The notes below the pieces were generated by a model. The model worked only from the letters and a program-made list of their open reading frames with translations, was not told where the DNA came from and did no database searches. From Norana najaformis (lineage: Eukaryota > Annelida > Clitellata > Crassiclitellata > Hormogastridae), in assembly GCA_964023275.1 (NCBI GenBank), contig OZ029927.1:6651062-6715061 (forward strand): DNA of 64,000 nucleotides. Direction: 5' to 3'. The translations under genes were made by a program, and so were the position numbers. Shown piece by piece: positions 1-64,000 of this stretch. Each line of letters starts with the position of its first letter. The first letter of the stretch is position 1.

Positions 1-235
1 CCCATGTCTTCAACGATCTCTCTGGCAAATGCATTGATCTCTAGTCGCTTTGATACCAGTAACTCACTTCTTACTAGTATCACAAAAAATCAAACATGCA
101 GAAATTTCTTTGTTTACCACTTTTTGTCTAGAGCTATAACTAACGCGTCAAAATACGCGGACGTATCCACTGCATGTAGGGGAGATCGAGGCACCTTGAT
201 CCTTTCGTTATTTAATGTCTAGCCAATGATGATAG
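1..235 (+). mobile_element. LINE family A fragment (reverse transcriptase C-terminal part)
   Basis: The frame from position 4 reads MSSTISLANALISSRFDTSN then SLLTSIT and later SRAITNASKYADV. This matches the CR1/L2-type segment SSRLDYCNSLLIGIT...LARAIT seen in better copies at 37.6 kb and 51.2 kb. No 3' tail is present. Dead by truncation. Confidence 0.65.
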
Positions 236-599
236 ATTCAACTTCAGTTTTTAGTGTACTGTAAAGCTAAGGACAATGTTTCATTCATATAATCAAAGCA
301 ACTTTACTGTTGTCCATCGATGACGATGTAAGTAGTCACAGTGACAGTGACTGAGCCTGTACACTTCTGTGCATTTAGGCAGGAAGTCGACCAACTATTA
401 TGGTGTTGTGTTTCGATTTGTATCGTGCGGTGTTAGACCCGGCCACCATTTTGAGGCGTTTGAGAGTCAAAAGCTTCACCCTGTACTGTTTGGATATTTT
501 CGGGTCCTAGTGAAGTGAAAAGGAAGGTAACGGTTGTCTTACTTACAACAGTGCTGTTGTGTGAAGAGTGTTGTCTACTCCGGCCACATCTCATCTTAT

Positions 600-800
600 G
601 TATTCATTTTTGTTTATTTATTTATTGCACTTAATGCACTAAACTTGCGAGGCCAGTAAATCTGAATCTGAGGCGCGAGACAAGTGTGTAAACAGCTCGT
701 CTATGATCTTTACGCGAAGTCCGCTCGTCAGAATCAAACCCGCAATCGTTGGATTACAGACCTGGCGCGCTACCGAGTAGTTCACCATGCCGCACAAGGG
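600..800 (-). mobile_element. tRNA-derived SINE, near full length
   Basis: Reading the minus strand: a tRNA-like head (GGCATGGTGAACTACTCGG, then GCGGGTTTGATTC as B-box, 743-727), a body with GCGGACTTCGCG...GACAAG...GTCTCGC, and an AATAAATAAA tail near 615-640. Other copies in the window share the order of these blocks. Polymerase III transcription from the internal A/B boxes is expected for the class. Confidence 0.7.
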
Positions 801-1471
801 CTGCAGTGAATAGATGGATTAATTGTCGAATGGAATCTCCTCTTGCTGACAGAATCCTATTCAAAGACAATGGAATCCAGTCGCTTCCTTTATTCTCTAT
901 GATGACGGCGCACACGGGCAGCACTCACACTGGGCTGCTGCCGCTACTGCTGCAGTCTGCGCATCCCCATCGTCGTTGACATGGTCCATTGCTTTCGTAT
1001 TCAGTCGGCACTCGTCATGCATCACCGACCGCTGATGTAGGCGCATAAGATTCATTCGCAACAAAGAAAGCGCTTTGCATGCAGATGTTCCTCCCTCTTA
1101 AACCAGCCAAGTCATCTCTAAGAGTCGTACAATCTTTCCTATAGGGGTAAGATCTAACACGAGACAACTGTTCACTCATTGCGCAGTTGTGTCAATAACA
1201 GCCCTAAGTGATTGGTCCTGTGATTGAAAGGTCTTTGGCTGAAGCGCAGACATAACTGCAGCAATCCAGTGCCTGGACAACATTTGCCTTTTATGACCGG
1301 ACACCAAAATGTGAATTTCATGAGGCGCGCTGGAATTCCAACCCTTAGAGGTAAAAGATATTAACATTCCATCCGTGTTTCCGTTCACCCATCTTCCTAC
1401 CCACCTGTCTGCCCATTTTGCAACATAAATTGCAATTCAAATTGTATTTAGACGCCCCAAAACAATTCTTG

Positions 1472-1605
1472 TGCCATGCGATGGTCTATTCGGCACCGGA
1501 CCTCGTCTGTACCCAACGATTGCGGGCTCGAGCCTGCTGAGCCGACTCCTTACAACGACAGCGTACAATTTGTTCGCGTACAATTGTCTCTGTCACAGAG
1601 CAGTA
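1472..1605 (+). mobile_element. tRNA-derived SINE copy, partial
   Basis: Contains GATGGTCTATTCGG, GATTGCGGGCTCGAGCCTG (B-box region) and CCGACTCCTTACAACGAC, matching the SINE at 600-800 in opposite orientation. The 3' tail is absent or diverged. Confidence 0.6.
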
Positions 1606-1742
1606 AAATTTCTTCCCGGCGTCACCTGGGCTTAGTGTTTAAAGGTGGAAACCGATATTATTACTCCAGCTGCATGTTCACCTCCTGGAAGCATTACCAC
1701 GTTTTTAGTTTTCATTATGTCTTGAATTCTTATTCTTATTAG

Positions 1743-2380
1743 GTGAAATTCAGACATAATTTCTTTGTCGGTAGGTTATGTATATTGTGAAGTTGAAGTT
1801 ATTACCTTTCTTATACAGCCTAACTTAGCGTCTAAGAATGGAACATTGTAATAATTCAATACGAATTTGAATTAGAAAGTAAGTTATTTAATTTATTAAA
1901 ATGTTCTAATATTTTCTTCTGAGTCAGTCCATATCCCAACAAAACATATTAAAATTATGATGGTTCCAATTAAGGGTTGGTTTTTCTATTTTAAATCTTT
2001 GTGAAAATGTCTATGTTGGCGGCTGCACGGACCTTGTTTAAAATATTGTTCATTGAAAATATTGTTTATTGACAAAGTAAAGTAAAGTAAAGTAATAATT
2101 TTTAAAGATAAATCCCAAACGATTCCCAATGATTTAAGCGATATGGGTTATATGTCAATAACATATTTTCCCATGAATGAAATGTATGGGCATGGTGTTC
2201 TACCATAAACATAGCGGCCAGTTCAAACGGAATATTAGTTTAAAGCGTCTCAACATCCATTGATTCACCTGTGAAATGGTAGGTCTCAGCAGAGTTCCTT
2301 TTTATGTATCTTGGGTAATGGGCAGATCAGCTCCGGCTCATTCTTCACATTCGTTAACCAATCATAATTGTAATTGTACA
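1743..2380. other. AT-rich unassigned sequence
   Basis: AT-rich with no supportable gene. A short GTAAA run occurs near 2076-2095. I see nothing else recognisable. Confidence 0.5.
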
Positions 2381-2399
2381 TTTACATCCTAGACAGCAC

Positions 2400-3010
2400 G
2401 TTAACAGTTTTAAACGTTTTTCGTTGGGTACGTTAAATAATGGTTTGTGTTAAACTGTGAACGTCTCACTAACGTTGTGGAAACGGCAGTAAGCAGCCGG
2501 TTAGGTTACGAAAGTTTTCCTAAAGTAAATAAAACGTTTGTACAGTATTTTATTTCATGCAATGGACGATTTGTTTGGACATGGATTGACAGCGCTTTGT
2601 ATCAGGCGAACGTAGTAACGCTTAAAGACAAGCCTCAATAACGCAAAGATGATTTACTTAATCACGTCATCAGTACACAACGTTTCGATAACGTTGCAAC
2701 AATCGGCTACAAAAGTTTGCGTAACGTTATAAAAACGTTTGCACATAACATTTGCTCCATGCGATAGATGACTATATGGCTGTACGAATAATGACTGAGT
2801 AGTTTTGAATCAGGTGAACATAACAGCACGTAAACATAAACCTTTTTCACGTGCAAACGATTTATTTAACATCCAAGTTACAGACGTTTCGGCAACGCTG
2901 CAGAAATATGCAGAAATGCCCGCAATATGATGCGAGAAGAAAAACGCCGTCTGTCTCACACTCTCTCGGAATAATTTAATCTGGATCATAAGACACTTTG
3001 CCAACGTTTA
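2400..3010. repeat. Cluster of AACGTT palindromes
   Basis: At least eight AACGTT hexamers (mostly AACGTTT or AACGTTG) occur within about 600 bp, where about 0.15 would be expected by chance. They are irregularly spaced on an AT-rich background. This could be the subterminal repeat region of an unidentified DNA transposon, or a binding-site cluster. No protein is supported. Confidence 0.45.
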
Positions 3011-3144
3011 ATCTGTCTTACTCTGCAACAGTTAATTCCTCTCGTTTACCTAGAAGAAGGCTAATTCTTGGAATGCTTGGTTGCCATTCAAATTATTTGG
3101 GTGTTTTTAACAGTCGAACAATTTACATGGGCAACAAAACATGG

Positions 3145-3770
3145 GACTAGATAATGCATTTTTTAAACTGGGTTGACCACTATAACTCACTTCTTATTGG
3201 CATCACAAAGAGAGATCTGCACAAACTACAAATGGTTCTAATCTCTCTGGCCAGAGCCATAACAAAACCACACAAATATCAGCATATTACACCAACGTTA
3301 ATTCGTTACACTGGTTACCCTTCGAGCAAAGAATCCGGTTTTAAATCTGTCTTATAGTTCACAAAGTACTACATTTAAATCAGCCATCCTGCCTCTGTTC
3401 CATGCTCAACCGTCATACCGACAAACATTGGACTCGATCAGTGGACACTATGACTCCTGTTGTCCTTCGTACCAGGACATTGATTGGGCTCCAGAGCGTT
3501 CTCGGTTGCTGGTCCACGGCTTTGGAATTCGCTGCCAACTTCTATTCATTCTGTAAGTTCTGTGATGTCATTCAGGTCAAAACTTAAGACTCATCGGTTT
3601 CAACTTGCTTACCCACAGTAGCCTAGCTTTTGGTTACTCTGACCCATTGGAATTCAACCAGGCTTCTCCAAAAGGTTAAGGCTTTTGATTACGATTTCAC
3701 TTGCATCGACCATCGACTGATGCTTTGGACATTGTGATAACGGCGCTGTAGAAGTCCTTAGATTAGATTA
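3145..3770 (+). mobile_element. LINE family A 3' end (CR1/L2-like)
   Basis: A diverged copy of the 3' end of a non-LTR retrotransposon. Frames with breaks contain DHYNSLLIGITKRDLHKLQ, SLARAIT..HKYQHITPTL and a VLRTRTLIGLQ segment. The 3' end reads ATCGACTGATGC...GATAACGGCGCTGTAGAAG, followed by a TTAGATTAGATTAG tail. The copy at 50560-51735 is the closest relative in the window. Confidence 0.8.
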
Positions 3771-4412
3771 GGGAATGGAAACCTTACATAAACTCGCGTA
3801 TGAAGGGTTTGCTTTTGCTGTGACTAATACCGATATCGTCTGACGGGATTTACACGAATCTCATGGCGTGGATCTCGAGGAGAGAATTCGTCGCCTGAAT
3901 TTCGTCAGCTGTCGCCGACTGCGGCTGGCGATGGGATTTGCCTAATGGGTGACTCCTCTACGACCACGAGACACATGTAGCGCCAATGCATATAAGCAGA
4001 TATGAACACCTCTCGACCCTACCTAAGTCCTCCGCTGCTCGGAGAGTGGTCTTTCTAGGTCAGCGCCTGATATTCCGCCTCGGCTGCGAAGGTCGGCGGC
4101 AGGGTCGCCTGATAGAGCGCCCAGTTATTGCATAGGGGAGCGATCGGCCAGTCTTCATATCAGCTGTCATCTGTGTGTCATCGATGGAGATTATCCGCTC
4201 AGCTGACTGGCTGTGTTTATTGCCAACATTGCAACGCACACCCACACGCACTCAGACACCCACCCATTCCCGCCCATACCGACCCACACACGATTTAATG
4301 CCCTTCAGCGAAAGCAGTCTTTTCATTTTATGTCCAGGGATATAGTCCAACGGCCGCTGAACAACAAATTGCAATTTCAGGTCTACAGGGAATAGAGAAC
4401 ACGATTTCTCAG
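3771..4412. other. Unassigned sequence
   Basis: No supportable gene or repeat copy; a short CACACCCACACGCACTCAGA run occurs near 4235. Confidence 0.4.
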
Positions 4413-4475
4413 GCCTCTTCCAACCTATGCACCCCTCTTCCAACCTATGCCACCCTCTTCCAACCTATGCCCCCC
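4413..4475. repeat. Three-copy 20-21 bp tandem repeat
   Basis: CTCTTCCAACCTATGC repeats three times at 20-21 bp spacing. Confidence 0.85.
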
Positions 4476-5184
4476 AACTGCACTCTAAATACATTTGTTT
4501 TCGAACGCCTGTAAAGAGACCACAGAGAGATCGAGAGAGGCGCGAGTCAATTAAAGATTTAGAAGTGCTGGCAAAATTCAACCTTTTGAATCTGAATCGA
4601 TTTCTAGAAACCTTTAATTATGAGAATTCTCGGGCCCCGCAGAGCAGTGTTTGACTCCCGGACCAAATGACATCCGTTCCTTTAGTTTTTGCACGTCTCT
4701 TTTGGAGTCTGCAATTACGAAGAGGGAGGTGCTAATTTCCTTTTCTGAGTCGAAAAGTCCCCGGCTTGTGCTTCGTCTACTTCCCGGATCAAAATTCTAC
4801 AAGTTGCTAACTGACGCAAATGCACGCAACACCCAGTAGAAGATGATGTAAACAGCGATCAAGCCTGCAGTTGTTTGCGCTCAACCTTCGTCCTCTGCGA
4901 ACGGGACAAACATTCGGCGCAAACCGGACAAAGGTGGATTGTGCGTCGAGTGGTGTTAAGAAATGATTTCTTTGGGCGTAGCAGGAACCGGTGGACGTGA
5001 TTGACTGAAATAACATTCAAAAACAGAAATGTAGCTCGATGCTAGGCCGAGAAGTGTTTGTAAGTAAGAAGGCCAAATTTAAAGTAGACCTTGAGGAAAG
5101 GTGTCGTTTGGAAGAGGTCAACTCTAGGGACCGGAGACCATGGAGACCTTAAACGGCGTGCACGGAGACCTTAAATGGCGTCGC

Positions 5185-5265
5185 GTCCATTCAAACCGGC
5201 AGCGGTGGTGAAGGATCTCACCCGATAATTTCATTGGTAAAACGAGCAAGGCCAATACCATACGG
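5185..5265 (+). repeat. Dispersed repeat shared with 55.4 kb
   Basis: The block CCATTCAAACCGGCAGCGGT followed by GGTGAAGGATCTCACCCG recurs in the same orientation at 55405-55465 with flanking similarity (AAATGGCGT...). A low-copy interspersed element of unknown type; no coding capacity seen. Confidence 0.6.
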
Positions 5266-6400
5266 AATAACCTGTACATTTACATTTCTCGAAATTGTAG
5301 CTGTGGCATTAGGTTTCACGACTCTAAATACTGCAGCCTCTGTTGCACAACTACTTTCTCAATAGCCTTCGTAGTTTTGATGTCATCCGGATCAAAGATA
5401 AAGAAATCCTTGTTGCTCTCGTCTGGACCAAAACAGCAACAGTAGCATGCGATGAAAGTCTTCTGATTACTGCAGGCACCTGTGCTAGACCTGACAAATA
5501 CTCTAACTAGACGTTGAACGTCTCAAACCGCAAAAAGTAACTAAATCTGCTAAAATGTGCACTTAAATGCGTAGGGCACACGTACGAGGCCACCTAGCGA
5601 TTGTAGCAAGAGTCAGTCTGACTGTAATCGCCACTTAGCACCCTAACAAGAACCGACCTAATATGGGAAACTGGAAGATTTCGTGATTTCGTGATCACTG
5701 ATTCTATGTGAGGAGTGGTATGGCGGAAGATTCTGTTGAGACGACGCGGCAAAGGAAGTCAGCAGACAGACAGAAAGACTGATTCTGAAATCGCCGACAC
5801 ACAGAAGGCGCACTAAACATTCTACAAGGTCGACTAAAACCATCCATGATTTGTATTTGAAGCTACCCTAAGATCGTTGTGCAGAAGGTTGACGAGGACT
5901 GAGCTTCCGCAAAACACGGTATCACCCACCGTCTTGACGTCGCTCGCTGTTGACAGCAGACGCGTCGCAATTACGACGAGTTTACGCAATACGAGGATTG
6001 GTGTTTGGTCAAGTAATTATTTGCAGTTTGTCGGCCTGATCTGAGCTTACGAGATGTAGGACTGTGTTGGTCTGTTGTTTGCTGGGTTCGTGGGGACCTA
6101 ATATTAGAATTTCGTGGCGTGAGACGAACGGGAGAGGAAGGAAAGAGCGTCGAATCGGTGCTCACGCCATCTATCGGCCTCTTCGAATGAGTGACTGTCA
6201 AAATCCGAGATTAATGAGACGTTCAGCGTCGACTATGATTGACGCCGGCCGTCGTAGACACGCACGCTCTGCCTCATGGACACATCCCTCCCTCTGTCAA
6301 TTCGACCCCCTCCCTTCCTTTCCCCACACCCTCTGGCTAGATCGCTGCACCTGATCGCTGTCTTGGCGTTTTCCATGTCTCTGCTTCTGCCTCACTCCGG
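5266..6400. other. Unassigned sequence
   Basis: No homology-supported gene. Open frames here are short and overlap on both strands with no recognisable domain. Confidence 0.4.
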
Positions 6401-6515
6401 CTCTGTTTCTCTGTCTCTCTCTCGGTCTCTCTCTATCCGAGTCTCACTGTCTCCTGGTCTCTCCCTCGGGATCTCTTTCTGTCTATGTCCGTCTCTCGCT
6501 CTCAGTTGCTGTCAC

Positions 6516-6600
<85 letters not shown>

Positions 6601-6625
6601 CGGCTTCCTCTCTCTCTCCGCATGA
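6400..6625. repeat. CT-rich microsatellite
   Basis: Imperfect (CT)n with TTTC interruptions, purest at 6518-6600. It keeps long frames open (Ser/Leu on one strand, Arg/Glu on the other), which are not genes. CT/GTCT-rich sequence continues in patches to about 7330. Confidence 0.9.
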
Positions 6626-7664
6626 CTCTTCTGTCACTGCGGGTCTCACTTGTCCTCCCTGCCTCTGTTCCGGGTCTCTCCGTGTCTGTCTGTCTGTCTG
6701 TGCAGTCTCTGTGTCTCTGGCTCCCGTGTTTCGTCCCAGCCGGGCGCTGGAGCCACGACGAAACAACGTCGCTGACCGTGGTTCATATTGCGCTCGATTT
6801 GCTGATCGAACGACTTGGCCGCACGCAATACATCGCTAAAACCCACCGATGTCTCTGTCTGTCTCTCTCTCTCTCTTTCATCGCTCTGTGTGTGTGTCTG
6901 TTTGTGTGTGTCTGTCATTTAGCCTGTTGCGTCTCTGAGCCCGAGTTTGTTTATCTCTCCCTCTATGTCTGCGTGTGTCTTTCTGCCTGTCTAGCTGACT
7001 GCCTTTGCTTCGCCTTCTGCTTGGTCGACGCCACACGCCAGGCGTCTAAATATTAATAACAGCGATTCTTGCGGTGATTAATTCGCTGTTTGCCAAATTA
7101 GAAACTCGTAGATTCGTCATCGTCGTCGTCGAAGACGAAGGATTCCAATCTGGCTTCAGATTTTAAAACAGGTCTCTCTTACTCCGGCAATCACAGTTGT
7201 TCGTGCTGAATCCGGCTCCAGCTGACACGACTCCTCAAGTCCACTGGGACATTGAGCCTCTGTGGTGGATTCGATCCCGTGTGTCTGTCCGTCTATGTCT
7301 GTCTGTCTGTCTTCTTGTCTGTCTGTGTGTCTCTCCGTACGCCTGCTTGTCTATGGTGGGCTCCTCTAATGGTAGGAATTTGATTGACTTTGTTGCAGTC
7401 CAACCTGTATTATCGCTCACGAGCCGTACTAGAATTATGAATGACCCGTGGCTTGAAGGCAGAGGAATGGGAGCCACAGATGCGAAAGGGGGACCAAGAG
7501 TGGAATAGGATGGGAGGGCGTGGGAGGGGAAGAGGCGTCTACGTCGTCGTTCGCGCCATGATTTAAGACGATCGTCTGCAGAGATGACGGATCGTGACGA
7601 CGCCTTTGTCACGTGATCCAGGCGACGCAACTTAATGCGAAGAGCCGACGTTTACACACACATA

Positions 7665-7750
7665 CATATAAGTAGGCCTACATACATACATACATACATA
7701 CACACACAGAGACAGACGGACGGACGGACAGACAGAAAGATAGATAGAGA
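7665..7750. repeat. Tetranucleotide repeat patch (ACAT, ACAG, ACGG)
   Basis: CATACATACATA, then ACGGACGGACAGACAG, then AGATAGATA. A similar mixed patch lies at 8130-8250. Confidence 0.85.
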
Positions 7751-8647
7751 AACTAAAGTATATAGTGTCCGGTGGGCTTACGTACATATAAGGTAGATGT
7801 AGGTATTTTGTGATTTCGTTCTCACCGTTAATGTTATTGGTCCATCCATTTGCTACACTCGATCTCACTCCACGACATCGTTCACATAACATTTATGTGT
7901 TCTTCCGTGTTTGCGAACAATCTGCGAAGAATCGGTGGTTAACGAAAGAGATATTTAGTGTGGCCAAGATGTTCTAAAGAGCTGCATCTGTACGTTAGAA
8001 TTATTCGACAACTGCTCAACATGTCTTATAAGTTCTAAAAGGCGCTACACAAAGGCTCAGATATCGCTATGGCTAGAGTGAGGATCGCCTTGGACTGATC
8101 CTGAAAAGGCGCTATAGCAACGTTCACATACATGCATGAGCATAGACATACATGCAAGCATACGTACAGGTAAATAGATACACACATGCATGCGTATGTA
8201 CGTACGTACAGACAGACAGGTAGACAGACAAACAGACAGACAAATAAAGGGACATCGAAAGTAGTCCTGTCGGCTTTTCGGATAAGATAGGCGTAGTTAT
8301 GGCGGCATTCGTGTGATTGTTTTCGCAGTTAATTTGTCCATCCATTGCCTGCTCTATAGTTGCTTCTTCTTAATGCTTCTCCTTTGCTTCCAGACAAATC
8401 AATATGTGGCGAGTCCAAGTAATTGCTTATCGGACGAAGTCAAAGTCCTTTGCGCCGTCCTTCTCTCCAGCTTCATTCGAACCCGTCGCCCTTCATTATT
8501 CGCCTAATACGTTGCAATCTTATAAATACGACTAATTATCAGCCGACGGTCGACGACGGGGGATCCGACGAGAAACTGACGAAATACGGATTCACTCACG
8601 CAGCTCTTCTTTATTTTCCATATCGTCTTCTCAGGCTTCTTCCATGT

Positions 8648-8750
8648 CTCTGCCTCTCTGTCTGTCTGTCTGTCTGTCTCTGTCTCTGTCTGTCTCTGTC
8701 TCCCTCTGTCTCTGTCTCTCTGTCTCTGTCTCTCTGTCTCTGTCTCTTCG
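8648..8750. repeat. GTCT / CTCTGT microsatellite
   Basis: (GTCT)n grading into TCTCTGTCTCTG repeats. It produces spurious open frames on both strands. Confidence 0.9.
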
Positions 8751-8889
8751 TTATCGTCCAACGCATTTCTCGTCTCCTCGACCATTTATCGACAACAGCG
8801 TCTGTCGCTCTGAGGTCCATGGAGAGAAAACGCGTTATACGCCCAGGTCCCTCAATTACACGAACCCCTAACAGTGGCCGACTGACGTA

Positions 8890-9495
8890 CTAGCACATGG
8901 CTGAACTGCAGTGGTTTTCTGCAATCTTACCTACCTTCTTCAAATTGCTTATCCGCCACCTAAGACAGAGAGGCAACCTGACCTTCTAGCTGTGGCTTGG
9001 CTTTGGTGCGCCTTCGGTTGATGCCTTTACTGCAATCCTATTCATAACACTGGCCAACAGAAAAAATTTTTTTTCTTGTTGCCTTCGGTTTTAGACCTGT
9101 TCTTGGGGTAATTTTGGGCGCTGATTCAGAAAATGTCATTGGATTGAGTGCAAAAGGAGCTTCTTCGGTGTCGAATGACTTGAAATTTTTATAACAAACT
9201 TGTTCTGTTTGGTATCATATAAGTACAGTTTCAGGTACTACCATTTTCTTTTAAGTATTTGTATTATTATGTTTATTTAGTGTATCACATAATAAATTGA
9301 GCACTACATAATTATAGCTATAGCCTTATGTTTTATGGGCGAGCAGAGGCAAGGACTGGTATATGGCATAATGTTCTATATCTCGAAAACTAGACCTGCT
9401 GGGAGAAAACTGGTGCCTTTTCTGGAATCAGCAGGTCAAATATACCCAGAAACAGTTCTAACATTTGAGGCAACAAATTATGTGTTGGCCAGTGT
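8890..9495. other. Unassigned AT-rich sequence before the 165-bp array
   Basis: A 76-codon frame at 9335-9565 (MGEQRQGLVYGIMFYISKTR at its start) runs into the tandem array. I do not recognise it, and codon-level support is lacking. Confidence 0.35.
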
Positions 9496-10077
9496 AATCA
9501 TTCATAATATGCGCATATATTCAGCGCCTTCTGAAGAAAACTCCTCAAAGCTGCTCCAGACTTAACAACACAAGACGACGATGCCTTTTGCATTAGACAA
9601 TTAGACAACAGCGCATTAGAAGTCACTAATGACTTATTCACTTACTGCAATCCTATTCATAATCATTCATAATATGCGCATATATTCAGCGCCTTCTGAA
9701 GAAAACTGCTCAAAGCTGCTCCAGACTTAATTACACAAGACGACGATGCCTTTTGCATTAGACAATTAGACAACAGCGCATTAGAAGTCACTAATGACTT
9801 ATTCACTTACTGCAATCCTATTCATAATCATTCATAATATGCGCATATATTCAGCGCCTTCTGAAGAAAACTCCTCAAAGCTGCTCCAGACTTAACAACA
9901 CAAGACGACGATGCCTTTTGCATTAGACAATTAGACAACAGCGCATTAGAAGTCACTAATGACTTATTCACTTACTGCAATCCTATTCATAATCATTCAT
10001 AATATGCGCATATATTCAGCGCCTTCTGAAGAAAACTCCTCAAAGCTGCTCCAGACTTAACAACACAAGACGACGAT
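9496..10077. repeat. 165-bp tandem repeat, about 3.5 copies
   Basis: TTCATAATATGCGCATATAT recurs at 9501, 9666, 9831 and 9996, an exact 165-bp period. Copies are nearly identical (for example CTCCTCAAAG against CTGCTCAAAG), implying recent duplication. The array ends mid-unit at CGACGATCGA. No coding frame spans the array. Confidence 0.95.
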
Positions 10078-10224
10078 CGAATAGAATGGTCTTCAACCGA
10101 AATAGAGGCAGATTAGGGCCCATGTATAGCTATGTATATGTATTGTGCATAGGCTATGACGCAGATTGCATGGATCTTCTGTTCCAGAGTTAAGGGCCGA
10201 ACACAGCAAAGCTACCATGTTGCC

Positions 10225-10905
10225 CTGTGGAAGTACGAGACTGTGGAAGTACAGGACTATGGAAGGACGGGACTGTGGAAGGACGGGACTGCGGAAGTAC
10301 GGGACTGTGGAAGGACGGGACTGTGGAAGGACGGGACTGTGGAAGGACGGGACTGTGCAAGGACGGGACTGTGGAAGTACGGGACTGTGGAAGGACGGGA
10401 CTGTGGAAATACGGAACTGTGGAAGTACGGGAGTACCGGACTGTGGAAGTACGGGACTGTGGAAGGACGGGACTGTGGAAGGACGGGACTGTGGAAGGAC
10501 GGGACTGTGGAAGGACGGGACTGTGGAAGTACGGGACTGTGGAAGTACGGGACTGTGGAAGGACGGGACTGTGGAAGGACGGGACTGTGGAAGGACGGGA
10601 CTGTGGAAGGACGGGACTGTGGAAGGACGGGACTGTGGAAGGACGGGACTGTGGAAGGACGGGACTGTGGAAGGACGGGACTGTGGAAGGACGGGACTGT
10701 GGAAGTACGGGACTGTGGAAGGACGGGACTGTGGAAGGACGGGACTGTGGAAGTACGGGACTGTGGAAGGACGGGACTGTGGAAGTACGGGACTGTGGAA
10801 GGACGGGACTGTGGAAGGACGGGACTGTGGAAGTTCGGGGCTGTGGAAGTACGGGATTGTGGATGGACGGGACTGTGGAAGTACGGGACTGTGGAAGTAC
10901 GGGAT
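10225..10905. repeat. 16-bp minisatellite, about 42 copies
   Basis: The unit is CTGTGGAAGGACGGGA, with a common variant having AAGTACGG. Because 16 is not a multiple of three, each frame reads through three units as a 16-residue period (RTGLWKDGTVEGRDCG). The unit lacks stops in most frames, so long open frames appear on both strands; none looks like a gene. Confidence 0.95.
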
Positions 10906-10959
10906 GGCGACTGTGCTCCATCTTATCCAGGGGAGTGTCTGTTTCGGTCTCATCCAGTC

Positions 10960-11255
10960 CTGGCCCTCAGTTCTCTCCTCTCAAAGTCACCTGATTGTCT
11001 CACTGGTCAGAACTTCCACGATGGGACATAGAAGTTTCGCTGTGTTTGGTCCAACTTTCAGGAATAGGTAGCCTATCGCCAAATCAAATCAGCTTCTTTG
11101 TCTCTTTGTAAACCTATTCCGTGAGCGCTTGAAAACCACTTTGTTCGCTCGCGGCTTTCTCTTATCAAATAGGGAGCAACTCTGACGAATCTTCACGTGA
11201 AGTGGCGCCATATAAATCTCTGATTACACTTACGACTATAGATCACCTTGCGGTG
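10960..11255 (+). mobile_element. LINE 3' end (family B-related)
   Basis: Frame reads VRTSTMGHRSFAVFGPTF then FRERLKTTLF, matching the typical CR1/L2 C-terminus (RSFA..GP..WN, F..RLKT.LF). It is followed by TGGCGCCATATAAAT and a TTAC-type tail. Confidence 0.7.
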
Positions 11256-12480
11256 TAGAGCGAAGAGATGTGCGACCACGTACAGATGGCGCTATATGAA
11301 GCGCTGTATGTATTTACTAATTACCCTACTAATGTTCTCCTTCGATTGATTTCTTAGGTGATTTGTTAGCTGAACTTCGCATCATATGTCGCACCAATCA
11401 GCCGCTTTAGCGCCACAGGTAGAGACCTATGTATCTGAACATTTATATAGCGCCTTTTAGAGCCTCACAAAGACCCGAGACATTAAATGACAGTGCTTGT
11501 AACAGCCTAGGGACTGCATAAAGGGACAAAACTATGGTGACAATGTAGGGAAGGAAGTTTCTCCTTCCCTGCTGTCTTAGTTATCTCGATATATCAAAGA
11601 TTCAAAATCAGGCGCAATTCGCTTCCACACCTGATTGCTGTCACACGCATTAGGCCTTAGGCCTTAGGCCTAATCGTACATGCACAGTGTGTGCATGTTC
11701 CCGTAGTTGATATATTTTGCTTGTTCATTTGCGTTATTTGTTTCGAGCTCAGAGGCAGCGAAGCGTGACGAGCGACTGAAAGTGTGCAATTCTTACGCTC
11801 TGTATTTACATTAGTTAAGCTGGCCAGTCTGTGTCTAGGCGAAGAGTTCGGCTGCAGAAGTTGATTGATCTGTGTGCATCTAAGACAGAGGTTATACGCC
11901 GCATTTGAGTTGGTTTCTTGCAATAAAACTTGTTGCCTGTCTGCAATTGAAGGAAGTTCGTCTAGAGACGACGCTGGATGCTAGTAAACTGATGGACTCT
12001 CGCACACAAGTAGAATCAAATCAACGGATTCTCTTTCACGAATGACTGACGACAGGTTCAGAGTTTGTGGTCTGCAGCTGAGGAATGACGATGGCCGAGT
12101 GAAATGCTTGTCTGTGATCGACTGTTACGACTGCCACTCCCTCGGCTGATGGTGGAGCGCGCCAGGTTTGTATAGTGTGGGCTGAAATTTTCGTTAGACG
12201 AAAACCTCTCCAAAGTCAGGCCCGAGATATAGACAGATAGTTAGACAAACAGGCAGGCAGACAGACAGACAGGTATTCATACAGGCAGACAGGCAGATAG
12301 AGAAGCGAGAGAAAGGAAGAGACAAAGACAGAGGGACAAATACAAAAGCAAAAGGCAGAGGGTAAATAGAGAAGTAAGGTCGTTCGGCTGGGAGACAGAG
12401 GATCCAATACTGGAAACTGAGAGGCCGCTTCCCTGAGGCAAAAGCAAAAGCTCTACGATTCAAGACGACCCTATGTATAT
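11256..12480. other. Unassigned sequence with a repeat tail
   Basis: 11424-11480 carries ATCTGAACATTTATATAGCGCC, the reverse of a common GGCGCTATATAAATGTTCAGAT tail seen also near 46.13, 47.69 and 49.50 kb. A short ACAG/GCAG patch lies at 12225-12300. No gene. Confidence 0.5.
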
Positions 12481-13469
12481 TTGTACATAGGCATATATAT
12501 ATATATACACGTGCCTGTATAGATTGCTATATACATGCAATTTTAAAGACAGTGGGTTTAACTGTTGCATACAAATCAGGACAGTTTAAAAGTGGAAATC
12601 CTGGGAATGCCGACCTCTTAGAAGGTTTGGAGAGTAACTGCTGCCCAACTGGAGTTTTCTGTCGGTCCGTTCTGATCTTTTGCCTCATCGACTGGTAACA
12701 AGTCCTGTCGGTTTTTCTGCGCAGGTGACTGTTTTGCTTCTTCATCAGCCATCGTTTTGTTCCTCAGTATTTGACGAAGGGACGTTTGATTGATCTTCTT
12801 GCCGAGTTTTCGTTGCGTTCGTCACCGTTTTAGTCTACGCGAGTTCTGTTGCAGTTGTGCATGAAGTAGGAAAGAAATATATCTTAGAATCTAAACCCAG
12901 TGCCCTGATAGATATCTTCATACAGCACCTTGTTACAACATGTATGCCTATGTATGCATGCACGCACGCATGCGTACCTTTATATATGTAGCATGTATGC
13001 TTGTATGTCTGTGTGTGTCTTTGGAAATGTACGACCACCTGTTTCGTGGGATCAGTGTTTGAAGGCCAACGTGTTGTTTTTTTATAGCTGGTGCATTGCC
13101 CTCATACACAGAGTATTTGTGCATCTGTATTTGGCATCATGCCTCCCTTCATTCTGTCGAGGCCTTTGACTCTTCGATGCAGAGGAGGATTCGTTGGCTG
13201 CATGGAACCTGAAGAGCGGAAGGGTGACGGGTGACGGGCGGCCGACGGTAGATGGACAGAGACCGACTGCCGTCCATTGCAGTCTCGTCTAAGGGGTTTT
13301 TTCATAGACTTGCTGACGACGGTCGAGAGACCATAACAAAGGCTGTCGGTAATAACGCAGAAAATAAGGCTTCATAACTCATATGCACACGTCAAATTAT
13401 GCTGATGTCATCTGGCGTCGAGAGACAGACAGACAGACTATATGATGCCACAGCCGCTGCTGCTCCTGC

Positions 13470-13481
13470 TGTAGCCCTAGC

Positions 13482-13515
<34 letters not shown>
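13470..13515. repeat. GCT/GAT trinucleotide repeat
   Basis: CTGCTGCTGCTG then GATGATGATGG. Gives short polyAla/polyGln frames only. Confidence 0.85.
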
Positions 13516-13516
<1 letters not shown>

Positions 13517-13794
13517 ATGACCGATCGACCGACGGAGCGATTCGTCGTCGTCTGCTGCCAGTGGATGACGAGTTCCGCTTGAGAGGTGAAGAGTCCGGTC
13601 TTCATTCGCTGACCCTCGTCTTCGTCCCTTGTTGCTGGAGTAGGATTTCCAGTTAGCGCCACTCGACGCCAAGTGCTTTCATTGTCTTCACCAACATCCA
13701 ACATCAGGCGAGGCATACAGAGCACACGAAGCAGTTGGCGCTTCGACTCTCCTTCACATCCCTCCATTCGATGAGACCTGAACATCTCGCCACC

Positions 13795-13935
13795 GAGCTG
13801 TGCGGTGCTCTATTCGGTAGAACGCTGAGTCCAACTAATGCCGGTTCGAGCCTGCTGAGCGAACTCCGTGCAACGACCCTAGACAAGTTGTTCGCGCACA
13901 CCTGTTTCGCACCTCTTCACCAAATTCTCTTCGGC
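13795..13935 (+). mobile_element. tRNA-derived SINE copy
   Basis: Contains TGCTCTATTCGGTAGAACGC, AATGCCGGTTCGAGCCTGCT and ACTCCGTGCAACGACCCTAG then ACAAGTTGTTCGCGCACAC. Same block order as the SINE at 39920-40110. Confidence 0.7.
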
Positions 13936-13949
13936 GCCGCCAGTTGTCT

Positions 13950-14350
13950 TGACTTGTGATGTGACACGTGGTTCTGAACTGGGCCTGCTCCTGTTTGCAC
14001 TGTATGCCACTGCTATTTAAACTACTTACTGATCGTTCTCTTGACTACCATTTGTACGCTGACTGTATTCAGCTATTCGTCTCATTCGACAATTGTGCGT
14101 CTAATCCCGCTGTCCAGCTACTTGCTTATAATTTCTGAAACGTTCAGCATGGAATGGCTAGCAATAAATCTCTTGTGAATCATTCTAAAGCTAAATACCT
14201 TCTTTTGCACAGAGGTCAACAGCTTCGCAAATTTCGTTGGCTGCAGTTGCGCTGATTTCTTGCTTAGCGTACTGACGGCGCACATAATTTAGGCATAATA
14301 TTTGACTCCACCATGTCATTTTCTCTCGGGTACAAATTCCTGCGAGGTTA
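13950..14350 (+). mobile_element. LINE reverse transcriptase fragment, family A type
   Basis: Broken frames read RGSELGLLLFALYAT, then DYHLYADCIQLFVSFD, then LGIIFDSTMSF. These correspond to the VPQGSVLGPLLF block, the YADD catalytic block and the LGVIFDS block of CR1/L2-type reverse transcriptases. The second catalytic Asp is Cys and stops interrupt the frame. Confidence 0.75.
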
Positions 14351-16380
14351 TGAATAAGTAAATGACTAGCCCTTGCCCGTATGCAAGGTTCTTGTGCAAC
14401 TGTCCGTTGTCTATGCGGAAATACCAGGTCTGAATATAGGTTCTGTGTACACAACGTGCATACGTCCCGTTCGAAATCGTATGCCTCCTCCAAATACTGG
14501 ACCGACATAACGGAAACTCTGACTGAAGTTAGCGGTAAATTTGTTTGCAACGTCAAAGTTATTGCGGCAGCCGATAAAATGAATTGTCGAGTTAAGACTT
14601 TTCTCAAAATTTTATATGCCAGGCTTTCCAAAATTCGTCTAGTCTTTTATAGAGAAAATGAGATCAACAGTGTCATCATGCTTACTTTTATTGAGGAAAT
14701 GAGATCAAGAGTAATAATTTGTAACTTCTAATGCGCCTATGTCTAATGCACAACGCATTAACCGATGTTGCATCAAATTTAAGCCGCATTCAGGTCAATA
14801 TCGAGAAGATCAGTCCACCGAGACAGCGAGGCGGCCTACGGCGGATAAGCCATTTGTCAGTGTCATCATGCTTACTTTTGTTGGGGAAATGGCATCAATG
14901 GTGTCATCATGCTTAGTCTGCTTTTTATATCCGTTTACACGATGATTTAATCGCATGCAAGAAACCCAGATGAAGAGCGTCCAACACTTAACTCTCCATT
15001 AAGCCTGAAACACGAATCAGCTTTAAGGCGATCAAGCTCATCATTCCAGAAGAGCTTCCACTAACCGGACTTAATTCTAAAGACAAGTGGAGTTTGACAG
15101 CGATACGAACGAAGGGCACGAACAACAGGACCGTAATAGCTAATAATAAGCTTGCGATGCTGCGATTTTACGCCTACGATTCCTCGCTCATCCGATGGAC
15201 ACATGGCATGCTAACAAGTGCCTTACTGACGCATTTACTTATTTACTTACTTACTTCTCATCGTTACACACCGCTAGGCACCCACATCACTGTCGAGGCT
15301 TATTAAGCTCCAGCTTCCCTCTTGTGGTACCCTGATAAGCCCGCCTTATCCCATCGTCAGGACCAGGACGGGGTGCGTTACCTGGGCAGTCGATGCTACT
15401 GTGGAGCCCAACTGCCTCAGCCAACCCCTCTAACTCGAAACTGCCCACTAGTGGTCGGTGGCCACTGAGGTCAGCACTTGAGTCAACAATAGAAACATCA
15501 CGAACAACAGGCGCATTTAGAACTAGTTACACAAATGATTTATAAAAGAAGCTCTATATTAGGCTGCGATTGAAATAGATGACTTTATCAACCGAACTGA
15601 ACAAGTCTTGGCAGTCAAACAAGTTATAACTGTCGAAAACATAACTGCAAACATTAAAGCCAACATGACTATCATTACATGCCAAATCCATGTCTCCAGC
15701 ATTGATAACATCATCATTCATCACCATGATTCACATAACTTTCAATATAACCAAAGTGTCGACAAAAATCATCAGCATATGCAAATTTAGGCTTAAAAAA
15801 AGCGAAATAAACAGTTACCAGCTGAATATTGCGAACCTTATCTATTTGAAAGACAATCCAAGAACGCTACAGCTACATCCGGACCTTTCCACTAATGGAT
15901 TTCCACCACGGGGCGGGGGAGGGGACGTCGCCAGAGAGAGTGCACCTACAAAAATGCCCGAGCTAAGTTTGTTGGTCATGGCAGATACGACATACGCAAG
16001 AAACTCTGGGAAAATGTCAATAAGAAGATGCAGGTTCTTCGGAGATAGCAAGTGTTCTTGTATAGTAATAGTGTACGTGTTAGGTTAATTACTAATGTCC
16101 GCCAGAAGGCTGCAACTAATGTTGATACCTCTAATATTAACATGACTGTCTTTGCAAGAGCTTTGTTGGCACTTTTGTTTGCGCGGAATTCCAGTCCCTT
16201 ACGGTCTGTTGAACTTGTAGTGGAAAAAGTCCCAAAGTTCTTCCCAGGTGCAGACTCGGAATTCGGCAGATGTAAACAGTCGTTTGGTCGACGAGCAACA
16301 CCCAGTGACCCGTGAAACATTATTCCGCTAGTCCTGCAAATCCTGCTTCGTTGTGGTCGGCTCCAAACTGCCAACTAAGC
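14351..16380. other. Unassigned sequence
   Basis: Several open frames of 60-130 codons overlap on both strands with no domain I recognise. A local duplication occurs at 14670-14700 and 14860-14915 (GTGTCATCATGCTTA with ATTG/GTTGGGGAAATG). Confidence 0.4.
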
Positions 16381-16384
16381 AAAT

Positions 16385-16740
16385 TCAAGTCCCGTTAGTC
16401 GGTCGCTTATAAAGTTCTACCACTGGAAGCGGGGCATGCTGGTAATTCGTTCGTCGGTCATTTGAGGTCACCGGACGCGAGGCCAACCGCTGGGAGGGAC
16501 TCTGCGCTTTCACCACAGGCACCAAGAAGACCTCTCGGCGGCCGAAGAGATTCGTCGGTCGTAGTGGAACACGACTCGGCAACTACAGGGGTCACGGTAG
16601 ATACAGGGTCATCGGCTCTCTGTTCGTCCAGCTTTCTAAACAGTGCCGCCACAAGGTCACGGAGCTCAGAGACCCGAGAACCGCTAGCTTCATCGGCCCC
16701 TGAGGACGGGTCAGGAGCCACAAGCTGAGGTAACTTCACT
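16385..16740 (-). other. GC-rich patch with unrecognised open frame
   Basis: The minus frame 16739-16458 (93 codons) is Ser/Ala/Glu-rich with one helix-like segment (SELRDLVAALFRKLDEQ). The plus strand is also open for 88 codons, as expected of GC-rich DNA. A gag-like remnant or a chance frame are both possible. No family assigned. Confidence 0.2.
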
Positions 16741-16909
16741 TTATATATGTCTAGTATCGTGTAGAGTGAGAGAATGTCTTCTAAACTTGAGCGCAGCCGG
16801 AGCTCACTCGACAGAGTTAGGCACGTATGACGTCTTCACAGTGCCAAGATATTTGTTTCGCAACTTGAAAAACAAGATTAAGATAGCGGCGCCATAGAAA
16901 TCATTACAT

Positions 16910-17045
16910 TAGAGTAGGTTAGTTTAGTTTAGGTTAGATTAGAATCCTGATCTAATCTAAACTAATCTAATCTAGTATAATCTAATATAGTCTCTTATAA
17001 GATACCAATCCAATCTTATCCAGTCTAATCCAATCTAATTTTATC
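16910..17045. repeat. TTAGAT-type tail repeats in inverted orientation
   Basis: TTAGTTTAGGTTAGATTAG is followed after about 8 bp by TCTAATCTAAACTAATCTAA, so the two can pair. These look like two LINE family A tails end to end. Confidence 0.6.
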
Positions 17046-17079
17046 TGAAAATTGTCCTTCTTCTCAGCGTTTATGCTCG

Positions 17080-17225
17080 GTCCTTAAAAGGCGCTATATA
17101 TAAATGCCCAGAGACATGCAGAAATATTACACTGGCATCAATCCTAGGTGTTCCAACAAGTGAAGCAACCATCGATTGATGCCTTGAGCATAATGATAAC
17201 GGCGCTATAGAAGTCATTAGAATAG
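17080..17225 (+). mobile_element. LINE family A 3' tail
   Basis: GAAGCAACCATCGATTGATGC, GATAACGGCGCTATAGAAG and TCATTAGAATAG form the family A 3' end. A separate GGCGCTATATATAAATG tail motif lies at 17089-17106. Confidence 0.7.
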
Positions 17226-17229
17226 TTTT

Positions 17230-19730
17230 GATGAAGCTGCCGTTTAAACGCAGTTTTGTTCGTCTGCAAGTTAGCAATAAACCGAAATGTCTAACAATAA
17301 AGTTCAGGATTTAACTTGATTTTACAAAATAACTCGAACTACAGTTTTAACTGAAGCTTCTGTCGACATCATTAAAACTCAACGAATCATCGTCAATTAA
17401 ATGTTCAGAAAGATATCATCAGTTGGCACAACAAATTAGATACATTGCAAGTTTGGCTGAGTAGGCATTTTTTCAACCTGAAAGATACTCATAAGGGTAA
17501 GATTAGGCAAACAGATCGATATCGCGTTCAACAATTGTTCCCAAAGACAATGCCCTTGGGAGGGGGTTAAAGGGTATTTCATATAAAGCGTCAACAGGAT
17601 AACAGCAGCTCAACCCTTGAACAACTATGTCTTGAGAGTGACAGCTCACTGTCCGTTTCACACGACCCATTGCGGGGATACTAGGTTCCGAACTCAGAAC
17701 ACAGAGTTGAAATTCACAGAAAGTCTTGCACTGTGCCACGCTGAACTGGCTGCTGTCGGATAAAACGATCGTTATATAATATACTGGAACCAAGTGTTAA
17801 CACAGATAATTGCTCGACTTCATATACAACAGGGTGTCAGTCAGATGTGCATCTTCGCACGACACGAAAGGCTCTAAGCGCCTGATACAATCACGCAACT
17901 GAACACGGAGAAAAGACTCGGTACAGCTTGATCTGAATGATTTGAAATACCTCGTACTTCAAACCATTAATCAATATTGGACAGGTGTGTTTGTCTTACG
18001 AAGGCCCGTCTCAGGATCCAGGTCAGTTCAGGATTTGATATGAAACAACGGGTTACATTGTAACATTGTAACAGGTAACATTGTAACAGCCGGTAATTAT
18101 TCTTTCTATTAAATCCGATGCAGAAATTGCACAATGCTTTACCATAACAGACCAGACGACGCTAACTCAATAAAACATAATTACACTGAAATTACGATCA
18201 AAGACATTAACGCACATTTGGTACGAATATACCACATGTATATTTTATATTTAATTCATATTCTGCATTTAATTACTACCAATGTCTATTAAGAAGCACC
18301 AATCCATTGCGCAAAGCAGTTGTGCGTTTTGGACTTACTCAAGTCAAGGTCCTTTCATACGAACTGCTTCATGGGAAACACGAACCTCCTTATACTGCAA
18401 GTCACTCGATGAGCCCTAAACCAGTTCATCAACGCTCACACTTTGTATCTAACCATGTAGTAGGCGCTGATAGGTTCTATAAGGCGCTACATAAGTGTCC
18501 AGATGAATATGCTTTCTTTTATAATTTAATAGATACATTAAGCTTTCTGATAAGCCGTTCTGCACTGGATTTACAAAGACTTGCCATGTAGTATAGACAG
18601 GCACCGTTATTACGGTAAGCCTTCTTTCACTTTCTAGTCCTCTTCGCAAGTTACACAAAATAAGAGGAAGTGAAGCAAATGTTGTTGGCCACAAGCATCA
18701 GTCAATTCTCTCAAAGCTGAATTACGGAGGTCACATGATGATCTATTGACGAAAATTTAGCATTTGATGCCAATCGCAATGAAATGTCCAACAACCGGAT
18801 TATATGGCTTGCCAATTATGGATTAGATTAGATTCACCTTATCTGACATCAGGAGTTCTATAGCGCCGATAACACAAAACACAATGCACCGAACTGCTCA
18901 CCACGGTAAATTTCATTAGCTGAATTGAAGTGCGGAATGCTTAAGATGAAAGGTCAAACATCGCCAGTGTTGGGCAAAATCTAAGAATTTGCTCGCACGA
19001 TTTAGCATGTTTATGTTTTTGGGATGGATGAAATCAAGGCCAATGCGAAGGACATCGACCTTGGCCTCACTGTCCTTCAACGCCAAGAACATGTCTCTGA
19101 GTCCTGTAAAAGCGCCAAAAGACCCTCCTTATATTGGTTCTGTTACAATCATGCATGACATAATTATGCGCACAAAATTGTAAATATTTACACAATTTAC
19201 CTTTGCCACATTGTACACATATTTACATTTCGATTACGAAATTGACCAAATTATGTACAGAAAACCTGCTTATTCAGTTGAATCATTTTTTTGGCATTTT
19301 GCCAGCCAACTGGACCTCTAGTCCTCGTACATCATCACCGAGCTATTATTATGCATCATCTCATCATCGCTGAGTATGATGCGCCACCTCATTCCTCCAT
19401 CCTTTGTTTCCAGGCAGACGTTACCGTTTCACCGTCACTCTACGCTAATAACAGCGCTATATAAAAGTCCAGATAAATCATGATCATTCATTTTCATGAC
19501 CCTAATCACAATCGTACCCCTCGACAACATCATCATAGTTAGTGATAAATTATTGATCTGAATTGGCTATAGGAGTCATTTGACTGACCTGGTAAATCAG
19601 TGGCAGATGAAAAATCTAGAGCATCAAGTAGTCTTGTAAATCGGATTAGAAAGTGCAAAGGTCACTCTACTGATCACTACACCGAAATAAATTTAACTAC
19701 CTATGCACCCAAGCAGTTTTAGCGCCGCTG
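17230..19730. other. 3' flank, unassigned
   Basis: No gene. Scattered short tails of the GGCGCTACATAAGTG type (18484-18500), a reversed family A tail at 18825-18875, and a triple ACATTGTAAC repeat at 18055-18090. Confidence 0.45.
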
Positions 19731-20400
19731 TTTAATAACAAACATCCATTGATCTCGCTAAGCAAATCTGGCTAAAGGTTCCTACACATCTGAATTATAT
19801 GCACATTCTGCTTGTCTCTAGATGAGTGTTTAGCCACCCACTGTCACTATCTCACATACTTATCTAACCAGATTCGAATAAACTTCCAACGGTTACCTCT
19901 GAGAGAAGCGAATGGATTCAAATGTGGAGTGTTACTCCAACCAGCCTCGTCATTGGGTAACACACATCACCTCAAACCCTTCCCACCTCTCATGAACTGC
20001 GTTTTTCAATCACCTGTCTTTTGAGGAAATGTTCTTTCTAGTTTTCCCAACAGTTCGGACCAAAGGAAAAGCTGACAGTTCGGCAGGGTGTCATTTGTGT
20101 TGGCGGCAGCAGAGGAAAGACTCCGATGGGAATTGTAAGACGAAGAGGAAGAGGAAGCTAAGCTGTGAGATGGTCTGATCCATTGGAAGGGGGAAGGGGA
20201 AGACCTACGGAAAGGAGCGAAAAGTATGGGGTATGATTATCCCTATAACTGGAGATAGTCTGAACGAGTGGAGGTAAGTTGCCCCAACTTCCCTACAAAT
20301 GGCACCCTGCTGCTCAGCAAACGATCACTATCTAGACATCCTTCGCTCAGTTAGGTTAGAAGCCGAGGGGGGTGCCGCCTTCTTCTGAGGAGGCCTTCGA
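19731..20400 (-). other. Probable Meis 3' UTR / immediate 3' flank
   Basis: Sequence downstream of the Meis stop. It is not repeat-like between about 20040 and 20400. The first polyadenylation-like hexamer I see on the minus strand is ATTAAA at 19736-19731; no AATAAA was seen between it and the stop. The UTR end is therefore a guess. An 18-19 kb stretch further downstream shows no gene. Confidence 0.3.
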
Positions 20401-20672
20401 CTATCGTGCGTGTATGTCCTGGATGAGTCCCATAGCGCCGTCCATTGGGCCGTGCAACGGTGGACTCTGCGCTGCGTGAAGTCCGTACATTCCCGGATGG
20501 TGACCCATGTGACCTCCGTGGGCCATCATCATGGCGTGGTGCGGATGTCCTGGTATGAGCATTGCACCCTGCGAGTGAAGAGCTGGCGCAGGTCGCAGGT
20601 GACTCATCGAAGCGTAGGAACCGGAATTCGGAGACGTTCCGTACATGTCTGAACCGGCTAAGTCTTGCATAC
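20401..20672 (-). CDS. Meis: Meis terminal exon, long C-terminus ending QDIHAR
   Basis: 272 nt including the TAG stop at 20403-20401. Acceptor GTTCGTCACAG at 20673. It encodes G then 89 residues: GMQDLAGSDMY, a Ser/Gly/Pro-rich part, ALHSQGAMLIPGHPHH, a His/Met/Gly-rich stretch (MMMAHGGHMGHHPGM), and GPMDGAMGLIQDIHAR at the end. It aligns by eye with the vertebrate Meis terminal exon (IPGHPHH, MMHGG, HPGM, VMDIHAQ). In vertebrate Meis this region carries transcriptional activation activity; that role here is inference. A LINE 3' end lies within about 40 nt upstream of the acceptor, and the frame stays open backwards through it to about 20766, so an intron-retaining read-through would not meet a stop at once. 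Confidence 0.93.
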
Positions 20673-20711
20673 CTGTGACGAACGGACAAAAATAGGAAGA
20701 GGTGACCAACT

Positions 20712-21130
20712 GTAATTGTAATTGTAATTTGAGATTCATAAAGCGCCTCTTAGAGGATAAACTCAACAGAGGTACTCCCGACCCGAAAGAGTAAAATCAC
20801 TGTTAGTACAGTCTTCAGGCGCCTGGAGGGGGAGAGAAAGGAGCTCAAGTCGCAATTCTCGAGGGAGACGATTCCAGCAAGTGGGACCAACGTAGGCGAA
20901 GCTTCTGGACTGGGCAGTAGCGGTACGCATGTGAGGGACAAACAGGAGATCCTGAGTGGCCCAGCGAAGGGTGCTACGGCCCGGCAACGAGGAGACCAAA
21001 GTGCAGAAATCAATGAGGTAAAGGGGAGCAGAGCCAAGAACACAATTGCGCATGAGGGAGAGGATCTTAAAGTGGACACGCTGCTGGACGGGGAGTCAGT
21101 GAAGAATGTCACGAATATAAGACGAGGTGT
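20712..21130 (-). mobile_element. LINE family B 3' end next to Meis last exon
   Basis: The minus frame over 21053-20763 reads CVLGSAPLYLIDFCTLVSSL, a VPHMRTATAQSRSFAYVGPT block, CWNRLPRELRLELLSLPL and more. This is the standard CR1/L2 reverse transcriptase C-terminus, followed by GAGGCGCTTTATGAATCTC and an ATTACA tail ending about 40 nt from the Meis acceptor. It is nearly identical over its core to the copy at 47.4-47.67 kb, suggesting recent insertion. Confidence 0.85.
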
Positions 21131-21295
21131 GAGAATATAAGACCAAGCAGTGCATCTCTAAGGCCGACATCTAAGTAATGACTCCATAGAAAAGCAGACT
21201 TCAATTACATTGTGATCTGTTGCATGTGACTCTGTGACGCATGCATTTTCAATCTGCCGTAAAATGCACTTGTTTTAGATCGTCATGTGTGCGTC

Positions 21296-21615
21296 GCAGT
21301 TGTAGGGTGGGCTTACTTAAAGGCGCTACAATAAGTGCCTTGCATGCATGCATGGACATGCGCCACGGTGGACTCCGTGTAACGACCCTCATCCAGTTGT
21401 TGTCTCGCATCTCAGATGAAGATTTGCTGAATTTAGGCGCGTAATGAGTGCAGTAAATAAATAGATGGGAAGATGGACGCGCCGAAATTCAGCAAATCTG
21501 TATCTGAGATGCGAGACAACTGGACGAGGGTCTTTACACGGAGTCCACCGTGGCGCATGTCCATGCATGCATGCAAGGCACTTAATGTAGCGTCTTTTAA
21601 GTAAGCCCACCCTAC
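21296..21615. repeat. Inverted duplication of a SINE-related unit
   Basis: Left arm about 21300-21440 and right arm about 21480-21615 are reverse complements over about 135-140 bp, with few mismatches and a spacer of about 40 bp. Each arm carries GGGTGGGCTTACTTAAA, a GCATGCATGCATGGACATG block, and the SINE 3' body (GACTCCGTGTAA...GTCTCGCATCTCAGAT). The transcript would fold into a long hairpin. Confidence 0.85.
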
Positions 21616-21620
21616 AAATG

Positions 21621-22022
21621 CGATGGATGGATGGGTGGGTGGGTGGATGGGTGGATGGACAGATGAATGGACTGAGGAATGGATGGATGGACGGAAGGAC
21701 TGATGGACCGGTAAATGGATGGGTGGGTGGATGAATGCATGGGAAGGTGGATGTATGGCAGGATGGAATGACCGGCCCCCGGACATGGATGGTTGGTTGG
21801 ATGGATGAATGGATGGACGGATAGATGGGTGAGTGGCTGGGTAGATGAGTTGATGGGTGGATGGATAGATGGGTTGACGGGTGGACGGAAACATAGATGG
21901 ATGGATGGATGGATGAGTGGTTGGATAGATGGGTTGATGCGTGGATAGATGGGTGGGTGTGTAGAAGGACAGGCGGGTGGATGGGTGGGTGGGTGAGTGG
22001 ATGGATGGATGGAAGGATGAAC
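21621..22022. repeat. GGAT/GGGT tetranucleotide array
   Basis: About 400 bp of imperfect (GGAT)n and (GGGT)n. Long minus-strand frames here (His/Pro/Ser/Ile repeats) are repeat artefacts. Confidence 0.95.
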
Positions 22023-22628
22023 GGAGGGACAGAGCCTTCTGCATATAGAGGAAAGAGGCTCAGTTTTGCACAAGAGTTATGATCATAGCGGTGGACTACT
22101 GTGGTTTGAGCCAAGTGCAGTAAAAGGTGGATGGAGGTCAGAATGGACGGTTATTATAAGGTAGCAGTCAGTCAGCGGGGAGTCGGGGCAGCCAGCGCCA
22201 GTTCAAAAAATGACAATATATTCCGTCTTGCACGAGATTCCGCAATTTTCCGCATTGCCAGAGGCGCTTCTAGCGACCGAGCGATGAACAACGATCTCCG
22301 GGAATGAACGAGGCACTTGGCCCCTCTGATAAATTGCAGTTAAATTCAGCATGGACGCATTTTTGTCCACCGGATATTACTTCAGGCAAATAAACCAAAT
22401 CTAGCTCTTTGGAGGACTGGAAATGAGGGGTGGTTGGGGAACGAGGAAGGGGGGCTGGAGAGGGAGGATATGGGAATGGGAAGGAAGCAGGCGATTGTCG
22501 AGAACGAGAATGGAGGAATGGTGTGGCGGAATAAACCCAAAGACGAGCCTTCGGCGCCGATTGACGTCCTGGAAGGCTCTCTAAATTGTACACATTAATC
22601 AACAAGTCTTTCTCCCTCCAGCTTTTCC

Positions 22629-22778
22629 CATTCCTCCCTCTTCCGTCGCTCTTTCCTCCTTCCCTTCCTCTCGCCCTCCTGCCTTCCTCATTCCTCACTC
22701 TTCCGTCGCTCTTTCCTCCTTCCCTTCCTCTCGCACTCCTGCCTTCCTCATTCCTCCCTCTTCTCTTGCTCTTTCGTG
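22629..22778. repeat. 60-bp pyrimidine-rich tandem repeat, 2.5 copies
   Basis: TTCCTCCCTCTTCCGTCGCT and the following 40 bp repeat with exact 60-bp spacing from 22631 and 22691, with a diverged third copy. CT-rich sequence continues to about 22940. Confidence 0.9.
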
Positions 22779-22979
22779 CCTTGTTCTTCCCTCCAACATC
22801 TTTCTCTTTTTTTCGCTCATTCCTCCCTTTTCTTCAGTTTCTCTCCCTCTCTCTCCCTCTCTCCCCTTTCCCTCTCCCTCTCCCTCTCTTTCTATTTTTT
22901 TTCTCTCTCTATCTATTTATATTTATATATCTCTCTCCCGCCTCCCTTTTCCTTGCGCCTTCCTTCCGTCGTCGGCTGA

Positions 22980-24020
22980 ATAACGATGCTTCCAGCAGGG
23001 ACTTCTTCTCATTCAGAAAATGTCGGTCACGTCAACGGGACGACTCTCACTTACTAACTGACGATTGCTAACAGCAGCATTTCGAAACCACTCAGCGCCT
23101 TCGCTCATCCTAGTAACAAATTTCTTCCCAAAGTCACGGTTGAACGTAAGGAATGCAGCAAAAGCGCGTTAGATAACTGTGACCATCATCTATATAATCT
23201 TATGGTGTTGCCGATTTTTATGAATAGTGAAGGAAATGAGGCCGTTGAAGACGGGGTTCCAAAAAACTACGTGAAGTAGGCTAGTAATCTTGCAGAGGCT
23301 TGAGTGCAGTGAAGATTTATAACGTCACGAGATGGAAAACTGACGGTCACGCTTTGGTGATTTCGGGTAATTAGAAGGTACTGCTGTAAGAAGATAGCTT
23401 GACAGTTTGGACAGCGTGGCTGTTGGACAATTTGACGGAGTGAAGAGTAAAGAAAAGTATGCTAGTGGAGATTTAAAGATAAAATGAGACGAAACTTCAG
23501 TGTATAAAACTATTTCTGCTAGAAACCTGTGTTTTAATGACGTTGTTTCAGTAATTGTGTGGAACATTCAGTGAGTTTGAAAGCAGAATTTGCAACCTGA
23601 CAGTTTTTGTTGGGCAAAAATAACCGTCTTAAACAAGTGCCTTCATTCGTGAGTAACTTTGAGAATACTCCACTAGTCTGAACAATTTCGTACGACGTGT
23701 AAGATGATTAACAATAATACAGTTGAACCTCCTTCCATAAGAGCTTTGGGGTTTCTAGTCTATTAAAAATGCTATTCCACATCTGTACATCGGGCTTCGA
23801 GCCCAATCCGATTGAGATGAAGGTTGCGAATTAATGAGCTGGTCACCCACTATGACTTTGGTGGCTGATAGTAAATATTTAATAAATTTGTCGCCCTCTC
23901 CCTCCATCCTTCGCTCACGCACAAGCCAACCCTCTCGCACATCTATACTCTCGCTCGCTCGCACACTGCGATTAAATTGAATAAGCAAGAAACATGAAAA
24001 CCGTATTGAGAGCAGCTTAT
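22980..24020. other. Meis last-intron sequence, unassigned
   Basis: No repeat family or second gene recognised. Confidence 0.4.
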
Positions 24021-24022
24021 AC

Positions 24023-24055
24023 CTGATTCGTCCGGATCGAAAAACACGCGGTACC
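24023..24055 (-). CDS. Meis: Candidate 33-nt cassette microexon of Meis
   Basis: 33 nt, phase 1 at both ends, adding G-YRVFFDPDES in frame between RAPG and GMQDLAG. The acceptor is excellent: a long T-rich tract on the minus strand (complement of 24057-24080) ending TTTTACAG. The donor is CAG/GTATAAG. Skipping it joins RAPG directly to MQDLAG, which resembles the vertebrate join RAPG-LQSMPG, so the microexon is probably optional. I know of no counterpart in vertebrate Meis. The alternative is a chance pair of splice signals; the matching phase, open frame and strong tract argue against that but do not exclude it. Confidence 0.55.
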
Positions 24056-24059
24056 CTGT

Positions 24060-25284
24060 AAAAGAAAACAAAAAAAAAATATCGAATCATGTTAACGCTT
24101 ACAAGGGCATAAGACCTCAAGAAAGTCGTTCGGTCGTCAACCACTTAAGACAGAAACCTCACGAAAACATGTTGAAGGCATTGCTTCAACGTGTCGCTCA
24201 AGAAACATTTTCAGCTGATTTTAAGACGCACCTTTTAGATCGTTTACATATTCGTGTTGAAGAGCCTTTGATAGTGAGGTTCCTAAAAGACCACATGCAA
24301 GCCTTCGGATACATTCACAGAATACACATAAAGATCAGCGACATTATTTTCACCGACTGAACAAAACAGTACTTACAGCGATCATAATTAATCGCAAGTA
24401 GTCATCGTAAACTGGACAATTTCTAAAGCGCAACTTAAAAGTTAAGCTTATTCAAGAGCACCGCATCGGGTCAGAGTGTTGTCCAGAGGTACTCTACGAA
24501 GAACAGCATCCGATTGCCAGGAGCTCAGGAGCGGAAGGAGACAGAGGAGCTGTGTTTAGATTGAGAGAAATGGGATTGCGGCCGATTTTATGCATCAGGG
24601 TCATGTTTCTTTCGAGGTTCAAAAGTTCAGAAAGTTCAGTAAATAAAGTGTCTTAGACTTAGAAAAATATTTCGAGCTGTTCATCTCATATCAAGGATTC
24701 GAACTATCACGTTGTAGATTTGCGTGACTACACAAGGACCAAGTAAGCGAGCTGTTATGGTTAATTTTAAGAGTTATTCTAGACAATAGGTGCTTTAGGA
24801 ACTGTTGTATCGGGCGCTACATAACTAAGTTTTAGTTTCATCATTAGCTCCGGGAAACCTTTACCCAAACGGAACTCTTTACAGCAATTATAGTTGACCC
24901 GGTCTGGTTATTGTAGTTTGGGAAGAGCTGTACAGAAATTGTTTCAGTTAATTATTACAGGCGAATGCAATCTCAGCCACTGTCGTGACTGAGAGCTAAC
25001 TGAAGATGAGGGTTTCATGGAATGGGTTAGTCTGGTGTGACCGCATTAGGTCAGTTATCCGTAGCCGTTTGGGAGATACAGCGTGGCTCAGGGCGACAGA
25101 GATTGATTATGAAACATTGATGGAGTTTGCAATGATAGAAGAGATGATAGAAGAAATATAGTCAGAGAAAGAATGCCAGACATTTGTTTGCGCTCGAATC
25201 AGTCATTAGTCGTCCTAAAGTCAGACAGAAGGACAGTCATCTGGATTCTGTTGGGCGGAGGATGGACTTAGATTAAACCCCGAG
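24060..25284. other. Meis intron sequence, unassigned
   Basis: A 63-codon plus frame at 24169-24360 is not recognised. No gene supported. Confidence 0.4.
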
Positions 25285-25378
25285 GTAGTAGTTTGAGTAG
25301 GTTAGGCTTTGCGTTGGTCGTCGGCCCTACTTCTTGGAACTGTTTGCCGAGTGACCTGCGGCGACTTGAACTTCTCTG

Positions 25379-25441
<63 letters not shown>

Positions 25442-25461
25442 TCCCTCTCTCTCTCTCTTTC

Positions 25462-25492
<31 letters not shown>

Positions 25493-25600
25493 TTTGAAGA
25501 CCAATGGTTCTGGATTATCGGGCAGGCAGCGCCTCTGACGAGACTATCTTGAAGAGGGGCTTTGTAAATTGTTGATTACGATTACGATTACGAATATATA
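25285..25600 (+). mobile_element. LINE family B 3' end with internal CT expansion
   Basis: Frame reads SRLGFALVVGPTSWNCLPSD then L-rich sequence where a (CT)n tract (25383-25438) has expanded inside the LINE. The tail is GAGGGGCTTTGTAAATTG and ATTACGATTACG. Diverged relative of the 20.7 and 47.4 kb copies. Confidence 0.75.
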
Positions 25601-25839
25601 GTTTCGGGGTTCTTTAGAAGTCGTAACGTTCTCGTCCAGTGTAATGTAGCTTATGCGAAATCTAACATGTACTCGAAAAAGAGTCGAAAGACATTCGTAT
25701 TCGAAGAAAGATAACAAAGCGATCTACAACCGAAGAATCCCAGAGAACCAGAAACAAGTGGCGTTTAATAGACCTAGTCGAATGTAAACGTTAGTCACAC
25801 TTTTAAATTCTAATGGACAGCCTTGTCACAGTACATTTG

Positions 25840-26060
25840 AGAGCTTCTTAGAAGGCGGTATACAAATGCTCAGGCACAACGTAATTAGGTCGTTATCAAG
25901 ACCCTAATATAGCGCCTTTTAGGTAGGCCGACTCACAAAGGCGATAGGACACGCCAAGTCAGCTTCAAGCGTAATTGCATCAGCACCATGAACGCCACCA
26001 AATTCAATAAATTCTGTTTGTCAGTTGTAACTAAACTCTTCTGAAAACAGCGCTATAAGA
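25840..26060. repeat. Cluster of short GGCGCTATA-type repeat tails
   Basis: Reversed tail CCTAATATAGCGCCTTTTAGG near 25905-25925, with AAGGCGGTATACAAATGCTC at 25852 and AGCGCTATAAGAAAG at 26049. The remaining sequence is not assigned. Confidence 0.45.
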
Positions 26061-26439
26061 AAGTTCGGTCGCTGCACCTAATAACATGACGTAAGTTGCT
26101 GGATATAGGGGTTGGCTGAACTGATCCGGCGAAATCCACTCACGAAATCCAATAAAATAAACGATCACTTCAATTTGGATTAAAGACTTTCTTGCGTCGG
26201 ACTCGGGCAACTGATCACAAAATCCGCCGCTTCCTGCTGCACGGAAAATAGCAAAAAATAAATCACGTTCTCCGTTCGCATCCACAAAGAACCACAAAAG
26301 AACAAGGCGGCGGCGGCGGTGGCGGTGGTGGCGGATACTTTTTGCCCGGCGGATACTTTCTTCGCAGCGACCAGTTTTCACCTGACAACCTCGGTGATGG
26401 ATGAAGTTGACTCGACGTGTCACCGCGATCGCAACCGGG

Positions 26440-26610
26440 CAAGTTAATCAGAGGGAAAACTGTGGAAGGGGAAATTTCAATAGGGGCATCGCGGCGTTGA
26501 CAGGCATTATTATGTTGAAGATAAAAGTGTGGGACCCCGAGTGACCCCCATCAGGAATGATCGATGACTGGCGTCCGGCCATCGGGGGCGAAAGCAGCGG
26601 CGCGGGCGGC
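26440..26610. promoter_or_regulatory. Candidate regulatory patch in Meis intron
   Basis: Non-repetitive, GC-rich patch with GCGTTGACAGGCATTATTAT (TGACAG at 26498-26503, the core Meis/TALE site) and TGATCGATGA at 26548. Conservation cannot be judged without another genome. Low confidence. Confidence 0.2.
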
Positions 26611-26857
26611 GAATAACTTCATTGTTTACAGCGACCGGTTCACGATTCAACGACGCCACGATTCAATCGGACCATGTGCTAGGAGGATATATTACACGCC
26701 GCCCAGAAGACCCACCGACCGACCTCCTGTCGACACACCCTCAGGCCTCCAGATATGCGCTACAAAAATTGGCCCGTTACATTACGTTGCATGGAAAGCG
26801 TGCAGCCAATACACCTTTTAGAACCCAATAGAAAATTCCCATAGACTTCAGAAGATG

Positions 26858-27381
26858 TGCTGCCTACCCTGGCTTCCTTTGCTACCCCGGCTTCCCTTGC
26901 GACCCTGGCTTCCCTTGCTACCCAGGCTTCCCTTGCTACCTTGGCTTCACTTGCTACCCAGGCTTCTCTTGCTACCCAGACTTCCCTTGCTACCCAGGCT
27001 TCCCTTGCTACCTTGGCTTCACTTGCTACCCAGGCTTCCCTTGCTACCCCGGCTTCCCTTGCGACCCTGGCTTCCCTTGCTACCCAGGCTTCCCTTGCTA
27101 CCTTGGCTTCCCTTGCTACCCAGGCTTCCCTTGCTACCCAGGCTTCCCTTGCTACCTTGGCTTCCCTTGCTACCTTGGCTTCCCTTGCTACCCAGGCTTC
27201 CCTTGCTACCTTGGCTTCACTTGCTACCCAGGCTTCCCTTGCTACCCAGGCTTCCCTTGCTACCCAGGCTTCCCTTGCTACCCAGGCTTCCCTTGCTACC
27301 CAGCTTCCCTTGCTACCCAGGCTTCCCTTGCTACCCAGGCTTCCCTTGCTACCCAGGCTTCCCTTGCTACCCAGGCTTCCC
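26858..27381. repeat. 18-bp minisatellite, about 29 copies
   Basis: The unit is CTTCCCTTGCTACCCAGG with few variants (CTTGG, CCCCGG, GCGACC). Eighteen is a multiple of three, so frames run through as hexapeptide repeats (LPLLPR on plus, REAWVA on minus). Lies about 140 bp from the 27524 exon, on the side downstream of its donor. Not a gene. Confidence 0.95.
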
Positions 27382-27523
27382 GGATTCTGAACTGGCATAG
27401 AAATCACGATCCGGCTGTTTTAACCATGATGTGCGCTTTTACCGAAGTAGCTGACAACATGTAGGGCAGCAAGAGTAGGTCGTCTGTCTTAGATCTGAGA
27501 GGAAATGATGCGAATCTGCTTAC

Positions 27524-27595
27524 CGGGCGCTCTCATCATTTGCTGACTGTCCATATAGAGACTGGCAATGTCTGGGCTATAGACGCTTGGAGGAC
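27524..27595 (-). CDS. Meis: Meis exon: YSPD...MDSQQMMRAPG segment
   Basis: 72 nt, phase 1 at both ends. Acceptor GATGTTTTAG at 27596, donor CCCG/GTAAGCAG at 27523. Joined to the upstream G it reads G-PPSVYSPDIASLYMDSQQMM-RAPG. This corresponds to the vertebrate Meis segment with YNPD/YSPE, MDGQQHM and RAPG just after the homeodomain. In vertebrates the splice choice after RAPG decides between a short C-terminus and the long one ending DIHAQ. The exon is symmetrical, so its omission would also keep frame. Confidence 0.9.
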
Positions 27596-27599
27596 CTAA

Positions 27600-29300
27600 A
27601 ACATCAAATGTATTCACAAGCATCAGCAACCAGTCCCTGCATCTTCCTTTCATTCGTTCATGCATTCATTCGCTCATTCGTTCGTTCATTCCGAGTACTT
27701 ATATAGCAACTTCGGTTATCCTTCCTTATAAGGTCTGTGCGTTCAAGAGGTAAGGTCATAAGGTCAGGTAATACCTCCTTCTCCAATAGTTCTCAAGAGG
27801 TGTGGTCTGAAAGGTATCGTTAACCTCGAATAACAGCATAATGCAATTAATATAAACATAAAGGTACATTTGGGAAAACCTGTCTTTTCTTAGGTCTGCT
27901 ATTAACGACGGATTCGACCGCTGCTGATGCGTTGGTTCTAACGCTAAAGGTCTTTCGTTTGAGGTACAGATGCAAAAGCAGCACAAACAGGGCAACGTTT
28001 CCTCGTGGATTATTAAGTGTAACGATGACTTGTCCATTGTCCGGGTCACACGAAGCGCGGGAATTTGAATATAGCTGGCGGACCGGTGAAGGGCCAACAC
28101 TACTTCAGGATTTGCCTCTGCAAGCGACCGCCCTACTGCGTAAGTATTTCGAAAATTATATACAGCTGCGTTCGAGTATCTCTTGAAGTCGTTAAGTTCT
28201 CAACTGCGTGTATACTGTTGACTTCATCTGCATTTAGTAGACGAAGAGTGGATCGGCTTATAACGTCTAGAGCCGAGCGACAGCAAGAACAACACGCAGT
28301 TAGAGATACTGTGATCTCAAGAGCTACTAAGAGCTTGTCAGCGTAACTCTGGATCATCGTACATGGGATTAATTCTAGTGGAGGGACGTGCGGCGCTACT
28401 GGTCTCTCGATCTCACAGCGGAACAACTATCACTCGATTAGTCTATGAGGCAGAACAACACTTGTCACGGACCTTTCGAACAAGATGATTCAATATTTCC
28501 GTCGCTAAGTTCTCAGTTTGCTGTCTTCAATAGTACGCTCACTTATCGCACTTATTATTATTAAGAAGCGCTCTCAGCTTGGCATGTATCTTAGGAAGTA
28601 CACTCGATCATGTATCTTAGGAAGTACACTCGATCACCACACATTAAAATTTAAAAATATTCTTAGTTTGTCATCTTACGAATTATAATCAATCACCATA
28701 CGTTATTCTCTTACAAAGTACAGTCAATTATCTCCGACTAATATGAAGAGTTGATGATGTTACGAACATTCTTCAATACGCAACAAACTACAGCTATCAA
28801 TGGACATATGTCTAAGCAGAATTATAAATTGTAGCAGAAAAACACAGAATCTGCGTCAGCGAGACCAACTTATTTAACTGAAATGATGTGACAGAACATT
28901 AAACTGCGATGTAGAAATTCATAGCAATCGAAGAACAGTTGCATCTAGACGAGGATATTTAATTGGCTGAGTGGATATGGTCGCCAAGAGACGCAAATTC
29001 AATTAAGCTCAACTTTCTAACAGATTCGCTGCTGGCTGACCATCTGCGATCAGCCGGTCAACCTGAGAGTCCAGTGAAATCAGGTCTCACGCAGGAGCTA
29101 ACGAAGGAGCCTTTTAAAATTAATGTCTCCTCCTGCAGCAACAGCTGATACTGCAGAGTGGCTACGACTGTATCAGACATAAACTGTCCTGTTCATAGCA
29201 CATACCGATTGTTGCCTACTGCCAGAGAATACTGTCTTATTACTACAAAAGGCTACATTAAATGTCTAGCAACGGCTGTGCATTTAACCAGATACTTAAA
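27600..29300. other. Meis intron sequence, unassigned
   Basis: Open frames near 27756-28426 overlap on both strands without recognisable domains. A 26-bp direct duplication (ATGTATCTTAGGAAGTACAC) occurs at 28584 and 28610. Confidence 0.4.
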
Positions 29301-29309
29301 TGTACTTGC

Positions 29310-29368
29310 CGGCTCTGTTGGACTGATCGATCATTGGTTGAACTATTCGTCGTCGTGCGTTTATAAAC
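29310..29368 (-). CDS. Meis: Meis exon: WFINARRR recognition helix, GC donor
   Basis: 59 nt, starting with the last base of the Trp codon and ending one base into a Gly codon. Acceptor TTTGAAG at 29369-29370. Encodes FINARRRIVQPMIDQSNRA: the DNA-contacting helix with N51 and R53, then the QPMIDQSNR tail typical of Meis. The donor reads GCC G/GCAAGTAC, so it is a GC rather than GT splice donor. The nearby GT at 29305-29304 would give phase 2 and break the frame to all downstream exons, which start in phase 1. The exon is separated from its 5' neighbour by about 15.95 kb, so a very long intron splits the W48 codon. Confidence 0.93.
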
Positions 29369-29439
29369 CTTCAAACAAACAAACAACAAACAAGCGTTGG
29401 AATCGCAAGAAACTGCGAATGAAGACAAAAGACAGTTCG

Positions 29440-29750
29440 CTGCTAAGAAAACAACTGCGCTGAAGGAAGTCTTTAAAAGAAAACTCTCATGGTTTGTTCA
29501 GGTGGAAAGAATGTCATTTCACTCAGCTACGACTCTGAAAGCACTGCTTGCAAGACATATAAAGAAAAGAGAAACAACCGAAGACAACTTGGGCAACGCT
29601 AATCGACAACACCAATGAAGACAGAACAGGACTTGGATTAATGACAAGAAAGACACCGGAGCTGAAAGAAACCTACAGAATGAAGTTCATTCATTCGAAC
29701 CCATCACCGTCAAACGGTTGGCGTCAGGAACTGACGATAACAATGAAAAG
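29440..29750 (+). mobile_element. Non-LTR retrotransposon C-terminal fragment
   Basis: Plus frames read KRKLSWFVQVERMSFHSA, then TWINDKKD and NGWRQEL after breaks. This is the W.GHV.RM...W.D.I..D...R..WR pattern found at the C-terminus of many non-LTR elements (RTE/CR1-like). Short and frame-broken. Confidence 0.5.
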
Positions 29751-29985
29751 ACGAATTAGGAGGAGAAGCAGTAGGACAGACGGAAGAAGAGGAAAAGAAG
29801 CAGTAAGAGAAGGAAGGAGAGGAAGAGGAGAAGAAGCAGTACGAGAAGGAAGAGGAGAAGGAGGAGGAGAAGCAGTAAGAGAAGGAAGAGGAGAAGGAGG
29901 AGGAGAAGCAGTAAGAGTAGGAAGGAGAGGAATAAGAGGAGAAGCATTAAGAGAAAGAATAAAAAGAAGAGGAGCAGGAAGACGT
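29750..29985. repeat. GA-rich purine tract with AGGAGAAG repeats
   Basis: Almost all-purine plus strand with GAGAAGGAAGAGGAGAAG repeats. Both strands are open (Arg/Glu/Gly or Leu/Phe), an artefact of composition. Confidence 0.9.
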
Positions 29986-29989
29986 GTTA

Positions 29990-31300
29990 ACTAATTAACA
30001 GAAAAACGCATGCCTATTAATTATAACAGAACATTTCTATGCTCTGTCCATGGCAGGCAAGGCATGCAGAATTGGTTTCTCATAAAAACTGATGAAATGT
30101 AAACGCATTCCTCTCCAGTCGACTACAAAGCTACGTAGCTATCACAGTGACAAGCAACGGTTTTCAGAACTTGCTGTTTTGTCTGGGTCTTATTTTATGA
30201 GATCCTTAAACCTTCCTTTATATCAATATCCAAATACCACATTAGACATGTTTTACAACGAAGGTCACATCAGCTTGACTCTGACCAGCCTCTGCATCTT
30301 ACTTTCATTCATTCATGCATTCATTTGTTCATTCATTCGTTCATTCTGAGTAGTCATATATCGCATCTTCAATATATTAGACACATATCATGTGCTGACT
30401 TTAGGTAACATCAGCTGAACTCTGAACATTTAATAGAGCAAGCATTCAAATAAAAACTGACGCACACAGAAACAGTGTCTAGTCAAATGATGAGTCATTC
30501 TGAAGAGACAAACCGAGACATACATTACAGTAGAGCGTCAAATCATACGAAAGGCAGCTGAACGGGTGCCATGAGGAAAAAAGCGAAACGTTTTGGGAAA
30601 TGTATCTTCGATAATCTGAACCATTGGTGTGGGAAGGAGAAGTTCTCCGTTCCTCTCTGAATCGCACCCTACAGCCGAGACATCTATTACAGCAGAGCGT
30701 CAAATCATATAAGCGCCAATTGCTTCACCGGAGATCCACTATGCGGTCGGCGACCGTCGGCGCAGACTCTACCTGCCACAGCCTGCGTCTACCAGTCTAC
30801 CGACCGACCGACCGACCGACCGAGGCCGAGCAATATCTGCTGATCCCCGATGCAATTATTTCGATGTGCCTTCTTAGCCGGGGCAAAAACCTTGGCTGGC
30901 TGCGCGTAAGCTAGCAGCATTAGACGCATAGAGCGCTCGGAAGATGGCGTGCGTCTAGCGAGGCTAATTGGGTGGATAAGTTAAACAAATGTGTAAAGTG
31001 TCGGCGTCAAACGGGTTCAAAGGGGGGACCAACGGATCCGTCGTCCTGTCAGGCGCCCGATTGGCTCTGACCGAATGGAAAATAGTGAGATAGGGACGGA
31101 ACGAAGGTTAATTCAATCGCGGAGAACGAAACTTTTAACAATTATAATGGGCTCAGTTGCCGGGAAACAACGCGGATCTTCTCGACACAGAGACACAGAC
31201 AGAATCAAATTTAGTCCGGATTTCTCGTCTGACGTGAGCCATTTCTTCGGATCAATATAGGAGCACGTCAGCCGAAAATGTGAATAAATCCAGACAAGCC
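29990..31300. other. Long Meis intron, unassigned
   Basis: A diverged direct repeat, ATTACAGTAGAGCGTCAAATC at 30526 and ATTACAGCAGAGCGTCAAATC at 30686, spaced about 160 bp, lies here. (ACCG)n occurs at 30800-30822. No gene seen. Confidence 0.45.
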
Positions 31301-31339
31301 GCAGACGCACAGACACACACACAGCCACACGCCGACACG

Positions 31340-31340
31340 G

Positions 31341-31378
<38 letters not shown>

Positions 31379-31428
31379 ACGCAACCATCCACACGCCGAC
31401 ACGGCCACACACACACACACACACACAT
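31340..31428. repeat. Two CA microsatellites
   Basis: (AC)n at 31344-31372 and 31408-31426, each preceded by CACGCCGACACGGCCAC; the block is itself duplicated. Confidence 0.95.
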
Positions 31429-31559
31429 CCTGCATAGACGAGCGCACATAGACAGACGAGTAGAACAAATGCTCTGTCCAGATAGCAAAGCAAGTCCATA
31501 TTATTTCAAGAGACTTCTCTTGCAGCCGTCAATTCGACGGAACAGTTCGCCAGTTTGAT

Positions 31560-32540
31560 TGCTCTTTCAAAGATGTGATTAGTTCGCAAATCTAATCTAA
31601 ATTCCGTCATTTCTCAGTATCACATCAAACAGCAGCTGATTCACCAGCATTTCACTAAATCAAATCCCACTACCACTTCTCCCTAACTTCAAATCCTAGA
31701 TCCGCCCTGGTAAGAAAAATGAGAAGTTGTATCTTTGCTCGAGCCTCCATGACACGACCATTCTGCTCATTAAAGTAGGATTCTGACAAAAAAATTCGAT
31801 TCCTTTTTTGTCCGGTTTCACATTCTGTACTTTCACGAACTGGTAACCACACCGTGTTTTCAAGAAACTAGAATAACACAAGCATCTCCTCAGGATGCCG
31901 GACTAAAAAAACTCTGCCCAACAAAGATTTAATTTCTACCCAGAATTATTTGTCGAAGTGCATACATAATTTCTAGATTTTAATTAAAAATTATTAATAA
32001 TAGGGAGAAAACTTTCGTTTGGTTTTTAATCCAAATGGTTGGGCCTACAAGCGCGACGTCTCTGAACTTCATGTGAACTTCGTTTACATCCGTTTAAACA
32101 AATTCTCCTAGAATTCCTGTGAAGCGTCTGTGCTGTGGCCAAGTCTCTGATTTCAACGATAATCAATTAGGCCCCAACGAGACTAGAATCTGACGGCAGC
32201 TGCGTCTGATTTTGACTTGGGTGACGTGTAGCCTCTTGGAACCTCACCCGTCTCAACAACGGCTGAACGAATGCCTGCGACGGACGAACGCAAATCAGAC
32301 TCAGTTTTAAGACGGCTCTCTCTGTAGAAACGCCATCCACAGTTTGCGCTAAAAATAAAGCGTTGTAGGTGGAATCTTAATCGAAAACTGGCGTATTGGT
32401 GATTAAACGAAGTAAAAAATAATTCTCTCCGTTGCTAATTATTATCGTCGCACGGAGATGCAAAGTCCTTAGTGTAGGCAGGATCAGTACTTCGTAATCG
32501 TAGTAATCATTTAGTTAATGCGATCTGTGTTTGTTTAATT
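31560..32540. other. Long Meis intron, unassigned
   Basis: AT-rich; no repeat family or gene recognised. Confidence 0.4.
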
Positions 32541-32790
32541 CAGCCTGGAGGTGATAATGTTTTCTTCGGCTTTCATCCGCAGCAGTCATTAAAGGCCAAA
32601 TAAGCGGGCAATGATAGTTGGCATGAAAGGCGACGGGAGTTGGCGGACACCTGGCCTTTCGTAGTCGTTCTGGCGGCAACGGTCCTATGGTCTTCGGTCT
32701 GGCGCCGTTGCCGTTTAGGGCGGGACAATGATTAGAGCCTTTTCGAGCGGCATGGAGGAGATCCAGGTGTTTCATTCCGAACGACAGTCA
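32540..32790. promoter_or_regulatory. Candidate conserved-type non-coding patch
   Basis: Non-repetitive sequence of balanced composition inside the homeodomain-splitting intron, with GGTGATAATG, AGTCATTAAAGGCCAAATAA, CACCTG and ACAATGATTAG motifs. An 86-codon minus frame (32775-32515) has no recognised domain. Chosen by appearance only. Confidence 0.2.
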
Positions 32791-32879
32791 TTTGGTTTTA
32801 CCAAAGGAACAATGAGGCATTCAGAGTAATCATAGTCGTCGTCTTTACGGAGTCAATACTACTCATCCTCTTCTTCATT

Positions 32880-33150
32880 CTCATCTCATCCCTCCGTCTC
32901 TTTCTCTTTGTCTCTGTGTCTGTCTTCTTGTCTCTGTCTCTCTGTCTCTCTCTCGTCGTCTGTAGCTGTCTTCTTGTTCAATCTGCCACTTCTTTTCGGC
33001 GTCTTTTCCTGCTCATGCAATCATGCGTTTTTCTTCTATCATTCATTGCTCCTCCTCCTCCTCCTGATCATCCTCCTCTTCCACCACTTTCTCCTCCTCC
33101 TCCTCCTCCTCCTCCTCCTCCTCCTCCTCCTCCTCCTCCTCCTCAGGTCA
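32880..33150. repeat. CTC trinucleotide and GTCT repeats
   Basis: TCTCTGTCTC-rich start, then (CTC)n at 33050-33143. Poly-Leu/Pro/Ser frames are artefacts. Confidence 0.95.
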
Positions 33151-33814
33151 ACATCAACGCTGCTACCAACCTTTTTATGCTACTATTTCCCCACAGTATT
33201 GCCTTATTTTTTACCAGTATACCACACCGCCGCCACCTCCACCATTTCTTCCACCCACCACCAAACCTCCATCTCTACCACCGCCAACCACACACGCGCA
33301 CACACACACAAACCAACAATACCAAACCACAACCACCATTTCCACCACAAACACAAACAAACACCTGAACATATGTAATCATAATCGTAATCGTAAACTC
33401 GATATTTCTGCAGCACCCAACGAAAGCTAAGTCGCGAGAACCAGATTATTCACAGGCGCTCAGTCAGAACAAAATTTTTAGGCAAGAATGATTCGGTTCT
33501 AAGTCAAAATCCAAGAGTCAGGCAGGCAGACAGTCAGACGGCTACGATGTGTTATGTTTGAAATTGGATTTCCAAGACACGTAAAGACGATGAATCGGAT
33601 ATGATCCGCAGAAGGGAATGATTTCCAGTTTTGAGTGGAAGACACACACGTGCACCCACACCACCACTGTAATCGTAATCTTACACTGTAAACTCGGCAC
33701 TTAGCGCCGAAGCAAATTCGGAAGAGCAATCCGATTTCCCGGAGCACCTCATGTCTTAGTGAGTTACCTCTTCAACTTCAGTTCAAGCGAAGACTGTTAC
33801 ACAGAAGATAGAGA

Positions 33815-34045
33815 CCAGACAGGCAGACAGACAGACAGACAAATAGATCAACACAAAGAATGAAAGACAGACAGACAAGCAGACAGACAAGCAAACGGAT
33901 AGATAGACAGATTAACAGTGAGGCAGACGAGAAAGTCTAAATAAAATGCGCAGACAGACAGACAGAGGCGGTAATGTCAGTGAACTGTACAGAAGGCAGG
34001 CAGGCAGGCAGAGAGACAGACAGGCAAACACACCATCTAGACAGA
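33815..34045. repeat. ACAG/GCAG tetranucleotide patches
   Basis: Repeated ACAGACAG blocks, plus a duplicated GGCGGTAATGTCAGTGAACT at 33967 and 34050. Confidence 0.85.
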
Positions 34046-34526
34046 CAGGCGCGGTAATGTCAGTGAACTGCACTTGGCGAAAACTATTATCGGGCGAGAT
34101 GTTATTAATTGAGCTTGTAGACGTGTTGACAGAGTAGAAGCCTCGCGAGGCTCATCCGTCTGCCGAACGCTCGTTCTCCGTTTCGCGATCCGGAAACGGT
34201 ACTGGTTCTCCGCTTGGCAGGAACTGGTCTGAAGCATTCTTACTGATAACGGGGGTTCAGAGGGAAGGTCAAGAGAGGTTGGCGAGCAGCCAGCAGATGC
34301 ATGAAAAGCCTGTCATGCACGATCGCGACAAGCATCGATCTATGCAGCACTGACAACCGTAGTAACAACGTTGACATCGGATGTCTTTTGGAAGGCGACG
34401 GCTCGTCGCTTAGAATAACACGGCGACGGAAGAAGCAAGAGACGGCATACAAGAAAAGACCCGATCAAAAGGCCAGCATTCGTCCGATCTCCGATCTCCA
34501 CTTATAAATACATCTGGACAACTGCA

Positions 34527-34590
34527 GAATACACTTGTGCCGATTGTTGCGACTCATATATGAGGCGCATCCATCGGCACAAGTGTATTC
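34527..34590. repeat. 64-bp near-perfect palindrome (hairpin)
   Basis: Arms GAATACACTTGTGCCGAT (34527-34544) and ATCGGCACAAGTGTATTC (34573-34590) are exact reverse complements. The centre is the palindrome CTCATATATGAG (34553-34564), and the linking 8-mers pair at 5 of 8 positions. As RNA either strand folds into a hairpin of about 30 bp. Could be a small-RNA precursor, a tiny palindromic transposon remnant or an extrusion-prone site. Confidence 0.9.
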
Positions 34591-35039
34591 TATATTCATT
34601 CACGCCTCTTGATCCCGTGAAATAAAAATAATTCAGACGTGTTGGGCGAAGTTCACGAGGAGCACACCCCTCCGGATGTCATGTTTTAAATTTTCTGTCG
34701 TATTTTTAAAACAAAATTCTCTTTTTAACAACTAACTAATCGATTTTAGCAGGTGAATTTTAATTTTCTGAATAATTTTGTCTTTTTCTACTGATGAGAT
34801 AAGTTTTCATTATTTTTCTTGTTTGCACTGATTCACATCCCGTTAGTGATGTGGGCGATGGGCGATGGGCGTCGGGATCTGTGTTTTCTGACTTTATGGT
34901 CCCAGCAGGTTCCCAACCCCAATCTCTCAATTTATGGTTATAGGTCCATACTAACATTGGCTGGCACTCTTCTATTTGTCTGCGTTAATGATCGCCCATG
35001 AACTGAAGAGCTACTCGTTTCTTATTTAGGTCACGCCTT

Positions 35040-35650
35040 TTTACTTGCTTCTTACTGTATCACAAGGCAAGCCCGCAGAATCTCTAAAGAATTCAGAACC
35101 TCTCTTTGGCTAGAGCTATGACTCATGCGTCCAAATACGTCCGAATTACCTGGAAAAACCTTCGCAAAGTCAGGAAAAGTTAGTTTGCGAGAAAAACGCT
35201 CGGAAGACAAGAAGGGATAAGATGTGTCAAAATGAGTTCGTTTTGGCCGCATAAGTCCTTTTGAAGAGTTACGCTTAGTATTTTTATATAGCTGTAACAT
35301 ATAACCTCTGTTCTTAAATCTTTGCATTGGTTTCCTGTTCAGCAAAGGATTTCTTTAAAATTGGGGCTTATAGTTTATAAAACATTGAACTCTGGCCAAC
35401 CACAATACTTACAATCAGTTATCATTCCTCTCACCTATCGTCATTCAATCAAGTTATCCGATTGCCATTCTCTTCCGTTACCTAAGACTAGAGAATTGTT
35501 CTTGGTGGACGAGCTTTTTCGGTTGCTGGGCGTAGATTTTGAAAATCTCTTCCTGTATCTGTTGTTCTGCTCAATCTCTTGTGTCATTGCATTCTCAACT
35601 TATGACATCTCTTTTTCAAACTGCTTATCCCCGTAAGAAGTTGCAAATTA
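35040..35650 (+). mobile_element. LINE fragment, CR1/L2-like C-terminus
   Basis: The frame at 35322-35636 reads MHWFPVQQRISLKLGLIVYK, TLNSGQPQYLQSVIIP and LPKTRELFLVDELFRLLG. This matches the LHWLPV..RI.FK..L..YK.L....P.YL block and the following C-terminal block of CR1/L2 reverse transcriptases. Upstream (from 35040) the RNSL.RAMTHASKY block is frame-shifted. Tail AATTACAATTACAG. Confidence 0.8.
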
Positions 35651-35799
35651 CAATTACAGTTACTGCCGACGCTTTTGATATATTGCACTGTTTTATTCTA
35701 ATTGCGAATGTAATGTACGATTGTTTCATTCTAACTGTCATTGCTCCAAACGTTGGAGATTGCTTTAAAAACATTTGGAACATAAACCAGATTAAGTGG

Positions 35800-35960
35800 T
35801 GGTAATGGTGGTGTTGGTGGTGGTGGTGGTGGTGGTGGTGGTGGTGATGATGATGATGATGAACTACGATAGTGATGAGGGTGATGACGACGACGATGAT
35901 GATGATAATGATTATGATGATGAAGATGGTTGATTCTGATGATTTCGACGACTATAACAA
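35800..35960. repeat. GGT and GAT trinucleotide repeats
   Basis: (GGT)n at about 35805-35846 followed by (GAT)n and imperfect GATGACGAC repeats. Confidence 0.9.
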
Positions 35961-36399
35961 TGGTGATGACAATGACGCTGATTGTGATGCTGATAGTGAT
36001 ACGGTGGCACACGACAACGACGTTGAGCCAAATCCCAGCAGAGACTCTCTCTCCTCGCCTACACGAGCGACAGTATTATAGCGCAGCGGCTTGGGCAAGC
36101 TGCGAACCCTTGAAGCCAGTCCTCCGATTGACCTCCCGTGGGTAAATAGGCCGATAACGGGGCCACAGTCGTTGGCCAGGAAACGACTCTCCAAGCGCCG
36201 ATAAATCACAACCAGACAGGGATCGGTCAATCTCAATTACGACTCACACAACTGTCGACGATCGGATAATAATTGCTCCCTAAGGCAGCCAACGACGTTA
36301 CTCAAACGGTGCACTAAAGTTCTCAGATGAGGAAGTAAGGTACGTGATGTCAACAGCGCCACCTACCTGACTGAAACTTGGATCTGGCTGAAACTTAGG

Positions 36400-36775
36400 C
36401 GCCTGCGTCTGAAATAAGTGGCTAAATCTTTGTCAAATCTTTGCATGAGTATGGCGTTGGGCTCTCGAGCGTTCTCGGTGGCTTCTCAAAGCTTTGGAAT
36501 TCACCGCCCAGTTCTGTGCATAGATCAGTTCCTCAATGTTGTCAGTCAGCCAGAAAACTTAAGACTCGTCTGTTTCGCCTGGCTTGTCCTCCGTAGCCTG
36601 ACTTCTGGTTTCCCTGACCTAAGTTGGATTTCGACCGGGTTTCTTCAATGGATTACGATTTGGACAACGGTTTCACTTGAAGCAACCATCAATTAATGCC
36701 TTGTGCATTTCGATAACGGCACTATAGAAGTCAGATTAAATTAGATGGATCTAATTAGATTAGATTTTATTAGAT
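36400..36775 (+). mobile_element. LINE family A 3' end
   Basis: Frame reads MALGSRAFSVASQSFGIHRP, then PENLRLVCFAWL. Then GAAGCAACCATCAATTAATG, GATAACGGCACTATAGAAG and an ATTAGATTAG tail. 5'-truncated. Confidence 0.75.
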
Positions 36776-37159
36776 TAGGCATGGATAGGCAGGGTACGCA
36801 AAGGATGTTAAAAGACTGGAAGGGCTGGCCGGAAGGGGAGAGGGAGTTGAACGACAGTGCGACATGGGTGTGCCGAGAGAGGAATGGGTGAAAAGATGAG
36901 GGACTCAAAAGAAAGAGGGCGTCATATAGGATTAGACGAAGGGTAGTACTGAAGTAGCGCAGAAATAGCTAGGATTTTGTTGTCAGTATTTAAAAACATA
37001 TAGTAAAGTAATAACGTAAACAGTAAAGAACACTTTAAAGACGATAGAGCTGGAGTTTTCCCTTTAATGATTAATTATTAAATAGTTTAATTAATTAATA
37101 AACTTCTATTGCGCCGGTGTCTAATACACGAGGTATCAAACTATGGCTCACCAAAACCA

Positions 37160-37760
37160 AACCATAATCAGATCAACATCCAGAAGGTCAGTTCACTAAG
37201 AAGAGATGCAGTGACCTGTGACCGTTTTTGGCAGTTTGAAAAGGTATGTTTTAAGTTGAAAATTAAATGACATAAGCAACTAAGCAGAACGAACAGACAC
37301 ACAGAGAGAGTTCCAAAATCTAGGTCCATCAACTTGAAAAGTTCGTTCGCCAAGAACAGTTCTAGTCTTAGGCGTCAGAAGAGAAATGACCTGGGAAATG
37401 AGAACTGATTCTAAGTATTGTGGTTGGGTAGAGTTAAGTGTTTTATAAATTCTAAGCCCAATTCGAAGGAATCCTTTGCTGAACAGGAAACCATTACAAA
37501 GATTTAAGCAAAGAGGTTATGTGCTCATATTTTGACGTGTTAATTATAGTTTTAGCCAAAGAGCTTTGAACTCTTAAATTCCAATGAGTTCTGTAATCTT
37601 TGGAGTTTCTGCATGTTTGACTTTGTGATACCAATAAGAAGCGAGTTACAACAATCAAGGCGACTAGATGTCATTGAATTTGCCCGAGATATCGTTGAAG
37701 ACATTGGGACATAGCATCTAATCTGTGCATCTAATCTGTGTTTGTCACAAATATACATGA
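37160..37760 (-). mobile_element. LINE family A fragment, minus strand
   Basis: The minus frame 37758-37552 carries CYVPMSSTIS and SSRLDCCNSLLIGITKSNMQ then KLQRLQNSLE. A second frame at 37353-37168 gives MANELFKLMDLDFGTLS. This is the best-preserved copy of the DYCNSLL block. Frame breaks separate the two parts. Confidence 0.8.
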
Positions 37761-37764
37761 TGAC

Positions 37765-38180
37765 GACTCACAAATGCCATTTACGTAGTCGGTGAGAGGC
37801 TCAGTGGAATCAAAACAACAACCAAGTTACGAGCTTTAGAAGGTTTCGCTCTTGTTTAACTTTATCAGCTCGTCGCGGTAGCATCCTGGAAATGTAGTCT
37901 TTCAGCCAAAGTGTCACAGCACAGCGACTGGTGGACAGAGAGGTAACTGAAGTGGTATCTTAAAGAGATAAGTCAAATGCATCAACTAAGACCTATAAGG
38001 ATCTATATGGCATCCAGTTTTACAAGTGGCACTGTTTTATGCGATAATCTAAGTGGTACTACCTCATTTATTGTCATAGCGTTAATAAATTATCTGGTAA
38101 TTTAAATGCTACAACATGGTTAGAACTACCTCTAAATAGTAATGTAGTGTAGAAATGATAAAAGTGCCTTTTCGATGGTT
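37765..38180. other. Long Meis intron, unassigned
   Basis: No repeat or gene recognised. Confidence 0.35.
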
Positions 38181-38340
38181 TTAGCCATTCCTTGACTGGC
38201 CTTCCTTTGCAGCTTCGTTTCCTTTTGGCCAGGAAGCTACATACTCCTTTCAAGAACACTTAAAACCTGTCATCTTCCGCCGGGGTTGGACCGGGAGCGC
38301 CTCTGAGTAGATAAATTGAAGAGGCGCTATATAACTGTTG
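38180..38340 (+). mobile_element. LINE 3' tail, family B-like
   Basis: CGGGAGCGCCTCTGAGTAGA and AAATTGAAGAGGCGCTATATA with LSRTLKT-type coding just upstream. Short and diverged. Confidence 0.5.
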
Positions 38341-38436
38341 CTGTGAATGAATAATGAGCAGTTATGCAACAATCTAAAACCGTTCTTCATCAGACTGAAT
38401 TGCCTTGATAACGACCTGTATTTAAAAGTTGGCTCT

Positions 38437-38504
38437 GGATTGGAACCCCGGACTCAGACGTGAAAGGCAAGCGCAGAACGAATCTGCCACTCTGCTATTA
38501 GCAT
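38437..38504 (-). mobile_element. tRNA-like Pol III head
   Basis: The minus strand has an A-box (TAGCAGAGTGGCAGA) and a B-box-like GGGGTTCCAATCC about 36 nt further on. The acceptor ends do not pair, so this is a tRNA-derived SINE head or tRNA pseudogene and not a working tRNA. Confidence 0.45.
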
Positions 38505-38718
38505 GCATGAAGATATCTGAACATAATATACACTGAAGTTATTGAGACCCTCTTCAAGGTCTTGTCAGTCAAATGCGTAGATAATCTCCAAGTGAAACTG
38601 AGTCGGGCGTAGATGGAGCGGAAGGAGAAGTAGGGCAAGGACGGCTGATGCCTTTCCCCTTTAGCTCTTCTATTCTGCGCTGCGTCGTCGTCGTCGTCGG
38701 TTATGAGGGCTTTGCTTC

Positions 38719-38783
38719 TGCAGCGCTGCTCCAGTCACGTGGGCAGTGGATGTCGCTGCGCACGTGACTAGGGCATCGCTGCA
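38719..38783. promoter_or_regulatory. Inverted repeat with paired CACGTG E-boxes
   Basis: Arms 38719-38744 and 38758-38783 are reverse complements at 22 of 26 positions, each containing AGTCACGTG (palindromic CACGTG E-box with the GTCACGTG flank). A CCAAT motif (CCAATTGGTCAC) follows at 38821. Proteins of the bHLH-Zip class (MITF/TFE, USF, Myc/Max) bind such sites; function here is inference. Confidence 0.35.
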
Positions 38784-39209
38784 GGAACAGCGCACGCTGG
38801 TTTGCACCTGCATGCGCTGACCAATTGGTCACTTCCTAGTTGAGCCAAACAAATCATCTATTATGCATCAGCTGTGAGGTGCCAGGCGAACAACAACCAT
38901 CGCGCCCTCCTCTCCCCTTCTCCCTCGCACTTTTTCCTCCCTCACCCCTTTCGTCACCATCTTCGTCCCTCTGGCTCCCTCCGCTGCTCCGTTTCTCTTG
39001 CACAGCATCCACAGCATCAGTACCTCGCTTCTTGCGGTGCTATATAAATTCTCGTCACTACAAATACAGTTAGAGCTACTCTTGCAGTCAGCAGTCAGCA
39101 GTCAGCAGTTGCAACTACGTCTTGTCTTTGCCCATCCATTCAATCGAAATCAATCTTTAAGATGTATTGTCTGCATGCAGGAAACACCAGATCCACACTC
39201 AACACGATC

Positions 39210-39490
39210 TTAGGATGGATGGATGGATGGATGGTTGGATGGATGGATGGATGGTTGGATGGATGGGTAGATAGACTGACAGACAGATGCATGGATAGAT
39301 GTATATACAGATAAATGGATAGATATATGGAAAGAGAGGAAGATAAAGATAATCTAAAGACTTCTCTAGCGCTGTTACCATAATGCTAATGTCCAGGGCA
39401 TCAGTCGATGGTCGCATAGACAGACAGACAGACAGACAGACAGACGGACGGATGGATGGATGGATGGATGGATGGATGGATAGATTGATA
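39210..39490. repeat. GGAT and ACAG arrays flanking a reversed LINE A tail
   Basis: (GGAT)n at 39213-39262 and 39450-39482, (ACAG)n at 39418-39445. Between them at 39355-39415 lies a reversed family A end (AGACTTCTCTAGCGCTGTTA...CATCAGTCGATGGTCGC). Confidence 0.9.
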
Positions 39491-39919
39491 ATAGATAGAT
39501 AGATATAGATTTTGACGATCTTTCGTAGTTTTCAATGAATGATCAGGCTTTGAACGGTCGACTTGCCCGATTCGTAGCGTAGCGTTAACCCGAGTAAAGA
39601 CAGTCTTTGATTTACGAAATTATAATTGAAACGAACAATTCAATCACAATACTTTTTGAATCGTCATAATTTCTAAACCCACAAATCTATCAACGTCATT
39701 TATAACAAAATTTCATTTTAGCATACGACAAACCCTAGCTACAAATCTTCGCGTCCTCCTCTGCAAAATCTTCGCACTCTCTAATAATGCATTTGCGTCC
39801 GCTTATTTAGGCTTTTTCCCTCCACGACAGCACGCAGGTTCAGACTGGTTGAGACCAGTCTCCTTTTATTACGCATTTGCGGGTTTTTCCAATCATTTAC
39901 ACATCTATTCATCCACGTA

Positions 39920-40110
39920 TCCATCGATTTATTCTACTTAATACGCGCAGGATCAGTAAATTTGAATATGAGACGCAAGGCAAGTGTGCGCGAACAACTT
40001 GTCCGGGGTCGTTACACGGAGTCCGCTCAGTGTCAGAGGGCTCAAACCTGCAAATGTTGGATTGCAGACCTAGCGCTCAACCGAATAGATGGCCATGCCG
40101 CACACGAAAT
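39920..40110 (-). mobile_element. tRNA-derived SINE, near full length
   Basis: The minus strand reads GGCCATCTATTCGGTTGAGC, GTCTGCAATCCAACATTTGC, a GGTTTGAGCCC B-box, GCGGACTCCGTGTAACGACC, ACAAGTTGTTCGCGCACAC, then TCAAATTTACTG and an AATAAAT tail. Best reference copy in the window. Confidence 0.75.
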
Positions 40111-40119
40111 ATCAAGCCC

Positions 40120-40475
40120 AGGACTAGCATTCTTCGGAAGACTCTGCCCGTAATAAATAAATGTGAATAGTTGACCCTGAATGAAGCCAACTGTGGGATC
40201 CCGTGATTTCTCTGCTCCTTGTATCTCACGTGGCGTGAAATCACTGCTCTGGCACTAACGACTGGCACACCGCCCGCCACCTGCTGACAATCTCTGCCAA
40301 AACGACCAGCGACGACGTCATTGATGCCAGAAATAGACACGGCGGCTGGATTAAGGTCAAGGTATCCTTAATGAATTGGCGCTAGAGCAGGGCAGCTCAA
40401 TTAATCCGTTCATCCTCCTCTGGGCAAGAAAACGAGAGGAAGACGGAGAATGACGCGGTTGGACTGGACGATGAT
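40120..40475. other. Long Meis intron, unassigned
   Basis: Non-repetitive; contains CTCACGTGGCGTGAAATCAC near 40228. No gene. Confidence 0.4.
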
Positions 40476-40479
40476 TGTG

Positions 40480-40600
40480 GATGGAGCATACTGAAAGGAG
40501 AGACCTTTCGCGCTAGCTCTGTAATCCAACGATTGCGGGTTCGACCCTGCTGAGCGGAAAATCATTTCCTCCGCACAAACGCTGCCGCTTCTCATCACTT
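40480..40600 (+). mobile_element. tRNA-derived SINE copy, partial
   Basis: CGCGCTAGCTCTGTAATCC, AACGATTGCGGGTTCGACCC and TGCTGAGCGG match the SINE head including the B-box; the body is lost. Confidence 0.65.
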
Positions 40601-40689
40601 GCATGCAAGCAGATTGGTGCAATGAGTTTCAACTCAAGGCTTTAATTTGTCTAATCGAGGGCCACTCGCAGTGGCTCCCACATCACAGA

Positions 40690-40775
40690 ATAACTAGCAT
40701 AATCTAATCTAGTCTAATCTAGTCTGGTCTAATCTAATCTAACAACTTCTGTAGCGCCGTTATCATAATGCGAAG
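40690..40775 (-). mobile_element. LINE family A 3' tail, reversed
   Basis: TCTAATCTAGTCTAATCTAA followed by CTTCTGTAGCGCCGTTATCAT is the reverse complement of the family A end. Confidence 0.75.
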
Positions 40776-40779
40776 GATA

Positions 40780-41275
40780 TATCTTGCAAATGCATTGGTT
40801 TCCAGTCGGCTTGATTATTGTAACTTACTTGTATCACAAAGTCAAACATGCAGAAGCTCCACGTCGTTCGGAACTCACTGGTTTGAGTCATAACTAATAC
40901 ATCTAGATACAAGCATATATTCCGTGTACTTAAATAATAGCATCGGCCTCACATGCAGGAAAGGTTCTTTTTTAAATTTTTAAATTGAGACTGAGAGTAT
41001 ATAGAGCATTGAATTACAGCCAACCACAGTACTCATAATCAATTCCATAACCCCAGACTGATAACTATTCAACTAGGTCGTCTGCTGTCTCTCTATGGTT
41101 GTACCGAGAACTAGAATTGTTCTTGGCGGACGAGCTTTTTCGATAGATGGACCTAAATGTTGGAATTCTTTCCATGCACCTGTTCCTTCAGCTCAGTCTC
41201 TTGTGCCATTTCGGTCTCGGCTAAAGACTTACATTTTCAGTTGGCTTATCCGCTGTAGATTGTCCCTCTGTCTCA
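40780..41275 (+). mobile_element. LINE fragment, CR1/L2-like C-terminus
   Basis: Frames contain SSRLDY CN-type sequence at about 40805 and VVPRTRIVLGGRAFSIDGPK, CWNSFHAPVPSAQSLVPF, then RLKTYIFSW at 41095-41240. Standard end of CR1/L2 reverse transcriptase. Abuts the minus-strand LINE at 41280 head-on. Confidence 0.75.
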
Positions 41276-41279
41276 GTGA

Positions 41280-43280
41280 AATAACCATCTGGGTATTGCC
41301 CTGTTCAATGTGAACAGAAGCGGACCCAGTACAGAACCTTGCGGAACGCCACAATTCAAGACAGTAGGCGCAGAAATGAGTTGACTGATACGAACTGACT
41401 GAGAACGATGGTGCGGGTAAGATGCGAATCAATGGAGAGCCAGACCAGAAAGACCAAACTAATGTTCGAGGCGATGAAGGAGTATGCCGTGATGAACAGT
41501 ATCAAAATCGGCAGATATATGTCGAGGAGAATAAGATCAGATGCCTTCCCTTGGTTCATCATGGAGTTGATTATGTGACTGTGAACGGCAGGCAAGTAGT
41601 GCAGATTGGAATGATGTTTGTCGGTAGGCAGGCTGGAAGGGAAAGTCTCAGATGTGAGACGAAAGATGACAGCTCAGACGGTTGGCAACTACTTTTTAAA
41701 GGATTCTGGAAATAAAATTGAGAGTAGAGATGGGGCGATAGGGAGGGATATCCATCAGGAGGGATAGATGGCTTTTAAAGAAGAGCGTAAACTATGGCAT
41801 GAGTGAAACTGGTAGGAAAGCAGCCTTCAGCGAGAGAGAGGTTGACTATGGATGTGATAATTGGGTCCAAGACGTCGAAGCATTCTTGTAAAAAGGGAGT
41901 AGGAATGAGGTCCAAGGCACATTGTTTATAAGGGGATGATAAAAGATTAGGAATTTCAGTCAAGGTTGTTGGTTGGAACAAGTTGAGAATTGATGGAGGA
42001 GATCTGGGGTATGAAAGGTTTTCAGATGAGAGAACGGTTGGAAAAGTCGAGTCTTAGGGGCGAGGTCTTGTCAGAAAAGAAGCGAAAGAACCTGACAGCA
42101 AGGGAAGAATGCGACGAGAAGGTATTGCATTTCTTATGGTGTAGGATCCTGTTTACTGCCTGCCACAACAACCTAGGAGAAGAGTAGCATTTAGAGCATA
42201 ACTGAGGCTGGTAGGTGGATTTCGCAGCCGAGACAAGTTTAAATTTGAGGAGATGAGAAGGTAAACGAAAGCGTCGCCAACATCTCTCAAGTCTGCTGCG
42301 CAGCCTCCTATAGCTGCGGCACTGTCTCAGTTATAAGAGTTATGGGAAGGTTTGGCTGCATCCCTCTGCATAAGATCAAAGCCAGAAAGGAAACCGATGA
42401 TGTTTTGTGAAGCATAGCCCAGTCTATATATGTGTCTATTAAAGTCACCCGTTACTATAAATTCAGGAGAGGAGTCCAGGAATTCAAGCAATGATTGGAA
42501 TTCAGAGAAAAATTAAGAAAGTGAAAGGGAGGGCGGATGGTAATTATTACCGAAAATGAGGCACCGATTTCCAGAGTTTAGGGTAGCAGTAAGGCTTTCA
42601 AATGACTTTGGAGTTGAAACAGATGAAGGGAAGCAAGCTAGTTTCAGATGTGATTTATAAAAATACAGTTTATTCAACCAAGGTTCATTTAGAAGATAAA
42701 ATAAAGGGGGCTCATATCCGAAATGAAGGAAGGTGTGGCGGACTGTTGGAGCCAAATTTTTAAGAGCAAGAATATCTACCGGATAATCAGACATGTAACT
42801 TTAAAGAGAAGGGCACTCATTCCAGATATAATAACTATTAAGATAGCAAAAGTTAACAGCTAATAGTTGAAGACGGTTGAGGGCGAGGGCTGAGCTCAAT
42901 GTCACCAGAAAGAAACAAGAGATGGTAACCTAGCAACAAATACTTCCGGTGTGTTTTCGACTCAGGTGTAGAATTGGAGAAATGGAAGAATGGTGAGTTA
43001 ACAAACCGAAACAGATGAAAGCTTTTCGATATCACGGAGGTTATACTTATTACATCATTGATCGGCATATTAGACATGCCCGGTTGGATAAGGTAAAAGG
43101 AGTGGGCTTCAGAAACAAGGTGAAATAAAATAGAGGCATTAGTTGCAGCAACGACTTGAGACGATGGCGGAGTGGACTGAGGGCCTATGTGTGAAAGTGA
43201 ACAGACGAGAGGGACTGTAATCGCAGCAAATGATGTGGATAGCATCATGTTGGTTTGTAATCTGTAGGGGAGGGGCAAAC
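41280..43280 (-). mobile_element. Decayed LINE with endonuclease and reverse transcriptase
   Basis: About 2 kb of a non-LTR element read on the minus strand. From the 5' side: a leader frame (43278-42853) ending in LLFLSGDIELSPRPQPSS, a degenerate 2A-like motif (42903-42880). Then apurinic-type endonuclease blocks (FESLTATL, a DSSPEFIVTGDFN block near 42480-42430). Then reverse transcriptase blocks (SSPYKQCALDLIPTPFLQEC near 41925; SDLILLDI; GVPQGSVLGPLLFTL near 41345-41295). Several frameshifts and stops break it. The 3' third, including the catalytic YADD block, is missing; the element ends where the plus-strand LINE at 41275 begins. No activity is possible. Confidence 0.85.
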
Positions 43281-43289
43281 ACTTGCAGA

Positions 43290-43960
43290 GAAACAGGTGG
43301 CTTGACTGAAGGGAACAGAAAGGCCAGTCCCAATAACGTGAAACGAACAGCGAGTATACAGACGGAGCCTATAGTCTAAAGGAGACAAGTCAAGAATCTT
43401 CAGCTTATGAGCCAACTTATAAGCTCAATGCTATTAAAGGGTGCCAGGCCTGTATTGGTTGTGGACCTATGGTAGAATTTTGCCAAAGAGTTGAGTGACT
43501 TGCTGTACGCAGCAGAGTTTGGGAAAGAAAAGAAGCCGGCGAGGTGAATGAAAGGACGAATATAGAAGAAACAGAAGGCTTGTCAAACCAGTTAAATAAA
43601 ATATACAGGTACTAGAACAATCGGGGTAAAATAAAATACTCCCTCGATGAAAAACTAGACTAACTTCTAAATCTATCAGTCTATAAAATTTAGGCTAATT
43701 TTAAACGTATATAATTTGAAATTTCAGTAGTAAATGTAGAACCAAGATAACATGATGCTTAACTTCCGATTTCGGAAGTCGTGACAACCTCTTGAATGTT
43801 CCGCTAACGTTTTCCATCGGCATTCGGTAGACGTCGCCTGGATTTAGCTTTAGAGTTAACGCTCAGGTGACCGTCATCTATTGACGGGCTTTCAGCCGTA
43901 GTTCCTAAATACGCCACTCCTCAGACGGGCCTTTTCTCTGCTCTGCACACTTGGGAATGG
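43290..43960. other. Long Meis intron, unassigned
   Basis: Possibly the 5' leader of the LINE up to about 43.6 kb; nothing coding recognised. Confidence 0.35.
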
Positions 43961-43964
43961 GGCG

Positions 43965-44150
43965 CCGCATTGGGGCGGCCATTCTGGGGTGGATTAGACT
44001 GGCTTTGAAGTGAACTGAAGTAGAACGAAGCACGCACGCCATTAATCATTCACCACTGACAGTCAAGTGGCAGGCTACCATTACCCAAAGGTTAAAGGTC
44101 AGTAAACCATCGCCGGGTCATTCAAATGAACAAGGCGCTCATCAAGACTG
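43965..44150. promoter_or_regulatory. Candidate enhancer patch in long Meis intron
   Basis: Within 60 bp: ATTAATCATT (44041), the imperfect palindrome CCACTGACAGTCAAGTGG (44053-44070, with a TGACAG TALE site), AGGTTAAAGGTCA (44089-44101, a direct repeat with one-base spacing as bound by HNF4/COUP-type nuclear receptors) and GTAAACC (44102-44108, fork-head-like). Motifs are seen; function and conservation are inferred. Confidence 0.3.
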
Positions 44151-44159
44151 CAGCATCAA

Positions 44160-44975
44160 AGACAGCAATTATTCTGATCAAGATCGACCATTGTCTTCAT
44201 CGAAATGACCGTCATGAAGCAACCAAAACACACTATCCCCTTCTCTCTCCGTTATCCGACTAGGCCTATATCTCCGGAACTATGTCTTGCCTACCATGCA
44301 CCGGGCATTACACCCTTCTATGTACTGAGAACGGGGCTCAAGATCTGAGTGCCGTGCGATACGTAGGGCCGGAGGAAACTTGTTCCTCTGCACCTGTCCG
44401 ACGGACACCGCTCGGACGCATTTCCTCCTTGCTGCCTTTGCTGAATGATGGGGTTGCTGCGCTCCTGCCAAATGCCATTTACCCAACTACAGTACTTCTA
44501 ACCAGAAATTGCGCCTTAGTACTTAATCTTTGCCACATCCAGACTATCGCACTGGACGTGTTGGGGATCTTAATCGGGGGTTGATCCAAACACCCTGAAC
44601 ACTCCTCCAAAGGATTCAAGAATCCCAGGCAAGGAGGGCGAGCGTGAACAAACTGGTGGATACATAAAGAGCAGGTTGTTAGGCTAGCAGTTACTCCATG
44701 AATATGGTTTAGTCATAGGCTCCACCGCCTTTACAGCTAAACATACTGGCACACGAATTCCATAACTGTAAAGGAGATTTGTTAAATCTGTCGGCACAAC
44801 GGCTTCAGCAATATGCGAAAAATCAAACCACCGGCCATTTTGGCACTTTTCCATACATACAATGCAGTACTAGAGACGTCATCATACAATACAGTAGATT
44901 TCTGTTCCTATACTGCATGCAATATGGAAGTTATGATGTTATTCATTCAATTCGTTTATCTATTGAACCCAGCGA
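44160..44975. other. Long Meis intron, unassigned
   Basis: A 100-codon plus frame at 44282-44584 is not recognised and overlaps an equal minus frame. No gene supported. Confidence 0.4.
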
Positions 44976-44977
44976 TA

Positions 44978-45003
44978 AGATGATGATGACGATGATGATG
45001 ATG

Positions 45004-45037
<34 letters not shown>

Positions 45038-45047
45038 CATAATAATA

Positions 45048-45085
<38 letters not shown>

Positions 45086-45091
45086 ATTATG
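44978..45091. repeat. ATG then ATA/TTA trinucleotide tract
   Basis: (GATGAT)n passing into AATAATAATA and (TTA)n. The two halves are complementary, so it can fold on itself. Lies about 230 bp from the Meis exon at 45319-45395. Confidence 0.9.
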
Positions 45092-45318
45092 CAGGATATA
45101 TGCAGTCCTTTTGTGGAATACAAAAGGGTAGATCCGAAAGGACGAAGGTCCTGCCAAATAATGCAGCTGCCTAGAAGATGATAAGAATAGACAAAGACAA
45201 CTTAACAGCCTAAGACAATATGACTGGACCGTAACATTCAGAGCATTTAATGTCTAATAGAAAATCCGACTGAAACAGAATTAGGTCTACTGTATTTTGA
45301 CCAGCTTCATCAACTTAC

Positions 45319-45395
45319 CAGTTATTAACTTGAGACAGCGTTAATCCCGTCTGTTCAGCTAACTCCTTCTTCTGCTCTTCTGATGGATACGGATG
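45319..45395 (-). CDS. Meis: Meis exon: TALE loop and start of recognition helix
   Basis: 77 nt, starting in phase 0 and ending two bases into the Trp codon. Acceptor TTTTAG at 45396, donor TG/GTAAGT at 45318. Encodes HPYPSEEQKKELAEQTGLTL then SQVNN plus the first two bases of W48. PYP is the three-residue loop insertion that defines TALE homeodomains and helps contact Hox/PBC partners. Substitutions against vertebrate Meis (ELAEQ for QLAQD, LS for IL) are conservative. The length and both intron positions agree with what I remember of vertebrate Meis genes. No frame damage is visible. Confidence 0.95.
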
Positions 45396-45864
45396 CTAAA
45401 ATTGGTTTTAAAAGGGTTAATTAATATGCTGAATCCAAATGGGTTATATATCAATATCAAATACGCAATATCAAAGCTTAGCGCTGCATGGGTTAGGTTA
45501 TACAGGGCAAAGTTGTTTCCTGATGTTCGACATACAGGCAGTGAGTTCTGTGCCTTATCTCCCGTTGCAGTACTGGAAGTTGCTAGACTCACTGGAGCTA
45601 CATAAATTACGCGACATAAATTACGCCACCCAGACGGCATCACTTAAAACCCAAAAGTTTCGGTCGTAGACGTCGCTGAATCGTTCAAGTGTCATCTGTT
45701 GAAAGACGATAAATTAAAGAGTGCGCAATTATCCTACCCTCCCCTACCGTACATGGCGATGGTCGTATACACTACTACGTATGAATGGACGTGTGCATTA
45801 GTGTGCGATGCACTGAACTGAGTATTATAATGCATAAGGTCATAAGGTCATGAACTACGACTAC

Positions 45865-45985
45865 AACATTGGTCTATTCCGTTGCACGTTTCGTCTGTAA
45901 TCGGCCGATTGCGGGTTCGAGGGGGTTCCGTGTACCGTTCCTTGGAAAATCGTTTGCGTCGCTGTCGTTAGCAACTCCACAGGTT
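45865..45985 (+). mobile_element. tRNA-derived SINE copy, partial
   Basis: GGTCTATTCCGTTGCACG, CTGTAATCGGCCGATTGCGG and GTTCGAGG match the SINE head. It sits in the short intron between the two homeodomain exons. Confidence 0.6.
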
Positions 45986-46119
45986 GGTAGGGACTTAAGC
46001 CGGAAAGTAGACGGCAATCGTGCGACACAGTGGCCTTCTGATCATAGGATCAGCTCGTGCTTCTCCTGTATACGTCTCGCTTTGGGGTATGCTTAGGCCT
46101 ATATGTCGTATATATGTAT

Positions 46120-46165
46120 CAGAACATTTATATGGCGCCTGTCAAAAGCGTCGAGAGACCTTAGA
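46120..46165 (-). repeat. Short GGCGC-tail repeat copy
   Basis: ATCAGAACATTTATATGGCGCC is the reverse of the common GGCGCTATATAAATGTTCAGAT tail. Only the tail is present. Confidence 0.5.
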
Positions 46166-46266
46166 CAATGAGCAACTGCAGCGAGTGAGTGATGAAGGAA
46201 GAAGCATATGACGGCTGCTTTCGACAGCTGGCAACAAGAAGAGGCCCCCATGAGAACTTTACCTAC

Positions 46267-46418
46267 TGTTAAATGTTGGAAGAGCCAGGCGCGCATGATG
46301 TTCGTTGCCAGCTTCGGAAAGATTCCACGCTTCTTCTGGCGCTTGGCTGAACCATTTGCCTCCGAGTCCTCGTCCGCTGTCCCGTCTCCAGAACCAACGC
46401 TGTTGTCCAGACAATCAC
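46267..46418 (-). CDS. Meis: Meis exon: acidic linker and homeodomain helices 1-2
   Basis: 152 nt, entering in phase 1 and ending in phase 0. Acceptor ...GATGCACAG at 46419-46420, donor ACA/GTAGGT at 46266. It encodes 50 complete codons. First comes [12 protein letters not shown] and an acidic stretch (DEDSE), matching the GDGLDNSV...DDDD linker of vertebrate Meis. Then a basic patch (KRQKKRG) and the first part of the TALE homeodomain ([20 protein letters not shown]). The boundary after LFQHLT is, to my knowledge, the conserved intron position of Meis genes. A GGCGCTATATAAAT repeat-tail motif sits about 20 nt upstream of the acceptor at 46441-46455, inside the region that normally holds the pyrimidine tract. 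The preceding exon would have to end in phase 1. Confidence 0.94.
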
Positions 46419-46526
46419 CTGTGCATCAACAGAAAAGACACGGCGCTATATAAATAAGGTAAAAGGTAACAGCACATTTTTTGGATGTAAGTTTTACATC
46501 CGAATTTGTATCCTATACATTCATAT

Positions 46527-46716
46527 ACATACCTATATACATACATACATACATACATACATACATACATACATACATACATACATACATACATGCATAC
46601 ATATATACATACATACATACATACCTATAGACATACATACGTACATACATACGTACATACATACATACATACATACATACCTATATACATACGTATATAC
46701 ATACATACATATATAC
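46527..46716. repeat. CATA microsatellite
   Basis: About 190 bp of (CATA)n with CGTA and TATA interruptions. Gives Tyr/Ile/His and Met/Tyr/Val/Cys frames that are not genes. Confidence 0.95.
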
Positions 46717-47078
46717 TGTACAAAGGCAAGCTGTGTTGCAAAGGCGAATAGTTCTAGAGATGATTTGTTAAAGAGGCCAATTGTTCCAAAGTCATTTATA
46801 GGGTTCAACTGTCACCCCTGCATGGCAGGGACTTCGTTATCTGGGTTCTACGTGTGTGCGATACCTGCAAGTGACGCCCTTTCCATTCGTTCGAGCATTT
46901 CCTCTTAAACATGAATGAACTCTAACTCTTCTGATGAACTCTAACATCTTCGCTAACGACGACTGCCTTCGAGAATTACAAAGAATGCGCTACAGAAATG
47001 TTCAGTCATATTACTTTACTATATGTTAATTGTAACACGTATTAACACGTATAGGGGCTTTATAGACGCTCGCGGGTA

Positions 47079-47244
47079 GTTGAAGTTTCTGCATCTGGTG
47101 TAGTTTATATGTTCGTTATGTTCAACTGATGCATTCATCCGATGCACAAATATGACTCTTACATAAACACATAGAAAGCGTCACGCTCCATCGACTGCTG
47201 AACATAACGAACATATAAACTACACCAGATGCAGTAACTTCAAC
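47079..47244. repeat. Inverted repeat, 48-bp arms, 70-bp spacer
   Basis: Arms 47079-47126 and 47197-47244 are reverse complements at 46 of 48 positions (left arm starts GTTGAAGTTTCTGCATC). The spacer is not repetitive. Candidate terminal-inverted-repeat mini-element or RNA hairpin. Confidence 0.9.
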
Positions 47245-47404
47245 CATGCACGAGAATGAAATATAACGGCTCTACCACGATACATTTTGCAATAGCTGAA
47301 TGCAATGTGTAGCATGTACACATGCATGAATGTATCTATTGGTATAGGGCCTATGTCTGCATTCATGTATGTATGTGTATGTATTTATATATGTATTTAT
47401 ATAT

Positions 47405-47670
47405 ATTTATATCTCCTGTTTGTCCCTCGCATGCGTACCGCTGCAACCCAGTCCAGAAGCTTTGCCTACGTTGGTCCCACTTGCTGGAATCGTCTCCCTC
47501 GAGAATTGCGACTTGAGCTCCTTTCTCTCCCCCTCTCAGTGTTCCGCAGGCGCCTGAAGACTGTACTGTTCAACAGTGATTTTACTTTTTCGGGTCGGAA
47601 GCACCTCTGTTGAGTTTATCATCTAAGAGGGGCTTTGTAAATCTCAAATTACAATTACAATTACAATGTA
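47405..47670 (+). mobile_element. LINE family B 3' end, well preserved
   Basis: The plus frame ending at 47613 reads LFVPRMRTAATQSRSFAYVG, PTCWNRLPRELRLELLSLPL and FRRRLKTVLFNSDFTFSGRK before the stop. Then GAGGGGCTTTGTAAATCTC and an ATTACA tail. Its 5' end is truncated against a GTATTTATATATG microsatellite. Confidence 0.88.
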
Positions 47671-48189
47671 TGTATCTGAATATTTACAGAGCGCCTTTTT
47701 AAACCTGATAAGGGAGCTGATTGTGATTCGTTTCGCGCCAGGAACATAATGTCATGTGTTATAATTTGATCATTTATTGTGAAGTCACGTGTCGTGAAGT
47801 GGTCGATGTGATATGGAATGTAATGCAACGTGTGCTGCGACGTATTGTAACCAAACACTTACATTCGGATGAAAGGCAGAAGGGTGATGAACCGATGAAA
47901 TTGGACCCCCATGGGGGCCTCGCCCCAGAAGGGTATACCACGTCTAGTTACGAAACTGCAACTGTCAGATTCGGGACATCTGCCGGGGTCAGAGGTTACA
48001 AGGGGCGGAGTCGAGCGGAGGTTAGAGGTTAAGTGCTCTGCTGTTTCAACAGAATTGAACTGGGCGCTGCATTAATTAAGTTTTGGATTGTTGTTCCAGG
48101 GCTTAAGTGCCAAGAGGGCCGGGCCAAGTCGAATGGAAAACATTCTCCTAACACGTTGAAGAACGGAAACCATCGATAAATCATAGGTT

Positions 48190-48660
48190 CCTCCTCCTCC
48201 TCCTTCTCCGGTTTCTTCTCCTCCTCCTTCTCCGGTTTCTCCTCCTACTCCTTCTTCTGCTCGTTATCCTCCGGACTCTCTTCTTACTCTTTAGCATCCT
48301 ATTTCCTTATCCCACTTGCCCTCTTTATCTTCTTCTTTGTTCTCTCCATTTGCTTCCTCCTTCCTTTTCCTGCTCCTTTTCTATCTGGTCCAGATAAAAC
48401 GCGCATGATCTTAAAGGTTGCCTCTTCTGCTCGTTCCATTTTTATTCCTGCTTCTCTTCCTACTCCTCATGATCCTTCCTTCTATCCTTCTATCCTTCTA
48501 TTTCTTCTTCCTAATTCGTGTCTTCCTGCTCCTCTTCTTCTTCTTCCTGTTCCTCCTCCTATTACTATTCCGCTTCCTTTTCTTTCCCTCCTCCTCCTCC
48601 TCCTCCTCCTCCTCCTCCTCCTCGTCCTCCTCCTCCTCCTCGTCCTCCTCCTCCTTGCAT
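48190..48660. repeat. CTC/TTC pyrimidine tract
   Basis: CCTCCTCC and CTTCTTCT-rich for about 470 bp, purest (CTC)n at 48588-48655. Poly-Leu/Ser frames are artefacts. Confidence 0.9.
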
Positions 48661-48759
48661 CTGTAGTAATCCTATGCTGCCCAGCAGCGCGTTATAGGCC
48701 AGAGCGAAATATGATGAGCACAGAGGACCATTCACAAAACAACAATAAATGATTTAAGA

Positions 48760-49480
48760 AGCCAGAGCGCAACGTAATTCTTCCGGTTATCTGGTTATCT
48801 GGTTCGATTATCAGTTAGTCTTAAGTTATTTGTTAAGCTCTGATCTGTTCAATACAAGAATCGAAGCCAGTGCCTCCGTCCTCTGCGTCCCTATACTGCT
48901 TCATCTGCCCCTGTAGTTCATAATACACTGCGCTCCGTATACATGTAGCCTACAAGACGAAATCCCGGAATCTGCAAACGCTTCGGCGTCGACCAAGAAT
49001 CAATATTTGAGTTGGCCGACGATAAATCACGGTAAAATGCTGGTGCACAAATGACTCTTTAGTTACCCGCAATTGCTATCGATATCGAGCTGCGTTCGCT
49101 GTGTGCTCCGGTTCCTGATCGGATCAAACAGTCGGAGTTAGCGCGGTCAACGCTCGCCACGTTCGGCCGCCGGGCGCTGCGCACAGATCCAAAAGAGATG
49201 GCCCCCAAATGGATTGCGATATTGAACAGCGCTGGCTGAACCGGTCGGAGGAAGGCCCACCCCCTGTTGGCCCTACGCGGCCGCCTCTCCCCAGTTCAAA
49301 GGAACTGATTCGCATTTCATGACGACCGACAGAAAATGCGCAGAACTGTCCACTAGTACTTACTTACTCGCGTCCTCCGGCACGTACGGCTTAAAGGCAG
49401 GCGCAAGGTCACTGACCTCTTGCAGTTCGATGGTTTCACTGGCCAGGAATTTATGACAGGCGACTCTTCATCGATGTATG
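48760..49480. other. Unassigned, GC-rich centre
   Basis: 49080-49340 is GC- and CpG-rich and open in two minus frames; no known domain. A minus frame near 49455-49372 (SETIELQEVSDLAPAFKPYV) ends beside GAGTAAGTAAG, a donor-like site, but it begins at a stop and matches no Meis exon. No gene assigned. Confidence 0.3.
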
Positions 49481-49779
49481 TATCGAGACACTTAATATAG
49501 CGCCTTTAGAGTATCTCATAAAAGCGCTGCAGCACCTCGCAAAAAGAAAAACTGTGTATATGCAGTTCATATATAACGAGGTCTCTTGGGTGCTGTGAAA
49601 CGCGCATGATCTTAATGGTTGATTAAGCTCACGGTGACCAGGTCGTTGAGGTGCTCAAGATGATAGGAAATGGTCATTCCAGTTCACGATATGTGAAGTG
49701 GCTATGTCTGTGCCTGCATGGAACAGCCTTCCTTTGTCTATTCAGCCTTCAGAAGACCGACAACGTTGACGCTGCAAAC

Positions 49780-50220
49780 CTTTGCTAATGGGCTCATTTC
49801 GTTTCTAATGTTAATTATCTATGGGTACCACAAGGTTCTGTATTAGGCCCTAAACTGGTCAGAATATATGTAAATGATATTTCTAACGCTTCTTCATTGC
49901 CTCATTTCGTCATGTTTGCTGATGGTAGTAATGTGTTCTTGACGGATAAATACGTTGTAGTGTTAGCTAATAGAAGTGTTAGTGTCGAAATAAAACTGAT
50001 AGTAGCATGGTTTAGAGCCAACAAACTGTCGTTAAAACTAATGAAGACGAATTTCATATTGTTTCGTTCACAGAAAAATATTCCAACTTGTAGTGTGAAC
50101 AGTAGAACTGATAATGAAAGTATAATTCAGATATCTTGATAATGAAAGTATAATTCAGATATCTTCCTCGAAATTTTTAGGAGTTGACAAGAACTGACTA
50201 AAACATAGGCCTACAGAGAA
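49780..50220 (+). mobile_element. LINE reverse transcriptase core fragment
   Basis: Plus frames read WVPQGSVLGPKLVRIYVNDI, SLPHFVMFADGSNVF, ANKLSLKLMKTNFILFRSQ and SSKFLGVDKN. These are reverse transcriptase blocks 4-7 of a Jockey/CR1-type non-LTR element. The catalytic FADD-type motif reads FADG, so the second Asp is lost. 5' and 3' ends are missing. Confidence 0.85.
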
Positions 50221-50339
50221 AGTGATAAGGAAGTCAAGAGGAAATGTAGAAACGGAGAGAACAGCTGAAGCAGAGGAGACAAAAAGAGGAGATTATAAAA
50301 TTTTGTTTCTTGCAGTGAAGGAATTTTCATGAAACACAA

Positions 50340-50560
50340 GAATACAGACCCTCCCCATTAAAAGATCGATGGACAAATTAAAAACTCGATCAGGCACTGG
50401 AGAGAGCATTTGAAGAGTATACTAAATTGTGTGGTACCAACAACACAACTCAGAGGAAGGGATTGGGAAGAGGAAGTTTAAGACTTGAAATCAGATATAA
50501 GAGCCTATTTAGTGAAGAAGAGATACGAAAGGCAATCAAGAGTCCGAATAAATAAGACGT
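50340..50560 (+). mobile_element. Possible LINE fragment, pre-polymerase region
   Basis: Broken plus frames give RHWREHLKSILNCVVPTTQL and WEEEV*DLKSDIR, resembling the W.EHF..LLN segment before the reverse transcriptase in RTE/L1-type elements. Short and uncertain. Confidence 0.35.
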
Positions 50561-51735
50561 CTACCGAACTTGCTGTCCAACTAAATTTGACTTTACCCGA
50601 AATCTTGAAAAGTTCGTTTCTGCTCGCTGCTTGCAGCACGCCCTTTCCAGCTCTGGCACAGCTCAGAAATTGCCGCTGCTAGGAGGCGTTCCAGACGGTT
50701 CTGTACTGGGCCCTCTCCTGTTCACATTGTACACGATTACCCTCGATTCACTACTTACTGATAGCTGTGTTGACTATCACGTATATGCTGATGCAACCCA
50801 GCTAGTCCTCTCGTTTGACTGTTGCACATCTAACCCTGCTCTCCAACTATTCAGTTTTTGGTAATGTTCAGTCTTGGACAGGTAGTAATAAACCTCTTCT
50901 GAATCCTTTCAAAAGTAAATTCCGTCTTGTAGACAAAGCCCAGTAACTACATAAATTTGATTGTCTTGCGTCTATTTAGTCGGGCGGCTTGCTTGTCAAT
51001 CGTAATGATGCGGTTTAGGCATTATCTCTGACTCCGTTATGTCATTTTCTAATAATGATCGACTCAAATTCATATACCTGTTATTCGTAGAATCAGATCT
51101 CATTTGCCTCATACTGTCTTGGTCCCACTAGCTAATGCATTGGTTTGACTACTGTAACTCACTTTTGTTGGGATCACAAAGAGAGATCTGCACAAACTAC
51201 AAATGGTTCAAAGCTCTCTGGCCAGGGTAACAAAAACCCATAGGTATCAGCATATTACACCAACGTTGCATTCATTACGCTGGTTGCCCAGCGAGCAAAG
51301 AATCCGGTTTTAAATCTGTCTTGTAGTTCACAAAGTACTACGTTGAAATCAGTCGACCTATGTCTGTTCCATGCTCAACCGTCATACCAACAACTATTGC
51401 ACCTGATAAATGGACACTATGACTCGTGTTCTGCCTCTTACCAGAACAGTGTTGGGTTCTAGAGCGTTCTCGGTTGGCGGTCCATGCCTTGGAATTCGTT
51501 GCCAGGTTCGATTCATTCTGTCAGTTCTCTGATGGTATTCAGGTCTAAACTAAGACTCATCTGTTTCAGCTTGCCTAACCACCATAGCCTGGCTTCTGGT
51601 GTCTCTGACCTATCGGAATTCAACTTGGCTTCCAACGGTTTGTGTTATTGATTACGATTTAACTTGAAGCAACCATCGGCTGATGCCTTGGATATTATGA
51701 TAACGGCGCTATAGAAGTCATTAGGTAAGATTGGA
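50560..51735 (+). mobile_element. LINE family A, reverse transcriptase to 3' end
   Basis: The longest family A copy. Blocks in order, across frameshifts: GVPDGSVLGPLLFTLYTITL, VDYHVYADATQLVLSFD, LGIISDSVMSFSNNDRLKF, HWFDYCNSLLLGS, the HITP..LHWLP region, and LEFVARFDSFCQFSDGIQV. The 3' end is ACCATCGGCTGATGCCTTGG, GATAACGGCGCTATAGAAG and TCATTAGG. The catalytic YADD reads YADA and the conserved VPQGS reads VPDGS, so it is dead. Confidence 0.85.
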
Positions 51736-51739
51736 ATTC

Positions 51740-52200
51740 AAGTCAAAAGCGTGGGTAGCTGGAAAGAAGGAATTTTCGAATATTTGCGAAATGAGGTAAG
51801 AGAAGAGAAGGGTCCGGCAAGGCCAGTGTTAGTGTTATTGAAGTCCACAGATGAAGACGGGAAAGGCCACGAAATGCACAAATCTTGTTTCATAAGTTGG
51901 GACAAACATCTGACCAGAGAGAGCTGATCTCAGGTTTGTCCAGGTGCATCAAGTGCGAGTAGAATGCAAAAGTCGGCAAGGCAGCTCGTTTGCCTCAAAG
52001 GACTTCTCTGGAAGTGATTTCCTTCGTCCGCGAGGCTCCATGGCTTAATCCTCCAGCTGCAAGACCAAGCAGTGTCTTGTGCACGTGGACAGCAACTTTA
52101 AACTGGACACGAGCTGGAACAGGTTACCAGAGTCACTTGGAAGACCAATGACGACGTCGTTATTGAGATGGCGCTAAGATGGGTGACTTGGAGGAAGCCG
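51740..52200. other. Unassigned sequence
   Basis: No gene or repeat family recognised, except that AGTGATTTCCTTCGTCCGCG then AGGCTCCATGGCTTAAT (about 52012-52050) recurs near 53300-53340. Confidence 0.35.
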
Positions 52201-52209
52201 AAGAAGAAG

Positions 52210-52323
<114 letters not shown>

Positions 52324-53351
52324 GTCTTGAAATTGATAAGGATGACAAGCGAGGCTTAAATTTGCAATAGTTTGGACATGCAAGGGCGATATCGGGTGGC
52401 AATATGCACGAGATATCTAAAAGTGTGCCTTCATGACGCTTTATAAAAATGTCCAGATTCAGTAAAATTTCAAGTGTCTGCTATAACACGCTCACGAGAC
52501 AACAAGACCACATCGTTACATTTTGGATCAACGTATCTGACTGCATTTTATCAGAATCCGTGATATAATAATTATTCGTCTTATAAAGATGTTCTCGTGT
52601 AGAGGAAAACGCAGACAATTCTGGCACAATAATAATAGACAGATACACGAAGACAGACGCAGAGACACAGCTTAATACTGAGTCCATGCGTCATTTCGTC
52701 CGTCCTCCCATCAGTTCGTCTGCGTCTGTTCCATTTGCTTAATGCCACATGTCCATCAGGCGGCGCAGAGTAAGCAAGTGATAGACAGGTTGAATTAAGG
52801 CTATCTCGGTGTCTATCAGAATATCAGAGAAAATAAGTTGAGACGCGCGTTTAAATCAACTTCAGCCATGACAGGCATCGGTCGCCCTATAATAATATTA
52901 TTATGATTCGGTTCCTATAAATATCTGGGTTTTAATCATAGACCTCTCTTTAAGTGAGTTTCATTGTGTCTGTAGTGGATTCGCATTGTCTGTGTGGGTC
53001 TGTCTATATGTAAGCCTTTGTCTGTTTGGATCTATCTGGAAGGAGTCCACGTAATATGCGTGTAGATGTCTAAACAAATCTTTCAATTTATCTGTGTCGT
53101 TCGCTCTAGATGCGAGTCTCAGAGTCTGTGTGGGTTTCTATCGGAGTTAGTCACATTGTGTGTGTTAGTCTGTCTAAAAGTTAGTCCCATTGTCAGTATG
53201 AGTCGATCTATACGTGAGTCTCTAGTCTGTTTGTCTCCTTCGGTCACTCTCAAAGCGTGTCTCATTCTCTGCATGGATTTGCCTCACTAGGCTTCTCTGG
53301 AAGTCAGTTCCTTTGTCCGCGAGGCTCACTGGCTTAATTGTCCAGCTGTTC

Positions 53352-53560
53352 AACGGACGGACGGACGGACGGACGGACGGACGGACGGACGGACGGACGG
53401 ACGGACGGACGGACGGACGGACGGACGGACGGACGGACGGACGGACGGACGGACGGACGGACGGACGGACGGACGGACGGACGGACGGACAACGGACGGA
53501 CGGACGGACAAACGGACGGACGGACGGACGGACAAACGGACGGACGGACGGACGGACGGC
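53352..53560. repeat. GACG tetranucleotide array, about 50 units
   Basis: (GGAC)n, nearly pure to 53490, then with AACGG and CAAACGG interruptions. Open in all frames (RTDG, PSVR repeats). Confidence 0.95.
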
Positions 53561-53904
53561 CTCTTCTTGACCGTCGCATCCCTGACTGTAGACGGTCGGT
53601 TGACTACAACAGAGGAATGAGCCGAAGAGTGTCGACCGATTTTCACTGCTTCTATGCACCTCCTAATGGTTTCATTCGGCTGCATTAACCTTAAGCAGGA
53701 CGATCACATAAATCATTTCGTTCCCATCACTAAACAGATTCTGCTCGCCATCCAAGTTTCAGACGCCTGACCGAAACAGCTGATGGAAAATATTGCCTTT
53801 AAAACTTCCTCTGCAGCGCTTAAGCACATCTCGACACCCGCGACAACCGACAGAACTAAGAGTAATAGTCCAGGCAGAAAGCAAAACAGCAACAGACAGT
53901 CTGT

Positions 53905-54235
53905 CTGTGTCTGTGTCTGTCTGTCACAGACAGACAGACAGATATACCAAGCGGCAGACCGACCCACAGTGGCAGAAAGACGGAAAAGCAGACAGGCATA
54001 CAGGAAGAACCACAGAGAGACAGACAGACTCACAGACTGACAGGTAGAAAGAATCACAGAATACATGCAGACAGACAGACAGACAGATAGACAGACAGAC
54101 AGATAGACAGACAGACAGACATTCAGACAGACAGGCGGACGGACGGACAGACAGATAGACAGACAGACAGATAGACAGACAGACAGACAGACAGACATTC
54201 AGACAGACAGGCGGACGGACGGACAGACAGACAGA
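53905..54235. repeat. ACAG tetranucleotide arrays
   Basis: (GTCT)n meeting (ACAG)n at 53900-53940, then duplicated blocks of ACAGACAGATAG and CATTCAGACAGACAGGCGG. Confidence 0.95.
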
Positions 54236-54825
54236 CTGGCATGCAGACAGAAATGACCACATTCTGACTGACAGACAAAGATACAGAAGGACAATGGTAG
54301 AGAAATACAGGAACAGAGGCAGAGAATTAAGGATCTCGAGGGTAAAGAGGGGAAAGTAATTGAATGACCTTTGAACCCTGACTAGCAACCGAACCTGACT
54401 CATCAGTTTTATCTCGATGACCTTATGCGAATAAGATTGCTCTTAATTAACTGTCTAGCTATTTCTGTAATTCCTGTTTCGTCCAACTACCTTCTCTCTG
54501 TGACCCAAAAGAATAACAGCAGCGTTTGAAAAGCGTTGGTATTTTGCAAAAATAGATTCCTTAGAATCTTAGATGCGCTGACTATAATATCTATATTACC
54601 GATATGTGCCAGTACTAAATTGGCCAGGCCTACTTATGACTTAGGAACAGTGAAACCGGAATGTATCACGCGGTTACAAATAGTCCTGTGCATGTATGCA
54701 CATTACCTCGAAAATTTCCAAAGCGCTGTTGATAAAAGCTAAGCGCAGGACACCATCTTATTCACAAGCGTTGCCTCAAGCCAAGAGGGGTTGTCCAGAG
54801 ATATCGTATGATCCGTTTTCCAAAA

Positions 54826-54829
54826 GATC

Positions 54830-54872
<43 letters not shown>

Positions 54873-54899
54873 GAGAGACAGAGAGAGACAGAGAGAGAC

Positions 54900-54990
<91 letters not shown>
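54826..54990. repeat. GA microsatellite with ACAG interruptions
   Basis: (GA)n, pure from 54906 to 54989; earlier part has GACAGACA and GAGACAGA units. Confidence 0.95.
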
Positions 54991-54996
<6 letters not shown>

Positions 54997-55319
54997 TGTT
55001 ATTATGGGTAAGATGATGTTTGATGATGTTATCTGACTGAACTCTGAAAAACATTTCAACTGCTACCGTACATGCATTGCACGCTAAGGGGCGGAACAAA
55101 TTTAGTATAGGGCCTAACACTGTTATTCGTTGTATAGGCCTACAATGGGTCTATGCATTGGAATTGGTGACTGTTATTGGAACCAAGTTAGTTTTCTTCC
55201 GAGTTTTCCTTATGACGCCTAAGTCAGGTTAGGCATAGTTCATCATCTGCAATAAAAATAGTCATGTTCGATAGACTATCTTCAGTACCCGTTTGACAAG
55301 AAGCCTCTGTGTGAAGACC

Positions 55320-55490
55320 CTGGTTCGCCACCCGATCGTGGGTTATTTCAGAGATTTGAATCTCGGGCTAGCATGGTCCGTGCAAGGGGACCGTAAATGG
55401 CGTGGGACCATTCAAACGGGCATCGGTGGTGAAGGATCTCACCCGGTAAATTCATTGAAAAAATGAGCTTGGTCTAGACAACACGATCGC
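55320..55490 (+). repeat. Dispersed repeat shared with 5.2 kb
   Basis: Second copy of the CCATTCAAACGGGCATCGGT...GGTGAAGGATCTCACCCGGT block. Upstream CCTGGTTCGCCACCCGATCG is weakly B-box-like, so a SINE origin is possible. Confidence 0.55.
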
Positions 55491-55659
55491 TATAGAAAAC
55501 CATGCGCATTTTCATTTCACTTCAGTTCAGTTCAAAATCGCCGCAAAAGCACTGCTTTGCTAGACCGAGCATTGGGATATAGGCCTTCTCAGTCAATAAA
55601 CGAGCTAACTGCACGTGACCAATCATTCGAATGAGCTAGCGAATGATCGACATATAGGA

Positions 55660-55770
55660 CGGAATGAATGAATGAAGGAAGGAAGGAAGGAAGGACGGAA
55701 GGACGGACGGAAGGACGGAAGGACGGATAAGTGGACGGATAGATGGACGAACGGACGAGCGAACGGAAAG
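55660..55770. repeat. GAAG/GGAC tetranucleotide patch
   Basis: AATGAATGAAGGAAGGAAGG passing into GGACGGAAGGACGG and GGACGGATAGATGG. Confidence 0.9.
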
Positions 55771-55989
55771 AGGGACAGACGAAAGCGTGGATGAAGGGTG
55801 GTGGTGAGGCAAGTGGAGCAGGAGATGAGTTGGTGCTGGTGTCGCTCATTGACTGTGTGTTGTGACAAAGGATCAGCCAACGACGGACGACCAGAGGATT
55901 CTAATCACTCGTCAATATTTTGTCGGCGGGACTTGGGAAAAGAGTTAGTGTTTTTTCAGCCAAATAAATTTGCATCAGAATCGGTCGTC

Positions 55990-56755
55990 GTCCGTTGATT
56001 TCATTCTGTTTTTCTGGCGACAGTTATAAATGTTTTCCTTTAAGCCCAGCCCGGCCAACTTGATCAATATTTTGCAAATGACGAATATTGCAAATGGCGG
56101 CCCTATTGTCCTTGCTTAGATTAGAATAGCATTCAGCGCCGAACAAAAATTATAATTCGGGTCGGTCCTACGTAGAACAATATGGCTATCTGAAATTAAG
56201 GCTTTGTAATTAAGTCAAAGCTTTGGCTTTTATTATGTTTATTTAAGGAAAGACACGCACGAAGGCGATCGATAGTTTATAACAGTCGCTTATCCACTAC
56301 TTACAGAACCAGGCGTCGGCACAAAGAAAATTGGAATTTTCGAAATGTCAACGTTTTTATGCTAACGTTCACTGATGTTTTGATTGTTCACTAAAAGGAC
56401 ATTAACTTGTTCCTTAAAAGCTCCCGAATACTACGAAACGTTTACTAATACCGGTTACTATCGACATTTACTATTAACAATAATGTAAACGCTGATCATG
56501 CACTGAGTCCACACATGGGCTGAATGACTTTACTAATCCACGCACACATGCGCCAAGAATTCTGAAGTAGGCGCCTATGCTCACAAACGCCTCAGACTTT
56601 CATCTTACTATTCTTTACTAAATGTTTCCTTTGCAGCCGACAAATGAAACGGTGTAGGCCTATTGTTCCTTTGAACCCTGATTTTTACGTTGAAGGGAAG
56701 AAACAATAGCTTAGAAAAATGCAGAAGAGATAGCACGAGGCAGGAGGCAGATTTG
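55990..56755. other. Unassigned AT-rich sequence
   Basis: No gene or repeat family recognised. A LINE A-type ACCATCGATTGACGCC block follows at 56764. Confidence 0.4.
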
Positions 56756-56849
56756 CCTGAAGCGACCATCGATTGACGCCTTGAGTATTTCCAGATTACA
56801 CTAAACTAGACTATACAACAGACTGTGCAAACTATAGACTATACTACAC

Positions 56850-57292
56850 TAGACAGGACCGGACCAGACCAGACGAGGTCAGACCAGACCAGACTAGACG
56901 AGGTCAGACCAGACCAAACCAGACGAGGTCAGACCAGACGAGGTCAGACCAGACCAGACGAGGTCAGACCAGACCAAACCAGACGAGGTCAGACCAGACC
57001 AAACCAAGCCAGACGAGGTCAGACCACACCAGACGAGGTCAGACCAACCAGACCAGACCAGACGAGGTCAGACCAGACCAGACGAGGTCAGACCAGACCA
57101 AACCAGACCAGACGAGGTCAGACCAGACCAGACGAGGTCAGACCAGACCAGACGAGGTCAGACCAACCAGACCAGACGAGGTCAGACCAAACAAGACCAG
57201 ATCAGACCATACGAGGTCAGGCCAGACTAGACCAAACCAGACGAGGTCAGACCAGACCAGACCAGAAGAGGTCAGACCAGGCTTGACCCGAT
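56850..57292. repeat. ACCAG-based minisatellite
   Basis: About 440 bp built from 5-bp ACCAG units in higher-order units ending in ACGAGGTCAG. A 153-codon plus frame of Arg/Gln/Thr/Pro/Asp repeats is an artefact. Confidence 0.95.
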
Positions 57293-57622
57293 AACTTGAG
57301 AGATGATATTTTATTTTTTATCTAACCTGGGTCGCTGTTATGGTCGCAGTTGCTGTGTGAGTTTGGGTTGGACTGACTCTGAGGGCCAGGGGTGTCAGCG
57401 GCCGATCGACTGGACTGAGTGTCGTCCTGTTGGTGGTAACCAGACAGACCATCGGATGACGACAGCAGTCTCTGCGCAGCACAAAAGCAGACGACGATGA
57501 CGACATCGCAATTAAGACATCTTCATCGAACAGCACAAGATCAGGATTTTCAACATCGATACAGGTAGACAGACATTCGTAGGCTCGCATTTATGTGTAG
57601 CCTAATCGCAATAGAGACTTAC

Positions 57623-57644
57623 CTGGCGCCGAGATTTTAACCAT
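57623..57644 (-). CDS. Possible alternative first coding exon (MVKISAP-G)
   Basis: A minus-strand ATG at 57644 in a good initiation context (AACATGG) opens seven codons, MVKISAP, and ends one base into the next codon at a perfect donor, CAG/GTAAGT (57622-57617). Phase 1 matches the acceptor of the homeodomain exon at 46418. Stops in all frames just upstream rule out an internal coding exon here. A CCAAT box lies on the minus strand near 57834-57844. If real, it would start a short Meis lacking the N-terminal PBC-binding domain. It could equally be a chance donor or belong to another transcript. Confidence 0.25.
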
Positions 57645-58039
57645 GTTCACGGATTATCTGCCGGCCCATGCACTCAGAGATTCCATACCCATTCACCAGA
57701 CAGGCAGAGAGAGACAGCGAGACAGCGCGAGAGAGAGACGGAGAAGTTGAGAAAGCAAGATAGAAGGAGACACATAATCTACACAAGTATGGAAGAAAGA
57801 CCGATGGAAGTTGGGTCAAATCTAGAACGGAACTCCATTGGTTGGGCTCTACACGTGTGTCAGAGCTCTCCAGTGGTGACTTTATCAGTTACCTGTGCAC
57901 TGTTTGCTTTCGGATGACCTTGTTGTTCTTAATGAACTTTAAAACCACTTAGGCCGGCGAGTACAGTCCTCCTGAGAACCACTTAAAAGGCGCTGTATAA
58001 AGTGTCTAGAGACTTATAGGTACAAAATACATATGTATG

Positions 58040-58285
58040 CAAATGTATACATGTATGTGTGTATATGTATGCATAAATATGTATGTATATGTATGTATCT
58101 ATGAATGTATATGTAGGTATATATGTTTGTATTATGTATGTATGTATATATATATGTATCTATTATGTATGTAGGTATGTATGTATTATGTATGTATGTA
58201 TTATGTATCTATGACATTGTATGTGTATGTATGTATGTATGCATTCATGTATGTATGTATGTATGTGTGTGTGTGTATGTATGAA
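58040..58285. repeat. ATGT microsatellite
   Basis: Imperfect (TATG)n over about 240 bp; a further TGTG-rich patch runs at 58420-58525. A GGCGCTGTATAAAGTGTC tail motif lies just before at 57988. Confidence 0.9.
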
Positions 58286-58529
58286 GGCACTCAAAATAGC
58301 ACATTTAAAAACCTCACAAAGCACTGGATTATTATGCATTTTTAAATAGGTAGGAAAAAATACATGTAACACAAACTAGAGTCCTGCTAGATATCCTTGC
58401 TCAACTTGTAACAGTATGTGTGCATGTCATTGTGTGCATGTGTGTATGTGCATATGTGTGCGTGTGTGTGTGTGTGCGGGTGGGTGGATGGGTAAGTGTG
58501 TGGGTGAGTGAGTGTGTGTGTGGATCATT

Positions 58530-59035
58530 AAGTGCCTTACAAGTCGTAGATTAGTCTGTAATTAACTTGTTCAGACTCTTAATTACGTTATCTCTTACAG
58601 AAAGCCTCCTCCATTCAAAATAAAATCTCAGTACATCATTAAATATGTAAATAGCCATTCGGACGAAGGCAAAAACACACAAGAATCGTTATGAAAAATT
58701 AAATCTGCTAATTAACAACTCCTTGTAATATTTCGTCATCTCAGGGATCCAGTCATCTGCAACTCATAGCGCAGTCTTCTCTCAACGAGATCAACCAGCG
58801 CCTAATGACATTTGACCCCAGTCAATGTCAATGCAAACACTGCTTTAGTCAATATTTGAAATACGCTTCTCGAGTATTGCCCCCCCTGCAGTGTCACTGT
58901 AAATATTATGGACAATATAATTGATCTGGTAAGGTAATTACCTATTTCAAGCACAGCTTCGGATTATGTTACCTAACATCATTTTACTTATTATGAAACA
59001 GAGTATGCTACTGCAGAGGAAGGTGTTGGTCAGTA
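58530..59035. other. Unassigned AT-rich sequence
   Basis: Nothing recognised. Confidence 0.4.
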
Positions 59036-59039
59036 TGCA

Positions 59040-59125
59040 GTATCGCCATCGCTTGGTATCGCTATCGCTTGGTATTGCTATCGCTTGGTATCGCTATCGC
59101 TACGCTTTGTATCGCTATCGATGGT
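59040..59125. repeat. TATCGC(T) short tandem repeat
   Basis: ATCGCTTGGTATCGCTATCG units at about 18-bp spacing, irregular. Confidence 0.85.
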
Positions 59126-59706
59126 ATAGCGGCGAGTATTGCGATCCACTTAACGATCCACCCACACACTTGGTTGTATCGTTTGTGTATCGCCGATAGT
59201 TTTTAGACTTAAACCCAGTGAAACTTGATACCAGTATCGCTTTAGTTTTCTTACTAAATATCGTTTAGGACGTAATATGCACAGTTACTGTACGACATTA
59301 CAATTTACTAAGGGCTGTTGGAATTTGGCAGCGACTTCTTACATCAGCCTCATCGACAGTAAGCACCCCAGATGTCTGGCTCTTTGCGTGCAAGCCTTCT
59401 TTACAATTGTAAGCTTCATAGGTTTCCTTTTACGTGCCATGGCATTATGCTTAGTCTTAAGTATTTGAAAAGTGTTTAAAAGCCATTTAAAATACTGTTT
59501 ACTATTTTTAAGTATATAGTGTTAGTGTCCTATATATTACGTCTTTGAATACATATATATATATATATAGTTGTATTCATATGATAATACATCAGTTCAG
59601 TCACATAACTTTCTTAAATAGCATATTGCTGTCTTTTTAGGCAAAGAACGTTGATCTCTTGGCAACACTTGAGAGGGAATGCAAATGTCTGATGGATCGC
59701 TGGCAT

Positions 59707-59865
59707 ACCAAGAAAAGAATATGACCAAGAAAAGAATATGACCAAGAAAAGAATATGACCAAGAAAAGAATATGACCAAGAAAAGAATATGACCAAGAAA
59801 AGAATATGACCAAGAAAAGAATATGACCAAGAAAAGAATATGACCAAGAAAAGAATATGACCAAG
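59707..59865. repeat. 17-bp minisatellite, about 9 copies
   Basis: The unit ACCAAGAAAAGAATATG repeats without visible variation, so the expansion is recent. Minus frames (HILFLVIFFSWSYSFLG) are artefacts. Confidence 0.95.
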
Positions 59866-60409
59866 TGTCACTGTGACCATTATGCAAACTTAAACTGATG
59901 CTACTGTCTTGTTGACACAGTGACTTCTTGAAATTCTTGCTTAGAATTAAAATCTAATAAATTTTTTATGAATTAAACGTGAAAAGTCTAATTATTATTA
60001 GGACATTTGTAGTAAAGTGTGTACAGATTATGCAGCCAACTGCTGTGAGTTGGATGTTTGTGCAAGTGGAGAAGGAGTTGGATGGGGAAGCGGCTGCCAG
60101 CGTTCACTGAAGATGAAGACACAGTTGCAGAGCTTTTTAGAGCAGTCTAAGCCACCAGCATTATGAGGATCATTAGTCCAAGTTCTGTTTGCTGAAAATG
60201 AAGAAGACAGGTTTGGTCGAAACCTTTTACCTGGACTCACTTTCTCTGAACAGCATGCATTTGCAATGACAATATTCTCAGACTGAAGAAATGATATGCT
60301 GCAGTATGGTAAATAACGTGAAGTATGGTATATAGATTACACTTCTTTACTGTTTGCTTACTTTGTTGTATGTATTTTGTGGACCATAAAGGTTAACTTA
60401 CTTACCGAA

Positions 60410-60515
60410 AAGTATTGGTGAAAGTATTGATATCGGTATTGCAATACTTCATAAAAACAGTATTGGTATTGGTATTGCCAATATAATGAAGTATTGGCAT
60501 TGTTATTACATTTTA
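60410..60515. repeat. Irregular TATTGGTAT repeats
   Basis: AAAGTATTGGTGAAAGTATTG and TATTGGTATTGGTATTGC units. Confidence 0.7.
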
Positions 60516-60687
60516 TGTATCAAAGTATTTGCCCAATAACAACATCCAATGTTGAGATAAGTATTATGGAAAAAGTAATTTAAGGTAAAGTAATCGCTGG
60601 TGATGTTTATAATCTTTACACGTTTGGTAAATAGCAACAGATTTTGCTGCTTTGGAAAGCGTCCGTATTCAAATTGGTGCGAAAACG

Positions 60688-61012
60688 AGAGATGGACACA
60701 GAGAGATAGAAAGACACAGAGAGATAGACAGACACACAGAGATAGACAGACACACAGAGATAATAGACACAGGGAGATAGAAAGACACAGAGAAATAGAA
60801 AGAAACAGAGATATATAAAGACACAGAGAGATAGAAAGAAACAGAGATATATAAAGACACAGAGAGATAGAAAGACACAGAGAGATAGAAAGACACAGAG
60901 AGAGATAGACAGACACAGAGAGATAGAAAGACACAGAAAGAGATAGAAAGACACAGAGAGATAGACAGACGCAGAGATAGACAGACACAGAGAGATAGAT
61001 AGACAGAGGCCA
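60688..61012. repeat. 18-bp AGAGATAGAAAGACACAG repeat
   Basis: About 18 degenerate copies over 325 bp. Minus frames of Leu/Ser/Cys/Tyr are artefacts. Confidence 0.9.
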
Positions 61013-61139
61013 AATGACAGAATGGCTGTCATTCATTAAGAAGCTTAGAGTGAAACGAGCTAAGATTCGTTGCAGGTAAGACATCCCGGAGAACCACTGA
61101 CTAAATTGACCGCCTTGTTCGTTACCTGCTTTGCCTTCC

Positions 61140-61440
61140 TCACTATCTCTCTCCCTCTCTCCCTCCCTCTATCTCTCCCCGTTTGTCTCTTTGTCTTTCT
61201 GTATATTTGTTTCTCTCTCTCCCTCTCTCTCTCTCTTTCTCTCTTCGTTTGTCTCTTTGTCTGTCTGTATATTTGTTTCTCCCGCTCCCTCTCTCTCTCT
61301 TCGTTTGTCTCTTTGTCTTTCTGTATATTTGTTTCTCTCGGGGTCTCTATCCGTCGCTTTTCTCAGTCAGTCAGTCAGTCCAGTCAGTCAGTCAGTCAAC
61401 CTTTCTGTGTGTCTGTGTGTCCCTCTGTCTCTGCGGTTGT
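61140..61440. repeat. CT-rich tract with tandem 80-bp-scale units
   Basis: CGTTTGTCTCTTTGTC then TGTATATTTGTTTCTC recurs three times (about 61180, 61246, 61300), followed by (AGTC)n at 61364-61398. Confidence 0.85.
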
Positions 61441-61803
61441 GTGCGTCTATCAGACTCCTGGTCAGGAGCTGTGTGGAGCTGGTGCAGCTGTTGCTGAGAT
61501 GGACATCTGGTCGAGACAGTTCAATCTACGGCTCTTCTGTGAGACGAAGTCAACAGCGACAGAAGAAGAAGAAAAGCCCATCCACTGGCTTATCCACCGT
61601 CAGCACTCTTCCTCTCTCTCTCTATCTCTCTCTCTCTGTATTTGTCTTTCTCTTTGTGTCTCTGTCTATGTCTCTCCGTCTCTGTCTTTCTCTGCCTCTG
61701 CTTCTGTCTCTCTTCCACGGCTAAAGCCATTTTCTAGTCTGCTGCGCCTGCGTCCTCTGCCGATGCTGGTTCCGCTGTTGAGATTGCAGTTGCTGCTGCT
61801 GCT

Positions 61804-61906
61804 GGTGGTGGTGGTGGTGGTGGTGGTGGTGGTGGTGGTGGTGGTGGTGGTGGTGGTGGTGGTGGTGGTGGTGGTGGTGGTGCTGCTGGTGGTGGTGGTG
61901 GTGGCA
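61804..61906. repeat. GGT trinucleotide repeat
   Basis: About 26 pure GGT units, then GCTGCT and more GGT. Poly-Val, poly-His, poly-Pro and poly-Thr frames are artefacts. Confidence 0.95.
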
Positions 61907-61919
61907 ATATCCATCCTGG

Positions 61920-63330
61920 GCGACCAGGCAGGCCAGATGTTCGTAGGATGACACCCTGCGGGGGCCAAACAAATAATTTTATCATTCGACAAATTCCTCG
62001 GAAAATCTACGGAGTTTCGAAGTGGAAGCCAAGTTTTGTCGACAGCTTCTTTGTTTTCCATTGAAATTGGAACCTCACCGAGAACATTCCTTTGATTACA
62101 GTGAACCTTGGAACAGTTCCTGGGCGACTCTCTTCTGATTAATTATCTGAGAACTGTTTGCTTACTGATGAACTTGTTGTGTTTAATGACTTCAACATCA
62201 TTCAGTCTAGCGTAGGCAGCGCCGTTGTGAGGTACTTAAAGGCGCTACATTAAGGGTCTAGATGCATATGTACAGACATGCACAGCACTTCTGAGGGATT
62301 CCCAAAATCCCAGAATACTGAAAATCATCGCCGCTTAAAAGAACCGAGATTTTCTCAAATATTTCGATCGCACACAACATTTCTTATGAGCTCACTTACC
62401 TAAACTGCTATTTATTTCAATGCAGCATTAGAAAATCACGTTTACAAGACGCAAGAATGCGTTAAATATTCTCTTCATTTGAATACTTGTTACTTTAGGG
62501 GATATTGGCCAGGGTTTTTAAACTTTGGGGTATTTCCCATGAGGGTTATTGCCAGAGGTTTTAAACAGGGTGATTATTTTCTTAAGTGTTTTTGCCGGGT
62601 TTTGGCCGAGGGTTTGGCCAGAGGGTTCAACCTTAGAACCGAATATACCAGAGTAGAATAGGACTAGAATAAAAAGGAATACAACAGAACAGTTCTAATG
62701 GACAGGAATGGATCGGATTACATAAGACTGGATTAGTTTAGAAGAGAATAGACTGCATATAATTTCATGTGATATGACGTATTTCTGGACCCTCCGTGTA
62801 TACATTAGGTCTCTCGCCGAATCTGTACGCAGACATGGACTGTCCACGTACAGCACATTCAGATAAGCGCGATCACGTGTTGACCTGTATTCATAAAAGA
62901 TGCTGAGTGGATGGGTCGGACAAAGCAATGCCTCGATGTGTCCATTGGTCCATAGCAAGAGCAGGTCAGAGGTCGGGAAAGCCCCTTCCCTTGCCGCCTG
63001 AGTGGGTGGCTGCGCCGGGTCCAAACGGATCAATGGAACATTTCCTGGGAGACTATAGGCCCATCGTCTGCGAGGGACACCGATCTATTACAGCCTCTCT
63101 TTCTCTCACTTCGAAGAACTTCATTCACCTCTCTCCTCCCCTTCTTCTCTCTTCCGTCCTGTCCTCCTCGTTCTACCTCCTTTCCTCCTCCTATGTCCTT
63201 CTGTTCTTCGACCTTCTCCCCTCCCCTCCCCTCTTCCTCGCCTAAAAGAAATTCCTTTGAGAATATCAGCGACGAACAAATAAAACAAAGCAATAAGACA
63301 AACTCATAAAAGTCAACCAGTAAATCGCCG
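61920..63330. other. Unassigned sequence
   Basis: No Meis N-terminal exon or other gene recognised. A GGCGCTACATTAAGGGTC tail motif lies at 62240. CT-rich patch at 63120-63240. Confidence 0.35.
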
Positions 63331-63339
63331 TCGTTCACT

Positions 63340-63445
63340 GGCGATGGATTGGATTCAATTGGATTGGATTGGATTTGATTGGATTAGATTCAATTGGATT
63401 GGATTCAATTGGATTGGATTCAATTGGACTGGATTGGATTGCATG
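63340..63445. repeat. GGATT pentanucleotide repeat
   Basis: Imperfect (GGATT)n with CAATT variants; related GGATTGGAT patches continue to 63740. Confidence 0.85.
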
Positions 63446-64000
63446 AGTTAGAACTCGATCAGATCACGTTTCGATAGGAAGTAATAGAATGAGGTAGAAA
63501 CGTGACGGGACACAGCATAGCATAGGATAGCATAGGATTAGAAATGGATTGGAAAAGGAGTGGAAATGGACTAGAAATGGATTGAATTTGAAATTGAGTG
63601 AATTCGAAAGATGGATTGAATTGTACAGTTCTGATTGGATAGAACAGAACGGAATGAAACGGAACAGAACAAAACAAAATAGAATAAACGCGATAGAATA
63701 TGATAGGATTGAATTGAATTGGATTGGATTAGATTAGATTAGTGCATTGTATGTGACTGAATAATATCCACAACGGAAAGCTAACTGACGTAAACCAGAA
63801 GAACAAGAGATGACGGATGTGATGGAGAGATGAACGGATGATGGACGGAGAGACGAACGCTGCTGCTGCTGCAGCTGCTCTTAGCCTGCAGTGAACCCCC
63901 TAAATCAAATAAGCATCTGACCACCACCCCCACCCCACCACCCCCACCACTACCACCAGCAGCAGCAGCAGCTGACTGGACATCGTCAGTTGTTGCTAAA

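Follow-up and report, generated by a model that had tools for sequence, protein, structure and literature searches.

A candidate 33-nt cassette exon for the C-terminal tail of Meis in the annelid Norana najaformis

Does the intron before the last coding exon of the Meis TALE-homeobox gene of Norana najaformis hold a small exon that can be included or skipped with the reading frame kept? The question is raised by 33 nt on the minus strand (24023..24055) of the window—the whole stretch of DNA analysed here, 64,000 nucleotides of contig OZ029927.1. We consider it probable that these 33 nt are a real cassette exon, small and in frame, in the part of the gene that encodes the tail; its inclusion would add the peptide YRVFFDPDES and one glycine. 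Alternative splicing of the Meis C-terminus is already known, as is a small exon in fly hth, and the candidate is a further example. If it is spliced, it would provide a Hox cofactor with two tails that are eleven residues apart, and with it a simple test of how a Meis activation region is adjusted. It would also help to tell whether isoform switching in animals makes repeated use of the same Meis join.

Frame, phase and position within the Meis gene

The host gene carries both the Meis_PKNOX N-terminal domain and the TALE homeodomain that define a Meis gene: its joined translations match the Pfam families Meis_PKNOX_N (PF16493) at 1.1e-54, Homeobox_KN (PF05920) at 7.8e-23, and Homeodomain at 6e-9. 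Exons were located by a tblastn search in which human MEIS1 served as the query; the N-terminal exons lie upstream of the window, within 90 kb. Within the window, all on the minus strand, tblastn places two homeodomain exons at 46267..46418 and 45319..45395 (the latter HPYPSEEQ...VNNW) and the FINARRRIVQPMIDQSNRA exon at 29310..29368, which encodes the end of the homeodomain and has a GC donor. Two further exons were read from the sequence (a slash marks the splice junction). The upstream RAPG exon (27524..27595; 72 nt) finishes AGA GCG CCC G/gtaagc in phase 1, its donor CCCG/gtaagc scoring 4.8 bits—here and below, bits derive from generic splice-site weight matrices, which had no training on Norana najaformis. 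The last coding exon (20401..20672; MQDLAG...IQDIHAR and stop) opens cacag/GT ATG CAA GAC, a phase that fits the RAPG exon.

On the same strand, the 33 nt from 24055 to 24023 are free of stops, with AG directly before and GT directly after; the sequence reads ...attcgatattttttttttgttttcttttacag on the acceptor side, GGTACCGCGTGTTTTTCGATCCGGACGAATCAG for the exon, and gtataagctg... on the donor side. The host intron, 6,851 nt long, directly precedes the last Meis exon. With an acceptor, a donor and symmetrical phase (1-1), the candidate has the layout of a cassette exon, and the frame is kept either way: the product is RAP-G-YRVFFDPDES-G-MQDLAG with the exon and RAPG-MQDLAG without it, neither containing a stop. 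The gain is eleven residues, namely YRVFFDPDES and, through the split codons, one glycine. Re-reading the minus strand thus bears out the coordinates, phase and splice signals given in the first-pass annotation, along with its claim that skipping retains the frame with a canonical-looking RAPG-MQDLAG join, both products being open.

The surrounding introns have features of their own. The intron that follows the FINARRRIVQPMIDQSNRA exon (29309-27596, minus strand) has the GC donor GCCG/gcaagt and an AG acceptor; a GT near that donor, checked by hand, would break the frame if used. Between the candidate and the RAPG exon, the host intron contains a minisatellite (26864-27381) with a unit of 18 bp and about 29 copies. 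At 20711-21000 (minus strand) there is a dispersed high-copy repeat, which we take to be LINE-like; it matched no Pfam family above cut-off. A first look gave 2,942 candidate copies; of the 40 that were scored, 39 are other places, 90-92% identical. The repeat closes with AATTACAATTACAATTACA at 38 nt before the last exon and so may have replaced the branch-point region there.

Splice signals and the part played by chance

The acceptor region (24056..24095, minus strand) consists of a branch-like TTAAC, a T-rich tract and a closing acag, and scores 14.3 bits, as against 0.3 to 7.6 bits for the gene's other five acceptors within the window. The donor, GTATAAG after CAG (24016..24022, minus strand), reaches 1.0 bit, and its position +5 is not a G. 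Of the 15 GT sites that follow the acceptor within 250 nt, this donor ranks first; second comes a GT of 0.5 bits that lies 205 nt further on and is out of phase. A longer exon with a better donor was also sought and rejected, there being none within 250 nt of the acceptor. The HD1 exon of the same gene has, by frame, an equally weak donor (0.8 bits). By eye, the Meis exon that closes with NEDIRVFSNQ (minus strand, L009 at about 8665) also seems to have a very weak donor, CAG/GTTCCT, so that donors of this kind may be fairly common in the Meis gene.

A strong acceptor joined to a weak donor suggests that inclusion is donor-limited and factor-dependent: the very strong U-rich acceptor would call the exon, and the weak donor would make its inclusion depend on splicing factors. 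One UGCAUG, an RBFOX-type motif, stands 244 nt upstream of the candidate, a match that chance could give.

The same pair of signals can be read in two other ways. The exon might be constitutive, present in nearly all transcripts, and so no cassette at all; its acceptor is the strongest of the gene's six in the window and both joins are in frame. The weak donor speaks against a constitutive exon, as does the skip join, which resembles the vertebrate join, and we regard this possibility as very improbable. Alternatively, the donor at 24023 might go unspliced, giving a longer alternative last exon with an in-frame stop from exon nucleotide 111 (23945) and the C-terminus YRVFFDPDESGISCSQYGFHVSCLFNLIAVCERARV; such an exon would act like vertebrate exon 12, the inclusion of which ends the protein early. 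A strong acceptor with a weak donor, a frame open up to the stop at 23945, and an ATTAAA downstream at 23883-23878 (chance level not assessed) are all in keeping with this possibility; however, the donor of the 33-nt exon is the best of the 15 nearby GT sites and its phase fits the last exon, and an alternative last exon also seems very improbable to us.

The chief alternative to the cassette exon is a chance pseudo-exon—a poly-T run that by accident closes with ACAG and has a poor GT 33 nt further along, spliced rarely or never. In its favour, the donor is weak and a single T run supplies most of the acceptor's strength. We scored the window and 20 stretches of 10 kb (ten adjoining the window or its upstream side, ten on other contigs) on both strands, 518 kb of readable strand in all. 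With the generic matrices, the candidate's acceptor has the top score among the 33,467 AG sites of this background, and 1,403 of these sites (4.2%) are followed within 51 nt by a donor that scores 1.04 bits or more and leaves phase 1 open. By arithmetic done after the fact, the two together put the chance expectation at about 0.06% for the host intron (6,851/518,000 x 0.042) and at about 0.5% when the entire sense strand of the window is counted.

Summed scores lead to the same result. In 528,000 strand-bases, one candidate combines an acceptor of at least 0 bits with a summed score of at least 15.3 bits, namely 24055-24023; the runner-up reaches 13.5 bits. Dinucleotide shuffling of the intron (a stretch of 6,852 nt, being the 6,851-nt intron and one exon base), done 300 times, never attained 15.3 bits, the best shuffle giving 13.9. 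A chance origin of the 33-nt candidate is unlikely, and we think a pseudo-exon an unlikely, if by no means negligible, explanation. The second-best small-exon candidate, on the plus strand at about 1928 of L016, is 39 nt long and Lys/Glu-rich, with an acceptor of 10.3 and a donor of 3.2 bits; it may be an exon of another gene.

Codon usage lends the candidate exon no support, and this is a further point in favour of a pseudo-exon. The ten codons have a log-odds of -2.2 against the intron background, a score that 32% of 39,610 stop-free intron stretches equal or exceed, and one of the two alternative frames of the same 33 nt scores higher (-0.67). None of 229 ten-codon windows from known exons falls below the candidate; however, these exons also supplied the 318 codons of the model's training set, and such a small training set drawn from the exons compared gives the test little power and a bias against inserts of different composition. 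In favour of a real exon, the candidate holds five CpG dinucleotides, a count that 1.9% of all 33-nt stretches in the window reach.

Several other identities were considered and set aside. In the searched genome (608 Mb, 17 contigs) the surrounding 301 nt match their own site only, which excludes a repeat-derived exon within a search that skips simple repeats. A structured RNA element was ruled out by the absence of any Rfam match in the window at the gathering threshold and by an ordinary local fold (z = 0.10). A recursive splice site was rejected on two counts: the AG is followed by GGTACC and not by GT, and the intron is merely 6.9 kb. No relatives were found in viral contigs, and a contamination check against prokaryote genomes gave 20 pattern matches, none of which was confirmed.

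Likely effect on the tail and relation to known Meis isoforms

In the skipped form, the 114-residue tail after the homeodomain is devoid of phenylalanine, tryptophan and glutamate. The insert, with two phenylalanines beside D-P-D-E, would bring aromatic and acidic side chains into the tail and be its sole source of phenylalanine and glutamate. Inclusion of the cassette exon would place YRVFFDPDES and one glycine in this tail, which we assume to be disordered, and skipping would leave the RAPG-MQDLAG join. In zebrafish, Meis2 isoforms have C-termini that transactivate when fused to GAL4 (PMC5953537), and the C-terminus of mouse and human Meis1a differs from that of Meis1b by splicing of exon 12 (PMC3157405). 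Together with the composition of the insert, this activity and this tail splicing point to altered transactivation or cofactor binding of the C-terminal activation region as the likeliest effect; DNA and Pbx binding would be untouched.

The vertebrate isoform join, RAPG-LQSMPG, is probably the same join as that of the candidate's intron, and the candidate's position and phase appear to agree with the vertebrate sequence. The outcome differs: exon 12 brings an early end, whereas the candidate is 33 nt long, in frame and stop-free. A search of 15000-29500 with regular expressions for WHY-/GQW-type peptides, typical of vertebrate exon 12, gave two matches, both outside the host intron. The likeness between the two is that each would be an alternative exon altering the C-terminus after the homeodomain, as exon 12 of Meis1 does (PMC3157405). 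By analogy, the effect of the cassette on the tail may correspond to the vertebrate Meis1a/Meis1b switch. A bolder idea, which we offer tentatively and hold to be rather doubtful, is that of a Meis tail switch, lineage-specific or ancient, in which an aromatic-acidic mini-activation motif sits at the vertebrate isoform join, whether independently or by descent, and the join is a hot spot of isoform control across animals.

A second comparison is with Drosophila homothorax, whose exon 8 is described in PMC7392893 as an alternatively spliced micro-exon of 3 bp or 48 bp. It is likewise a small alternative in-frame exon in the same gene family; however, it falls in the interval from the MH domain to the homeodomain and uses alternative donors (PMC7392893), whereas the candidate lies after the homeodomain. 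The peptide YRVFFDPDES was not found in a literature search, and among the matches listed on Meis/hth splicing or Meis microexons, titles and abstract openings hold no description of the candidate. A dedicated study of Meis/hth gene structures was reportedly made by Irimia in 2011.

Comparison with eMIC-type neural microexons

The first-pass annotation called the candidate a microexon that looks like a regulated cassette. The first term is a loose label, as microexons are usually given as 3-30 nt (PMC7392893) or 3-27 nt (PMC7935315) and the candidate has 33 nt. The second term draws on just two things, the skip join and the weak donor, and regulation is a putative property.

Fly eMIC exons have a weak acceptor, a weak donor and a strong upstream donor (PMC8797185); a UGC near the 3' splice site and a UCUC-rich tract mark neural microexons of the eMIC type. 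The candidate is like them in being small and in frame, in pairing a weak donor (1.0 bit) with a strong upstream donor (4.8 bits), and in the 40-nt stretch free of AG upstream of its acceptor. In contrast to the very weak acceptors of the fly exons, its own acceptor is very strong (14.3 bits); its nearest upstream UGC is at -54, the upstream 300 nt contain a single TCTC/CTCT (at -209), and the branch motif CUAAY does not occur within 300 nt on either side. Because it is longer than microexons usually are and lacks their 3' splice-site signature—weak acceptor, near UGC, UCUC-rich tract—we do not class the candidate as an eMIC-type neural microexon.

The genome was also searched for SRRM_C (Pfam PF15230), which we take to be the eMIC domain that drives neural microexons. 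One of seven matches is above the cut-off of 27, at 29.2 bits (E 8.1e-4) in one exon; the control search matched in 2 of 14 genomes, never above cut-off. A second piece, covering positions 54-67 of the domain, lies 1.7 kb on along the same strand and scores 19.3-19.4 bits (E 0.0016), below the cut-off. The region reads RKRPVPYYRPSPSS and ARKRPVPYYRPSPSS, and the eMIC-type domain apparently extends over two exons (L030, 1456-1629; L031, 1462-1704) that include RKRPVPYYRPSPSSDW.
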